Assembly (NCBI GenBank): GCA_905479815.1
Contig: CAJQOA010000117.1
Location: forward strand, 1 to 50,081
DNA length: 50,081 bases
Reading direction: 5' to 3'
DNA from: an uncultured Psychroserpens sp.
Lineage (GTDB): Bacteria > Bacteroidota > Bacteroidia > Flavobacteriales > Flavobacteriaceae
Shown here: in pieces, positions 1-50,081 of the stretch
Layout of the letters: every line of letters starts with the position of its first letter
Numbering within the stretch: the stretch's first letter is position 1
Position numbers and translations under genes: made by a program
The notes under the pieces: model-generated
Databases searched by the model: none
Told to the model about the DNA's origin: nothing
The model's input: the letters and a program-made list of their open reading frames with translations, nothing else

Positions 1-234
1 CAAATTAAATATTCTGGTTATATTAAAAAGGAAAAGAACAATGCAGATAAGTTGAGTAGGCTAGAGGATGTGAAAATACCAGCTAATTTTGATTATTCTA
101 AATTGAAATCAATGAGTACTGAAGCGATACAAAAGTTAACTAAAATTCAGCCTGTAACCATTTCGCAAGCGTCAAGAATTTCTGGAGTATCACCTGCAGA
201 TGTTTCGGTTTTATTAGTTTATATGGGTCGCTAG
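1..234 (+). CDS. mnmG: tRNA uridine-5-carboxymethylaminomethyl modification enzyme MnmG, C-terminal fragment
   Basis: The window opens inside this gene. Only the last 77 residues are visible, read in frame from base 1 to the TAG at 232-234. They match the helical C-terminal domain of MnmG (GidA): the stretch KLSRLEDVKIPANFDY and the tail SQASRISGVSPADVSVLL are characteristic of the family's end. MnmG works with MnmE to install the cmnm5 group on wobble U34 of certain tRNAs, using FAD, NADH and a folate. The FAD-binding part lies upstream of the window. The gene is followed by a parS-like site, so no downstream operon partner is evident. Confidence 0.93.
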   Translation, partial: QIKYSGYIKKEKNNADKLSRLEDVKIPANFDYSKLKSMSTEAIQKLTKIQPVTISQASRISGVSPADVSVLLVYMGR

Positions 235-288
235 TTTTTAGAAATTTAGCTTCATTGTATCTACTTTAAACGTGATTAATATATAAAA

Positions 289-304
289 TGTTTCACGTGG
301 AACA
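289..304. other. parS: parS-like chromosome partition site
   Basis: The 16-base sequence TGTTTCACGTGGAACA is an almost perfect palindrome. It differs at one position from the widely conserved ParB-binding consensus TGTTTCACGTGAAACA. Its reverse strand reads TGTTCCACGTGAAACA, a form I recall as a natural parS variant. It sits in the 118-base intergenic gap just after mnmG and 49 bases before the next start codon. parS sites usually cluster near the replication origin, where ParB loads and recruits SMC. ParB binding is inferred from sequence only. Confidence 0.8.
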
Positions 305-352
305 GTGGTATGATATTTGACATATCTCTACTAAAATTAATAAAATCAATCT

Positions 353-841
353 ATGAAAAACTACTTAATTTTATCAGTTCTTATTTTAGCTTTAATGTCG
401 TCTTGCATCTCTGTAAAGACAGTTGAAGATGTTAAACGCTATGAAATTGTTGAGGGTAAAACCGTAGGTGATAATCCTAAATCACCAAATATATTCACGT
501 TCCAAGTAGAAAAAGATAGAAGTTTATTTTTAAGATACCTAAGTGATCGTTATGATTATGTCAAAGGCTTTAGTCCAGAACATTATTCTACTACAATTAA
601 AGATGTCAATTTTGATATCGCTATTTTGACAGAACAAGAATCAAGTACATTTATTGATTTAACGGAACTTATCTTTAATAAAAACGATCCAGAGTTAGTG
701 AAAAACGGAAGAGTAAAACAGTTCATAAATATTACAGTTACAGACGAAAATGGAGAAGACGCTTTAGCAAGCAATTCGTTCTATAGAAACATTGTTGTAA
801 AATATTTAGATGATCTAAGAACTAGTTTTAAAGCTTATTAA
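353..841 (+). CDS. hypothetical lipoprotein
   Basis: A 162-residue protein with a classic lipoprotein signal: a short basic start, a hydrophobic run and the lipobox LMSSC with the acylated Cys at residue 18. It should therefore be anchored in the cell envelope. The remainder is soluble and mixed alpha/beta in character, and I recognise no family. It lies alone between the parS-like site and a methyltransferase gene. A near-match to the -7 element (GATATTTG, 312-319) lies 33 bases before the ATG. It could be a Bacteroidota-specific DUF family, but nothing in the sequence gives a function. Confidence 0.75.
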   Translation: MKNYLILSVLILALMSSCISVKTVEDVKRYEIVEGKTVGDNPKSPNIFTFQVEKDRSLFLRYLSDRYDYVKGFSPEHYSTTIKDVNFDIAILTEQESSTFIDLTELIFNKNDPELVKNGRVKQFINITVTDENGEDALASNSFYRNIVVKYLDDLRTSFKAY

Positions 842-882
842 TATATTTGAATCGTTTTAAAATAACGCCATAAATTAAATAT

Positions 883-1743
883 GTGTTAAACAAGTTAGAT
901 AACAAAACGTATTTAAACGTTAAGGACCATTCTGTATCTGGAGAAGAATTTCAGTTAATTCATAATGAAGAATTAGACTTACTTGAAACTCAACCACAAC
1001 CTTCTGAGGATAAATTAGGAGACTACTACGAGAGCGAAGATTATATTTCTCATACAGATGCCAAACGTAATCTATTCGAAAAAGTATATCATTTTATAAA
1101 ATCAATAGCACTTAAACGAAAGCTTAATCTTATCAATTCATTTGGTTCCGAACAAAAAAAACTCCTAGACGTTGGATGCGGAACAGGTGATTTTTTAAAA
1201 GTTGCTAAAGATAATCAATGGACCGTTTCTGGAATTGAACCAAACAATAGTGCACGAGAAATTGCAAATACAAAATCAAACAATTCAGTATTTGGTATAG
1301 ACCACTTATTAAAATTTGAATCCAATAGTTTTGATGTTATTACGCTTTGGCATGTGCTTGAGCATTTACCAAAATTAGAATCGCATATTGCAATTTTTGA
1401 ATCCTTACTCAAACCTAATGGTCGATTAGTGATTGCTGTACCTAATTATAAAAGTTATGACGCTAGTCATTACAAAAACTTTTGGGCAGCTTTTGATGCG
1501 CCAAGACATTTATGGCATTTCTCTCAAACATCAATCTCAAGATTAGTTAGAACAAAAAATATGGATGTTATAAAAACAGCACCTATGATTTTTGACGCCT
1601 ATTATGTATCGTTACTTTCTGAAAAGTATAAAAATGGATCTATGAATCCATTCAAGGCATTTTGGATAGGGTGGAAGTCAAACAGGAAAGCGAAACAGTC
1701 TGGAGAGTATTCTTCTATGATTTACATCATTAAAAAGAGCTAA
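883..1743 (+). CDS. class I SAM-dependent methyltransferase
   Basis: A 286-residue protein starting at GTG; the only nearby ATG (881) is out of frame and closes at once. The SAM-binding motif I, LLDVGCGTGDFL, lies near residue 95, and a motif-IV-like LWHVLEHLPKL follows near residue 165. This is the Methyltransf_11/Methyltransf_23 (UbiG/UbiE-like) fold. The N-terminal portion, with a variable region and an acidic YYESEDYISHTDA segment, is typical of a Bacteroidota subgroup. The substrate is unknown; relatives methylate small molecules, lipids or sugars. No membrane segment or signal is visible, so it is probably cytoplasmic. It is an isolated gene on the plus strand. Confidence 0.85.
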   Translation: MLNKLDNKTYLNVKDHSVSGEEFQLIHNEELDLLETQPQPSEDKLGDYYESEDYISHTDAKRNLFEKVYHFIKSIALKRKLNLINSFGSEQKKLLDVGCGTGDFLKVAKDNQWTVSGIEPNNSAREIANTKSNNSVFGIDHLLKFESNSFDVITLWHVLEHLPKLESHIAIFESLLKPNGRLVIAVPNYKSYDASHYKNFWAAFDAPRHLWHFSQTSISRLVRTKNMDVIKTAPMIFDAYYVSLLSEKYKNGSMNPFKAFWIGWKSNRKAKQSGEYSSMIYIIKKS

Positions 1744-1927
1744 AATACATTTTTAAGCGTTTTAAGGCCTGTTCTGTTAATAACGTAATCAAATGTATTG
1801 CCTTAAATAGATACAAAACCTAAACGGTGTTTAAATGAATCAATATTAATAGATTTTAAAAATGGATAATAGAATTAGTATTAATAATTTTAATAGTAGG
1901 TTTTTATTAATAAATCAACCACTTTCT

Positions 1928-1935
1928 TACATTTG
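1928..1935 (+). promoter_or_regulatory. -7 promoter element (TAnnTTTG) for the OmpH-like gene
   Basis: TACATTTG matches the Bacteroidota sigma-A -7 consensus TAnnTTTG exactly. It ends 24 bases before the ATG at 1960. It also covers the in-frame TTG at 1933, which argues against that TTG as the translation start. No clear -33 TTTG is visible. Confidence 0.6.
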
Positions 1936-1959
1936 CAGAAAATAACTAAAAAACAAAAA

Positions 1960-2481
1960 ATGAAAAAAATACTAGGAGCACTTTCAATCGTGCTTGTTTT
2001 AGCATCTTGTCAAGAACAGAAAAAAATGGCATTCGTTAATAGAACAGAAGTAATTAATGAGTATCAAGAAAAAATTGATGTAGAAGAAAAATTCAAGGCT
2101 AGAGAAGATCGTTTTAATAAACGTTCAGATAGTATTGGTCAAGCATTTCAATTTGAGTATCAACAATTTCAAATTGCAGCAGCAAGAATGTCTAAAGCTA
2201 AACAGCAAGAGCAAGGTCAAGCGTTTACTCAAAAGAGTCAAATCTTACAACAGCAATTACAGTATGAGCAGCAACAATTACAACAGGCTTTTACTACAGA
2301 AATGGATTCAGTTATGACAACTATGAAAACATATGTAGAAGATTACGGAAAGAAAAATGGCTATAGCTTTATTTTTGGAACGAGTGATGTAACGTCTACA
2401 GTATTGTATGGAGAAGATGCTAGTGATATTTCTGATGAAGTACTTAAGGGTCTTAATGATGCTTATAAGAAAGAGGAATAA
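1960..2481 (+). CDS. OmpH/Skp-like periplasmic chaperone-type lipoprotein
   Basis: 173 residues from the ATG at 1960; the extended frame back to TTG 1933 runs into the promoter and was not used. The signal ends in a lipobox (VLASC, Cys 17). The body is a long glutamine-rich coiled coil (residues about 35-120) followed by a compact tail with GYSFIFGTSD, the layout of the OmpH/Skp family. Skp is a trimeric periplasmic chaperone for outer membrane beta-barrel proteins, in which the coiled-coil arms grip the client. The lipidated form is common in Bacteroidota. The gene is monocistronic, with its own promoter and a strong terminator just after the stop. The family call is solid; the exact client is unknown. 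Confidence 0.85.
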   Translation: MKKILGALSIVLVLASCQEQKKMAFVNRTEVINEYQEKIDVEEKFKAREDRFNKRSDSIGQAFQFEYQQFQIAAARMSKAKQQEQGQAFTQKSQILQQQLQYEQQQLQQAFTTEMDSVMTTMKTYVEDYGKKNGYSFIFGTSDVTSTVLYGEDASDISDEVLKGLNDAYKKEE

Positions 2482-2506
2482 GCTTTTATAACATAAAACT
2501 TAAATC

Positions 2507-2532
2507 GCCGACTTCTTTTAGTCGGCTTTTTT
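2507..2532 (+). terminator. Rho-independent terminator of the OmpH-like gene
   Basis: A perfect 7-bp stem GCCGACT/AGTCGGC (2507-2513 with 2520-2526) closes a 6-base loop and is followed by a T run (2527-2532) on the plus strand. The stop codon and last codons of the convergent holB gene (2518 upward) lie within the loop and the right arm, so the two genes share this DNA. Confidence 0.85.
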
Positions 2533-3669
2533 ATGCAACAGCCTTGTGAGTTTAATAGACAGATCTGTGAGAATTATTTTAGAATTTCCATTACGTTCAA
2601 TATGATAAATGGCATCTTGAAGTTCTTCGGAAATGTCCATAATATTATTACCGTGAACAAAAGGAGCAAATTTTTCGAGCTTAAACGACGATTTTGGTTC
2701 CATAAAAACTAAAGCATCTGCTTTATAATTTAAGAGTAATGCTTGACGGAAAAAATCTAAACAAAAGTTTAAGAATTGTTTTTGAGTTTCACGACCCGTT
2801 TTAGCAATAGTTTCACTCCAAGAAATCAAATCATGAATAGCGCTCTTGTTTCCTTTGGCCTTAAAAGCTGATCTAATCCAAAATACAAACCAATCTTCGA
2901 ATTGTGTGTCTTCACTATCACTGTAAACAACATCACAAGCTTTATTATAATTCCCATTGGATTGATGCGCAATTTTGATAGCATCTGGTTCTGGGATTTG
3001 ATAATTTTTTAGTAAAGCGTCTTTAATAACGTTTTCTGCCAAAGGTGGAAAATGTAACACCTGACAACGGGATCTAATGGTGTTTATAATTTGCTCTTCA
3101 TCTTCTGCAATTAGAATAAAGACTGTTTTATTTGGCGGTTCTTCAATGAGCTTTAAAAGCTTGTTAGCTGCAGCTGTATTCATTTTCTCTGCCATCCAAA
3201 TCAACATGACTTTATAACCGCCTTCATAAGATTTTAGAGATAAGGACTTTACAATATCTAGTGCTTCATCAACGCCAATTTGACCTTGTTTATTATCAAT
3301 TCCTAAAATACGATACCAATCAAATAAGTTTCCATAAGGCTGTTTGTCAATTAGTTGTCTCCATTCTTCCATAAAATGTTTAGAAACAGGATGCTTCTTT
3401 ATTTTATCGTTTGTCGCAACAGGAAATACAAAATGAAGATCAGGATGAGATATGTTTTTAAACTTTAAATTACAGCTCTCGTTACCATTAGAGTTTTCTC
3501 CTTCTGTATTTTTACACAACAAATATTGGGCATAAGCTATTGCCATTGGTAAGGTTCCAGAGCCTTCTGGTCCAACAAATAACTGCGCATGAGGTGTGCG
3601 GCCAAAATCAGCACTTTTGGTAAGGTGACTTTTGATATGTTCTTGTCCTAATATTTCAGAAAATAGCAT
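2518..3669 (-). CDS. holB: DNA polymerase III subunit delta'
   Basis: 383 residues, cytoplasmic, part of the clamp-loader complex that puts the beta sliding clamp on primed DNA. The N-terminus MLFSEILGQEHIKSHL and an AAA+-like region (residues about 1-215) are typical. The P-loop-like GPEGSGTLP lacks the Walker A lysine, as expected for delta', which does not hydrolyse ATP. The clamp-loader SRC motif is present in IRSRCQVLHFP near residue 200. The C-terminal third is the helical collar domain, diverged as usual for Bacteroidota. The gene is divergent from pgk and convergent with the OmpH-like gene, whose terminator overlaps its 3' end. The -7 element lies immediately before the ATG, so the mRNA is probably leaderless. 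Confidence 0.93.
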   Translation of the reverse strand: MLFSEILGQEHIKSHLTKSADFGRTPHAQLFVGPEGSGTLPMAIAYAQYLLCKNTEGENSNGNESCNLKFKNISHPDLHFVFPVATNDKIKKHPVSKHFMEEWRQLIDKQPYGNLFDWYRILGIDNKQGQIGVDEALDIVKSLSLKSYEGGYKVMLIWMAEKMNTAAANKLLKLIEEPPNKTVFILIAEDEEQIINTIRSRCQVLHFPPLAENVIKDALLKNYQIPEPDAIKIAHQSNGNYNKACDVVYSDSEDTQFEDWFVFWIRSAFKAKGNKSAIHDLISWSETIAKTGRETQKQFLNFCLDFFRQALLLNYKADALVFMEPKSSFKLEKFAPFVHGNNIMDISEELQDAIYHIERNGNSKIILTDLSIKLTRLLHKKAD

Positions 3670-3673
3670 AAAG

Positions 3674-3681
3674 CAAATATA
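3674..3681 (-). promoter_or_regulatory. -7 promoter element for holB, near-leaderless
   Basis: On the minus strand TATATTTG matches TAnnTTTG and ends only 4 bases before the holB ATG at 3669. A start of transcription 4-7 bases after this element would fall on or within a base or two of the start codon. Confidence 0.6.
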
Positions 3682-3763
3682 CTTTTTTATTTAAATCTTT
3701 AGATATCTATTCTCTGCAAACGTTTTCGTAAAAAAACAGCTTTTATCGATTGGTTTTATTGGT

Positions 3764-3771
3764 TACATTTG
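3764..3771 (+). promoter_or_regulatory. -7 promoter element for pgk
   Basis: TACATTTG matches the Bacteroidota -7 consensus. It ends 27 bases before the pgk ATG, giving a predicted leader of roughly 22 bases. No obvious -33 element is visible. Confidence 0.55.
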
Positions 3772-3798
3772 TGAAACAATTTTCTAAAAATTCAATAG

Positions 3799-4986
3799 AT
3801 GAAGACTTTAAATGATTTCAATTTTAATAATAAAAAAGCATTAATTCGTGTAGATTTTAATGTGCCATTAAATGATAATTTTGAAGTTTCAGATGCGACT
3901 CGTATCGTATCTGCAAAACCAACCATTATTAAAGTTTTAGAAGATGGTGGTAGCTGTATCTTAATGTCACATTTAGGACGACCAAAAGGTGCAGAGGAGA
4001 AATATTCTTTAAAGCATATCGTTAATAAAATTGAAGATGTTTTAGGTGTTGAGGTTAAATTTGCTGAGAATTGCGTTGGGCCAAAAGCAGAAGCAGCAGC
4101 TGCAAATCTTCAATCAGGAGAGATCTTATTATTAGAAAACTTACGTTATCATGCAGAAGAAACTGCAGGAGATAAAGAATTTGCAGAGCAGTTATCAAAA
4201 CTAGGAGATATTTATGTGAATGATGCTTTTGGAACCGCTCATAGAGCACATGCTTCCACAACCATTATTGCACAATTTTTTCCAGATCATAAATGCTTCG
4301 GAAATCTGCTAGCTCAAGAAATTGAAAGTATCAATAAAGTTATGGAGACTGGAGAGAAACCAGTTTTAGCTGTTCTTGGAGGAGCTAAAGTATCTTCAAA
4401 AATTACGATTATAGAAAACATATTAGACAAAGTAGATCACCTAATCGTTGGAGGAGGTATGACGTATACGTTTGTAAAAGCACTAGGTGGAAGTGTTGGA
4501 GACTCTATATGTGAAGATGATAAAATGGAATTAGCGCTTGAGATCTTAAAACAAGCCAAAGCCAAAAATGTACAGATTCACTTACCTGTAGATGTGATTG
4601 CTGCTAATGATTTTTCTAATGACGCAGAAACAAAAATTGTTGATGTAGATGTCATACCAGATGGTTGGCAAGGTCTCGATTGTGGGCCAAAATCTAAAGC
4701 AATTTTTCATGACGTTGTGATGCAATGCAAAACCATTTTATGGAATGGTCCTTTAGGTGTTTTTGAAATGGAAAATTTTGCAGACGGAACTATCGCTTTA
4801 GGTAATTCTATAGCAGAAGCTACTAAAAACGGTGCGTTCTCACTTGTTGGTGGAGGAGACTCTGTTGCAGCTGTGAAACAGTTTGGTTTTGAAAACAAAG
4901 TAAGCTATGTAAGTACAGGAGGTGGCGCAATGTTAGAAAGCTTAGAAGGAAAAACCCTGCCTGGAATTGCTGCTATTTTAGAATAG
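3799..4986 (+). CDS. pgk: phosphoglycerate kinase
   Basis: 395 residues, the usual length. It catalyses the reversible transfer of phosphate from 1,3-bisphosphoglycerate to ADP in glycolysis/gluconeogenesis in the cytoplasm. Signatures are in order: RVDFNVPL near residue 17, SHLGRPKG near 55, ENLRYH near 113, GGGMTYTF near 217, the nucleotide loop [10 protein letters not shown] near 313 and GGGDSVAAV near 352. It stands alone with its own -7 element, and about 160 bases separate it from the next gene. No abnormality was seen. Confidence 0.98.
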
Positions 4987-5144
4987 ACTATAATCTAACA
5001 TACTTTTTTTACTTCAGGAGCTAATACGAGTTCTCTTACAAACACTATTAATTTGTGAAACTAAACTTTCATTTTAGCTAAAAAAGTACGATTTTAGCTG
5101 ACTTGCCGTTAGATTATACTAGAGATAGTCAACGATTAACAAAG

Positions 5145-6752
5145 ATGAAACCAATGAACTACAAGCTTATTACGCTCACTATTTGCTGTTTATTTTATGC
5201 CTTAGTCTCTTTTGGACAGGATTCAATTCCGAAGAAAAAAGAAATAAAAAGACTCACAGAAGCCGATTTTGTTAACGGAGAAACTTACGTGATTGACACC
5301 ATTATTGATGGCAAAAACTATTTTAGAAAGAGCATCAATATCAAACCAGAGATAGATTCTATACAGAAGCGACAACTTGAAGATAATCCGCTCGCAGCAG
5401 AAATTGACGAAAAATGGCTAGAAGAATTATATAGTAATGTGTTGTTTGATAGTATCTATGAATCGGTCACAAACCTTAAATACGACCCTGTTGATTATCC
5501 TGAGTTAACAACAGATACATTAAAGGCAAGATTAAAACGCCTTAATGCAAGAACACCATTTAATGTTGAGTATAACAAATCATTGGAGAGCGTTATAAAA
5601 TCATACTTAAAGCATCGACGTAATTCTATGTCGCGATTAATGTCTTTAAGTCATTATTACTTCCCATTATTTGAAGAGTCTTTAGATAATAATGATATTC
5701 CATTAGAGGTAAAATATTTAGCTATTGTTGAGTCTGCTTTAAAACCAAAAGCACGATCTCGAGTTGGTGCAACAGGCTTGTGGCAATTTATGTACGGTAC
5801 AGGAAAAGAACATGGGCTTGATGTGAGTAGTTATGTTGATGAACGTAGCGATCCCGTAAAATCAAGTAAAGCAGCAAGTGAATATTTAGCGAGATTATAT
5901 CGCATATTTGGTGATTGGGATTTAGCATTAGCAGCTTATAACTCTGGACCAGGAAACGTGTCAAAAGCGATTCGTCGATCTGGTGGTTACAAAAATTATT
6001 GGAATATTAGAAAACACCTTCCACGTGAAACTGCAGGATACTTACCCGCTTTTTTAGCAACGATGTACATTTTTGAATATGCAGAAGAGCATGGTTTTAA
6101 AGTACAGCCACCTAAATATCATTATGTAGAAACAGATACTATTCATGTAAAACAAATGATTTCTTTAGATCAAGTTTCAGAACTGGTTGATGTGCCAATA
6201 GAGGAACTTCAGTTTTTGAATCCATCTTATAAATTAGATATTATTCCATATATCAAAGGAGAAGATTATACGTTACGATTACCTAGAGAAGCCATTGGTA
6301 GATTTGTAACTAATGAAACTGAGATTTATGCACATGTTTCTGCTGAAATGAACAAGCGAGAAAAACCGCTTCCGCAGTTATTTGATGCTAAAAGTAAAAC
6401 CCGTTATCGTGTAAGATCTGGAGATTACCTTGGTAAGATTGCTAGAAAATTTGGAGTACGAGTAAGCCAGCTTAAGCAATGGAACGGTTTACGAAGTAAT
6501 AACTTAAAAATTGGTCAGCGTTTAACTGTTTATCCAAGAAAGTCAAATGCGTCTTCTAGTAAAGCAGCCTCAAGCACACCTAAAAAAGTCATTAATACTG
6601 CAGGCAAATCCACTTATAAAGTTAGAGAAGGAGACTCGCTTTGGAGTATCTCTCAAAAATATCCAGGAGTTTCTGTTCAAAATATTAAAGAATGGAATGA
6701 TATTAGCAGTAATAAATTGAAAATAGGGATGACTTTAGTGGTCTCAAAATAA
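5145..6752 (+). CDS. membrane-bound lytic murein transglycosylase D-like protein with LysM repeats
   Basis: 535 residues from the ATG at 5145, chosen because a good signal peptide (KLITLTICCLFYALVSFGQ) follows at once; an upstream in-frame TTG (5103) would put 14 polar residues before it. The SLT (goose-lysozyme-like) domain spans about residues 180-300: AIVESALKPKA with catalytic Glu196, GATGLWQFM and AAYNSGPGN. Two LysM peptidoglycan-binding domains follow at about 420-463 and 489-533. It should cleave glycan strands between MurNAc and GlcNAc with 1,6-anhydro product formation in the periplasm. The next gene, a DUF4837 lipoprotein, follows by 24 bases and is probably co-transcribed. Confidence 0.92.
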   Translation: MKPMNYKLITLTICCLFYALVSFGQDSIPKKKEIKRLTEADFVNGETYVIDTIIDGKNYFRKSINIKPEIDSIQKRQLEDNPLAAEIDEKWLEELYSNVLFDSIYESVTNLKYDPVDYPELTTDTLKARLKRLNARTPFNVEYNKSLESVIKSYLKHRRNSMSRLMSLSHYYFPLFEESLDNNDIPLEVKYLAIVESALKPKARSRVGATGLWQFMYGTGKEHGLDVSSYVDERSDPVKSSKAASEYLARLYRIFGDWDLALAAYNSGPGNVSKAIRRSGGYKNYWNIRKHLPRETAGYLPAFLATMYIFEYAEEHGFKVQPPKYHYVETDTIHVKQMISLDQVSELVDVPIEELQFLNPSYKLDIIPYIKGEDYTLRLPREAIGRFVTNETEIYAHVSAEMNKREKPLPQLFDAKSKTRYRVRSGDYLGKIARKFGVRVSQLKQWNGLRSNNLKIGQRLTVYPRKSNASSSKAASSTPKKVINTAGKSTYKVREGDSLWSISQKYPGVSVQNIKEWNDISSNKLKIGMTLVVSK

Positions 6753-6776
6753 AAAGAACTCAATAAATAAGAAAAA

Positions 6777-7751
6777 ATGATCAAGAACGTATTATGTATT
6801 TTGTTAGTTGCTGCTGTATTTTTTGGATGTGGTGATAGTGAAGAAAAGAGATATGTCCCTAAGTCTTCTGGAGACATTAATAGTATTGTGGTTGTTTCAG
6901 ACAATTTACTATGGGAAAACAACGTAGGTGATGCAGTACGAGATATTCTTGCACCATTTGTTGAAGGATTATCTAAACCAGAACCTCAGTTTTCTATGAG
7001 TCAAATGCCTACTGAAGTTTTTAGTGGTTTTGCAAAAAAGAATAGAACCGTTTTAAAAATTGAAAAAGGTAAAGAAGCTGCAACCCAAATCGCACGAGAT
7101 GCATATGCTCAGCCACAAACATTAGTCGTTGTTTCTGGACAAACTAATGCTGAAATTATTGAACAAATTAGACAAAATTCGGCAAAAATAATTAACGCTT
7201 TTAAGAAAACAGAAATAACCGAACGTCAAAGAAGAACAGCAAAGTCATTGTTTAATGATGCTCCAATTAGAGAGAGCTTAGGTGTGTCTTTACAATTCCC
7301 GACTGCTTATAGAATAGCAAAATCAGAAGATAATTTCTTTTGGATTAGAAGAGATATCGCTACTGGAAATGTTGATTTATTGGTATATGAAGTGCCGTTA
7401 TCATCTATAAGAAAAGGAGATAGTTCTGTTGTTGATGTGGTTAGAGTTAGAGATTCTGTAGGTAAAATACATATTGAAGGTAGAGTAGAAAATAGCTATA
7501 TGGCTACAGAGCCAGCTTTCACTCCCTTTATTAGTAATGTGATCGTTGATAATAAACCAACGTTAGAAACAAGAGGTCTTTGGGATTTAAAAAATGCTTT
7601 TATGTCTGGACCTTTTATAAATTATGCTATTGAAGATAAAGTTAATAATCGCTATATCATCGCTGAAGGTTATGTGTTTGCGCCATCAATTGCAAAACGA
7701 GATTATGTATTTGAGCTAGAATCGATTATAAAATCAATTGCAATAAAGTAA
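6777..7751 (+). CDS. DUF4837 family lipoprotein
   Basis: 324 residues with a lipobox VFFGC (Cys 18), so an envelope lipoprotein. The segment SSGDINSIVVVSDNLLWE directly after the anchor, and the overall length, match the Bacteroidota family DUF4837, whose function is unknown. It lies 24 bases downstream of the MltD-like transglycosylase, suggesting a joint role in envelope or peptidoglycan maintenance. It is followed by a two-way terminator shared with tatA. No catalytic motif was found. Confidence 0.82.
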   Translation: MIKNVLCILLVAAVFFGCGDSEEKRYVPKSSGDINSIVVVSDNLLWENNVGDAVRDILAPFVEGLSKPEPQFSMSQMPTEVFSGFAKKNRTVLKIEKGKEAATQIARDAYAQPQTLVVVSGQTNAEIIEQIRQNSAKIINAFKKTEITERQRRTAKSLFNDAPIRESLGVSLQFPTAYRIAKSEDNFFWIRRDIATGNVDLLVYEVPLSSIRKGDSSVVDVVRVRDSVGKIHIEGRVENSYMATEPAFTPFISNVIVDNKPTLETRGLWDLKNAFMSGPFINYAIEDKVNNRYIIAEGYVFAPSIAKRDYVFELESIIKSIAIK

Positions 7752-7776
7752 ATCTATTGTAAAAAAAAGAAAAAAA

Positions 7777-7805
7777 AGCCAACGATTATCGCTGGCTTTT
7801 TTTTT
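7777..7805. terminator. bidirectional terminator between the DUF4837 gene and tatA
   Basis: The hairpin AGCCAACG-ATTAT-CGCTGGCT (7777-7797; one mismatch in the stem) is flanked by an A-rich tract on the left (7761-7777) and a T run on the right (to 7805). It can therefore act on both converging genes. Confidence 0.8.
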
Positions 7806-7827
7806 ATTATACGTTTTGAATAATTAC

Positions 7828-8022
7828 TTATTCTTTTTCAGTTGTCGTTGTTCCGTCTTCTTCTTTGCTGGCGTCTTTAAATTCTTTGATACCGCTTCCA
7901 AGACCTCTCATAAGTTCAGGGATTTTCTTTCCTCCAAACAATAATAAGACCACAACAACGATTAAAATTATTTGCCATGCTCCAGGTGCTAAAAATATGC
8001 TTGATGCTATCATAATATACAT
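7828..8022 (-). CDS. tatA: Sec-independent translocase protein TatA/TatE
   Basis: A 64-residue protein with the TatA plan: a short N-terminus, one transmembrane helix ([12 protein letters not shown]), the FGGKKIPEL hinge, an amphipathic helix with [13 protein letters not shown] and an acidic tail. TatA oligomers form the variable pore that moves folded twin-arginine proteins across the inner membrane with TatC. Two starts are possible, 8022 and 8013; the second (MIASSIFL) looks closer to family N-termini and would leave a more usual leader. It is a lone gene on the minus strand, converging on the DUF4837 gene. Confidence 0.93.
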
Positions 8023-8032
8023 TTTTGAACTG

Positions 8033-8040
8033 CAAATTTA
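8033..8040 (-). promoter_or_regulatory. -7 promoter element for tatA
   Basis: TAAATTTG on the minus strand matches TAnnTTTG. It ends 10 bases before the first possible ATG (8022) and 19 before the second (8013). Confidence 0.55.
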
Positions 8041-8113
8041 ATAATTATACTTCAAATTAAACGTTAATAAGCAAACTTTAACCAAGGCATATAATAATTG
8101 GACTTATTTTATT

Positions 8114-8121
8114 TAATTTTG
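8114..8121 (+). promoter_or_regulatory. -7 promoter element for the M23 peptidase gene
   Basis: TAATTTTG matches TAnnTTTG and ends only 7 bases before the ATG at 8129, so the predicted 5' leader is 0-4 bases. Confidence 0.5.
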
Positions 8122-8128
8122 TAAGACA

Positions 8129-8995
8129 ATGGCAGAAAAAGAGAAAGAGAAAAAATTTAGAAAAAAATTGCTTCACAAGTATCGTTTGGTAGTTCTAAAC
8201 GAGGATACTTTTGAAGAAAGATTCGCCATAAAATTGACGCGTCTTAATGTCTTTGTTATTTTATCATTAGGGACCATTTTACTTATAGCTGGAACTATTT
8301 TTCTTATAGCTTTTACGTCTTTAAAGGAATATATTCCTGGTTATTCTTCTACCGCTTTAAAGAAACAAGCCACAGTTTTAAATTATAAAACAGATTCTTT
8401 ACAACAAGTCATAAACCTTAATGAGCAATATTATGCCTCAATTAAAAAGGTGCTAACTGGTGATGTAAGTTCCGTGGAGTTCAATAGAGACTCTATTATT
8501 GATGCAGCAAGTATAGACGCAAGTCAATTAGATTTAAAACCTACTAAAGAAGACTCTTTATTAAGAGATTTGGTGGATAAAGAAGATAAATATAATGTGT
8601 TTGAATCTACTATTTCTTCCACAAATTTTGTCTTGTTTCCTCCAGTAAACGGAACTATTTCTGAAGGTTATAATGTCAAAGATAAACACTACGCAGTTGA
8701 TGTTGTTGTCGCTAAAGACACACCTGTTAAAGCAACGGCAGATGGTACTGTGATTTTTGCAGAGTGGACTGCAGATACAGGTTATGTTGTTATTATTGAA
8801 CACAGTTACGAACTCATTTCTGTATATAAACACAATGCTTCTATTACGAAGCAGCAAGGTGATTTGGTTAAGTCTGGAGAGGTTATTGCTATGGCAGGAA
8901 ATGCAGGAGAATTAACGACAGGACCACATTTACATTTTGAACTTTGGAATAGAGGTTACCCAGTTAATCCAACCAATTTTATAGACTTTAATTAA
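8129..8995 (+). CDS. M23 family metallopeptidase, membrane-anchored
   Basis: 288 residues: a lysine-rich cytoplasmic start, one transmembrane helix (about residues 38-62), a coiled-coil spacer and a LytM/M23 domain over the last 110 residues. The zinc-site motifs are intact: HYAVD (the HxxxD pair) and HLHFELW (HxH). M23 enzymes cut peptidoglycan cross-bridge peptides; this topology with a coiled coil also resembles cell-division or shape regulators. The active-site residues suggest a working endopeptidase rather than an EnvC-like activator. The stop overlaps the next gene's ATG by one base (TAATG), so it is translationally coupled to the GH3 gene. Confidence 0.9.
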   Translation: MAEKEKEKKFRKKLLHKYRLVVLNEDTFEERFAIKLTRLNVFVILSLGTILLIAGTIFLIAFTSLKEYIPGYSSTALKKQATVLNYKTDSLQQVINLNEQYYASIKKVLTGDVSSVEFNRDSIIDAASIDASQLDLKPTKEDSLLRDLVDKEDKYNVFESTISSTNFVLFPPVNGTISEGYNVKDKHYAVDVVVAKDTPVKATADGTVIFAEWTADTGYVVIIEHSYELISVYKHNASITKQQGDLVKSGEVIAMAGNAGELTTGPHLHFELWNRGYPVNPTNFIDFN

Positions 8996-10497
8996 TGATC
9001 TCTTTAAAACCAACACTAGCAAAACTTTTCGCAAAAAATGTTAGAAAATCTGTATTAAGATGGTCTAATAAGCCTGTTGAAACTCAGGATAAGGTGTTTA
9101 AATCATTGATTAAAGAAGCCTCAAATACTCAGTTTGGTAAGGACCATGATTTCAAATCTATTAAGACACATCAAGATTTTATTGAGCGTGTTCCTATACG
9201 AGACTATGAAGATTTAAAACCTTATGTTGATAAAGTTGTTGCTGGAGAAGAAGATATTCTTTGGAAAGGCAAACCATTATATTTCGCAAAAACATCTGGG
9301 ACGACCTCTGGAGTAAAATACATTCCGTTAACAAAAGAAAGTATGCCAACACATGTTGAAGCAGCTCGAAATGCGATCCTAATGTATATTGCAGAAACAG
9401 GAAACAGTAAATTTGTGGACGGAAAAATGATTTTCTTACAAGGAAGTCCAACTCTAGAAGAAAAAAACGGAGTCCAACTAGGCAGACTTTCAGGAATTGT
9501 GGCACATTTTGTCCCAAAGTATCTTCAAAAAAACAGAATGCCTTCTTGGGAAACTAATTGTATAGAAGATTGGGAAACTAAAGTTGAAGCGATTGTTGAA
9601 GAAACCCTTCCAGAAGATATGTCTGTTATTTCTGGTATCCCATCTTGGGTTCAAATGTATTTTGAGAAGATCAATCATAAAACAGGTAAAAAGGTTGGCG
9701 ATGTCTTTAAAAACTTCAATCTTTTCATATTTGGAGGCGTAAATTATGAGCCTTATAGAGCAAAGTTCGAAAGCTTAATAGGCAGAAAAGTAGATAGTAT
9801 AGAGTTGTATCCTGCAAGTGAAGGCTTTTTCGCGTTTCAAGACAAACAGAATGAAAAAGGAATGCTTTTACAATTAAACTCTGGGATGTTTTATGAGTTT
9901 ATAGAAGCCAATCATTTTTTTGACGACAATCCTAAACGTCTAACGATTTCCGAAGTAAAAACAGGTGTCAACTATGTGATGATTATTTCTACTAATGCTG
10001 GGCTTTGGGCTTATAATATTGGCGACACGGTTGAGTTTACGTCTACAAAACCTTATCGAGTCATAGTTTCAGGGAGAATTAAACATTTTATTTCTGCGTT
10101 TGGTGAACATGTGATTGGTAAAGAGGTTGAACATGCTTTACAAGAGGCAACACATGGTTTGGCGGTTAGTGTTTCAGAATTCACGGTTGCTCCACAGATT
10201 AATCCTGATTCTGGTTTACCATTTCATGAGTGGTTTATTGAATTTGATAATGAGCCTGAAGACATTCTAGGGCTTGCAAAAAACATAGATAGGTCTATGC
10301 AGAAACAGAATAGCTATTATTATGATTTGATCTTCGGAAACGTGCTGCAACCATTAAAAATATCAATAATAAAGAAAAACGGATTTCAAGACTACATGAA
10401 ATCTATAGGTAAATTGGGAGGGCAGAACAAGATACCAAGGTTGTCTAATGACCGAAAAATTGCAGATGCGCTATACGCTCAAAAATTGTTGAAATAA
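8995..10497 (+). CDS. GH3 auxin-responsive promoter family protein (adenylate-forming enzyme)
   Basis: 500 residues of the GH3 fold, an ANL-type adenylating enzyme. Three nucleotide motifs are visible: KTSGTTSGVKYIPLT near residue 99, YPASEGFFAFQ near 271 and YNIGDTVEFT near 339. Plant GH3 enzymes couple acyl acids such as auxin or jasmonate to amino acids through an acyl-AMP; the bacterial homologues have no settled substrate. It is cytoplasmic by sequence. It is coupled to the M23 peptidase gene by a one-base overlap, and a DUF6909 gene with its own promoter follows. The adenylation chemistry is inferred from the family; the acid and acceptor are unknown. Confidence 0.88.
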   Translation: MISLKPTLAKLFAKNVRKSVLRWSNKPVETQDKVFKSLIKEASNTQFGKDHDFKSIKTHQDFIERVPIRDYEDLKPYVDKVVAGEEDILWKGKPLYFAKTSGTTSGVKYIPLTKESMPTHVEAARNAILMYIAETGNSKFVDGKMIFLQGSPTLEEKNGVQLGRLSGIVAHFVPKYLQKNRMPSWETNCIEDWETKVEAIVEETLPEDMSVISGIPSWVQMYFEKINHKTGKKVGDVFKNFNLFIFGGVNYEPYRAKFESLIGRKVDSIELYPASEGFFAFQDKQNEKGMLLQLNSGMFYEFIEANHFFDDNPKRLTISEVKTGVNYVMIISTNAGLWAYNIGDTVEFTSTKPYRVIVSGRIKHFISAFGEHVIGKEVEHALQEATHGLAVSVSEFTVAPQINPDSGLPFHEWFIEFDNEPEDILGLAKNIDRSMQKQNSYYYDLIFGNVLQPLKISIIKKNGFQDYMKSIGKLGGQNKIPRLSNDRKIADALYAQKLLK

Positions 10498-10500
10498 TAC

Positions 10501-10508
10501 TATATTTG
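10501..10508 (+). promoter_or_regulatory. -7 promoter element before the DUF6909 gene and polysaccharide locus
   Basis: TATATTTG matches TAnnTTTG and ends 17 bases before the ATG at 10526. No terminator or further consensus -7 element was seen until 32672, so this may be the main promoter for the first half of the polysaccharide locus. Confidence 0.55.
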
Positions 10509-10525
10509 CCCGTAAACCATAAGGA

Positions 10526-12217
10526 ATGAATAAAAGAAAAATTCACGAAAGAACGAGAGCTCAAGAAAGCTCAAATGCCATTGAGAGAATGTATGTTACA
10601 ATGCGACATTTATTTAATCGTGGGTTTTATAAGCCAATGGGAGTTTCTGGTGAGACACTTAGAGAGTCTTTATTATTATTAAGACCAGAAATTTACGGAT
10701 CTATTTCCGAAGAAAAAGCAGAATTAGAAGGGTTATTATATGTTATTGACCGGTTACCAGAAGGTATTGAGGAGTGTACATTTATTAACTTGACAAGTGA
10801 TGAAGGATATGGGAATTCTCATTTTAAGCCAATAATTCCGCCAAAAAGACGTCGTAACTGTTATCGCATCGATGCAGAACAGATGAATATTGAAATCACA
10901 AGAGGTCGATCAGAAATATATGACATCTTAACACACCTTACTTTTTTATTTATTGAGTCTCATAAAATAAGTAAACGCGTTTTAATAGACGAGCAAGGAA
11001 GGACAACTCGAGATTGGATTAAATTAGAAAAAGCGGTGCTTTCTAAAAAGAAATTAACGCAACAAGAGCGTGAGATAGCCATTACTCATACTGCAAATAT
11101 TTTAGGCAGAACATTTGAGGAGCTTACAAATGCACATTCAAAATTTACTACTAAAGCACAACCTGAACGATTACTCCATATTGTATATTGGTTAGGTAAA
11201 TTGGCAATTGAAGAGGTTGTTAATAACAATAAAAGAACAGTTACCTTCAGTCCAGTTTTAAGAGAGCGACTAGGTCATCATATTCACGGAGAAATTTGGG
11301 CTGATAATATTAAAGAAATACTTCAAAAGAAAAATTTACTAGGACGTCCAATTCATGTCATAAGTGCCAATATGCACAGTGTCATGAATTCTATTTTTAC
11401 ACCTATAGCTTTAAAATCAATAACGTCAAAAAAAGATATTTTTGAAGTTTATGAATCTATTGGTAAAAAGGAAAATGAAGCTTTACGCAATAAAATAACA
11501 AAGGAAGCGTTGCAGAGTGGAATGATTTATATTAAGGACACATCTGGAACAAATATAGATGTTCAGATTTTTGATACCGCTAAAATTGATTTTTCTAAAA
11601 CAGATATAGAGCTTGATGATTCATTTAATAATGATGACAAACCTGTATTATTTGTTATGGATTATGCCTTTGGAGAACAGGCTTATGAAACAATTGATGA
11701 GTTTTTGAAACCCTACAATGTTGATGGTGAAAAAGTACATTTAAATGTGGAGTCTGTTTCTATAATGGGTAAGGCAGGTATTTTAGAAGGTGGTAAAGGA
11801 GATATTATGATTCCATCAGCACATATTTTTGAAGGTACAGCAGATAATTATCCTTTTGAAAACGAACTCAGTAAAGCCGATTTAGAAGGACAAGGAGTTA
11901 AGGTTTATGAGGGTTCTATGATTAGTGTTTTAGGGACATCACTTCAAAATAAAGAAATATTAAAGTTCTTTTATAATTCGACATGGAATGTGATTGGGTT
12001 AGAAATGGAAGGTGCTCATTATCAAAAAGCAATACAAGCAGCATCAAAGGTTCGAGGTAGTATTAATCCTGATGTAAAAGTACGTTATGCGTATTATGCA
12101 AGTGACAACCCACTAGAAACAGGAAGCACTTTGGCTTCTGGTGGTTTGGGGACTTCTGGAGTTAAACCAACCTATTTAATAACAAGAAAAATATTACAAC
12201 AGATATTTAATAAATAA
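10526..12217 (+). CDS. DUF6909 family protein with nucleoside phosphorylase/AMP nucleosidase-like C-terminal half
   Basis: 563 residues, cytoplasmic, matching a conserved Bacteroidota family I know as DUF6909 with no assigned function. The N-terminal half (RMYVTMRHLFNRGFYKPMG onward) is unfamiliar. In the C-terminal half I see signatures of the PNP/UDP-phosphorylase fold: GKAGILEGGKGDIMIPSAH (about residues 415-433), like the G-x-G-G...GD-x-V-x-P loop, and GLEMEGAHYQKA (about 491-502), like the ribose-binding V-x-ME-x-A motif. Next comes YYASDNPLETG, resembling the AMP nucleosidase CVSDKPL segment. This suggests an N-glycosidic-bond enzyme acting on a nucleotide or nucleoside; the activity is inference. 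The Wzz-like gene starts 9 bases after its stop. Confidence 0.78.
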   Translation: MNKRKIHERTRAQESSNAIERMYVTMRHLFNRGFYKPMGVSGETLRESLLLLRPEIYGSISEEKAELEGLLYVIDRLPEGIEECTFINLTSDEGYGNSHFKPIIPPKRRRNCYRIDAEQMNIEITRGRSEIYDILTHLTFLFIESHKISKRVLIDEQGRTTRDWIKLEKAVLSKKKLTQQEREIAITHTANILGRTFEELTNAHSKFTTKAQPERLLHIVYWLGKLAIEEVVNNNKRTVTFSPVLRERLGHHIHGEIWADNIKEILQKKNLLGRPIHVISANMHSVMNSIFTPIALKSITSKKDIFEVYESIGKKENEALRNKITKEALQSGMIYIKDTSGTNIDVQIFDTAKIDFSKTDIELDDSFNNDDKPVLFVMDYAFGEQAYETIDEFLKPYNVDGEKVHLNVESVSIMGKAGILEGGKGDIMIPSAHIFEGTADNYPFENELSKADLEGQGVKVYEGSMISVLGTSLQNKEILKFFYNSTWNVIGLEMEGAHYQKAIQAASKVRGSINPDVKVRYAYYASDNPLETGSTLASGGLGTSGVKPTYLITRKILQQIFNK

Positions 12218-12226
12218 TATAAAGAT

Positions 12227-13300
12227 ATGAGTGAAAATTTACCTAATGGACAATCAGAGCATGAAAGAAATAAGTCCGAAGAGCTTGATTTAGTTGTCTT
12301 TTTTAGTCTTATCGGCAGCTTCTTTTCAAAGATATATGACTTTTTCCTATCGATCTTTAAGAGTCTTTTTTCTGTTGTTGTTTCAATTTTAAAAGCCTTA
12401 ATTGATAACTTCAAAATAATTACTATCGTTGTATTACTGGCCTTTTTAGTAGGTTTCGGTCTTGAAAAAGTTAAAGAACCAGTTTTCTATTCTGAAATGC
12501 TTGTAAAACCATACTTTGAGTCTAAGTATCAGCTTGTCACAAATATTGATTATTACAATTCGCTTATAAATACAGAGAATTATGATGAGTTATCAGATGT
12601 GTTTAGTTTACCTAAAGAAGACACTGAAGAACTGATAAGCTTTTCAATAGAAGCTGGACCAGAAACAGAGAATGAATTAGTTAAACAATATGATGATTAT
12701 ATTAAATCTATAGATAGTATAAGATCTCAAGACATATCACTTGAAGATTTTGTTGAAAATAGAGATATATATTCTAGTGATCTTTTTACTATCGAAGTTA
12801 AATCATTTAAAAGAGATATTTTTAAGAATCTTTCTAAGGGTTTCGAAACAACGTTTACAAATGAGTATTCAAAAAAGTTAATGGATAGAAGAGATTCTAC
12901 TATTGCTATTCGTAAAACAGCTTATAGAAAGGATTTGAAAAAAATAGATTCTTTACAATTAGTTTATTTAAAAATACTAGAAGATGAATCAAAGAAAGGA
13001 GCTGTATCAATTGGCTTAGAAGGATTAATACCTCTTACACAAGAGAAATCTATTACTAGAGAATATGATTTATTTCAAAGCGGTTTACGAATAAGAGATT
13101 CTATAAGTGTTCTAGACCAACAAGTAATTCAAGAAAACGTCTATTATGATGTTCTCTCAAATTTTTCAGAAGTTGGTATGAAAACAGACGATGTGTTTAA
13201 AAAATACTCTATTCTATTTCCAGCCTTAGCATTCATTATTTTATGTTTGATATTCTTAGGGTTTAAAACAGTAAACTTTGTTAAGAATTATGAAATATAA
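12227..13300 (+). CDS. Wzz-like polysaccharide chain-length determinant protein
   Basis: 357 residues with the polysaccharide co-polymerase layout: a cytoplasmic N-terminus rich in Phe and amphipathic, transmembrane helix one (about 63-80), a long periplasmic domain with charged coiled-coil segments, and a second helix near the C-terminus (about 328-348). Such proteins set the modal length of Wzy-made polymers. The typical proline-rich motif next to the second helix is not obvious, so the call rests on topology and position at the head of the polysaccharide genes. No Wzc-type kinase domain is attached. Its stop overlaps the rfbB start by 11 bases. Confidence 0.65.
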   Translation: MSENLPNGQSEHERNKSEELDLVVFFSLIGSFFSKIYDFFLSIFKSLFSVVVSILKALIDNFKIITIVVLLAFLVGFGLEKVKEPVFYSEMLVKPYFESKYQLVTNIDYYNSLINTENYDELSDVFSLPKEDTEELISFSIEAGPETENELVKQYDDYIKSIDSIRSQDISLEDFVENRDIYSSDLFTIEVKSFKRDIFKNLSKGFETTFTNEYSKKLMDRRDSTIAIRKTAYRKDLKKIDSLQLVYLKILEDESKKGAVSIGLEGLIPLTQEKSITREYDLFQSGLRIRDSISVLDQQVIQENVYYDVLSNFSEVGMKTDDVFKKYSILFPALAFIILCLIFLGFKTVNFVKNYEI

Positions 13301-14342
13301 ATCAATTTTAATTACAGGAGGAGCAGGCTTTATAGGATCTCATGTTACAAGATTGTTTGTAAACAAATATCCTCAATATCAAATTTTCAATCTCGATGCA
13401 TTGACTTACGCTGGGAATCTTGAAAACTTGTCTGACATAGAATCTGCTGAGAACTACACCTTCATAAAAGGAGATATTACAGATGAGAGCTTTGTAAATG
13501 CACTTTTTGAAAAGCACAAATTTAGTAGTGTTATTCATTTAGCGGCCGAATCTCACGTGGATCGATCTATCGAAGACCCCTTATCGTTTGTGAAAACAAA
13601 TGTCATAGGTACTATGATTTTATTAAATGCCTTTAAGAGCCTTTGGAAAGATGATTTTACCGATAAATTATTTTATCATATAAGTACAGATGAGGTATAT
13701 GGGTCTTTAGGTGCTGATGGATTATTTACAGAAACAACTTCCTATGATCCTAACTCACCATATTCTGCATCTAAAGCAAGTTCAGATCATTTTGTAAGAG
13801 CATACGGCGAGACTTATAATCTTCCATATGTTATAACTAATTGCTCAAATAATTATGGGCAAAATCAGTTTCCAGAAAAACTAATTCCTTTGTTTATAAA
13901 TAACATCATAAATGAAAAACCTTTACCGGTTTATGGAGATGGAAACTATACACGAGACTGGCTTTATGTCGTAGATCATGCTATTGCCATTGACTTAGTA
14001 TTTCATAAAGGTAAACACGAGGAAACATACAATATTGGTGGTTTTAATGAGTGGAAGAATATAGACTTAGTAAAGTTGCTTTGTAAGCAAATGGATAGCA
14101 AATTAAATAGAGTTCAAGGGTCTTCTGAGAAACTCATAACTTATGTGAAAGATCGTCCAGGTCATGATTTAAGATATGCAATAGATGCTTCAAAAATCAA
14201 TAAAGAACTTGGTTGGGAACCTTCTGTTACATTTGAAGAAGGACTAAAAATAACAATAGATTGGTATTTAGATAATAGTACATGGTTAAAGAATGTAACC
14301 AGTGGAGAATACCAATCTTACTATAATAAACAATACTCTTAA
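13290..14342 (+). CDS. rfbB: dTDP-glucose 4,6-dehydratase
   Basis: 350 residues from the ATG at 13290, which places ILITGGAGFIGSH right at the N-terminus; a TTG at 13278 would add four residues. This extended short-chain dehydrogenase removes water from dTDP-glucose to give dTDP-4-keto-6-deoxyglucose, the second step to dTDP-L-rhamnose. Catalytic signatures are STDEVYG (Thr, Asp, Glu) and the YSASK pair (Tyr, Lys). Length is normal for the family. It begins inside the last codons of the Wzz-like gene and is followed 20 bases later by rfbA, so it is clearly part of one operon. Confidence 0.97.
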   Translation: MKYKSILITGGAGFIGSHVTRLFVNKYPQYQIFNLDALTYAGNLENLSDIESAENYTFIKGDITDESFVNALFEKHKFSSVIHLAAESHVDRSIEDPLSFVKTNVIGTMILLNAFKSLWKDDFTDKLFYHISTDEVYGSLGADGLFTETTSYDPNSPYSASKASSDHFVRAYGETYNLPYVITNCSNNYGQNQFPEKLIPLFINNIINEKPLPVYGDGNYTRDWLYVVDHAIAIDLVFHKGKHEETYNIGGFNEWKNIDLVKLLCKQMDSKLNRVQGSSEKLITYVKDRPGHDLRYAIDASKINKELGWEPSVTFEEGLKITIDWYLDNSTWLKNVTSGEYQSYYNKQYS

Positions 14343-14362
14343 CTAATCAATCTGAATAATTA

Positions 14363-15226
14363 ATGAAAGGAATAATATTAGCAGGAGGATCAGGCACTAG
14401 ATTACACCCATTAACTTTAGCGGTGAGCAAACAATTAATGCCTATCTATGATAAACCAATGATTTACTATCCTTTATCTACTTTAATGTGGTCAGGTATA
14501 AAGGATATACTAATAATCTCAACACCTCATGATTTACCGTTATTTGAGCAATTATTAGGAGATGGTAAAAAGTTTGGATGTCGTTTTGAGTATGCGGTTC
14601 AAGAAGCTCCCAATGGTCTTGCTGAAGCATTTATTATTGGTGCAGATTTTATAGGAGATGACAAAGTAGCACTTATTTTAGGCGATAATATTTTCTACGG
14701 AACAGGTCTAGAATCACTTCTACAAGCAAATAATGATCCTGATGGTGGTATAATCTATGCATACCATGTTCACGACCCAGAACGATATGGTGTAGCTGAA
14801 TTTGATTCTAATGGTAAGGTTATTTCGATAGAAGAAAAACCGAAGAATCCAAAATCTAATTACGCAGTACCAGGAATATATTTTTATGACAATTCTGTTG
14901 TTGAGATCGCTAAAAACATAAAACCAAGTCATAGAGGTGAGTTAGAAATAACAGATGTGAATAAGGTTTATTTACAACAAGGAAAATTAAAAGTTAGTGT
15001 TTTAGATAAAGGAACAGCTTGGTTAGATACAGGTACTTTTAATTCTTTAATGCAGGCGTCTCAGTTTGTGCAGGTAATTGAAGAGCGACAAGGTCTTAAA
15101 ATTGGAGCAATTGAAGAAGCAGCATATAGAATGGGCTATATAAGCGAAGACGATTTTAGAGAATTAATTCAGCCCCTTACTAAAAGTGGTTACGGACTAC
15201 ACCTATTAAGCATTTTAGAGAAATAA
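14363..15226 (+). CDS. rfbA: glucose-1-phosphate thymidylyltransferase
   Basis: 287 residues. It makes dTDP-glucose from glucose-1-phosphate and dTTP, the first committed step to dTDP-L-rhamnose. The nucleotide-binding signature [11 protein letters not shown] begins at residue 8; [16 protein letters not shown] and WLDTGTF are the expected sugar-site segments. It is cytoplasmic, lies second in the rhamnose block and is separated by 14 bases from rfbC. Nothing unusual was seen. Confidence 0.97.
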
Positions 15227-15240
15227 CAACACCATTTATA

Positions 15241-15789
15241 ATGACAATAATTCCAACTTCAATAGAAGACTGCTTTATTATAGAACCTATGGTTTTTGAA
15301 GATGAGAGAGGCTATTTCTCTGAAACATTTAACCTAAAAACATTTAATAAATCAACAGGATTAAATATTAACTTTGTTCAAGATAATGAGTCATTTTCAT
15401 CAAAAGGAGTGCTTAGAGGGCTGCATTATCAAATAGGAGAGTTTGCTCAAGCCAAATTGGTACGTGTTGTAAAAGGTACAGTTTTAGATGTTGCAGTAGA
15501 CCTTAGAGAAGGTTCTCGCACATTTGGAAGCTATGTCTCTGTAGAATTATCTGAAACGAATAAAAGACAGCTATTCGTCCCAAGAGGATTTGCTCACGGA
15601 TTTATCGTTTTGAGTGACACAGCAATTTTTTCATACAAGTGTGATAATTTTTATGATAAAGCTTCAGAAAGAGGTCTGATTTACAATGATCCCAATATTA
15701 ACATTGATTGGAAATTAAAGGATAGTGAGTTTATTATCTCAGAAAAAGATTTAATTTTGCCCAAACTAGAGCGTGCAGATTTATGTTAA
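15241..15789 (+). CDS. rfbC: dTDP-4-dehydrorhamnose 3,5-epimerase
   Basis: 182 residues, the standard cupin-fold epimerase length. It inverts C3 and C5 of dTDP-4-keto-6-deoxyglucose. Seen directly are EDERGYFSETF near the N-terminus, LRGLHYQ with the catalytic His near residue 62, and PRGFAHGFIVLSD with the product-binding loop. The last seven bases overlap the start of rfbD (ATG at 15783), indicating translational coupling. Confidence 0.97.
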   Translation: MTIIPTSIEDCFIIEPMVFEDERGYFSETFNLKTFNKSTGLNINFVQDNESFSSKGVLRGLHYQIGEFAQAKLVRVVKGTVLDVAVDLREGSRTFGSYVSVELSETNKRQLFVPRGFAHGFIVLSDTAIFSYKCDNFYDKASERGLIYNDPNINIDWKLKDSEFIISEKDLILPKLERADLC

Positions 15790-16649
15790 ATATTTTAGTT
15801 ACTGGCTCAAATGGTCAACTTGCAAGATGTATTAAAGACTTTGTAAATCAAGAAAGTCAGATTAAATTTTTTTTTAAAAATTCTACAGATTTAGATATTA
15901 CTAATTCAGAAATAGTTAAATCATTTTTTGAAAATCAACATATAGATTTTTGTATTAATTGTGCGGCTTATACAGCTGTTGATAAGGCAGAAAGCGATAT
16001 CGACGCTGCCTCAAAAGTAAATGTATTAGGAGCAAGAAATTTAGCTACTGAGTGCTCAAAAGTAAATGCTAAATTAATACATGTATCAACAGATTTTGTG
16101 TTTAATGGAAGTAAGTCGACTGCATATATAGAAACAGATGATACCAATCCAGAAAGTGTTTATGGGTTAACAAAGTTAAAAGGTGAGGTTGAAATTCAAA
16201 AACACCTACCTGAACACTTTATTATTAGAACTTCGTGGTTATATTCTGAATATGGAAATAATTTTTTGAAGACCATGCTAAGGCTTTCTAATGAAAGAGA
16301 GTCATTAAGTGTTGTTAGCGATCAAATAGGAACACCAACATATGCTAAAGATTTAGCAGAAGTTATTTTGAAAATCATTAAATTGAACAGTGATAATTAC
16401 GGATTATATCATTTTAGTAATGAAGGTGTAGCTAGTTGGTATGATTTTGCTCAAGCCATATTTGATGAGAATCAAAAAGAATTAAAGTTATCACCTATTA
16501 AAACTAGCAATTACCCAACGCCTGCTAAAAGGCCACCTTTTAGTGTTTTAGATAAGGATAAAATAAAAGAGTGTTTTCAAATAGAAATCCCTCATTGGAG
16601 AGATAGCCTTAAAAAGGCAATTTCTAATTTAAATAATATCAGCAAATAA
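15783..16649 (+). CDS. rfbD: dTDP-4-dehydrorhamnose reductase
   Basis: 288 residues, extended short-chain dehydrogenase. It reduces dTDP-4-keto-L-rhamnose with NAD(P)H to dTDP-L-rhamnose, completing the pathway encoded by the three genes just upstream. Motifs are VTGSNGQLA at the N-terminus (cofactor loop), [12 protein letters not shown], and YGLTKLKGE carrying the catalytic Tyr and Lys. It overlaps rfbC by seven bases and sits four bases before gmd. dTDP-rhamnose is a likely donor for the glycosyltransferases downstream, including the DUF1972 protein. Confidence 0.96.
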
Positions 16650-16653
16650 AAAA

Positions 16654-17772
16654 ATGCAAAAAAAAATAGCCTTAATTACAGGAGTAACAGGTCAAGATGG
16701 CGCTTATTTAAGTGAATTTTTGTTGAAAAAAGGATATATAGTACATGGAGTTAAAAGGAGATCTTCTCTTTTTAACACGGGTAGGATTGATCATTTATAT
16801 CAAGATCCTCATGATGAAAATCAAAACTTCATATTGCACTATGGTGATTTAACAGATAGTACTAATCTTATTAGGATTATTAAAGATGTAAAGCCAGATG
16901 AGATTTATAACCTTGCAGCTATGAGTCATGTGCATGTCTCTTTTGAAATGCCAGAATATACTGCTAATGCTGATGGTATTGGGACACTTAGACTTTTAGA
17001 AGCGATTAGAATTCTAGGGTTAGAAAAAACGACTAGAATATATCAAGCATCTACATCAGAACTTTATGGTAAAGTACAAGAAGTACCACAAACAGAAACC
17101 ACACCTTTTTACCCAAGAAGTCCATATGCCGTTGCAAAAATGTATGCTTATTGGATAACTGTTAACTATCGTGAGGCTTATGGGATGTATGCTTGTAACG
17201 GGATCTTATTTAATCATGAATCACCAATTAGAGGAGAAACATTTGTTACAAGAAAAATAACGAGAGCAACATCAAAAATAGCTTTAGGTTTACAAGATAA
17301 AATTTACCTTGGTAATCTAGACGCCCAAAGAGATTGGGGACACGCAAAAGATTATATTAGAATGATGTGGATGATACTTCAAGCAGATACTCCAGAAGAC
17401 TGGGTAATTGCAACAGGTAAAACGACATCTGTAAGAGATTTTGTTAGAATGTGTTTTAATCACGTTGGAATTGTACTTGAATTCAAGGGAGAAGGTTCTA
17501 ATGAAAAAGCCTACATTAAATCTTGTAGTCAACCCGAATACCAAGTAGAAATAGGTAAAGAAGTTGTTGCTGTAGATGAAAAATATTTTAGGCCAACCGA
17601 AGTTGAGCTTCTAATAGGAGATGCCACAAAAGCAAGAGAGAAACTTGGCTGGATCCCAGAGTATGATTTGCCAGCTTTAGTTGAAGATATGATGTCTAGT
17701 GATGTCAAATTGATGCAAAAGCAACAATACTTAAAAGACGGCGGATACAAAATCAAAAATTACTTTGAGTAG
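16654..17772 (+). CDS. gmd: GDP-mannose 4,6-dehydratase
   Basis: 372 residues. It converts GDP-D-mannose to GDP-4-keto-6-deoxymannose using tightly bound NADP. Seen are [11 protein letters not shown] (cofactor loop, from residue 8), the VKRRSS segment, [11 protein letters not shown], the YAVAK catalytic pair, and [17 protein letters not shown], a hallmark of Gmd. Together with the next gene, fcl (6 bases downstream), it makes GDP-L-fucose. Length is standard. Confidence 0.97.
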
Positions 17773-17778
17773 TATTTT

Positions 17779-18825
17779 ATGAATATAGAATCTAAAATTT
17801 ATATTGCAGGTCATCGTGGTTTAGTTGGAAGCGCATTGTTAGACAACCTTAAACAAAAAGGGTATAATAATATTATTACCAGAACACACAAAGAACTGGA
17901 TCTTACAAATCAAAAGAGTGTTGAAGATTTTTTTGCTTCGGAAACACCTGACTACGTTTTTCTTGCCGCTGCAAAAGTTGGAGGAATTATTGCCAATAAT
18001 ACGTATAGGGCAGATTTTATATATGCCAATATGATGATACAAAACAATGTAATTCATCAAAGCTATAAACACGGTGTAAAAAAATTACTTTTTCTAGGAA
18101 GCACATGTATTTACCCTAAGAATTCACCACAACCAATGAAAGAAGAGTATCTGCTCACAGATACTTTAGAATATACAAACGAACCTTATGCTATAGCTAA
18201 GATTGCTGGTATAAAAATGTGTGAAAGTTATAATTTGCAGTACGGAACAAACTACATCTCTGTAATGCCAACTAATCTTTATGGACCAAATGATAATTTT
18301 GATTTAGAAAAATCACACGTACTTCCTGCCTTAATTAGAAAAATTCATTTAGCAAAACTGTTATCCCAAAACAAAAATGAAGAAGTTTTGAAAGATCTTG
18401 GACTTTCAAATTTAGAAGACGCTAAAGCATATTTGTCAGGATTTGGAGTTTCAGAATCTGGAGTAGAAATTTGGGGTTCAGGAAAGCCAAAAAGAGAGTT
18501 TTTATGGTCTAAAGATATGGCAGACGCTTGTGTGTTTATTATGGAAAACAGAGACTTTAGTGATACGTTTTCCGAAGAAAAAAAAGAAATACGAAATACA
18601 CATATCAATATAGGCACAGGTGAAGACATCTCTATTAAAGAGCTTGCCGAAACCGTTAAAGCTATCATTGGCTTTAAAGGAAATTTATTATATAATATAG
18701 ATAAACCAGATGGTACATTAAGGAAACTTACAGATGTATCTAAATTGAATGATCTAGGTTGGAAACACACAATGGACTTAGAGAACGGAATAAAAGAAAT
18801 GTATGAGTGGTATAGAAATAAATAA
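17779..18825 (+). CDS. fcl: GDP-L-fucose synthase
   Basis: 348 residues, dual-function epimerase/reductase giving GDP-L-fucose. The cofactor loop GHRGLVGSAL starts at residue 11; SSTCIYP appears as GSTCIYPKNSPQPMKE; the catalytic YAIAK lies at about 136-140. It is about 27 residues longer than the E. coli enzyme because of an insert with NLEDAKAYLSGFGVSE before the VEIWGSG strand, a form common in Bacteroidota. The last 23 bases overlap the cysQ start. The product suggests fucose, or a fucose-derived sugar, in the repeat unit. Confidence 0.95.
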   Translation: MNIESKIYIAGHRGLVGSALLDNLKQKGYNNIITRTHKELDLTNQKSVEDFFASETPDYVFLAAAKVGGIIANNTYRADFIYANMMIQNNVIHQSYKHGVKKLLFLGSTCIYPKNSPQPMKEEYLLTDTLEYTNEPYAIAKIAGIKMCESYNLQYGTNYISVMPTNLYGPNDNFDLEKSHVLPALIRKIHLAKLLSQNKNEEVLKDLGLSNLEDAKAYLSGFGVSESGVEIWGSGKPKREFLWSKDMADACVFIMENRDFSDTFSEEKKEIRNTHINIGTGEDISIKELAETVKAIIGFKGNLLYNIDKPDGTLRKLTDVSKLNDLGWKHTMDLENGIKEMYEWYRNK

Positions 18826-19615
18826 AAACCTAAGAATCGCAATTGAAGCGTCTTTAAAGGCTGGTGAAGTTATTATGGAGGTTTATGATACTGCTTTCAA
18901 TGTTGAAATTAAAGATGATAAATCCCCTTTAACAGAAGCAGATAAAAGAGCGAATGATATTATTAACTCTTACCTCATTGAGACACCTATACCAATTATT
19001 AGTGAAGAGAATAAACAAATAGATTTTGATATAAGGAAAAACTGGGATACATGTTGGATTGTAGACCCTGTTGATGGCACTAAAGAATTCATAAAGCGAA
19101 ATGGAGAATTCACTGTTAATATTGCCTTAGTTCATAATGGAGTTCCTCAATTAGGAGTTATTTATGTACCAGCATCAAAAACGCTTTATTACGCTGATAA
19201 TATTAAAAACACTGCGTATAAGGTTGAGCTATTAAATCATAACACATCAATTTCTACGATTTTAGAAGCATCAAAAATACTTCAACCTAAACATAATGAT
19301 GGGAGTTTTATTGAGGTTGTTGGTAGTCGCTCTCATATGAGCGAAGAAACACTAAATTATATCTCACAATTAAAAACGGAAGGTAAAGATGTCGATATCG
19401 TTTCTAAAGGGAGCTCATTGAAGTTTTGTTTAGTTGCAGAAGGTAAGGCAGATGTTTACCCAAGGTTTGCTCCAACAATGGAGTGGGATACAGCTGCAGG
19501 ACAGGCAATTTGTAATGCCGTGGGTGTTCAAGTGATTTCAAAAGAGACTAATAAATCCCTTTTGTACAATAAAGAGAACCTTTTAAACCCTTGGTTTATT
19601 GTATCTAAATCATGA
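18803..19615 (+). CDS. cysQ: 3'(2'),5'-bisphosphate nucleotidase CysQ
   Basis: 270 residues of the inositol monophosphatase-like metal-dependent phosphatase family. The metal site is visible as SEEN (Glu69-70), DPVDGTKEF (Asp88, Asp91) and WDTAAGQ near residue 228. CysQ removes the 3'-phosphate from PAP, the by-product of sulfotransfer from PAPS, relieving product inhibition. Placement directly before cysC/D/N and near a sulfotransferase fits PAP recycling in polysaccharide sulfation. It overlaps fcl by 23 bases and the next gene by four (ATGA), so it belongs to the same operon. Confidence 0.94.
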   Translation: MSGIEINKNLRIAIEASLKAGEVIMEVYDTAFNVEIKDDKSPLTEADKRANDIINSYLIETPIPIISEENKQIDFDIRKNWDTCWIVDPVDGTKEFIKRNGEFTVNIALVHNGVPQLGVIYVPASKTLYYADNIKNTAYKVELLNHNTSISTILEASKILQPKHNDGSFIEVVGSRSHMSEETLNYISQLKTEGKDVDIVSKGSSLKFCLVAEGKADVYPRFAPTMEWDTAAGQAICNAVGVQVISKETNKSLLYNKENLLNPWFIVSKS

Positions 19616-20046
19616 AAGACCAATCTCATAAAAGACATATAGCTAAAACTATTACTTGGAGAATAGTGGGAACTATAGATACTGTGATACTTTCATGGAT
19701 TATCTCTGGAAGCCCAACCATTGGTTTAAAGATTGGCTTTGCTGAGGTCGTAACAAAAATGTTACTTTATTATTTTCACGAAAGAGCTTGGTTTAAAATA
19801 AACTTATCAAAAGACGGTGAAGTTTTAGAAAGTAGAAAAAGGCACATAGCTAAAACATTTACTTGGAGACTTATTGGCACCATAGACACAATGATTTTAG
19901 CTTGGATTATTTCTGGAGATCCTTTAACTGGATTAAAAATTGGATTTGCAGAGGTTGTTACAAAGATGTTTTTGTATTACTTTCATGAACGTTTTTGGTA
20001 TAAGTTAAACTATGGGCTTTCTAATAGAAATAAAAAAGAACTATAA
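19612..20046 (+). CDS. tandem DUF2061 membrane protein
   Basis: 144 residues made of two copies of the roughly 60-residue DUF2061 unit. Each unit carries KRHIAKTxTWR, GTIDTxILxWIISG, GLKIGFAEVVTKM and LYYFHERxWxK. The copies are offset by 69 codons (units begin near bases 19631 and 19838), so this is an internal duplication. Each unit has a hydrophobic hairpin, so a four-helix inner-membrane protein is likely. DUF2061 has no proven function; in my knowledge it often sits beside sulfate-activation genes. Here it overlaps cysQ by four bases and precedes cysC. A role in sulfate entry or in holding the PAPS machinery at the membrane is conjecture. Confidence 0.88.
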   Translation: MKDQSHKRHIAKTITWRIVGTIDTVILSWIISGSPTIGLKIGFAEVVTKMLLYYFHERAWFKINLSKDGEVLESRKRHIAKTFTWRLIGTIDTMILAWIISGDPLTGLKIGFAEVVTKMFLYYFHERFWYKLNYGLSNRNKKEL

Positions 20047-20143
20047 CTTATTGATTATGAAACGAGCATGTTAAAAGTATAATCACCCAAAGGAATGATT
20101 AATGGCGAACAGCATGTGTCCATAAAAAATAATATATAAACGC

Positions 20144-20746
20144 ATGAAAGAGAATATAATAGCACATACTTATCAAGTTTCAAGAAAAGAAAGGGTTGTC
20201 TCTAACAATCATAATTCGTTTTTATTATGGTTTACTGGTTTATCTGGATCTGGTAAGTCTACAATTGCTAATTTAGTTGAGAAAGAATTATTTGACATGA
20301 GAATAAAAACGTATTCTCTTGATGGTGATAACATTAGAAAAGGTATAAATAACGATCTCACATTTGCTCCAAAAGACAGAACAGAAAACATAAGACGCAT
20401 TGCTGAGATATCTAATTTAATGATAGATGCAGGCCTAGTTGTGTTAGCGGCATTTGTGTCTCCATATAAAAAAGACAGACAGAATATTAGAACTATTGTC
20501 AAAGATGTTAACTTTGTCGAAGTTTATATCAATACAAGTGTTGAGGAATGTGAGCGAAGAGATGTAAAAGGTCTTTACAAAAAGGCTAGAGCAGGAGAGA
20601 TTAAGAATATGACAGGTATTTCTGCTCCATATGAAGCGCCAGATCAACCAGATATTGAAATTAAAACAGAAATAGAGTCTATTGAAGACTCAGTAAAAAG
20701 AATTGTAGATTTTATTAAACCTAAATTACAACTCACACATGAGTAA
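20144..20746 (+). CDS. cysC: adenylyl-sulfate (APS) kinase
   Basis: 200 residues, standalone APS kinase. It phosphorylates APS with ATP to give PAPS, the universal sulfate donor. The P-loop GLSGSGKST occupies about residues 32-40; LDGDNIR, FVSPYKKDR and the C-terminal GISAPYEAPDQPDI are typical. It is not fused to CysN. It lies 97 bases after the DUF2061 gene and overlaps cysD by eight bases. With no reductive sulfate genes in view, its PAPS most probably feeds the sulfotransferase at 25379. Confidence 0.96.
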   Translation: MKENIIAHTYQVSRKERVVSNNHNSFLLWFTGLSGSGKSTIANLVEKELFDMRIKTYSLDGDNIRKGINNDLTFAPKDRTENIRRIAEISNLMIDAGLVVLAAFVSPYKKDRQNIRTIVKDVNFVEVYINTSVEECERRDVKGLYKKARAGEIKNMTGISAPYEAPDQPDIEIKTEIESIEDSVKRIVDFIKPKLQLTHE

Positions 20747-21644
20747 GTATTATTTAAATTATTTAGATGAATTAGAGAGTGAGGCTATTTATATTTTGAG
20801 AGAAGTATGGGCTCAGTTTGAGAATCCTGTTATTTTATTTTCAGGAGGTAAAGATTCTATTTTGGTTACTCATTTAGCTCAAAAAGCATTCTATCCAGCT
20901 CAAATTCCGTTTCCTTTAATGCATGTAGACACAGGTCATAATTTTCCTGAAACTATTAATTTTAGAGATGACATTATCAAAAAATTAGGCGTACAACTTA
21001 TTGTTGGTTCTGTTCAGGAGTCTATTGATGATGGCCGTGTTTCCGAAGAAAAAGGAAAAAACGCTACAAGAAACGCTCTTCAAATAACAACACTATTGGA
21101 TGCTATTGAATCTAACAAAATAGATTGCGCAATAGGTGGAGGAAGACGAGACGAAGAAAAAGCAAGAGCTAAAGAACGTTTCTTTTCACATAGAGATGAT
21201 TTTGGACAATGGGATCCTAAAAACCAAAGACCAGAACTTTGGAATATTTTCAACGGTAAACATTTTGAAGGAGAGCATTTTAGAGCATTTCCAATTAGTA
21301 ACTGGACAGAGATGGATGTTTGGAATTATATCAAAAGAGAAAACATTGCCATTCCGTCATTATATTTTGCACATGAAAGAGAAGTGGTTTGGAGACAAAA
21401 CACTTGGATACCAAATTCTGAATTTTTGGTATTAGAAGCGCATGAAGAAGTCGTTACTAAAAAAATACGTTTTAGAACTCTAGGAGATATTACAATTACA
21501 GGTGGAGATGAGTCTGAAGCTGACACGTTAGAAAAGATTGCTACAGAAGTTGCAGGAATGAGAAATACTGAACGTGGAAACAGAAGTGATGATAAACGTT
21601 CTGAATCTGCAATGGAAGACAGAAAACGTCAAGGGTATTTTTAG
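20739..21644 (+). CDS. cysD: sulfate adenylyltransferase subunit 2
   Basis: 301 residues, PP-loop ATPase subunit of ATP sulfurylase. FSGGKDS (PP-loop, residues 34-40) and GGGRRDEEKARAKER are the family signatures, and the tail MEDRKRQGYF is the usual C-terminus. It joins sulfate to AMP from ATP, driven by the GTPase subunit CysN encoded 53 bases downstream. It overlaps cysC by eight bases. Confidence 0.97.
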   Translation: MSKYYLNYLDELESEAIYILREVWAQFENPVILFSGGKDSILVTHLAQKAFYPAQIPFPLMHVDTGHNFPETINFRDDIIKKLGVQLIVGSVQESIDDGRVSEEKGKNATRNALQITTLLDAIESNKIDCAIGGGRRDEEKARAKERFFSHRDDFGQWDPKNQRPELWNIFNGKHFEGEHFRAFPISNWTEMDVWNYIKRENIAIPSLYFAHEREVVWRQNTWIPNSEFLVLEAHEEVVTKKIRFRTLGDITITGGDESEADTLEKIATEVAGMRNTERGNRSDDKRSESAMEDRKRQGYF

Positions 21645-21697
21645 AAATTAATTTATCATTTCTGTGAAAGCAGAAACCTATTCAATAAAAGTAAAAA

Positions 21698-22951
21698 ATG
21701 TTAGACAACAATCAATTATTGCGTTTTACAACAGCAGGAAGTGTAGATGATGGGAAAAGCACTTTAATAGGACGATTATTATATGATTCTAAATCAATAT
21801 TTGAGGATCAACTAGAAGCTATTACAAATACAAGTAAAAAGAAAGGTCATGAAGGCGTAGATTTAGCTTTGTTTACAGATGGCTTAAGAGATGAGCGTGA
21901 GCAAGGAATTACAATTGACGTTGCATATAGGTACTTTACAACGCCAAAACGTAAATTTATAATTGCAGATACTCCAGGTCATGTACAATACACACGTAAT
22001 ATGGTTACAGGAGCTTCAACTGCTAATGTGGCGACTATTTTAATAGATGCTAGACATGGAGTAATTGAGCAAACGAAAAGGCATGCATTTATAGCTTCCT
22101 TATTACAAATACCACATATCATTGTATGTGTGAACAAAATGGATTTGGTTGACTATTCTGAAGACGTTTATAATAACATTATTAGACAATTTGAAGATAT
22201 TTCTTCAAAGATGTTAGTGACAGATGTACGATTTATACCGATGAGTGCATTAAATGGAGATAATGTGGTAAACAAATCCAAAAACATGGATTGGTATCAA
22301 GGAGCTCCAATGCTTCACACATTAGAGACAATGCATATTAGTAGTGATATTAATAAAGTAGATTCACGTTTCCCTGTTCAAACAGTATTAAGGCCTCAAA
22401 GCGAGGGGTTTATAGATTATAGAGGTTATGCAGGTCGTGTAGCAAGTGGTATTTTTAGAAAAGGAGATGAAGTCACTATTATGCCATCAGGTTTTACTTC
22501 TAAAATTAAAAGTATTGATACGCTGGATAAAGAACTTGAAGAAGCTTTTGCACCAATGTCTGTGTCCATAACATTAGAAGATGATATAGATGTTGGTAGA
22601 GGAGATATGATTGTGCGTTCTAATAACAAACCAGAAGCATCACAAGATATAGAAGTAATGCTGTGTTGGTTAAATAATGACGGTGCTAAGCCAAGAGTAA
22701 AATATACAATAAAACACACTTCTAACGATCAAAAAGCGATGATTAAAGAAGTTGTTTATAAATATAATATCAATACTTTAGATAGAATTCATGATGATAA
22801 AGAATTAAAAATGAATGATATCTGTAAAGTTAAAATAAGGACGACAAAACCTCTTATGATTGATTCTTATAGAGAGAATAGAACTACAGGAAGTATTATT
22901 CTAGTAGATGATGCGACTAATGAAACTGTTGCGGCAGGTATGATAGTTTAA
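21698..22951 (+). CDS. cysN: sulfate adenylyltransferase subunit 1 (GTPase)
   Basis: 417 residues, an EF-Tu-like GTPase that powers APS formation by CysD. G1 is GSVDDGKST (residues 14-22), G3 DTPGHVQYTRNM and G4 NKMD; beta-barrel domains II and III follow. It ends without a CysC domain, consistent with the separate cysC upstream. It is cytoplasmic. It sits 15 bases before an unassigned lipoprotein gene, so the sulfate block runs straight into the polysaccharide assembly genes. Confidence 0.97.
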   Translation: MLDNNQLLRFTTAGSVDDGKSTLIGRLLYDSKSIFEDQLEAITNTSKKKGHEGVDLALFTDGLRDEREQGITIDVAYRYFTTPKRKFIIADTPGHVQYTRNMVTGASTANVATILIDARHGVIEQTKRHAFIASLLQIPHIIVCVNKMDLVDYSEDVYNNIIRQFEDISSKMLVTDVRFIPMSALNGDNVVNKSKNMDWYQGAPMLHTLETMHISSDINKVDSRFPVQTVLRPQSEGFIDYRGYAGRVASGIFRKGDEVTIMPSGFTSKIKSIDTLDKELEEAFAPMSVSITLEDDIDVGRGDMIVRSNNKPEASQDIEVMLCWLNNDGAKPRVKYTIKHTSNDQKAMIKEVVYKYNINTLDRIHDDKELKMNDICKVKIRTTKPLMIDSYRENRTTGSIILVDDATNETVAAGMIV

Positions 22952-22966
22952 ATAAACATTTACATT

Positions 22967-23503
22967 ATGAAATTTAAAATTATTTTATTGATTACGTTAT
23001 TTGCTTTTGCTAGTTGTAAAGACGAAAAAAAGGAAGTATCAAAAGAGAATAATAATATTAGTTTACAAAATGAAGATTATTTTACTTTTAGTATAAATGC
23101 TGTTATTGAAAATGATGACGAGTTTACTTTGTTTTATTTAGATGTAGAAAACGAACAGATAGCAAAAGAAAAGTCAATATCACTTCAAGTTAGTGGTAGT
23201 CTTTCTCCACAAGATTTAGTTTTCAAATTGAAAGAAGATGTTTTACCAACACGACTTATATTAAGGTTTGGTAATTCAGAAAAAACTCAAAAAATAGATT
23301 TCAACGAATCTAGACTAAACTACTATGGTAAAGAAATTGTAATAAGTAAAGAAAATTTCTTTCAGTTTTTCATTCCGAATAATTTCATAAATTTTGATAG
23401 GGAAGCACATACAGCAGTAGGTAGAGAGGTAGATAACAACTATGATCCAACATTTTTCTCTAGAGAAATATTAGAGAATAAAATTAATTACACTTTCTTT
23501 TAA
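22967..23503 (+). CDS. hypothetical lipoprotein in the sulfation block
   Basis: 178 residues with a strong lipoprotein signal (FAFASC, Cys 17) followed by a charged linker (KDEKKEVSKENNN). The rest reads as beta-rich, with segments such as LPTRLILRFGN and a C-terminal TFFSREILENKINYTFF. I do not recognise a family. It lies 15 bases after cysN and 36 bases before the wzx flippase gene, so it is almost certainly co-expressed with PAPS synthesis and polysaccharide export. A role in handling the sulfated polymer at the envelope is possible but unsupported by any motif. Confidence 0.75.
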   Translation: MKFKIILLITLFAFASCKDEKKEVSKENNNISLQNEDYFTFSINAVIENDDEFTLFYLDVENEQIAKEKSISLQVSGSLSPQDLVFKLKEDVLPTRLILRFGNSEKTQKIDFNESRLNYYGKEIVISKENFFQFFIPNNFINFDREAHTAVGREVDNNYDPTFFSREILENKINYTFF

Positions 23504-23539
23504 AACATACAAGCTCTCGAGTCTTCAAGGATAGAACAT

Positions 23540-24826
23540 ATGATGGATTTCTTTAAAATTAAGGGTAGTGCATTTTTTAAAAATCTCTCTAGTGTTTTTG
23601 TTTTAAGGATTTCAGGAATGGTATTATCATACCTATGTATTCTTTTTATCACAAACTCATATGGCGCAACAGTTTTTGGTAGATACTCTATTGCAATCAC
23701 TAGTTTGCAATTTGCAATTTTAATATTTTCGTTTGGATTGACGTCCTCTACATTAAAATTAACTGCAGATCAAAATTTTTTCAAAAACAAAAAACCATTA
23801 AACAACTATTTACTAAAAACAACGAAAACACTTTTTTTATCTTCTTTGTTTTTTTTTGTTGTATTACATTTCCTGAAAGAATTTATAGCTATTAAAGTAT
23901 TTAAAGATGAAATGTTAGTTGACTATTTTAGTTACATTTCTATCTTTTTTATTTTTTCAGTATTCCATCTTTTTTTCTGTGAGTTTTTAAGAGCAAGACA
24001 AAAGTTTGTGCTTTACGGATTGCATATTTATGTGATTCCTTATTTGATGTTTTTGAGTTTTTTATTTTTAATTTACCATTATTCATTAGACGACTATTTC
24101 ATTATTTTAAGTTATTTAATCTCAATAGCAATAACAGCCCTTATATTAATCCCGTACTTCCCATTAAAAAGCTTAAAGAGCTCTATTAACTTTAAATACA
24201 ATAGTTTATTCTTGTTATCATTTCCAATGATGTTTAGCTCTGCCTTTATATTTATGTCAGAGTGGACAGATGTTTTAATGTTAGGAGCAATGGAATCTAA
24301 ATCTCAAGTAGGTATATACAACGTTGCGTATAAATTAGCTACTGTAGCACTTATAATAATAAATGTCATAAATACTGTTCTTGCTCCTAAAATTGCTGAG
24401 TTGCATGGGCAAAAAGATGTTAAACAAATAGAGTTTTTTGCCTTAAAAGCAACCAAATTAATTACTATTTTAACGCTACCACTCGTTATTTTTCTGATAC
24501 TTTTTAATAAACAAATTTTAGGATTGTTTGGAGACGAGTTTTTAGAAGGCTCTAGTGTGGTAATTGTAATTTCAATTGGTTTATTTTTTAATGCCATGTC
24601 TGGAAGTGTTGGTCAAATTTTAAATATGACTAAACATCAAAAAGAATTAAGGAACTTTACAATTATAACGGTTATCATTAATATTGTATTAAATTATATT
24701 TTAATTAATGAACTAGGTATATTAGGTGCTGCAATTGCAAGTTTAAGTGCTAATATAATATTGAATTTACTTTGTATTATTTATATAAAAAAGAAACTAG
24801 GTTTCTATGCTTTTTTTAGGTTATGA
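23540..24826 (+). CDS. Wzx-type polysaccharide flippase
   Basis: 428 residues with about 12-14 transmembrane helices from start to end, of the polysaccharide-synthase/MATE-like MVF superfamily. The N-terminal segment RISGMVLSYLCILFITNSYG with an amphipathic lead-in is typical, as is the two-halves layout with a central EWTDVLMLG. Such proteins flip undecaprenyl-pyrophosphate-linked repeat units to the periplasmic face. Two ATGs occur in tandem at 23540 and 23543. The end overlaps the following acyltransferase by four bases. Codons here are very A/T-rich compared with the nucleotide-sugar genes. Confidence 0.88.
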   Translation: MMDFFKIKGSAFFKNLSSVFVLRISGMVLSYLCILFITNSYGATVFGRYSIAITSLQFAILIFSFGLTSSTLKLTADQNFFKNKKPLNNYLLKTTKTLFLSSLFFFVVLHFLKEFIAIKVFKDEMLVDYFSYISIFFIFSVFHLFFCEFLRARQKFVLYGLHIYVIPYLMFLSFLFLIYHYSLDDYFIILSYLISIAITALILIPYFPLKSLKSSINFKYNSLFLLSFPMMFSSAFIFMSEWTDVLMLGAMESKSQVGIYNVAYKLATVALIIINVINTVLAPKIAELHGQKDVKQIEFFALKATKLITILTLPLVIFLILFNKQILGLFGDEFLEGSSVVIVISIGLFFNAMSGSVGQILNMTKHQKELRNFTIITVIINIVLNYILINELGILGAAIASLSANIILNLLCIIYIKKKLGFYAFFRL

Positions 24827-25386
24827 TATTTTTAATAAAATTTAAAATCCGATTTGATCGTAAAGTCTATACCCTTATAAACAAAATAAGGTATTTGGGT
24901 ATTTTAAATACTGAATCTAATGTCGTTATAGAAAAAAGAGTGAGTATAAAACCTTTTTTAGGTTCAAAAAAATCTTTAAAAGTTGAATTGAGAAAGAATT
25001 CGCTTTTAAAACATGATATAATAATTCAAGGAACAGGCTTATTTGTTTTAGGAGAAAACTCATATGTTAGTTCTTTTTGTGTTATTGGTGTAAACGAGAA
25101 AATAGTTATTGGTAATAACGTTATGATTGCAGATAGTGTTTCAATACGTGATACAGACCATAATTTCGATGACTTAAATTCAGATATGATTAGTCAAGGA
25201 ATTAATACATCTGAAATAATAATCAAAGATAATGTTTGGATAGGTTATGGAGCTGTTATAACAAAAGGAGTGGTTATTAATGAAGGAGCAATAATAGCAG
25301 CCAATGCTGTTGTAACAAAAGATGTCCCTCCAAATTCAATAGTAGGAGGAGTTCCTGCCAAAGTAATTAAGACTAGAAATGAGTAA
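24823..25386 (+). CDS. hexapeptide-repeat acyltransferase
   Basis: 187 residues. The C-terminal two thirds carry left-handed beta-helix hexapeptide repeats (IVIGNNVMIADSVSIRDTDH, IIIKDNVWIGYGAVITKGV) and the end motif IVGGVPAKVIK of the LpxA/CatB-type O-acetyltransferases. The His in DTDHNF is the likely catalytic base. It probably acetylates a sugar of the repeat unit on the cytoplasmic side. It overlaps the flippase gene by four bases and the sulfotransferase gene by eight. Confidence 0.88.
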   Translation: MIFLIKFKIRFDRKVYTLINKIRYLGILNTESNVVIEKRVSIKPFLGSKKSLKVELRKNSLLKHDIIIQGTGLFVLGENSYVSSFCVIGVNEKIVIGNNVMIADSVSIRDTDHNFDDLNSDMISQGINTSEIIIKDNVWIGYGAVITKGVVINEGAIIAANAVVTKDVPPNSIVGGVPAKVIKTRNE

Positions 25387-26248
25387 AAAATTAAATTTTA
25401 TGTGCGTTGGTGTTCAAAAAGCAGGAACGTCTACTATTCATGATATCTTGAATCAACATCCAGATTTATCTTTACCTATTTATAAAGAAACTCATTTTTT
25501 TTGTGAAGATGAAAAGTTCGAGAAAGGACTACAATATTATTTTGATTTCTTTTTTAAAAGCACAGATTCTAAATATCTTGGTGAAATAGACCCAGAGTAT
25601 TCTTTTTTTAAAGACTCTGCTAAGAAAATTCATGATGCATTTGGAGAAATTAAAGTCGTGTTTATTTTGAGAAACCCTGTAGATAGAGCATTCTCCCATT
25701 ATTTAATGACTAAACGAAGAGGTCTTGAAAATTTATCTTTTCAGAGGGCACTTGAAGATGAAAACGAAAGGCTTGTATCCGATTTTGATAACACACATTT
25801 TAGTTATGCTTCTAGGGGCTTATATTTAGATCAAATTATAAACTACGAAACTGTTTTTGGAAAAGATAATGTAGAAGTTTTATTATTTGATGACCTTATA
25901 CAGAATAGATCTGTTTTTTTTAAAAAACTAACAGGTTTTATTGGTTTAGACTATTTTGATTATAATTTTGACGTTAAAAGTAACCCAGCATCAGTATCAA
26001 AAAACAAAAAGTTAAGTGAATTTATTTATAGACCAAATAGGTTCAAAAAGGCAGTTGGTAAATTAGTTCCCTCTAAAAGCATAAAGAATAAGATTATGTT
26101 TTTTATTGAGAGAAATAACTTAAAAGAAACGACAAAAGAAGATTTAACCCTTGACGAAAAGAAAAGGGTATACGAAACGTATTTTAAGAAAGAAGTCAAA
26201 GCGTTAGAAGGCAAACTTATGGTAGACTTAACAAAGTGGAAGTACTAA
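25379..26248 (+). CDS. sulfotransferase domain protein (PAPS-dependent)
   Basis: 289 residues. The 5'-phosphosulfate-binding loop is GVQKAGTSTIHDIL (residues 11-24, with Lys14) and the 3'-phosphate-binding element is LRNPVDRAFSHY (Arg98, Ser106), both as in the Sulfotransfer_1 and heparan-sulfate sulfotransferase families. It should move sulfate from PAPS to a hydroxyl or amino group on a sugar. No membrane helix is visible, so it acts in the cytoplasm, probably on the lipid-linked repeat unit or a nucleotide sugar. It lies between an acyltransferase and a GT2 gene and downstream of the PAPS-making genes, making a sulfated surface polymer the natural reading. Confidence 0.9.
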   Translation: MSKKLNFMCVGVQKAGTSTIHDILNQHPDLSLPIYKETHFFCEDEKFEKGLQYYFDFFFKSTDSKYLGEIDPEYSFFKDSAKKIHDAFGEIKVVFILRNPVDRAFSHYLMTKRRGLENLSFQRALEDENERLVSDFDNTHFSYASRGLYLDQIINYETVFGKDNVEVLLFDDLIQNRSVFFKKLTGFIGLDYFDYNFDVKSNPASVSKNKKLSEFIYRPNRFKKAVGKLVPSKSIKNKIMFFIERNNLKETTKEDLTLDEKKRVYETYFKKEVKALEGKLMVDLTKWKY

Positions 26249-26269
26249 AAGGAAATAGCGGTAAATATT

Positions 26270-27097
26270 ATGAGTAATCTTCAAATAAAACTTTCAATTA
26301 TAATTGTAAACTATAATGGCGTAATTTATTTGAAGAACTGTATTGATTCAATTAAAAAACATACAAAAGGAATTAATTATGAAATTATTATTGTTGATAA
26401 TGCATCAACAGATAATAGTGTTTCGTTAATTAAGGAAAATTATGGAAATGATGTTATATTGATTCCTAGCGAAACTAATTTAGGGTTTTCAAAAGGAAAT
26501 AATGTAGGAGCTAAAAACGCAACAGGAGACTATATTTTACTACTTAATAATGACACAGTCATACAGGACGATTTGATATTAGCTTTTGAAAAATTACAAG
26601 AAGCAAATGTTGGGGCTTTAGGGATTAAAATGTTTGGAAAAAATAAAGAGTATAGAAATTCTGTAGGTTATTTTCCAAATCCTTTGCGACTATTAAAATT
26701 ATATAAATTATATAAAATGGATGAAGGTTTTGCTAAAGGAGATTTTAGTAAAAATTCATATGAAGTTAATTGGATAGAGGCTTCTTTTTTAATAGTTAAG
26801 AAAAACGTGTGGGATTTGATAGAGGGTTTCGATGAGGATTATTTTATGTATGTTGAAGATATTGATTTATGCAAAAAAATCCACTTAATGAACTTCAAAG
26901 TCATATACCTTCCATCACTAAAGTACATTCATTTTGGAGGCTATAACGTGAGTCGTGAAGGCTATTTAAAAAAGGGGTTTAAAACGTATTCCAAAAAACA
27001 TTTTAGTTTTCCTTTAAAACAACTTTCCCTATTAAGTATTTTTCTAAATTTTACCTTTAAAATTGTAAAGAACACTTTATCTTCGAAAAAACAATAG
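26270..27097 (+). CDS. glycosyltransferase family 2 protein
   Basis: 275 residues of the GT-A fold. SIIIVNYNG begins near residue 9; the donor site includes IIVDNASTDNS, NLGFSKGNNVG and the metal-binding LLNNDT in place of DXD; EDIDLCKKI is the acceptor-side motif. These resemble rhamnosyl- and galactofuranosyl-type GT2 enzymes (WbbL-like), which fits the dTDP-rhamnose supply upstream, though donor and linkage cannot be read from sequence. It is separated by 21 bases from the sulfotransferase gene. Confidence 0.9.
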   Translation: MSNLQIKLSIIIVNYNGVIYLKNCIDSIKKHTKGINYEIIIVDNASTDNSVSLIKENYGNDVILIPSETNLGFSKGNNVGAKNATGDYILLLNNDTVIQDDLILAFEKLQEANVGALGIKMFGKNKEYRNSVGYFPNPLRLLKLYKLYKMDEGFAKGDFSKNSYEVNWIEASFLIVKKNVWDLIEGFDEDYFMYVEDIDLCKKIHLMNFKVIYLPSLKYIHFGGYNVSREGYLKKGFKTYSKKHFSFPLKQLSLLSIFLNFTFKIVKNTLSSKKQ

Positions 27098-27121
27098 AAT
27101 AGTATTTGTTGATAATCAGAA

Positions 27122-28396
27122 ATGGTTTTAAAATTAGAAAAAATTCGTAAGTTCTCATTAGCCCTATTATTAATAGTGCCATCAGTAGTACAATCTATTG
27201 AAGCTAATATGCTTTTAATTACGTTCATGTTTTTCTTTGTAATTGTTGATTTTAAGAGTAAATATTCAATTACAATGATTAAAATAATTTCAACTTTGAT
27301 ATTTATTTTAGGCATAGCTTTAATTTCAACATTTCTATATCCTAGCGCTCCCTTAGACATTGTTAAAGATATATTCTTTCTTTCCAACCCATTTATTTAC
27401 ATTATTATGGGTTATTATTTTATTAAAAACATTAAAGACAAGTCTTTTATTTTTAAAATAATTATCCAATTAGCCTTATTATTTGCTATAATTCACTTAT
27501 TTAAATCATTTAGTTTTTTATTAAACAATGATTTTAATATTAATAAACTTAGAAATTATGCAGGAAGAGGTAATGTTGTAGAAATTTTTGCCATTGTAAT
27601 TTTGTTATCAAAAAAAGGAAGGCAATTATATACTGTTAAATCAAAATACAGGAAAACTATTGTGATAATTATTATCACTTCTTTTATCTTTTATTTCTCT
27701 AGAAAAACCACAGTTTCAGTTGTGATTTTATTACTAGCTTTAAATGAATTTTTGAAAATATCTTCCAAAGCAGTGATTTACATGTTTGGCTTTATTGCTG
27801 TAATTACGATGTTTTATATTTATTTATTTTCCGTAGATATAAAGCGTGGTGCAGATGGTTTTGAAGGGTTTCTATATAAAATGAAAATAGCACCTTCCGA
27901 AATTTTTGATTCCGATATTAATGAAAAAGATCATAAAGATTTATGGGACCATTGGAGAGCTTATGAAGCAAAAAAAGCTATTGAACAATTAGAAAGTACG
28001 CCATTTGCTACAGGTTTAATAACAGGGAAAGGTGTTGGTTCGTTAGTGGATTTAGAGTTTGTTGCTCCCTTAAGTAAAGATGGAATACAATACATTACTA
28101 CACTCCATAATGGTTATACATACATTCTGTACAAATCTGGTCTTTTGGGTTTATTATCATTTTTCTTGTTTTTAATGCTGTTATACGGACAGGTTTACAT
28201 TCAAACTAAAAATAATAAGAGAAGAATTATTAATAGTTTATTGTCTGGAATGGCTATTTATTATATGTTTACAACGTTAATAGTATCAGGGGTTTATAAT
28301 CCTCGTGATTTTAGCGGTATTTTTGTTGGAGCATTGCTATACCTTCAACATTATTATAAAAAACAAGAATCTCAAAAACTAAAGCTTGTTTCATAA
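27122..28396 (+). CDS. O-antigen polymerase (Wzy)-like membrane protein
   Basis: 424 residues with about ten transmembrane helices and one large hydrophilic loop (residues about 235-330) containing GKGVGSLVDLEF and TLHNGYTYILYKSG. The H-N-x-Y motif followed by a G-L-L-G helix is the usual Wzy_C/O-antigen-ligase signature. It probably joins flipped repeat units in the periplasm. A second, similar protein is encoded at 31354; which is polymerase and which ligase cannot be told from sequence. Confidence 0.78.
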   Translation: MVLKLEKIRKFSLALLLIVPSVVQSIEANMLLITFMFFFVIVDFKSKYSITMIKIISTLIFILGIALISTFLYPSAPLDIVKDIFFLSNPFIYIIMGYYFIKNIKDKSFIFKIIIQLALLFAIIHLFKSFSFLLNNDFNINKLRNYAGRGNVVEIFAIVILLSKKGRQLYTVKSKYRKTIVIIIITSFIFYFSRKTTVSVVILLLALNEFLKISSKAVIYMFGFIAVITMFYIYLFSVDIKRGADGFEGFLYKMKIAPSEIFDSDINEKDHKDLWDHWRAYEAKKAIEQLESTPFATGLITGKGVGSLVDLEFVAPLSKDGIQYITTLHNGYTYILYKSGLLGLLSFFLFLMLLYGQVYIQTKNNKRRIINSLLSGMAIYYMFTTLIVSGVYNPRDFSGIFVGALLYLQHYYKKQESQKLKLVS

Positions 28397-28412
28397 CCAT
28401 TTAGAATAAATA

Positions 28413-29093
28413 ATGCTTAAAAACATACTACAAAAATTGCTTATCAAGTTTGGTAAATCATACACTTTGGATGATAATATCTCAAATAAACTGATTATCT
28501 CTTTTTTGTTTTCAAGGTTTTTTATGATGTTTAGAGGTTTGTTTAAAACCGGAAGAAAAATTTTCGTTGGTAAAAGAACACGTATTTTAAATTCCAAGAA
28601 CTTTCAATTTGGTCACAGTTGTACGCTAGAAAAAGATGTTTTGATTGATTGTCATGCAAGCAAAAAAGTAAGCTTTGGACATGTCGTTAAAATAGGTGCG
28701 TTTTCTACCGTAAGCACAACAAGTCATTTGTCTAAATATGGAATTGGCTTAGAAATTGGAAATAATTCTGCCGTTGGAGAGTATTCATATTTTGGATGTT
28801 CTGGTGGAGTTAAAATTGGGAATGATGTTATTATGGGGCAATACATAAGCTTTCATTCTGAAAACCACAATTTTTCTAACAAGGATATGCTCATTAGAGA
28901 TCAAGGAGTAACATCACAAGGAATCGAGCTTGGTAACAATATTTGGGTTGGTTCTAAAGCCACCTTTTTAGATGGTTGTAAAATAGGAGATAACTCTGTA
29001 GTTGCAGCTGGTTCGGTTGTTAAAGATGTATTTCCACCTAATGTAGTAGTTGGAGGAGTACCTGCTAAAATAATTAAAGAAATTAATGCCTAA
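28413..29093 (+). CDS. hexapeptide-repeat acyltransferase
   Basis: 226 residues. After an N-terminal helical part (about 50 residues), hexapeptide repeats build a left-handed beta-helix: LEIGNNSAVGEYSYFG, VKIGNDVIMGQYISFHSENH, IELGNNIWVGSKATFLDG. The His-containing SENHNF loop and the end VVGGVPAKIIKEI mark an O-acetyltransferase of the CatB/NodL type. It is the second acyltransferase of the locus. The stop overlaps the next glycosyltransferase by eight bases. Confidence 0.87.
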   Translation: MLKNILQKLLIKFGKSYTLDDNISNKLIISFLFSRFFMMFRGLFKTGRKIFVGKRTRILNSKNFQFGHSCTLEKDVLIDCHASKKVSFGHVVKIGAFSTVSTTSHLSKYGIGLEIGNNSAVGEYSYFGCSGGVKIGNDVIMGQYISFHSENHNFSNKDMLIRDQGVTSQGIELGNNIWVGSKATFLDGCKIGDNSVVAAGSVVKDVFPPNVVVGGVPAKIIKEINA

Positions 29094-30249
29094 AACAATA
29101 CTTTATATTCATCAATCAGCAGAACTTTATGGTTCTGACAAAACCTTAAATTACCTTGTTGGTGGTATCAATTTAAATCCAGAATTTAAAACCATAGTAA
29201 TATTACCAAATGATGGGCCATTACGTCACTTATTAGAAAAACAAAACGTTAGAGTTATTATATTTCCGGTAATTAAAGTATCTAGAAGTATTTTTAAGCC
29301 CAGTAAGTTAATTGGGCTCCCATTTCTGATAATGAAAACCACAAAAAAGTTAAATAAACTTTTAAGTAATGAAAAAATAGATATCATACACTCTAACACC
29401 TTGGCTGTATTATTAGGTGCTTTTTATGCAAAACGCTATAAAATTAAACACGTTTGGCATGTTCATGAAATTATTAAAAAGCCTAAAGCCGTTAGTATGG
29501 TTTATCCAATTCTTGTAAGAGCACTTTCACAAAAAGTTGTTTTTAACTCAAGAGCTTCCAGAGATTTTTTATGTCAAAATAACACATCATTGTTTCAAAA
29601 GTCAATTGTAAACCTTAACGGAATGGATAGAAATACTGGTGTCACTTCGGAAATTGAAAAACAACAAATAAGAACAAACGTATTTAACTATAGTAAAGAC
29701 GATATTGTGCTTGCATTAGTTGGCAGAATTAGCAAATGGAAAGGTCAAAAACTCTTGCTAGAAGCCTTTTCAAAAATAAAGGAGGCTAACCCTAATTTGA
29801 AGTTAGTTTTTGTGGGTTCTGCACCTCCAAATCAAGAATACCTAGTTCATGAGTTAGATCAAAGCATTAATCAATTGGGATTAAACAATTCTTGTAAAAT
29901 AATACCATTTCAAGAAAATATTTGGAGCATTTGGGATAGTATTGATATAGGAGTGATCTCATCAACAGAGCCAGAACCTTTTGGATTAGTAGCGCTAGAA
30001 GCTATGCTTGCCAAAAAACCAGTAATTGCTGCGAAGCATGGTGGACTAATAGAAATTATATTAAACGATAAAACAGGTTATTTCTTTGAGCCAAATAACA
30101 GTGATGATTTAGCATCTACAATACAAAAATTAATAGCAAGTAAATCCAATATAGCAACACTAGGTTTACAAGGCTATGAACATGCAATAAATGAGTTTTC
30201 TTTGCAAAGACACGTAGAACAATTTGTTCAAATATATAAAGACATGTAG
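29086..30249 (+). CDS. glycosyltransferase family 4 protein
   Basis: 387 residues of the GT-B fold. The N-terminal acceptor domain begins ILYIHQSAELYGSDKTL. The C-terminal donor domain has LVGRISKWKGQKLLLEAF and the nucleotide-sugar motif SSTEPEPFGLVALEAMLAKKPVIA (the E-x7-E-type pair). It is a retaining GT4 enzyme, presumably adding one sugar to the lipid-linked repeat unit at the membrane face. Donor unknown. It overlaps the preceding acyltransferase gene by eight bases. Confidence 0.9.
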   Translation: MPKTILYIHQSAELYGSDKTLNYLVGGINLNPEFKTIVILPNDGPLRHLLEKQNVRVIIFPVIKVSRSIFKPSKLIGLPFLIMKTTKKLNKLLSNEKIDIIHSNTLAVLLGAFYAKRYKIKHVWHVHEIIKKPKAVSMVYPILVRALSQKVVFNSRASRDFLCQNNTSLFQKSIVNLNGMDRNTGVTSEIEKQQIRTNVFNYSKDDIVLALVGRISKWKGQKLLLEAFSKIKEANPNLKLVFVGSAPPNQEYLVHELDQSINQLGLNNSCKIIPFQENIWSIWDSIDIGVISSTEPEPFGLVALEAMLAKKPVIAAKHGGLIEIILNDKTGYFFEPNNSDDLASTIQKLIASKSNIATLGLQGYEHAINEFSLQRHVEQFVQIYKDM

Positions 30250-30278
30250 TTTTGTAGTGTTTAATAAAAATTAGATTA

Positions 30279-31376
30279 ATGAAGATAGGAATTTTAGGGA
30301 CAAGAGGGATACCAAATCACTATGGAGGGTTTGAACAGTTTACAGAGTTCTTTGCTGTTTACCTAGCAGAAAAAGGATATGAAGTATACGTTTATAACTC
30401 TAGTCTTCATAAATATAAAGAGAAGACATTTAAAGGGGTTCAGCTTATCCACTGTAATGATCCTGAAGATAAATTAGGAACTTTTGGACAATTTATTTAC
30501 GATTTCAATTGTATTAGAGATTCTAAAAAACGAGATTTTGACGTTTTATTACAATTAGGGTATACAAGTAATACGATATGGCACCGATTATTGCCTAAAA
30601 AACCTGTAATAATTAGTAATATGGATGGACTCGAATGGAAGCGTTCTAAATATTCTCCACCAGTTAGAAGGTTTTTAAAATATGCTGAAAAACTAGCTGT
30701 TAAGTCAAGTGATTTCTTGATTTCAGATTCAATAGGGATACAAAACTATTTACTAAAAGAGTACAATGTAAATTCAGAATACATAGCATATGGTGCTGAA
30801 TTGTTTGATAAACCAGATATAGAGGTATTAAAGTCGTATACTGTTGAAGCAGGTAATTACAACATGTTAATTGCAAGATTTGAACCAGAAAACAATTTAG
30901 AAGTCATATTAGATGGTGTTGCAATATCAAATAAAAAAACACCGTTTCTTGTTGTAGGCAAACATGATGTGAATAAGTTTGGAGCACATCTAAAAAAGAA
31001 GTTTAAAGATGTAGAACATATTAAATTTATGGGAGGCATTTATAACATAGAACATTTAGACAACTTACGATACTATTCAAAATTATATTTTCATGGACAT
31101 TCAGTAGGAGGTACAAATCCATCACTATTAGAGGCAATGGCGTCAAAAGCTTTAATGATTGCTCACGATAATGAATTTACAAAATCAATCTTAGAAGATG
31201 ATGCATTTTATTTTAGCAATAAAGAAGATGTTAAACATCATATTGACACCCTTAACAAGAGTGATCATATAGGCAAAATTGAAAATTGTTATAAAAAGAT
31301 CGATGAGAATTTTAAATGGGAATTAATTAATAAAAAATATTTAGATTTTTTGCATGACTGCGTTAAAAAGAATTAG
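30279..31376 (+). CDS. DUF1972 glycosyltransferase, rhamnosyltransferase-like
   Basis: 365 residues. The N-terminal DUF1972 domain is clear: ILGTRGIPNHYGGFEQFTE from residue 4 and NMDGLEWKRSKYSPPVRRFL. The C-terminal half is a GT4 donor domain with GGTNPSLLEAMASKALMIA. Characterised relatives (pneumococcal WchF/Cps2T) are beta-1,4-rhamnosyltransferases using dTDP-rhamnose, which this operon can make. That substrate is an inference from family and context. The last 23 bases overlap the start of the O-antigen ligase-like gene. Confidence 0.88.
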   Translation: MKIGILGTRGIPNHYGGFEQFTEFFAVYLAEKGYEVYVYNSSLHKYKEKTFKGVQLIHCNDPEDKLGTFGQFIYDFNCIRDSKKRDFDVLLQLGYTSNTIWHRLLPKKPVIISNMDGLEWKRSKYSPPVRRFLKYAEKLAVKSSDFLISDSIGIQNYLLKEYNVNSEYIAYGAELFDKPDIEVLKSYTVEAGNYNMLIARFEPENNLEVILDGVAISNKKTPFLVVGKHDVNKFGAHLKKKFKDVEHIKFMGGIYNIEHLDNLRYYSKLYFHGHSVGGTNPSLLEAMASKALMIAHDNEFTKSILEDDAFYFSNKEDVKHHIDTLNKSDHIGKIENCYKKIDENFKWELINKKYLDFLHDCVKKN

Positions 31377-32592
31377 CATTAAAATCAATTCAGTTGAGTT
31401 TTTAATGTATTTACTTGCATTATCTGTATCAACATTATTACTTGGCTTTGCTACAAGTGGAATACTGCTTGGGTTATTCGTTTTTTTTTCAATTCGACAT
31501 GCAATTTTAAATAAAACCAGTTTTAAAATTGAACTCCCTTTTCTGCTCCCGATATTATTGTATGTGTTGTTTGTTTTATCTTTAATGTGGTCTGTAGATA
31601 AGGCTCAGACTTTAAAAGGTCTAGAAAGAACAGTGTCACTTCTTCTGGTTCCTACGGCATTCATGTTAATTCCTAAATTAACCAAAAAAGACTTCATGAT
31701 TGTAATGAAAGTCTTTACTGTCTTTAACTTTTTTTTAGGAGTATTCTTTTTAATTATAGCAACCTATGGGTTCTTTAAAACAAAAACATTAGACGCTTAT
31801 ACCTACCATAACCTTGTAGCTATTTTTGATTTAAATGCAATATATGTATCATTGATTTTTTCAATAAGTATGTTCTATTTGATATCTCTAAAGCAGCGTT
31901 CTATAAAGCAAAAAAGCATGATTGTGTTTTTCCTGCTCTTCCTCTTTTTATTATCTTCTAAAACAATATTATTTGTATTATGTATTGGCATATTGATATA
32001 TATATTGAATTCTAAAATCCCTAAACTAAATAGAAAAACAGTAATACTGGTTTCTATTATTGGTATCACTATAATAGGAATAAGCTCAATTACACTTTCC
32101 GAACGATTTTCGTTTGAAAAACACACAAAATTTAGTGAGGTACTAGAAAAAGAGGAATTTGGAAAAGTATATTATTGGACTGGTAGCTCTATTCGCCTTT
32201 TTCAACTGAGAATCTTAAAAGAACAAATTGAAGAAGAAAATATAATATTAAAAGGGTTTGGCTTATTTGCTTCTAAACAGAATTTAGAACAAAGGCATAA
32301 AAACTACGATACCTACTTTAAGTTTCATTACTATAACTATCATAACCAATATGCACAAACCTTATCTGAAACGGGAGTCTTAGGGTTAGTTATTTTGCTT
32401 AGTATATTGATATGTGTATGGATAAGAGGTATAAAGTCTAAAAACTTTTTGATAATAATGTTTAGTCTAATGATGTCTTTTGTTTTTTTCACTGAAAGTG
32501 TTTTATGGAGACAAAGAGGCTTATTCTTATTTATAATCTTCTATTGCTTATTAATAAAGACTTCATCACAAAACAAGAAGATAAATAGTTGA
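31354..32592 (+). CDS. O-antigen ligase/polymerase family membrane protein
   Basis: 412 residues, about ten to twelve transmembrane helices, with a large periplasmic loop late in the protein ending in YHNQYAQTLSETGVLGLVILL, the Wzy_C/WaaL signature (H-N-x-Y...E-x-G-x-x-G). It either polymerises repeat units or attaches the polymer to an acceptor lipid. It is paired in the same locus with the protein at 27122, so polymerase plus ligase, or two polymerases, are the options. It is the last gene before a 110-base gap with a new promoter. Confidence 0.82.
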   Translation: MTALKRISIKINSVEFLMYLLALSVSTLLLGFATSGILLGLFVFFSIRHAILNKTSFKIELPFLLPILLYVLFVLSLMWSVDKAQTLKGLERTVSLLLVPTAFMLIPKLTKKDFMIVMKVFTVFNFFLGVFFLIIATYGFFKTKTLDAYTYHNLVAIFDLNAIYVSLIFSISMFYLISLKQRSIKQKSMIVFFLLFLFLLSSKTILFVLCIGILIYILNSKIPKLNRKTVILVSIIGITIIGISSITLSERFSFEKHTKFSEVLEKEEFGKVYYWTGSSIRLFQLRILKEQIEEENIILKGFGLFASKQNLEQRHKNYDTYFKFHYYNYHNQYAQTLSETGVLGLVILLSILICVWIRGIKSKNFLIIMFSLMMSFVFFTESVLWRQRGLFLFIIFYCLLIKTSSQNKKINS

Positions 32593-32671
32593 ATAAAATA
32601 TTAAAAGTAAAGTTCTTTTTTTAAAGAAACTGAAATGTAGTATACCATTAGCTATATTTTATAGATTAAAT

Positions 32672-32679
32672 TATATTTG
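32672..32679 (+). promoter_or_regulatory. -7 promoter element for the second polysaccharide unit
   Basis: TATATTTG matches TAnnTTTG and ends 23 bases before the ATG at 32703. It lies in the only gap over 100 bases within the polysaccharide genes and probably starts a transcript running to 37762. Confidence 0.55.
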
Positions 32680-32702
32680 CCAGATAGCAATGTGAATTTT
32701 AT

Positions 32703-34046
32703 ATGGCAAGAGAAGTAGGATATTCTAAATTAATAAGACCCACTTTATATATTCTCGACTTATTGATTATTACTCTTTTATCGTTCTTCTTCTTAACAGA
32801 GAACGTAATTGACATAGTTTTTGTTGTGACATTTTGGTTTGTTTTATCTATATCATTTTCTTTTTACGAAGTCTATAGATTCACAAAAATTATTAAAATA
32901 ATTTCCCTTCTTTTTAAGCAAACACTGCTTTTCACTTTGGTGATTCTATCATACCTTTATCTTAAAGAGCAATACATATATCCAGGAGCAATATTTAAAT
33001 ATTTTCTTTTAATAGTTGTTGTTCTCTTTTGCTTGCGTATTTTTTTGTTTTTCCTATTTAGAAAGTATAGAGTAATTACAGGAAGTAACTATAAGAGGGT
33101 AATAATAATAGGCGCAAATAAATCCACAAAGAAGCTTCAGGAGTTTTTCAATAATCACCCAGGTTATGGATATAAATTCATGGGCTTTTTTACAGATTCA
33201 GATGACTTTGGTAAAGAAGGAACCATCAAAGATAGTTTTGAATATATAATCAATAATGAAGTTGATGAAGTGTATTGTTCAATTAAAGATTTACCTAATA
33301 ATAAAATTAAAGAGTTCATTGAATTTTGTGATGTTAAACTAAAAACATTGAAGTTTATACCAGATAATAAAGGGTTGTTTGCAAAAAACTTACATTTAAA
33401 TTATTATGATATTACACCCATACTTTCTTTAAGAGAAGTGCCTCTTGATGATCATTTAAAAAGTGGTATAAAACGTTGTTTCGACATTATCTTTTCTCTT
33501 TTTATTATTTGTTTTTTACTTTCATGGTTAATTCCTATTTTAGGCCTAATTATAGTATTAGAAAGTAAAGGCCCTATCTTTTTTCAACAAAATAGACCTG
33601 GAATTAATGAGAAAGGTTTTTTGTGTTATAAGTTTAGATCTATGAGTATAAATTCAAGATCAGAAGAGTCTGCGACAAGAAATGATAGTAGAGTTACTAG
33701 AGTAGGAAAATTTATTAGAAAAACAAGTATTGATGAGCTGCCTCAGTTCTTTAATGTACTGTTTGGATCAATGTCAGTTGTTGGTCCTAGACCTCACTTG
33801 TGGAAACAAAATGAGATGTATGGCACAAAAATCTCTAAGTACATGGTTAGACATGTTGTAAAACCGGGCGTAACAGGATTAGCTCAAGTTAGAGGATATA
33901 GAGGAGAAATAGAAACTAGAGATGATATAGTTAATAGAACAAAATATGATATATTTTATATTGAAAACTGGTCAGTCCTATTGGATTTCAATATCATTGT
34001 AAGAACTGTATTAAATATTTTTGAAGGAGAAGATAAAGCATATTAA
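32703..34046 (+). CDS. polyprenyl glycosylphosphotransferase (initiating sugar transferase)
   Basis: 447 residues in the WbaP/WcaJ layout: four N-terminal transmembrane helices, a central nucleotide-fold domain (VIIIGANKSTKKLQ, about 130-230), a membrane re-entrant segment, and the catalytic C-terminus. Catalytic signatures are KRCFDIIFSL, QNRPGINEKGFLCYKFRSM, TSIDELPQFFNVL, MSVVGPRPH and KPGVTGLAQVRGYRGE. It moves a sugar-1-phosphate from a UDP-sugar to undecaprenyl phosphate, starting the repeat unit. A paralogue lies at 36356. Which sugar each uses is not readable from sequence. Confidence 0.94.
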   Translation: MAREVGYSKLIRPTLYILDLLIITLLSFFFLTENVIDIVFVVTFWFVLSISFSFYEVYRFTKIIKIISLLFKQTLLFTLVILSYLYLKEQYIYPGAIFKYFLLIVVVLFCLRIFLFFLFRKYRVITGSNYKRVIIIGANKSTKKLQEFFNNHPGYGYKFMGFFTDSDDFGKEGTIKDSFEYIINNEVDEVYCSIKDLPNNKIKEFIEFCDVKLKTLKFIPDNKGLFAKNLHLNYYDITPILSLREVPLDDHLKSGIKRCFDIIFSLFIICFLLSWLIPILGLIIVLESKGPIFFQQNRPGINEKGFLCYKFRSMSINSRSEESATRNDSRVTRVGKFIRKTSIDELPQFFNVLFGSMSVVGPRPHLWKQNEMYGTKISKYMVRHVVKPGVTGLAQVRGYRGEIETRDDIVNRTKYDIFYIENWSVLLDFNIIVRTVLNIFEGEDKAY

Positions 34047-34056
34047 ATTATAAAGA

Positions 34057-35367
34057 ATGAAAGTATCAGTAATAGGAACAGGTTATGTTGGATTAGTAAC
34101 AGGAACTTGTTTAGCCGAAACAGGCAATGACGTATTATGTATAGACATAGATGAATTAAAGGTAGATAAAATGAGACAAGGCGAAGTGCCTATATATGAG
34201 CCTCATTTAGATGTTTTATTTCAAAGAAACATAAAAGCAAACAGGCTTCATTTTTCTACATCATTGGAGGAGGGTCTTGAACATGGAGAAATTATATTTT
34301 TAGCATTACCTACACCAGAAGATGAAGATGGGTCAGCAGATTTGTCATATGTTTTGGGATGTGCTAAAGATATTGGGAAACTTATAAAAAATTATAAAGT
34401 TATAGTTGACAAAAGTACAGTTCCAGTAGGAACCGCAGAAAAAGTAAAAGAAACAATAGCGTCAGAAACAGGTGTTGAGTTTGATGTTGTCTCTAATCCA
34501 GAGTTTCTTAGAGAAGGTTTCGCCGTAGATGATTTTTTGAAGCCAGAGCGTATCGTTATAGGATCTAATTCTGATAGAGCTACAGAACTTATGAAAAAAC
34601 TGTACAAGCCATTCGTTAGATCAGGAAATCCAATTATTATTATGGATGAAAAGTCTGCAGAATTAACAAAGTATGCAGCAAATTCATTTTTAGCTACCAA
34701 AATAACCTTTATGAATGAAATTGCTAACTTTTGTGAGAAAGTAGGCGCAGATGTAGATATGGTTAGAGCAGGAATGGGTACAGATTCTCGTATTGGTAAA
34801 CGTTTCTTATTTCCAGGAATAGGTTATGGAGGCTCATGTTTCCCTAAGGATGTTAAGGCCTTATATAAATCTGGAGAGAATGTTGGGTATAAATTTGATA
34901 TTTTAGAATCTGTCATAAATGTAAATGACACTCAGAAAACAGTATTAATTCCTAGAATAGAATCTTTCTTTGATAATGATTTATCAGGAAAAAGTTTTGG
35001 TATTTGGGGATTGGCTTTTAAACCTGAAACAGATGACATTAGAGAAGCTCCAGCACTATATATAATTAGAGAATTATTAAAGAGAGGCGCAGAAGTAAAA
35101 GTTTTTGACCCTGAGGCGATGGAGAATGTCAAAAATAAGTTTGGTGACCAAATAGAGTACGCAAACAGCATGTACGATTCAGTAAAAGATGTTGATGCTT
35201 TAATTATTTGTACAGAATGGAGTATTTTTCGAACACCTGACTTTGATAGGTTAAGAAAAGAAATGAAAAACCAAGTTATTTTTGATGGACGTAACCTCTA
35301 TGATGTTAAAGAAATTAAAAATGAAGGGTTTTATTATAGTTCAATTGGAAGACAAATACTAAGTTAA
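34057..35367 (+). CDS. ugd: UDP-glucose 6-dehydrogenase
   Basis: 436 residues. It oxidises UDP-glucose twice with NAD to UDP-glucuronate. Seen are [15 protein letters not shown] at the N-terminus (Rossmann loop), the catalytic Cys261 in [11 protein letters not shown], Lys in the [17 protein letters not shown] helix, and the C-terminal UDP-binding half with [15 protein letters not shown]. The stop shares its last base with the ATG of the next gene, UDP-glucuronate decarboxylase (TAATG), the next step in the same pathway. Confidence 0.96.
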
Positions 35368-36350
35368 TGAAGACAGTGTTAATTACAGGAGCTGCTGGCT
35401 TTTTAGGTTCTCATTTATGTGATCGTTTTGTAAAAGAAGGTTACAATGTGATAGGCATGGATAATTTCATAACAGGTGATTCGAAAAATGTTAAGCATTT
35501 AATGAACCATTCAAGTTTTGAGTTTATAGAACATGATGTAACTAATTTCATAAATATAGATGGTGAGTTAGATTATATTCTTCATTTCGCATCACCAGCG
35601 AGTCCAATAGATTATTTAAAAATACCGATACAAACTCTTAAGGTTGGTTCATTAGGAACTCATAACTTGTTAGGGCTAGCTAAGGCAAAAAATGCTAGAA
35701 TGCTAATTGCTTCCACTTCTGAAGTTTATGGAGATCCTTTGGTTCATCCTCAAACAGAAGATTATTATGGAAATGTAAACACAATTGGCCCAAGAGGAGT
35801 GTACGATGAAGCTAAGCGATTTCAAGAATCAATAACGATGGCTTATCACAGGTTTCATGGTGTTGAGACTAGAATAGTGCGTATTTTTAATACATATGGC
35901 CCTAGAATGAGACTAAATGATGGAAGGGTGATTCCTGCTTTTATGGGACAAGCCTTAAGAGGAGAGGATTTAACTGTATTTGGAGATGGTTCTCAAACAC
36001 GATCATTTTGTTATATTGATGATCAAGTAGAGGGTATTTATAGGTTATTACTAAGTGATTATATTTATCCTGTAAATATTGGTAATCCACATGAAATATC
36101 AATTAGTGATTTTGCTGAGGAAATAATCAAATTAACTAATACAACCCAAAAGGTAATTTATAAGGATCTCCCAGTAAATGATCCAATGCAACGAAAACCA
36201 GATATCTCTTTAGCAAGAAAACTACTAGGATGGGAACCAAAAGTACAGAGAGAAGAAGGCATGAAAATAACATTTGAATACTTTAAGAACTTAACTAAAG
36301 AAGATTTACATAAAAGTGAACATAAAGATTTCACTGATTATATAAAATAA
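35367..36350 (+). CDS. uxs: UDP-glucuronate decarboxylase (UDP-xylose synthase)
   Basis: 327 residues, extended short-chain dehydrogenase. The loop [11 protein letters not shown] is followed by [20 protein letters not shown], the catalytic pair in [11 protein letters not shown] (Tyr146, Lys150) and the [16 protein letters not shown] run, all hallmarks of UXS. It converts UDP-glucuronate to UDP-xylose with an internal NAD redox cycle. Overlap by one base with ugd supports flux from UDP-glucose to UDP-xylose. Some relatives stop at the 4-keto-pentose, but the full UXS motif set favours UDP-xylose. Confidence 0.92.
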
Positions 36351-36355
36351 CTTTA

Positions 36356-37762
36356 ATGGAGTTTAAACGTGGAAGATATTCGTGGATTCTAAGACCAATA
36401 CTTATTATATACGATCTATTCGTATTAAATTTTATTGCCTATTACTTATTAAACTTTAACGATGAAAACCTATACTTTTTTTCATTTAAGATTTTTAATA
36501 ATAAAAATTTACTTTATTTCATATACTCCACAATACTCTGGTTAGTTTCTACATACTTTCTTAAATTTTATAAAGTATATAGATATACCTCATTATTAAA
36601 TATACTATCATTAATTTTTAAACAGTTTTTTGTTTACGGAATTATAACTTTTGCTTTTGAAGGTATTTTTAGGAGTATTAATGTTCAAGCTATTGATACT
36701 TTAGAATATTTATTATACGCCTTTGGAGCAATTTCTGTAATGAAACTCTTAAGCTATTATATTTTAAAATCAGTAAGAGTTTATTTAAAAGGAAATCTAA
36801 GAAACATTATCGTTATTGGTAATGGTGATAGTGTCAAGCAGTTAAAAAAAATATTTCTTGATAAAAAAGAACTAGGATATAAAATAATTGGAGTTTTTAA
36901 TAATGATGCTATAAATAGTGATGGCACAATTAAAGAAAGCTTTTCTTTTTTAGAAGACAACCATACAGTTGATGAAATTTATTGCGCAATAGATGAATTA
37001 ACAGAGAGTCAAATCAATGAATACGTAAGATATGCAAACTTAAACCATTGTAATATCAAGTTTATTCCAAACACAAATAAGCTATTTACCAAAAGGTTAA
37101 AAATTGATTTTTACAATTATGTGCCAGTATTATCAATTCAAGAAGTAGCTTTAAATAATGAGTTTAATAAATTTTTAAAAAGAAGTTTCGACATTATTTT
37201 TTCTTTACTCATAATTGTTTTCGTTCTGTCTTGGTTATTTATAATTTTGTTTATTCTAATAAAGTTAGAATCTAAAGGCCCAGTGTTTTATGAGCACAAA
37301 AGAACAGGAATTAATTACAAAGTGTTTTATTGTTACAAGTTTAGGTCTCTTAAAACAGTTAAGGAGATAAAAGGAACTTATGTTAAAAAAGATGATAAAA
37401 GAGTTACAATCATTGGTCGATTTTTACGAAAAACAAGTTTAGATGAGTTGCCTCAGTTTATTAATGTTTTAAAAGGAGACATGAGTGTTGTTGGTCCAAG
37501 ACCACACATGCTTTCATATACAGATGATTACTCAAAAAAAATCAACAAATACAATTTTATTTTTAGACATAATGTAAAACCTGGAATTACTGGTTTGGCG
37601 CAAATTAAAGGCTATAGAGGAGAAATAAAGCTTGATAAAGACATTATTAACCGCATAAAATATGATATTTTCTATATAGAGAATTGGTCTTTACTTTTAG
37701 ATTTTAAAATTATAATCCAAACAATTATAAATTTTATCAAAGGAGATGAAAAAGCTTATTAA
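36356..37762 (+). CDS. second polyprenyl glycosylphosphotransferase
   Basis: 468 residues, paralogous over its whole length to the protein at 32703: N-terminal helices, a nucleotide-fold domain (NIIVIGNGDSVKQLKKIF), a re-entrant helix and the catalytic C-terminus (KRSFDIIFSL, KRTGINYKVFYCYKFRSL, TSLDELPQFINVL, MSVVGPRPHM, KPGITGLAQIKGYRGE). All catalytic motifs look intact, so it is not a decayed copy. Two initiating enzymes in one unit suggest two lipid-linked products or a different priming sugar. Its TAA overlaps the TAA of the convergent GT4 gene. Confidence 0.93.
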   Translation: MEFKRGRYSWILRPILIIYDLFVLNFIAYYLLNFNDENLYFFSFKIFNNKNLLYFIYSTILWLVSTYFLKFYKVYRYTSLLNILSLIFKQFFVYGIITFAFEGIFRSINVQAIDTLEYLLYAFGAISVMKLLSYYILKSVRVYLKGNLRNIIVIGNGDSVKQLKKIFLDKKELGYKIIGVFNNDAINSDGTIKESFSFLEDNHTVDEIYCAIDELTESQINEYVRYANLNHCNIKFIPNTNKLFTKRLKIDFYNYVPVLSIQEVALNNEFNKFLKRSFDIIFSLLIIVFVLSWLFIILFILIKLESKGPVFYEHKRTGINYKVFYCYKFRSLKTVKEIKGTYVKKDDKRVTIIGRFLRKTSLDELPQFINVLKGDMSVVGPRPHMLSYTDDYSKKINKYNFIFRHNVKPGITGLAQIKGYRGEIKLDKDIINRIKYDIFYIENWSLLLDFKIIIQTIINFIKGDEKAY

Positions 37763-38922
37763 AGTATTGACTTTAATAATTTCAATTGACTATTAAAATC
37801 AAAATTTTGTACAGCAGTATTTTGTATGTTTTGTTTTCTTTCTAATGATGATGACTTAATTTCAATAGTAGATATAATCCTATTTAAATCATCATAATCA
37901 CCTGAAGTTGCTATCCATCCTAATTTGTTATTCTTTATAATATTTTCACCTTCACCACCTCCAAAATAAAGCATTGGCAAGCCTAAACGCGCATATTCAA
38001 ATATTTTTGATGGTACACTACCATAAATTCTATTTAGTAAGGGTATAATCGCGATATCATATTTTAATAAAAGGGAATGAAGTTCATCTCTAGTCACTTG
38101 GCCATGAAAAAATACAGGTAATTTAGGATGTTGAGAAATAAATTCTTCAATTAGTAATTGCTCTGCTCCAGATCCATAAATATGCAATTCAATATTAGAA
38201 TAATCTAACTTATTACACAACCTGTAGATGCCTTGAGCAATACCTAAAAGGCCTGCGTAGACTATTTTTAATTTACCATCAGATGTTGTTTGTTGTATTT
38301 TTGGAGGTTGAAAATCTGGGAAGTTTCTATACAAAAATGTCTTTTTATTTGGAAACATAGAAGAGGTGTGAGTTAGAATCTCTTCGCTTTGACCTAAAAT
38401 CAAACTTGCTTTCTTATAATTATAGCGTTCAATTTTTTCAAGCATTTTATAACTAAAATTCTTTTTCAATGCTCCCAACTCTAATCCAGCTATAGGCCAA
38501 AGATCACTTACATTAAGGATGAGGTTTCTACTTTTATTACTTAAAAAAAGCATAGAAGTGAATGCGACTATAAGCGGAGGGGACTGCACTATAACAGTCT
38601 TTGGAATTTTATTAAATATAAAAAACAAAACCAAGCTAAAACTATACGATAACATAGCAATTAAGCGCAATAATTTGTTTTTTGAGTTGCTTGCGTAAAT
38701 CCAAAGACGGTTAATAGTAATATTTTTTTCTTCGGAAACATGCCTGAATTTACCAGTATAGCCATCAAAAATTTTACCAGTAGGATAATTTGGTAAAGGC
38801 GTCAATACAGTGACATTAAAATCATGTTGTTGCAAACCATTTGCCAACTGAAAAATACGATTAGAAGCTGCTCCAATTTCTGGAGGAAAATAACTAGTAA
38901 TAATTAATACGTCCTTTTTCAT
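37759..38922 (-). CDS. glycosyltransferase family 4 (WbuB/WcaI-like)
   Basis: 387 residues, GT-B fold. The start KKDVLIITSYFPPEIGAASNRIFQLANGL and TPLPNYPTGKIFDGY are typical of the WbuB/WcaI subgroup, whose members transfer amino sugars or fucose. The donor half holds KIVYAGLLGIAQGIYRL and IIPLLNRIYGSVPSKIFEYARLGLP. It lies on the opposite strand to the rest of the locus. It overlaps the CapK-like gene upstream by four bases, so the two form a short operon, and its stop overlaps that of the sugar transferase gene. Confidence 0.88.
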   Translation of the reverse strand: MKKDVLIITSYFPPEIGAASNRIFQLANGLQQHDFNVTVLTPLPNYPTGKIFDGYTGKFRHVSEEKNITINRLWIYASNSKNKLLRLIAMLSYSFSLVLFFIFNKIPKTVIVQSPPLIVAFTSMLFLSNKSRNLILNVSDLWPIAGLELGALKKNFSYKMLEKIERYNYKKASLILGQSEEILTHTSSMFPNKKTFLYRNFPDFQPPKIQQTTSDGKLKIVYAGLLGIAQGIYRLCNKLDYSNIELHIYGSGAEQLLIEEFISQHPKLPVFFHGQVTRDELHSLLLKYDIAIIPLLNRIYGSVPSKIFEYARLGLPMLYFGGGEGENIIKNNKLGWIATSGDYDDLNRIISTIEIKSSSLERKQNIQNTAVQNFDFNSQLKLLKSIL

Positions 38923-40238
38923 GATGTTGAGTTTACATGAGATGTAAACTGTTTTAGTTTTCCGCTTTTAGAACGTTTTAATTCATGTTGTCTTTCAAAA
39001 GTTATGGTCAGCCCTTTTTCTAGATATCTTTCCATTTCTTGAGTTATGGTGTTCTTTTTTTCTTCAGAAAGCTCTTCTTCACTCACATAAGTAACCTTAA
39101 AGAGATGCCTCTCTAATTGTTCAATAACAAACTCTTTGACATTCCCATCATCTTCAATAATGCTTTTAGTAATATAGTAAAAAGTAAGCCCTGCAGCTTT
39201 TTTTCCGCTAGGTAAAACAGCAATATCATTGGTTCGACCAATTAGCGTTTTTAAGATGGGTTTTTTTACTGTACTAGTTTTTGAAAGCACTCCAATATCA
39301 CCAATATCATATCTAATAAAAGGATGGGCTTCATTATACAAAGAGGTGATTACAATTCGTCCTTCTTCACCATAAGGCATAATCTTATCATTTTCATCTA
39401 AAATTTCAATGTATAATGTTTCGCTATTTAGTTGCCAGTCATTGTTCGTATTTTGAAAAGCGATTAGATCTAATTCTGAAGCACCATATTCGTTTATTAC
39501 AGGTACTCCAAACTGCTGCTCCATTAACTTTTTATCCTTTTCAAATAACATTTCCGAAGTGACAACACAAGCTTTCAAAGTTGGACAAATAGAGGTTAAA
39601 CGAATGGATTGTCGTTCTAGAAACTTTGCAAACTGAACAATAGAGCTTGTATAACCATTAATATAATCAAATGAAGTTGATTTAAACTTTTGCAAATGTG
39701 CCTCAAAAGCAGCATCACTTAAATCAAAAACAGAAAATCGATAACGTTTACTTAGACGATCTTTAAAACGCTCTTTATAATAACCTTTTTTATCTAATGG
39801 AATACCATAGAAACGGGCTTGACGAGACGTATTAAAATCCAACCCATACCAACTAAATCTATTTTGAATGACAGCCCAAGTCATAGCATGACTAAATTTA
39901 TCTTTAGCAAAAATGAAGGGATCTCCAGAAGATCCAGACGTTTTGTTCACATATGAGTTTTTTGAAGTAAATCCCGTTGATAAGCGTTCATCTAGAGGAT
40001 GTTGTAAATCCTTTTTTGTCATTACAGGTATCGATGCCCAATCACTTGCGCTTGCTTTGGGAGCTAAAGATTTGTAAAATCTATTATTATTACTATGATA
40101 ATTTACAATGTCATGAAGCTTATTATCTAAAAATGTTTTGAATTCGAGATCACTTTTTTGATGAATATGAGTCAATTCTTTTTTTGCCTTATGTAAAGGG
40201 TAGCCGTTTAATCGTAAAGAAAAGTCGAAAAGGTTCAA
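38919..40238 (-). CDS. CapK/PaaK-like adenylate-forming enzyme
   Basis: 439 residues from a TTG at 40238 (reading MNLFDFSLRLNGYPL). The open frame extends to 40469, but that ATG lies inside purD on the other strand and the extra 77 residues look noncoding. Signatures of the phenylacetate-CoA ligase superfamily are visible: KTSGSSGDPF, YGASELDLIAFQ, RYDIGDIG and GRTNDIAVLPSG, followed by a C-terminal lid domain. CapK relatives occur in capsule loci; none has a settled substrate to my knowledge. It may activate an acid that is then attached to the polymer. The start codon call is the least certain part. Confidence 0.8.
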   Translation of the reverse strand: MNLFDFSLRLNGYPLHKAKKELTHIHQKSDLEFKTFLDNKLHDIVNYHSNNNRFYKSLAPKASASDWASIPVMTKKDLQHPLDERLSTGFTSKNSYVNKTSGSSGDPFIFAKDKFSHAMTWAVIQNRFSWYGLDFNTSRQARFYGIPLDKKGYYKERFKDRLSKRYRFSVFDLSDAAFEAHLQKFKSTSFDYINGYTSSIVQFAKFLERQSIRLTSICPTLKACVVTSEMLFEKDKKLMEQQFGVPVINEYGASELDLIAFQNTNNDWQLNSETLYIEILDENDKIMPYGEEGRIVITSLYNEAHPFIRYDIGDIGVLSKTSTVKKPILKTLIGRTNDIAVLPSGKKAAGLTFYYITKSIIEDDGNVKEFVIEQLERHLFKVTYVSEEELSEEKKNTITQEMERYLEKGLTITFERQHELKRSKSGKLKQFTSHVNSTS

Positions 40239-40304
40239 AAAAGGATAAGGTTTGTATTGGATGTAAAGTAAAGAAAAAAAGTCTTGTTTAGAAACTTCGA
40301 AACC

Positions 40305-40326
40305 CGTAAAAACAATTATTTTTACG
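40305..40326. promoter_or_regulatory. inverted repeat between the CapK-like gene and purD
   Basis: A perfect 8-bp dyad CGTAAAAA/TTTTTACG with a 6-base centre (CAATTA) lies 17 bases before the purD ATG, in the divergent control region. It lacks a following T run in either direction, so an operator is likelier than a terminator. The binding protein is unknown. Confidence 0.45.
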
Positions 40327-40342
40327 CAAACAAATTGAAAAC

Positions 40343-41614
40343 ATGATAATTTTAATTCTTGGTTCAGGCGGTAGAGAGCACACATTTGCATGGAAAATTG
40401 CTCAAAGTCCATTATGCGATAAAATTTTTGTTGCACCTGGAAACTCTGGTACTGCCCAAATAGCAACAAATGTTGATATTAAGGTCACAGATTTTGATGC
40501 GATTAAATCCTTAGTCCTTGAACATAAAATTGATATGGTTGTTGTAGGCCCAGAAGACCCATTGGTACAAGGTATTCATGATTTCTTTATTGAGGATGAG
40601 CAATTAAAACATGTTGCTGTCATAGGTCCTCAAAAAGCAGCTGCAGAGTTAGAAGGCAGTAAAGAGTTTGCTAAAGAATTTTTGTTTAGACACAATATTC
40701 CAACGGCCGCATATGAGAGTTTTAATGCTAGTAATGTTGAGAATGGATACACCTTTTTAGAAACTTTAAATCCGCCTTATGTATTAAAAGCCGATGGTTT
40801 AGCTGCAGGAAAAGGTGTTTTAATACTCAACGACCTAAATGAAGCCAAAGCAGAACTAAAGAGCATGTTGGTTGATGCTAAGTTTGGATTAGCAAGCTCT
40901 AAAGTGGTTATCGAGGAATTTTTAGACGGAATAGAATTAAGTTGTTTTGTATTAACAGATGGTAAAAACTATAAAATTTTACCTACTGCAAAAGATTACA
41001 AAAGAATTGGAGAAGGTGACACAGGTTTAAATACTGGTGGAATGGGAGCGATCTCTCCTGTACCTTTTGCTACAGATGAATTTTTAAATAAAATAGAAGA
41101 GCAAATCGTTAAGCCTACGATTAAAGGTTTAGCAAAAGATAATTTACCATATAAAGGGTTTGTGTTTATAGGTATAATTAAAGTTGGTGATGACCCAAAA
41201 GTGATTGAGTATAATGTGAGAATGGGTGACCCAGAAACAGAAGTTGTTTTACCTAGACTTAAAACCGATTTAGTAGAAATTTTTATGGCTATTTCAGAAG
41301 AGCGTCTTAACGAAATTGATATAGAAATAGACGAAAGAGCAGCAACTACCGTAATGTTAGTGTCTGGTGGTTACCCAGAAGCTTATGAGAAAGGAAAAGA
41401 AATTATTGGTTTAGATAGTGTAGAAAACTCTATAGCGTTTCATGCTGGAGCAGTATTAAAAGAAGGAAAGATAGTGACATCTGGAGGGCGAGTTATGGCA
41501 ATAACATCTTATGGTAACACGTATCAAGAAGCCATAAAAAAATCTTATCAAAATATAGATAAACTACATTTTGATAAGATGAATTATCGAAAAGATATTG
41601 GTTTCGATTTATAG
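40343..41614 (+). CDS. purD: phosphoribosylamine--glycine ligase
   Basis: 423 residues, standard length. It catalyses the second step of de novo purine synthesis, joining glycine to 5-phosphoribosylamine with ATP. ILGSGGREHTFAWKIAQS opens the protein; the ATP-grasp region shows LKADGLAAGKGVL, NTGGMGAISP and EYNVRMGDPETE. It is divergent from the CapK-like gene and stops one base before the convergent DUF6341 gene ends. No other purine gene is adjacent. Confidence 0.97.
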   Translation: MIILILGSGGREHTFAWKIAQSPLCDKIFVAPGNSGTAQIATNVDIKVTDFDAIKSLVLEHKIDMVVVGPEDPLVQGIHDFFIEDEQLKHVAVIGPQKAAAELEGSKEFAKEFLFRHNIPTAAYESFNASNVENGYTFLETLNPPYVLKADGLAAGKGVLILNDLNEAKAELKSMLVDAKFGLASSKVVIEEFLDGIELSCFVLTDGKNYKILPTAKDYKRIGEGDTGLNTGGMGAISPVPFATDEFLNKIEEQIVKPTIKGLAKDNLPYKGFVFIGIIKVGDDPKVIEYNVRMGDPETEVVLPRLKTDLVEIFMAISEERLNEIDIEIDERAATTVMLVSGGYPEAYEKGKEIIGLDSVENSIAFHAGAVLKEGKIVTSGGRVMAITSYGNTYQEAIKKSYQNIDKLHFDKMNYRKDIGFDL

Positions 41615-41615
41615 A

Positions 41616-41843
41616 TTATAAATAAGAATGAGACGTTACACTCTTATCTTCTTCATTATTTTTACTATGCTCTTTCAATTGTAACATCCAGTATACCATT
41701 GCTACCATACAAATAATCACAAATATCCATGAAATTAAATTAGCTGTCCACCAATTTTCTAATTCTAATGCTCTAAGTGCATCAAATGGAGCAAATAAAA
41801 CATCTACAAATAAATCTTGTAAAGCGTAAAAAAAATCTTTCAT
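41616..41843 (-). CDS. small membrane protein, DUF6341 family
   Basis: 75 residues with an N-terminal amphipathic part (MKDFFYALQDLFVDVLFAPFDALRALE), one transmembrane helix (about residues 36-54) and a charged tail. I recognise it as the small Bacteroidota protein family DUF6341, commonly found between purD and the DUF6427/upp genes. Its function is unknown. A -7 element lies about 60 bases upstream on its strand. Confidence 0.75.
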   Translation of the reverse strand: MKDFFYALQDLFVDVLFAPFDALRALELENWWTANLISWIFVIICMVAMVYWMLQLKEHSKNNEEDKSVTSHSYL

Positions 41844-41904
41844 TAAGTTATATTTTATAGAAACCCTTAGTGAGCTTCGTTGGTATAATCATATATTTAC
41901 AATG

Positions 41905-41912
41905 CAAAATTA
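41905..41912 (-). promoter_or_regulatory. -7 promoter element for the DUF6341 gene
   Basis: On the minus strand TAATTTTG matches TAnnTTTG, about 60 bases before the ATG at 41843, in the 97-base divergent gap with the DUF6427 gene. Confidence 0.45.
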
Positions 41913-41940
41913 CATATTTTTTTCATTTTAAACTATTGCA

Positions 41941-42864
41941 ATGATTTCAAATTTTTTTAGCAAATCAAAACCAATACACTACATCGTCGTTAGTGTTGTA
42001 TTATTATTGGTTTTTGTTATGTCTAGATTGAACGTATTCCCAGAGAATTCAAGCATTATTGTTTTTGCTGAGCAAATAGGATTATTCTTAATCGCGTTAC
42101 TTTCAGTTTTTATATTTGATTTCTTGGTGACTCGCAATGGCTTAACTAAAAAGAATAGTTATAATATTATTCTTTTTGTTCTATTCTTTGCAATTTTACC
42201 TCAAACCCTGTTAAACCCTAAACTATTATTTGCTAACTTTTTTATCCTTTTAGCATTACGACGTATTATAAGTTTAAGATCTCAAAAAGAGATTAAAAAA
42301 AAGTTATTTGATGCATCGTTTTGGATAGCTATTGCATCGTTTTTCTATTTTTGGTCTGCACTATTCTTTATATTAATTTTTGCCGCCCTACTAGTGTATA
42401 TCATTACAGATGTAAAGAATTATGTAATTCCAATTGTAGGAATCGTCACTGTAATGGTAATTGCTGTTTCTTATTTTATTTTAATGGATAAAGATGTATT
42501 TAGCTATGTTGTTGGTTTGTTCGATTATAGCGTAGATTTTAGTGCTTTAAATTCTAAACGCATCATAATAGGCTCAACACTATTATTATCATTTGGTTTA
42601 TGGTCTTTGTTTTATTACATAAAAAACATAAAGTCTCAAATGAAGAGTTATAGGCCATCTTTTAAGTTGGTTATATTATCTGCAATAATAGGATTAGTCA
42701 TTATAGGAATAGCACCTTCAAAAAACGGAAGTGAGTTTATTTTTTTATTCGCCCCTTTATCTATCATTATGACTAATTACTTAGAAGTAATTTCAGAAAA
42801 ATGGTTTAAGGAAACATTACTTTTGATAATTGCTTTAACACCAATTGTTCTGTTAATGCTGTAA
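41941..42864 (+). CDS. DUF6427 family polytopic membrane protein
   Basis: 307 residues with about eight to nine transmembrane helices and short basic loops. It matches the Bacteroidota family DUF6427, whose members sit beside upp and the DUF6341 gene; no function is assigned. The last 12 bases overlap the 3' end of the convergent upp gene. The TLLNPKLLFANFFILLALRR stretch resembles membrane parts of polysaccharide or lipid synthesis proteins, but nothing more specific can be said. Confidence 0.78.
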   Translation: MISNFFSKSKPIHYIVVSVVLLLVFVMSRLNVFPENSSIIVFAEQIGLFLIALLSVFIFDFLVTRNGLTKKNSYNIILFVLFFAILPQTLLNPKLLFANFFILLALRRIISLRSQKEIKKKLFDASFWIAIASFFYFWSALFFILIFAALLVYIITDVKNYVIPIVGIVTVMVIAVSYFILMDKDVFSYVVGLFDYSVDFSALNSKRIIIGSTLLLSFGLWSLFYYIKNIKSQMKSYRPSFKLVILSAIIGLVIIGIAPSKNGSEFIFLFAPLSIIMTNYLEVISEKWFKETLLLIIALTPIVLLML

Positions 42865-43512
42865 TTTATTTCCAAAAGCTAAGTCACCAGCATCTCCTAA
42901 GCCAGGAACAATATACCCTTTATCACTTAACGTTTTGTCTATAGCTGCAATCCATAGGTGTGTATCTTTTCCGAAGTGATTATTAACAAAGTTTACACCA
43001 TCCTGAGCTCCAATAACACTTACTAAATGAATCTCTTTTGGCGTTCCAAAAGGTTTTAATGCTTCAAACGTAGCAACCATAGATTGACCAGTTGCCAACA
43101 TAGGATCTGCAAGAATAAGTGTTTTTCCTTCTAAACTAGGGCAGGCCAAATATTCTACAATAATCTCAAAGGCTTCTGGGTTTTCTTTATGATGTCTATA
43201 AGCAGAAATAAATGCGTTTTCTGCAGTATCAAAGTAGTTTAGGAGCCCATTGTGAAGCGGTACACCAGCTCTTAAAATAGAACATAATACGATGTCATCG
43301 CTAATGAGCTTGGTTTGACTTTTCCCTAAAGGTGTTGTCGTTGTTTTTGGCGCAAAATCTAGAGATTTGCTCATTTCATAACTCAAAACTTCACCTATAC
43401 GTTCAATATTTCTTCTAAAACGCATGCGGTCAGTCTGTATATTGACATCTCTAATTTCTGAAAGAAATGAATTTAAGATAGAATCTTCTTGTGATAGATT
43501 ATGAATATGCAT
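42853..43512 (-). CDS. upp: uracil phosphoribosyltransferase
   Basis: 219 residues, type I phosphoribosyltransferase fold. It salvages uracil with PRPP to UMP. The PRPP loop is LILADPMLATGQS; ILRAGVPLHNGLL and the C-terminal uracil-site segment VPGLGDAGDLAFG are the family signatures. It is convergent with the DUF6427 gene (12-base overlap) and divergent from the DUF4254 gene. Confidence 0.95.
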   Translation of the reverse strand: MHIHNLSQEDSILNSFLSEIRDVNIQTDRMRFRRNIERIGEVLSYEMSKSLDFAPKTTTTPLGKSQTKLISDDIVLCSILRAGVPLHNGLLNYFDTAENAFISAYRHHKENPEAFEIIVEYLACPSLEGKTLILADPMLATGQSMVATFEALKPFGTPKEIHLVSVIGAQDGVNFVNNHFGKDTHLWIAAIDKTLSDKGYIVPGLGDAGDLAFGNKLQH

Positions 43513-43556
43513 AGTTGAGTGTTCATTTTATGAATGCTAAAGTTAATAAATACCCA

Positions 43557-43564
43557 TATATTTG
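43557..43564 (+). promoter_or_regulatory. -7 promoter element for the DUF4254 gene
   Basis: TATATTTG matches TAnnTTTG and ends 19 bases before the ATG at 43584. It lies inside the longer open frame from 43515, supporting the later start. Confidence 0.55.
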
Positions 43565-43583
43565 TAGTCTAAAATTTCACATT

Positions 43584-44192
43584 ATGTTCTCAGCAAAAGC
43601 AAATAAAATATTCCAAGATGTTATTGAAAAGTATCATATCATCAATACAGTAGATCAATCTTTTACTAATAGTTATGATAAAGATTCAAATTTACTAGAG
43701 CATTTATTATATAGAAAATGTTGGATTGATACTGTGCAATGGCACTATGAAGATATTATTCGTGATCCACAAATAGATCCTGTTGCTGCTTTAACGTTGA
43801 AACGTCAAATTGATGCGTCTAATCAAGACAGAACAGATATGGTTGAGTACATTGATAGTTATTTTCTTGAAAAATATAATGATGTGTCGTCAAAAGCAGA
43901 GGCGACGATAAATACAGAAAGTCCTGCTTGGGGAGTTGATAGATTATCAATTTTAGCTCTTAAAGTGTATCACATGAATGAAGAGGCAACTCGTACAGAT
44001 GCATCTGATGCTCATAGAGCAGCATGTCAAACAAAATTGGATATTTTATTAGAGCAACGTGTGGATTTATCAACAGCTATTGATACGCTTTTAGAAGATA
44101 TAAGTAAAGGCGATAAGTACATGAAAGTTTACAAGCAAATGAAAATGTATAATGATGACGAGCTCAACCCAGTATTGCGTTCTCAAAAATAA
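43584..44192 (+). CDS. DUF4254 domain-containing protein
   Basis: 202 residues from the ATG at 43584 (MFSAKANKIFQDVIEKYH); the frame is open to 43515 but a promoter element lies between. The protein is all-helical and soluble, with the conserved LLYRKCWIDTVQWHYEDIIRDP and IDASNQDRTDMVE segments of DUF4254. Function is unknown. The gene is followed by a GT9 heptosyltransferase-like gene, an association I recall from other Bacteroidota, which hints at a role linked to lipopolysaccharide core synthesis. Confidence 0.85.
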   Translation: MFSAKANKIFQDVIEKYHIINTVDQSFTNSYDKDSNLLEHLLYRKCWIDTVQWHYEDIIRDPQIDPVAALTLKRQIDASNQDRTDMVEYIDSYFLEKYNDVSSKAEATINTESPAWGVDRLSILALKVYHMNEEATRTDASDAHRAACQTKLDILLEQRVDLSTAIDTLLEDISKGDKYMKVYKQMKMYNDDELNPVLRSQK

Positions 44193-44198
44193 TTTTAT

Positions 44199-44224
44199 GT
44201 CATTCAGAGCGAAGCGAAGAGTCT
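44199..44224 (+). repeat. REP-like interspersed repeat fragment
   Basis: The sequence beginning GTCATTCAGAGCGAAGCG and ending GAAGAGTCT resembles the short CATTCnGAGCGAAGnnGAAGAATCT repeats scattered through intergenic regions of many Flavobacteriaceae. Only one copy was noticed in the window, in the 71-base gap between the DUF4254 and GT9 genes. It is GC-richer than its surroundings. Confidence 0.5.
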
Positions 44225-44263
44225 AAAACTAGATTATAGATACGCTTTAAATGGCTATTTCTT

Positions 44264-45283
44264 ATGCCAAAACCAAAACACATTCTAGTAATTCGTCTCT
44301 CAGCAATGGGTGACGTGGCAATGACTATACCTGTTTTGCGAGCGTTTACAAATCAATACCCAGAGGTTAAACTTACCGTTTTAACCAAACCGTTTTTTAA
44401 ACCATTTTTCAAGAACATTTCTAATGTTAATGTGGTTTCGGTAGATATAAAAGGTAAACATAAAGGTGTTTTTGGTCTTTATAAATTATCAAAAGAACTT
44501 AAAGCCTTAGGTATAGTTCAGGTAGCAGATTTGCATAATGTTTTGAGAAGTAAGATTTTAAAATTTTTTCTCTTCGGAAAACGTGTCGTGCAAATAGATA
44601 AAGGTCGTCAAGAAAAAAAGGCTTTGATAAACGGACACTCATTTAAACAACTAAAAAACACTCATCAACGTTATGTTGATGTTTTTAAAGCGTTAGGTTA
44701 CGCAATTGATTTGAGTCAACCCATTTTTCCGAAGAAAGAAAACCTCAAAGAAAAATTTATTAAGGTCATTGGAAAAGACTCCAAATCTTGGATAGGCATT
44801 GCGCCTTTTGCCGCTTTTGATGGAAAAATGTATCCTTTAGATGCAATGACTAAAGTTATTGAAGAGCTATCTAAAGATTATAAAGTATTATTATTTGGCG
44901 CAAGTAATGAGGAAAAAACAGCCTTAAATACAATTGCTAATCAATTTGAAAATGTAATTAATCTTGCTGGTCAATTTTCTCTAGATGAAGAATTGGATAT
45001 CATTTCTAATTTAGATATTATGCTTGCTATGGATTCTGGTAATGCCCATATGGCAGCAATGTTAGGTGTTAAAGTGATTACAATTTGGGGAGTGACACAT
45101 CCTTATGCAGGATTTTTACCCTTTAATCATACAATGGATTCTGCAATCTTAGCAGACCGAGTAAAGTATCCAAAAATACCAACTTCAGTGTATGGTAATA
45201 CCTTTCCAGAAGGATACGAAAATGTAATGCGTTCTATTGCTCCAGAGACGATCATTTTAAAAATAAATAAATCACTAAAATAA
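44264..45283 (+). CDS. glycosyltransferase family 9 (heptosyltransferase-like)
   Basis: 339 residues, GT-B fold of the ADP-heptose:LPS heptosyltransferase family. The start HILVIRLSAMGDVAMTIPVLRAF and the donor motif AMDSGNAHMAAMLGVKVITIWG are characteristic; SWIGIAPFAAFDGKMYPLD corresponds to the central strand. It probably adds a heptose or related sugar to the lipopolysaccharide inner core. No rfaE or gmhA gene is nearby, and Bacteroidota cores vary, so the sugar is open. It follows the DUF4254 gene by 71 bases with a repeat fragment between. Confidence 0.88.
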   Translation: MPKPKHILVIRLSAMGDVAMTIPVLRAFTNQYPEVKLTVLTKPFFKPFFKNISNVNVVSVDIKGKHKGVFGLYKLSKELKALGIVQVADLHNVLRSKILKFFLFGKRVVQIDKGRQEKKALINGHSFKQLKNTHQRYVDVFKALGYAIDLSQPIFPKKENLKEKFIKVIGKDSKSWIGIAPFAAFDGKMYPLDAMTKVIEELSKDYKVLLFGASNEEKTALNTIANQFENVINLAGQFSLDEELDIISNLDIMLAMDSGNAHMAAMLGVKVITIWGVTHPYAGFLPFNHTMDSAILADRVKYPKIPTSVYGNTFPEGYENVMRSIAPETIILKINKSLK

Positions 45284-45311
45284 AAAAAGCCCCGTTCCAG
45301 AAGAACGAGGC
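45282..45311 (-). terminator. Rho-independent terminator of the PaaE-like reductase gene
   Basis: The hairpin GCCCCGTTC-CAGAA-GAACGAGGC (45289-45311, one mismatch) is preceded on the plus strand by A7 (45282-45288), so on the minus strand the stem is followed by a T run. It should stop the minus-strand transcript about 165 bases after its stop codon. It directly abuts the GT9 stop. Confidence 0.75.
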
Positions 45312-45473
45312 CAGATTTAGAATTTTTAGATAATCCCTATGATTAAATTCTAATCTACAACGAAAATATTTTTATTAAAATTAGGTATCAAGAATACGTA
45401 GGAATATCTTTTGTTTTTTCGATAAAGTGTTTATTTACAAAGATTAAAAGCGAATAATTAAGATGTAGTGCAA

Positions 45474-46529
45474 TTAAACATCATCAAAATCAACGACAAT
45501 AGTTGGTGTTGTAGGTTGTGCTTGACAAGTTAAAATTAAACCGTCTGCTAATTCCCCATCTGTTAAAATATTATTCTGTCTCATTGTTGCTTCGCCTTCA
45601 GTAATTTTAGCAATACAACTGCTACAAATTCCACCTTGACAAGAATAAGGTGCATCAATATCTTCATCTAATGCAGCTTCCAAAATGGTTTGTTTTTGAG
45701 ACATTTCAAATTCAAATGTTTCATCATCCACAAGGATACTTATTTTAGTTTTTCCATTTGAAACCGAGGCGTTATCAACTGGAGCTGGTTTTGCAGCTTT
45801 AAAAAGTTCAAAATGTATGCGATCTTCACTTTTCCCATGCTCAGTTAAAATATCTTTAACGGTGTGAATCATTGCCTCAGGACCACATAGATAATAAGCA
45901 TCAACATCAATGTGCTTGTACTTATTTTTCATAACGTAGTTAACTGTACTTTTCTCAATACGTCCAAATATAGCGTCTTCCTCATCGGCTTGACTAAATA
46001 CAAATTGAATAGAAAAACGAGTACTATATTTATGTTGCAACTCTAACAACTCATTTAAAAACATGGTGTCTTTAGTTGTTTTATTACCGTAAACAAGTAT
46101 AACTTTACTTAACACTTCTTCTTCCAAAGCACATTTAATGATACTTAAAATTGGAGTGATACCACTTCCGGCTGCGAATAATCCAACGTTTTTAGTTTTA
46201 GAATCATTAGGTTCAAATAGAAAACGACCTTTTGGAGGAGCAACCTCTAATACATCACCAATACTCATGTGTTTGTTGGCATAAGAAGAAAAAGTACCAT
46301 CTTCAACTTCTTTCACAGCCACTTTAAGTTCATCGCTTTTTGGAGACGAACATAATGAGTAGTCTCGTCGCACCTCATTTCCATTAATATCTTTTTTTAA
46401 GGTGATATATTGTCCAGCTTTAAATTGAAATGTATCTTTTAATTCCTTCGGAACATCAAAACTAATAGTAACCGCTTTTTCAGTTTCTTTAGTAATATCT
46501 TTAATAGAGAGCTTATGAAATTGTGACAT
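45474..46529 (-). CDS. ferredoxin--NADP reductase with C-terminal 2Fe-2S domain (PaaE-like)
   Basis: 351 residues from the ATG at 46529 (MSQFHKLSIKDITKET); the frame continues to 46574 but those 15 residues look like leader. Three domains: FAD-binding barrel (RRDYSLCSSP near 55), NAD(P)-binding domain (GLFAAGSGITPIL near 115) and plant-type ferredoxin at the end with the cluster ligands in CQGGICSSC plus a Cys in LTCQAQ. The layout matches PaaE, the reductase of phenylacetyl-CoA epoxidase. No paaABCD lies here, so the electron acceptor, such as an oxygenase or desaturase, is unknown. Confidence 0.9.
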   Translation of the reverse strand: MSQFHKLSIKDITKETEKAVTISFDVPKELKDTFQFKAGQYITLKKDINGNEVRRDYSLCSSPKSDELKVAVKEVEDGTFSSYANKHMSIGDVLEVAPPKGRFLFEPNDSKTKNVGLFAAGSGITPILSIIKCALEEEVLSKVILVYGNKTTKDTMFLNELLELQHKYSTRFSIQFVFSQADEEDAIFGRIEKSTVNYVMKNKYKHIDVDAYYLCGPEAMIHTVKDILTEHGKSEDRIHFELFKAAKPAPVDNASVSNGKTKISILVDDETFEFEMSQKQTILEAALDEDIDAPYSCQGGICSSCIAKITEGEATMRQNNILTDGELADGLILTCQAQPTTPTIVVDFDDV

Positions 46530-46592
46530 GGTTTGTTTTTTTGTAAAAATAATGAAGCTGAAACACTTTGTCATTTAATTAGAGAAAAAATA

Positions 46593-46628
46593 ATACATAA
46601 TAATTATATGCATAAGAATATTATGTAT
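46593..46628. promoter_or_regulatory. candidate PadR operator (dyad over the padR promoter)
   Basis: Two 9-base arms, ATACATAAT (46593-46601) and ATTATGTAT (46620-46628), are exact inverted repeats. They share their centre (46610/46611) with a perfect inner palindrome TATGCATA (46607-46614). The right arm overlaps the -7 element of the padR gene. PadR repressors are dimers that commonly control their own promoter through ACAT/ATGT-containing dyads. Confidence 0.6.
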
Positions 46629-46633
46629 ATTTG
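46626..46633 (+). promoter_or_regulatory. -7 promoter element of the padR operon, leaderless
   Basis: TATATTTG matches TAnnTTTG and ends 4 bases before the ATG at 46638, so transcription should begin at or next to the start codon. It overlaps the right arm of the dyad. Confidence 0.6.
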
Positions 46634-46637
46634 ATAT

Positions 46638-46976
46638 ATGGCAAATTCAAAATTATATAAAGGTAGTTTAGTAACTATTATTTTAAAACTTTTAAACGAG
46701 AGTGATAAAATGTATGGTTATGAAATCACTCAAAAAGTCAAAGCATTAACTAAAGGTGAATTAAAAATAACCGAAGGCGCTTTATATCCTGCACTTCATA
46801 AATTAGAAGCTGAAGGTTTGTTAGAGGTTGAAGTTAAAAAAGTAGATAACAGACTTAGAAAGTATTATAGGTTAACCGAAAAAGGTAGTAAAGAAACTGT
46901 TACCAAACTACAAGAACTGCAAGAGTATATAATGACAATGCAAGTAATAGTAAACCCTAAATTGAGTTTGGAATAA
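46638..46976 (+). CDS. PadR family transcriptional regulator
   Basis: 112 residues, winged helix-turn-helix of the short PadR-s2 type: the N-terminal KGSLVTIILKLLNESDKMYGYEITQ, the ITEGALYPALHKLEAEGLLE recognition helix and wing, the RKYYRLTEKG beta-wing, and a short C-terminal dimer helix. Such regulators repress neighbouring transporter or membrane-protein operons, usually including themselves. The stop shares a base with the next ATG (TAATG). A dyad overlaps its promoter, supporting autoregulation. Confidence 0.93.
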   Translation: MANSKLYKGSLVTIILKLLNESDKMYGYEITQKVKALTKGELKITEGALYPALHKLEAEGLLEVEVKKVDNRLRKYYRLTEKGSKETVTKLQELQEYIMTMQVIVNPKLSLE

Positions 46977-47629
46977 TGATTAACTTAGATAAAGAAAACA
47001 TTCAGTTTATAGAAAATTATCTAGAAAATTCTAATATTTTTTATGCAGATATTCGCATGGAAATGACAGATCATGTTGCTTCGGAAATTGAACACCTCAT
47101 GGAATTAGAAGGCACAGAGTTCTATGGAACTTTTAAATCTTACATGGTTAATAATAAAGCTGTGTTATTAGAAAACAACAAAAAATTTATAAAAGGAGCA
47201 GATAAATCTATTCTAAAACGATTATGGATTGAGTTGTTTAAGTTACCGACCTTACTGGTTTTTGGTTTAATCTTTTTTACTTGTTCTAAATGGCTAGCGA
47301 CTATTGATGTCGAAAATTTAAGACACTATATGTCATTATTTCCAGTACTGTTAATTGTGCCATTTTGTATAGTGTATGTTTTTACAATAAAATTTTTTAA
47401 GATCCCTCGGTTTTCTGGTATTGAGCGCTTAGCATTCGTGTATATGATCTGTTTTCAATTATTTCATTTCGTGTCTTCTTTTGCAGGACTTTATGTTCAA
47501 AGTAAAAGCAACTTTTATATTGCAGCTTTAATTATGGCAACCATTGCAATACTAAGCTTGTTAATCATAAAAATCACTTTAAAAATTATTAATCAGTATC
47601 GTAGTGATTATAAACATATCAAATCCTAA
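46976..47629 (+). CDS. PadR-associated membrane protein
   Basis: 217 residues. The N-terminal 75 residues are soluble and helical (IENYLENSNIFYADIRMEMTDH...), reminiscent of the HAAS/DUF1700-type domain often encoded after short PadR regulators; about four transmembrane helices follow. I do not recognise an exact family. It is translationally coupled to padR by a one-base overlap and precedes the ABC transporter genes by 97 bases. It may sense a membrane signal for PadR or partner the transporter; both are guesses from context. Confidence 0.75.
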   Translation: MINLDKENIQFIENYLENSNIFYADIRMEMTDHVASEIEHLMELEGTEFYGTFKSYMVNNKAVLLENNKKFIKGADKSILKRLWIELFKLPTLLVFGLIFFTCSKWLATIDVENLRHYMSLFPVLLIVPFCIVYVFTIKFFKIPRFSGIERLAFVYMICFQLFHFVSSFAGLYVQSKSNFYIAALIMATIAILSLLIIKITLKIINQYRSDYKHIKS

Positions 47630-47726
47630 CAAACATCACCTAAACGAGACCTTTTCAGAATTTAGTTTGTAACAAAACATGATTATCGACTACTAACATT
47701 TCAGAATAAAAAATTAACCAACCAAC

Positions 47727-49196
47727 ATGAGAGTTAAACAGTTTGTAAACCTAGAATGGAAACAGTTTTTTCGTTCTGCAAATTTTGGAAAGAGTATAGC
47801 TATTAAAATATTTATGGGCTTTATGGCTCTATATATGGCAGGTTTGTTCTTATTTATAGGTGTTATTTTATTCAAGGCCTTAAAAAAGTTTTTTCCAGAG
47901 TTAGACCCTGTAGTAGTTGTAAACAACTATTTAGTCTATTGGGTCTTGTCTGAATTGGTACTGCGATATTTTATGCAAAAATTGCCAGTTTTAAATATCA
48001 AACCGTTATTGACTTTACCAATTTCAAGACATAAAATCACAAATTATGTTTTAACTAAATCGGCTTTATCTCCTTTTAATGTATTATCGTTATTTTGGAT
48101 CATTCCTTTTTGTATCACACTTCTATTCAATGAATATCCTGTAATTAACGTTTTGACTTGGTTTGTTTCCTTGTTATGTATTGTTTTAATTGTTAATTTT
48201 TTAAATTTTTTAATCAATAAAAAGAACGTTTACTTCTATTCAATACTAGGTGTTTTAATTGCTACTATTGGTTTAGAATACTATAAAATATTTGAAGTTT
48301 CAGCATTTTGTGGTAAAGGGTTTAATATGCTTTATAATAATCCAATATTAGTGCTTATACCTATTGGATTACTAGTATTGGTATATTATTTAAACTATAA
48401 AAACCTTAGAGGTATATTATTTTTAGATGCTTCGCTTAAACAAAAAACAGAGGAAGCTAAAACACAAGATCTTACTTGGACTAATCGCTTTGGGGATATT
48501 GCTCCTTTTTTACAACTAGATTTAAAACTAATTTGGAGAAACAAAAGACCTAGAATGACTGTTTTTCTATCTATTTTGTTCTTATTATACGGTCTTTATT
48601 TTTATATGAATGATAAAATGCTTGAGCTACCAATAGTGTTAGTTTTTGCAGGAATTTTTATGACAGGAATGTTTCTTTCAAACTTTGGTCAATTTATACC
48701 ATCATGGGACAGTTCTTATTATAGCATGATGATGTCTCAAAATATTCCGTTGCGTAAATATTTAGATTCTAAAGCAGGTCTTATTACATTTAGTGTGGTG
48801 GTTTTGTTTTTACTATCTATCCCTTATGTGTATTTTGGTTGGGAGGTTTTAGCACTCAATTTAGCTTGTGCACTCTACAATATTGGTGTTAATATGCCAA
48901 TGGTCTTATTAATCTCTTCTATGAATAAAAAGAGAATAGATTTAGAAAAAAGCCCAATGATGAACACCCAAGGTATGAGTGCAGCCCAATGGATTATCAT
49001 ATTTCCATTTTTAGGACTTCCAGTACTTATTTATTCAATACCATTTTTACTGTCTAACGATATCATTGCAACAATTGTATTAGGAGCTGTAGGAGTTATA
49101 GGAATTCTTTTTAGAAACATCTTACTAAATAAAATCACAGAAATTTATAGATCCAAAAAGTATGCAATGGTTGCTGGATTTAAAGAACAAAACTAA
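47727..49196 (+). CDS. DUF5687 family ABC transporter permease
   Basis: 489 residues with about ten to twelve transmembrane helices. The N-terminus KQFVNLEWKQFFRSANFGKSI and LKLIWRNKRPRMT in the middle are typical of DUF5687, permease-like proteins of Bacteroidota, and the order permease then ATPase (11 bases apart) supports an exporter pair. The substrate is unknown. It is probably under PadR control together with the upstream membrane protein. Confidence 0.85.
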   Translation: MRVKQFVNLEWKQFFRSANFGKSIAIKIFMGFMALYMAGLFLFIGVILFKALKKFFPELDPVVVVNNYLVYWVLSELVLRYFMQKLPVLNIKPLLTLPISRHKITNYVLTKSALSPFNVLSLFWIIPFCITLLFNEYPVINVLTWFVSLLCIVLIVNFLNFLINKKNVYFYSILGVLIATIGLEYYKIFEVSAFCGKGFNMLYNNPILVLIPIGLLVLVYYLNYKNLRGILFLDASLKQKTEEAKTQDLTWTNRFGDIAPFLQLDLKLIWRNKRPRMTVFLSILFLLYGLYFYMNDKMLELPIVLVFAGIFMTGMFLSNFGQFIPSWDSSYYSMMMSQNIPLRKYLDSKAGLITFSVVVLFLLSIPYVYFGWEVLALNLACALYNIGVNMPMVLLISSMNKKRIDLEKSPMMNTQGMSAAQWIIIFPFLGLPVLIYSIPFLLSNDIIATIVLGAVGVIGILFRNILLNKITEIYRSKKYAMVAGFKEQN

Positions 49197-49207
49197 AACA
49201 ACATCAC

Positions 49208-49915
49208 ATGATAACGACATCAAACCTATCAAAAAAATACGCTAATAAAACCGTTTTAAATATAGAGGCTTTAGAAATACCTAAAGGACAAAGCTTTGGT
49301 CTTGTTGGAAATAATGGCGCAGGTAAAACAACGTATTTTAGTTTGCTTTTAGATCTTATTCAACCATCATCTGGACACATCAAAAACAATGATGTTTTAG
49401 TTCACGAAAGTGAGGATTGGAAACCATTTACATCCTCTTTTATTGACGAAAGCTTTCTTATTGGTTATTTAACTCCAGAAGAATATTTCTATTTCATTGG
49501 TGACCTTAGAGGTCAAAATAAGGCAGATATCAACACCTTATTAGCTCAATTTGAAGACTTTTTTCATGGCGAAATCCTAGGTCAAAAAAAGTACTTACGT
49601 GATCTTAGTAAGGGGAACCAGAAAAAAGCAGGAATCGTCGCAGCCTTAATAGGAAATCCAGAAGTTATTATTCTTGATGAACCATTTGCAAATTTAGATC
49701 CTACAACTCAAATTCGTTTAAAAGGAATTATTAAAGACCTAGCAGAAAAACAGGGTGTTACTGTATTAGTTTCTAGTCATGATTTAATGCACGTTACAGA
49801 TGTTTGTGAACGTATTGTGGTTTTAGAAAAAGGTGAAGTGGTTAAAGATTTAGAAACCAATGCTGCTACACTTAAAGAGTTAGAAGCACATTTTTCAGGC
49901 TCTGAGTTAGTTTAA
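49208..49915 (+). CDS. ABC transporter ATP-binding protein
   Basis: 235 residues, a complete ABC ATPase: Walker A GNNGAGKTT near residue 34, the signature LSKGNQKKAG near 136, Walker B VIILDEPFANLDP near 155 and the switch His in SSHD. It is of the exporter-associated (CcmA/NatA-like) type. It lies 11 bases after the DUF5687 permease gene and would energise that protein. It is the last clear gene in the window. Confidence 0.95.
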   Translation: MITTSNLSKKYANKTVLNIEALEIPKGQSFGLVGNNGAGKTTYFSLLLDLIQPSSGHIKNNDVLVHESEDWKPFTSSFIDESFLIGYLTPEEYFYFIGDLRGQNKADINTLLAQFEDFFHGEILGQKKYLRDLSKGNQKKAGIVAALIGNPEVIILDEPFANLDPTTQIRLKGIIKDLAEKQGVTVLVSSHDLMHVTDVCERIVVLEKGEVVKDLETNAATLKELEAHFSGSELV

Positions 49916-50081
49916 AGGCTGACAATACATCTAAAAACCCACCATTTTTCAACGATAATTCAAAAAGATGCTTATTTTTACAGCGCTACATAATATATGC
50001 GAGCGATTTTAGTTATAGTATTTACAAAAAACTAAACCTTTTGAATACATCTTTTAAAGTCTTAATATCAGTCCTTTGCGT

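Follow-up and report, generated by a model that had tools for sequence, protein, structure and literature searches.

DUF6909 of Flavobacteriaceae is predicted to be a divergent two-domain member of the nucleoside phosphorylase superfamily and may act as an AMP nucleosidase

We analysed a 50,081-nucleotide stretch of DNA from an uncultured Psychroserpens sp. (hereafter the window), in which one 563-residue open reading frame (ORF) is assigned by Pfam scan to the family of unknown function DUF6909 (PF21850), with 216.7 bits against a gathering cut-off of 27 (Table 1). The genome to which the window belongs, of 3.3 Mb at 88.7% completeness, has a single copy of the gene, which is preceded on the same strand by a GH3-family gene with which it is probably co-transcribed. 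Elsewhere in the window (19612-20046), a 144-residue ORF is built from a KRHIAKT(I/F)TWR(I/L)(V/I)GTIDT...FHER unit that occurs twice in tandem, in similar copies. Neither DUF6909 nor PF21850 is named in any paper of the literature searched; among the papers listed by searches on AMP nucleosidase in Bacteroidetes/Flavobacter and on nucleoside phosphorylase combined with domain of unknown function, none dealt with DUF6909, as judged by title or start of abstract.

Table 1. Features of the DUF6909 locus. Coordinates are those of the window; residues are those of the DUF6909 protein.
Feature	Coordinates	Strand	Basis
GH3-family gene, separated from DUF6909 downstream by 28 bases	8995..10497	+	PF03321, E 2.6e-41
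DUF6909 protein, two domains, 563 aa	10526..12217	+	ORF; PF21850, E 6e-64
N-terminal domain, residues 1-249, predicted as mainly helical, with a minor beta portion	10526..11272	+	AF2 model; no known fold matched
Putative PNP/UDP-superfamily catalytic domain, residues 250-563	11273..12214	+	Foldseek and VIA on predicted model: AMP nucleosidase, PNP, uridine phosphorylase, MTAN
GHH, residues 250-252; candidate equivalent of Amn H188/Y189 (5'-phosphate, neighbouring chain)	11273..11281	+	Order and domain start only
SANMHS, residues 280-285; N282 a candidate equivalent of Amn N205	11363..11380	+	Equivalence by order only
DYAFGEQA, residues 379-386	11660..11683	+	All eight residues 116/116
GKAGILEGGKGD, residues 415-426; putative phosphate/base-site loop	11768..11803	+	Aligned to superfamily G-x-x-G...GD by hmmsearch and hhalign
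GTSLQN, residues 470-475; close to where Amn has R381-N382-W383	11933..11950	+	Invariant, 116/116
EMEG, residues 493-496; M494/E495 aligned with Amn M404/E405 (base and sugar contacts)	12002..12013	+	116/116; hhalign
SDNPL, residues 526-530; D527 aligned with Amn D428; SDxP[LM] signature	12101..12115	+	116/116; hhalign to SDKPL weak, P 0.067

The first-pass annotation of this DNA had proposed a hidden nucleoside phosphorylase/AMP nucleosidase-like domain on the strength of three motifs, all of which lie where it placed them: nt 11765 opens the codon of M414, GKAGILEGGKGDIMIP spans residues 415-430 (nt 11768-11815), GLEMEGAHY residues 491-499 (nt 11996-12022) and YYASDNPLE residues 523-531 (nt 12092-12118). 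The domain itself, said to start at residue 350, is present but starts near residue 250 in the fold alignment, and is therefore about 100 residues longer than had been proposed.

In direct profile searches, PNP_UDP_1 (PF01048) aligned to residues 405-498, spanning the first two motifs, with E 0.063 (13.1 bits) for the full-length window protein, E 0.0092 (15.8 bits) for its C-terminal part and 11.9 bits in a search of the genome. All these scores fall below the gathering cut-off of 25.1 bits, so that the protein is no member by Pfam's rule, and it is fold and site that carry the claim of superfamily membership. PF01048 ranks three clear genes in the window's genome (G000), one of them DeoD, and then only the DUF6909 ORF (E 0.16); it matched three of ten DUF6909 family members at E <= 10 (best E 0.0041). 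NCBIfam, including TIGR01717 and TIGR01721, gave no match to the window protein at E <= 10, and PDB sequences, searched with DUF6909 by phmmer and by profile, yielded nothing relevant. Several weak hits were set aside: an actin-related PDB match (E 0.0087, residues 14-89), a Methyltrn_RNA_4 match in Pfam (E 0.15), and DUF3150, Phage_lysozyme and other weak Pfam matches confined to one family member each were judged to be chance, while a PHROG match (E 0.014) falls in the helical N-terminal part and carries no function.

A profile of 53 PNP-superfamily proteins was run against 92 DUF6909 ORFs and 993 other ORFs from the same loci. It ranked 87 of the 92 above all 993 others (best E 8e-6 versus 1.3), the window protein itself reaching only 7.9 bits. 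For 45 DUF6909 proteins, the maximum score was 17.9 bits with C-terminal parts, compared to 4.3 with shuffled sequences, -0.8 with reversed copies and -1.0 with N-terminal parts. When AMP nucleosidase (AMN), PNP-I or MTAN sequences were left out of the profile, 1, 11 and 3 of the 92 ORFs, respectively, stayed above the best unrelated ORF, versus 87 and 85 on leaving out UDP or DeoD. Used alone, the PNP-I profile put 5/92 on top, and each of four AMN profiles, DeoD, UDP and MTAN none of the 92. Profile-profile comparison with hhalign gave P 1.5e-4 to 2.8e-4 against the superfamily (0.48-0.51 for the reversed profile), placing GKAGIL..GD opposite GHCGGL..GD of Amn and EMEG opposite DMES. Among single subfamilies (PNP1, DEOD, UDP, MTAN, AMNS, AMNL) PNP-I was best (P 0.0006-0.0011). 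The alignment with the long AMN set, weak at P 0.043-0.067 (0.095-0.14 when the 390-residue kind was added), set EMEG against DMES and SDNPL against SDKPL. A pattern of motif order was found in all 92 DUF6909 ORFs, in 0/993 other ORFs and in 0/100000 shuffles of the protein, and counts as weak evidence because it was composed after the protein had been seen and recovers only 6 of the 53 references (four of those 53 being wrong-strand ORFs). At the level of sequence, the evidence for membership is thus weak and dependent on the make-up of the profile, yet specific.

An AlphaFold2 (AF2) model of DUF6909, computed without templates from 81 sequences (the window's and those of Flavobacteriaceae), had pLDDT 80.6 and pTM 0.63, and both Foldseek and VIA-align assign the PNP/UDP fold to its residues 250-563. 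Foldseek matched the model to 128 PDB chains at E <= 0.001. Salmonella AMP nucleosidase (2guw_B; probability 1.00, E 1.3e-6) came first, and chains of uridine phosphorylase, MTAN and PNP came next. With VIA-align, residues 250-563 scored Z 17.2-18.1 among the 50 matches listed, including E. coli Amn (1t8r; Z 17.5, 236 residues aligned, 4.0 A) at 11% identity in the fold alignment. Since the Z-scores of AMN, PNP, uridine phosphorylase and MTAN are tied, the fold gives no choice of substrate. The alpha/beta fold of the PF01048 superfamily, whose absence the first-pass annotation would have taken as refuting its proposal, is found in the AF2 prediction (best Foldseek E-value 1.3e-6, highest VIA Z 18.1), and judging from this model we regard a PNP fold as near certain.

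Modelled on its own, the N-terminal part (residues 1-258) had pLDDT 79.3 and pTM 0.75 and returned no PDB match at E <= 0.001, a threshold at which a weak match could be missed; the best VIA-align hit had Z 5.1 over 45 residues, and AMN chains were missing among the 50 matches listed by either fold search. Pfam found no AMNp_N domain (PF10423) in the window protein, and hhalign of the DUF6909 N-terminal part with AMNp_N was no better than a reversed control; a likeness to AMNp_N noticed by eye (an ITR...L..LT pattern) thus found support neither in hhalign nor in the fold search. The earlier suggestion that this domain is novel is therefore not contradicted. As a separate observation, AMP nucleosidases of about 390 residues (L181, L182, L185-L214) also have an N-terminal stretch, and in L181 and L182 PF01048 was matched and AMNp_N (PF10423) was not.

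According to a study of Amn (PMC9584410), its phosphate site is formed by R381, K436 and, from the opposed chain, H188 and Y189, its base and sugar site by N205, W383, M404, E405 and D428, and its distant homologues keep M404, E405 and D428 only. We assessed conservation in 116 distinct DUF6909 proteins, including that of the window. M494, E495 and D527, which a weak hhalign alignment sets opposite M404, E405 and D428, are invariant (116/116), and so is the complete EMEG motif, whose lack of conservation the first-pass annotation would have taken against its proposal. H252 is present in 116/116 and H251 in 114/116 proteins, making them candidate counterparts of Amn H188/Y189 by order and domain start, and S280, A281, N282, H284 and S285 are conserved throughout (116/116). 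DYAFGEQA probably stands in place of a superfamily glycine-rich loop. Opposite Amn R381, hhalign places T471, with a gap opposite N382-W383; in this alignment R381 and W383 lack an equivalent Arg and Trp in DUF6909, and for K436 a clear counterpart was not found. In the putative phosphate/base-site loop, K416, K424 and D426 occur in 116/116 proteins. In DeoD-type phosphorylases, an Arg (R87) ahead of the glycine loop holds phosphate; the GKAGILEGGKGD loop is without Arg at this place, which favours hydrolysis.

At the catalytic Asp, a common signature, SDxP[LM], was found in 24/24 AMP nucleosidases and 116/116 DUF6909 proteins, and nowhere in 29 other superfamily members (PNP-I, DeoD, Udp, MTAN-like). 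The 24 comprise 8 long Proteobacterial proteins, 10 of about 390 residues and 6 short ones from Bacteroidota, the NCBIfam name being confirmed for E. coli Amn, the short L165 and the 390-residue L181 and L182, and the others being search hits. In all 24 AMP nucleosidases, the signature follows the xMEx motif by exactly 24 residues, as against 33 residues from EMEG to SDNPL in DUF6909. The signature was spotted before being tested, which makes the test post hoc, and the sets are small.

A scan of one genome per species revealed at least 581 candidate stretches encoding DUF6909 relatives. The best 80 of these are all Flavobacteriaceae or Flavobacteriales by title, and the closest two among them, 91% identical, come from uncultured Psychroserpens. 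The family was described in the first-pass annotation as widespread in Bacteroidota: this holds for Flavobacteriaceae, with 127 carriers among 149 genomes, but only 10 of 149 Bacteroidia and 61 of 392 phylum genomes carry it. It had no match in 14 named control genomes or among 50,697 phage records. DUF6909 is also encoded at CP012860.1 236948-238624 and NZ_AP025295.1 282148-283833, on two large replicons of Persicobacter (859 and 380 kb, respectively) that are recorded as plasmids. One member of Flavobacteriaceae (G540) has two equal-scoring DUF6909 genes plus a 160-residue frame matching the C-terminal part (C2:5922-6668, 3406290-3407036 and 3410652-3411119), reflecting a duplication or an assembly artefact.

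DUF6909 and AMN exclude each other in all three genome samples, which overlap partly and are not independent. In Bacteroidia, AMN (TIGR01721 over cut-off) occurs in 0/10 DUF6909 carriers versus 105/139 others; in the phylum sample (TIGR01717), in 0/61 versus 165/331, where the 165 are hits at E <= 0.001, none over the model's cut-off and not individually vetted; and in Flavobacteriaceae (over cut-off), in 0/127 versus 6/22. Fisher tests, which ignore relatedness, give p of 2e-6, 9e-17 and 5e-6, respectively. At phylum level, the 61 DUF6909 genomes were compared one by one with the 43 AMN genomes from their class; a further 122 AMN genomes lie outside it, where the sample contained no DUF6909; one of the 165 matches (G499) is weak (E 1.4e-7). 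Of the six Flavobacteriaceae with AMN, five appear in a list of 20 genomes negative for DUF6909, and the remaining one (G649) is absent from the 127 carriers. TIGR01721 had 108 matches in the class, three of them below cut-off and outside the 105: two of these, in G091 and G136, resemble incomplete AMN genes, and the third, at 20.9 bits, is the DeoD gene of the DUF6909 carrier G134. Weak TIGR01721 matches occur in 69 Flavobacteriaceae genomes, 66 of them not among the DUF6909-negative ones, and one such match is DeoD (G134). A PNP_UDP domain in G134, a Flavobacteriaceae genome (C1:541550-542275), lies within a 1036-residue frame, an unusual architecture for housekeeping PNPs. The control family DeoD was over cut-off in 4/149 Bacteroidia, all four of them DUF6909 carriers, with one more genome (G135) just short. 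In the window's genome, AMN had no match at E <= 0.001, and no apt gene was over cut-off at 88.7% completeness (two weak matches, 22 bits). Three families (f3, f16, f63) each include sampled genomes with DUF6909 and others with AMN, none with both, and the switch has therefore probably occurred more than once. Among the 22 Flavobacteriaceae without DUF6909, 16 also lack AMN over cut-off.

A GH3 homologue lies upstream on the same strand in 80/80 Flavobacteriaceae loci, within 150 bases in 77. Plant GH3 enzymes release AMP, and a functional link between GH3 and DUF6909 is suggestive only. In ten mostly distant loci, GH3 was directly adjacent in just one, that of the window's own family, and we have for this reason not used the linkage as main evidence. 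The varied genomic setting outside Flavobacteriaceae and the absence of phage matches are as expected for a housekeeping gene.

How far do these data single out AMP? An N-glycosidase or phosphorylase of the PNP superfamily that acts on something else (IMP, GMP, NMN, MTA, a deoxynucleotide or a GH3-linked product) would fit fold scores that are alike for AMN, PNP, uridine phosphorylase and MTAN, the lack of clearly kept equivalents of R381, W383 and K436, the (near-)invariant GKAG, DYAFGEQA and EGTADNY, which are unlike superfamily motifs, and the close GH3 gene in 77/80 Flavobacteriaceae loci; on this reading, the exclusion of AMN would be indirect. We nevertheless consider this unlikely, given that exclusion is seen with AMN and not with DeoD (the only two families compared), that SDxP[LM] is common to AMN alone in the sets compared, and that GH3 is directly adjacent in only one of the ten mostly distant loci, that of the window's own family. 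It is still less likely that a PNP-fold protein has moved beyond catalysis to become a nucleotide sensor or a structural protein with its pocket kept. Non-enzymatic relatives do exist in the superfamily, one being the Spiroplasma fibril protein (NF033570), and output might be the task of the N-terminal domain. Set against this are the replacement of an enzyme family, which argues for catalysis, and the invariance in 116/116 proteins of many residues, among them the trio that, according to PMC9584410, is kept in distant Amn homologues.

The exclusion might instead be an accident of descent, AMN having been lost once in Flavobacteriaceae and DUF6909 having arisen once with an unrelated function, as could be argued from the concentration of carriers in one family, from Fisher values blind to relatedness and from the 16 of 22 DUF6909-negative Flavobacteriaceae that also lack AMN over cut-off. 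A recurrent switch in f3, f16 and f63, with no genome having both, and the lack of DUF6909 in all six AMN genomes of the window's own family make this improbable, though slightly less so than a non-catalytic role. PNP-fold nucleosidases are also known from defence systems, and the protein might be an anti-phage effector destroying ATP or other nucleotides on infection; but DUF6909 had no PADLOC match at E <= 10 (2023 library) and none in the 50,697 phage records, and it is present in 127/149 Flavobacteriaceae, beside the same GH3 gene in 77/80 loci, so that we deem a defence role very improbable.

DUF6909 is hence a divergent PNP-superfamily branch whose N-terminal domain yielded no relative in our searches, and we have virtually no doubt that the first-pass annotation was correct as regards fold and site. 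The predicted fold, the conservation and the mutually exclusive occurrence in our samples, all established computationally, are best accounted for by a divergent PNP-superfamily N-glycosidase that acts as the AMP nucleosidase of Flavobacteriaceae, to which we assign a probability of roughly 0.6. That the protein is an N-glycosidase is likely, and specificity for AMP is somewhat favoured; it is the exclusion of known AMP nucleosidases, together with the common SDxP[LM] signature, that points to AMP-nucleosidase-like chemistry. Counting against it are the failure of AMN profiles alone to pick up DUF6909, the weak hhalign match to AMN, the want of clear equivalents of R381, W383 and K436, the lack of an apt gene over cut-off in the window's incomplete genome, and the 16 of 22 DUF6909-negative Flavobacteriaceae without AMN over cut-off. 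In the mechanism we propose, residues 250-563 would form the catalytic domain of a divergent two-domain superfamily member, with an active site made up of the GKAG...GD loop, M494/E495 for ribose and base, and D527 as the presumed catalytic residue. H251/H252 would probably extend into the neighbouring subunit of an oligomer and hold the 5'-phosphate there. The N-glycosidic bond of AMP would most likely be cleaved to adenine and ribose 5-phosphate, presumably by hydrolysis rather than phosphorolysis, and the N-terminal domain would probably regulate or assemble the enzyme, which would take over the role of the AMP nucleosidase absent from its carriers.

A broader scenario, which we offer tentatively and at a little under even odds, is that an unrecognised class of AMP nucleosidase has replaced the canonical one in Flavobacteriaceae and, as an independent event, within some further families of Bacteroidia, that it controls the adenylate pool through a novel N-terminal fold and that in Flavobacteriaceae it may drain AMP given off by the adjacent adenylating enzyme of GH3 type. 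If AMP is indeed the substrate, a family of unknown function found in 127/149 sampled Flavobacteriaceae would gain a chemistry, and it would become clear how Flavobacteriaceae cope without a recognisable AMP nucleosidase. A central purine enzyme would have been displaced by a member of the same fold barely recognised by sequence profiles, bringing with it a new and possibly regulatory N-terminal domain.

Compared to known systems, DUF6909 shares its predicted fold (VIA Z about 17-18) with hexameric PNP (DeoD), uridine phosphorylase, MTA/SAH nucleosidase and PNP-I (PF01048), but SDxP[LM] occurs in none of the 29 sampled PNP-I, DeoD, Udp and MTAN-like proteins, and DeoD, unlike AMN, co-occurs with DUF6909. 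Long Amn (TIGR01717; E. coli b1982; PDB 1T8R/1T8S, 2GUW, 7UWQ) differs in that the N-terminal domain of DUF6909 is not recognised as AMNp_N, in its spacing of 24 rather than 33 residues between the two C-terminal motifs and in R381, W383 and K436, not clearly kept in DUF6909; and, despite being the top Foldseek match, it is only 11% identical in the fold alignment. Both, however, have two domains with the PNP domain C-terminal, both are without a phosphate-binding Arg before the glycine loop, and both have SDxPL at the (in DUF6909, putative) catalytic Asp, with M404/E405/D428 of Amn corresponding to M494/E495/D527. The short AMN of Bacteroidota (TIGR01721/PRK07115, 'AMN-like') is, unlike DUF6909, a single domain of about 260 residues whose own profile misses DUF6909; it has SDxPM at the site of SDxP[LM] in DUF6909, and is found in genomes without DUF6909, as if the two occupied the same slot.
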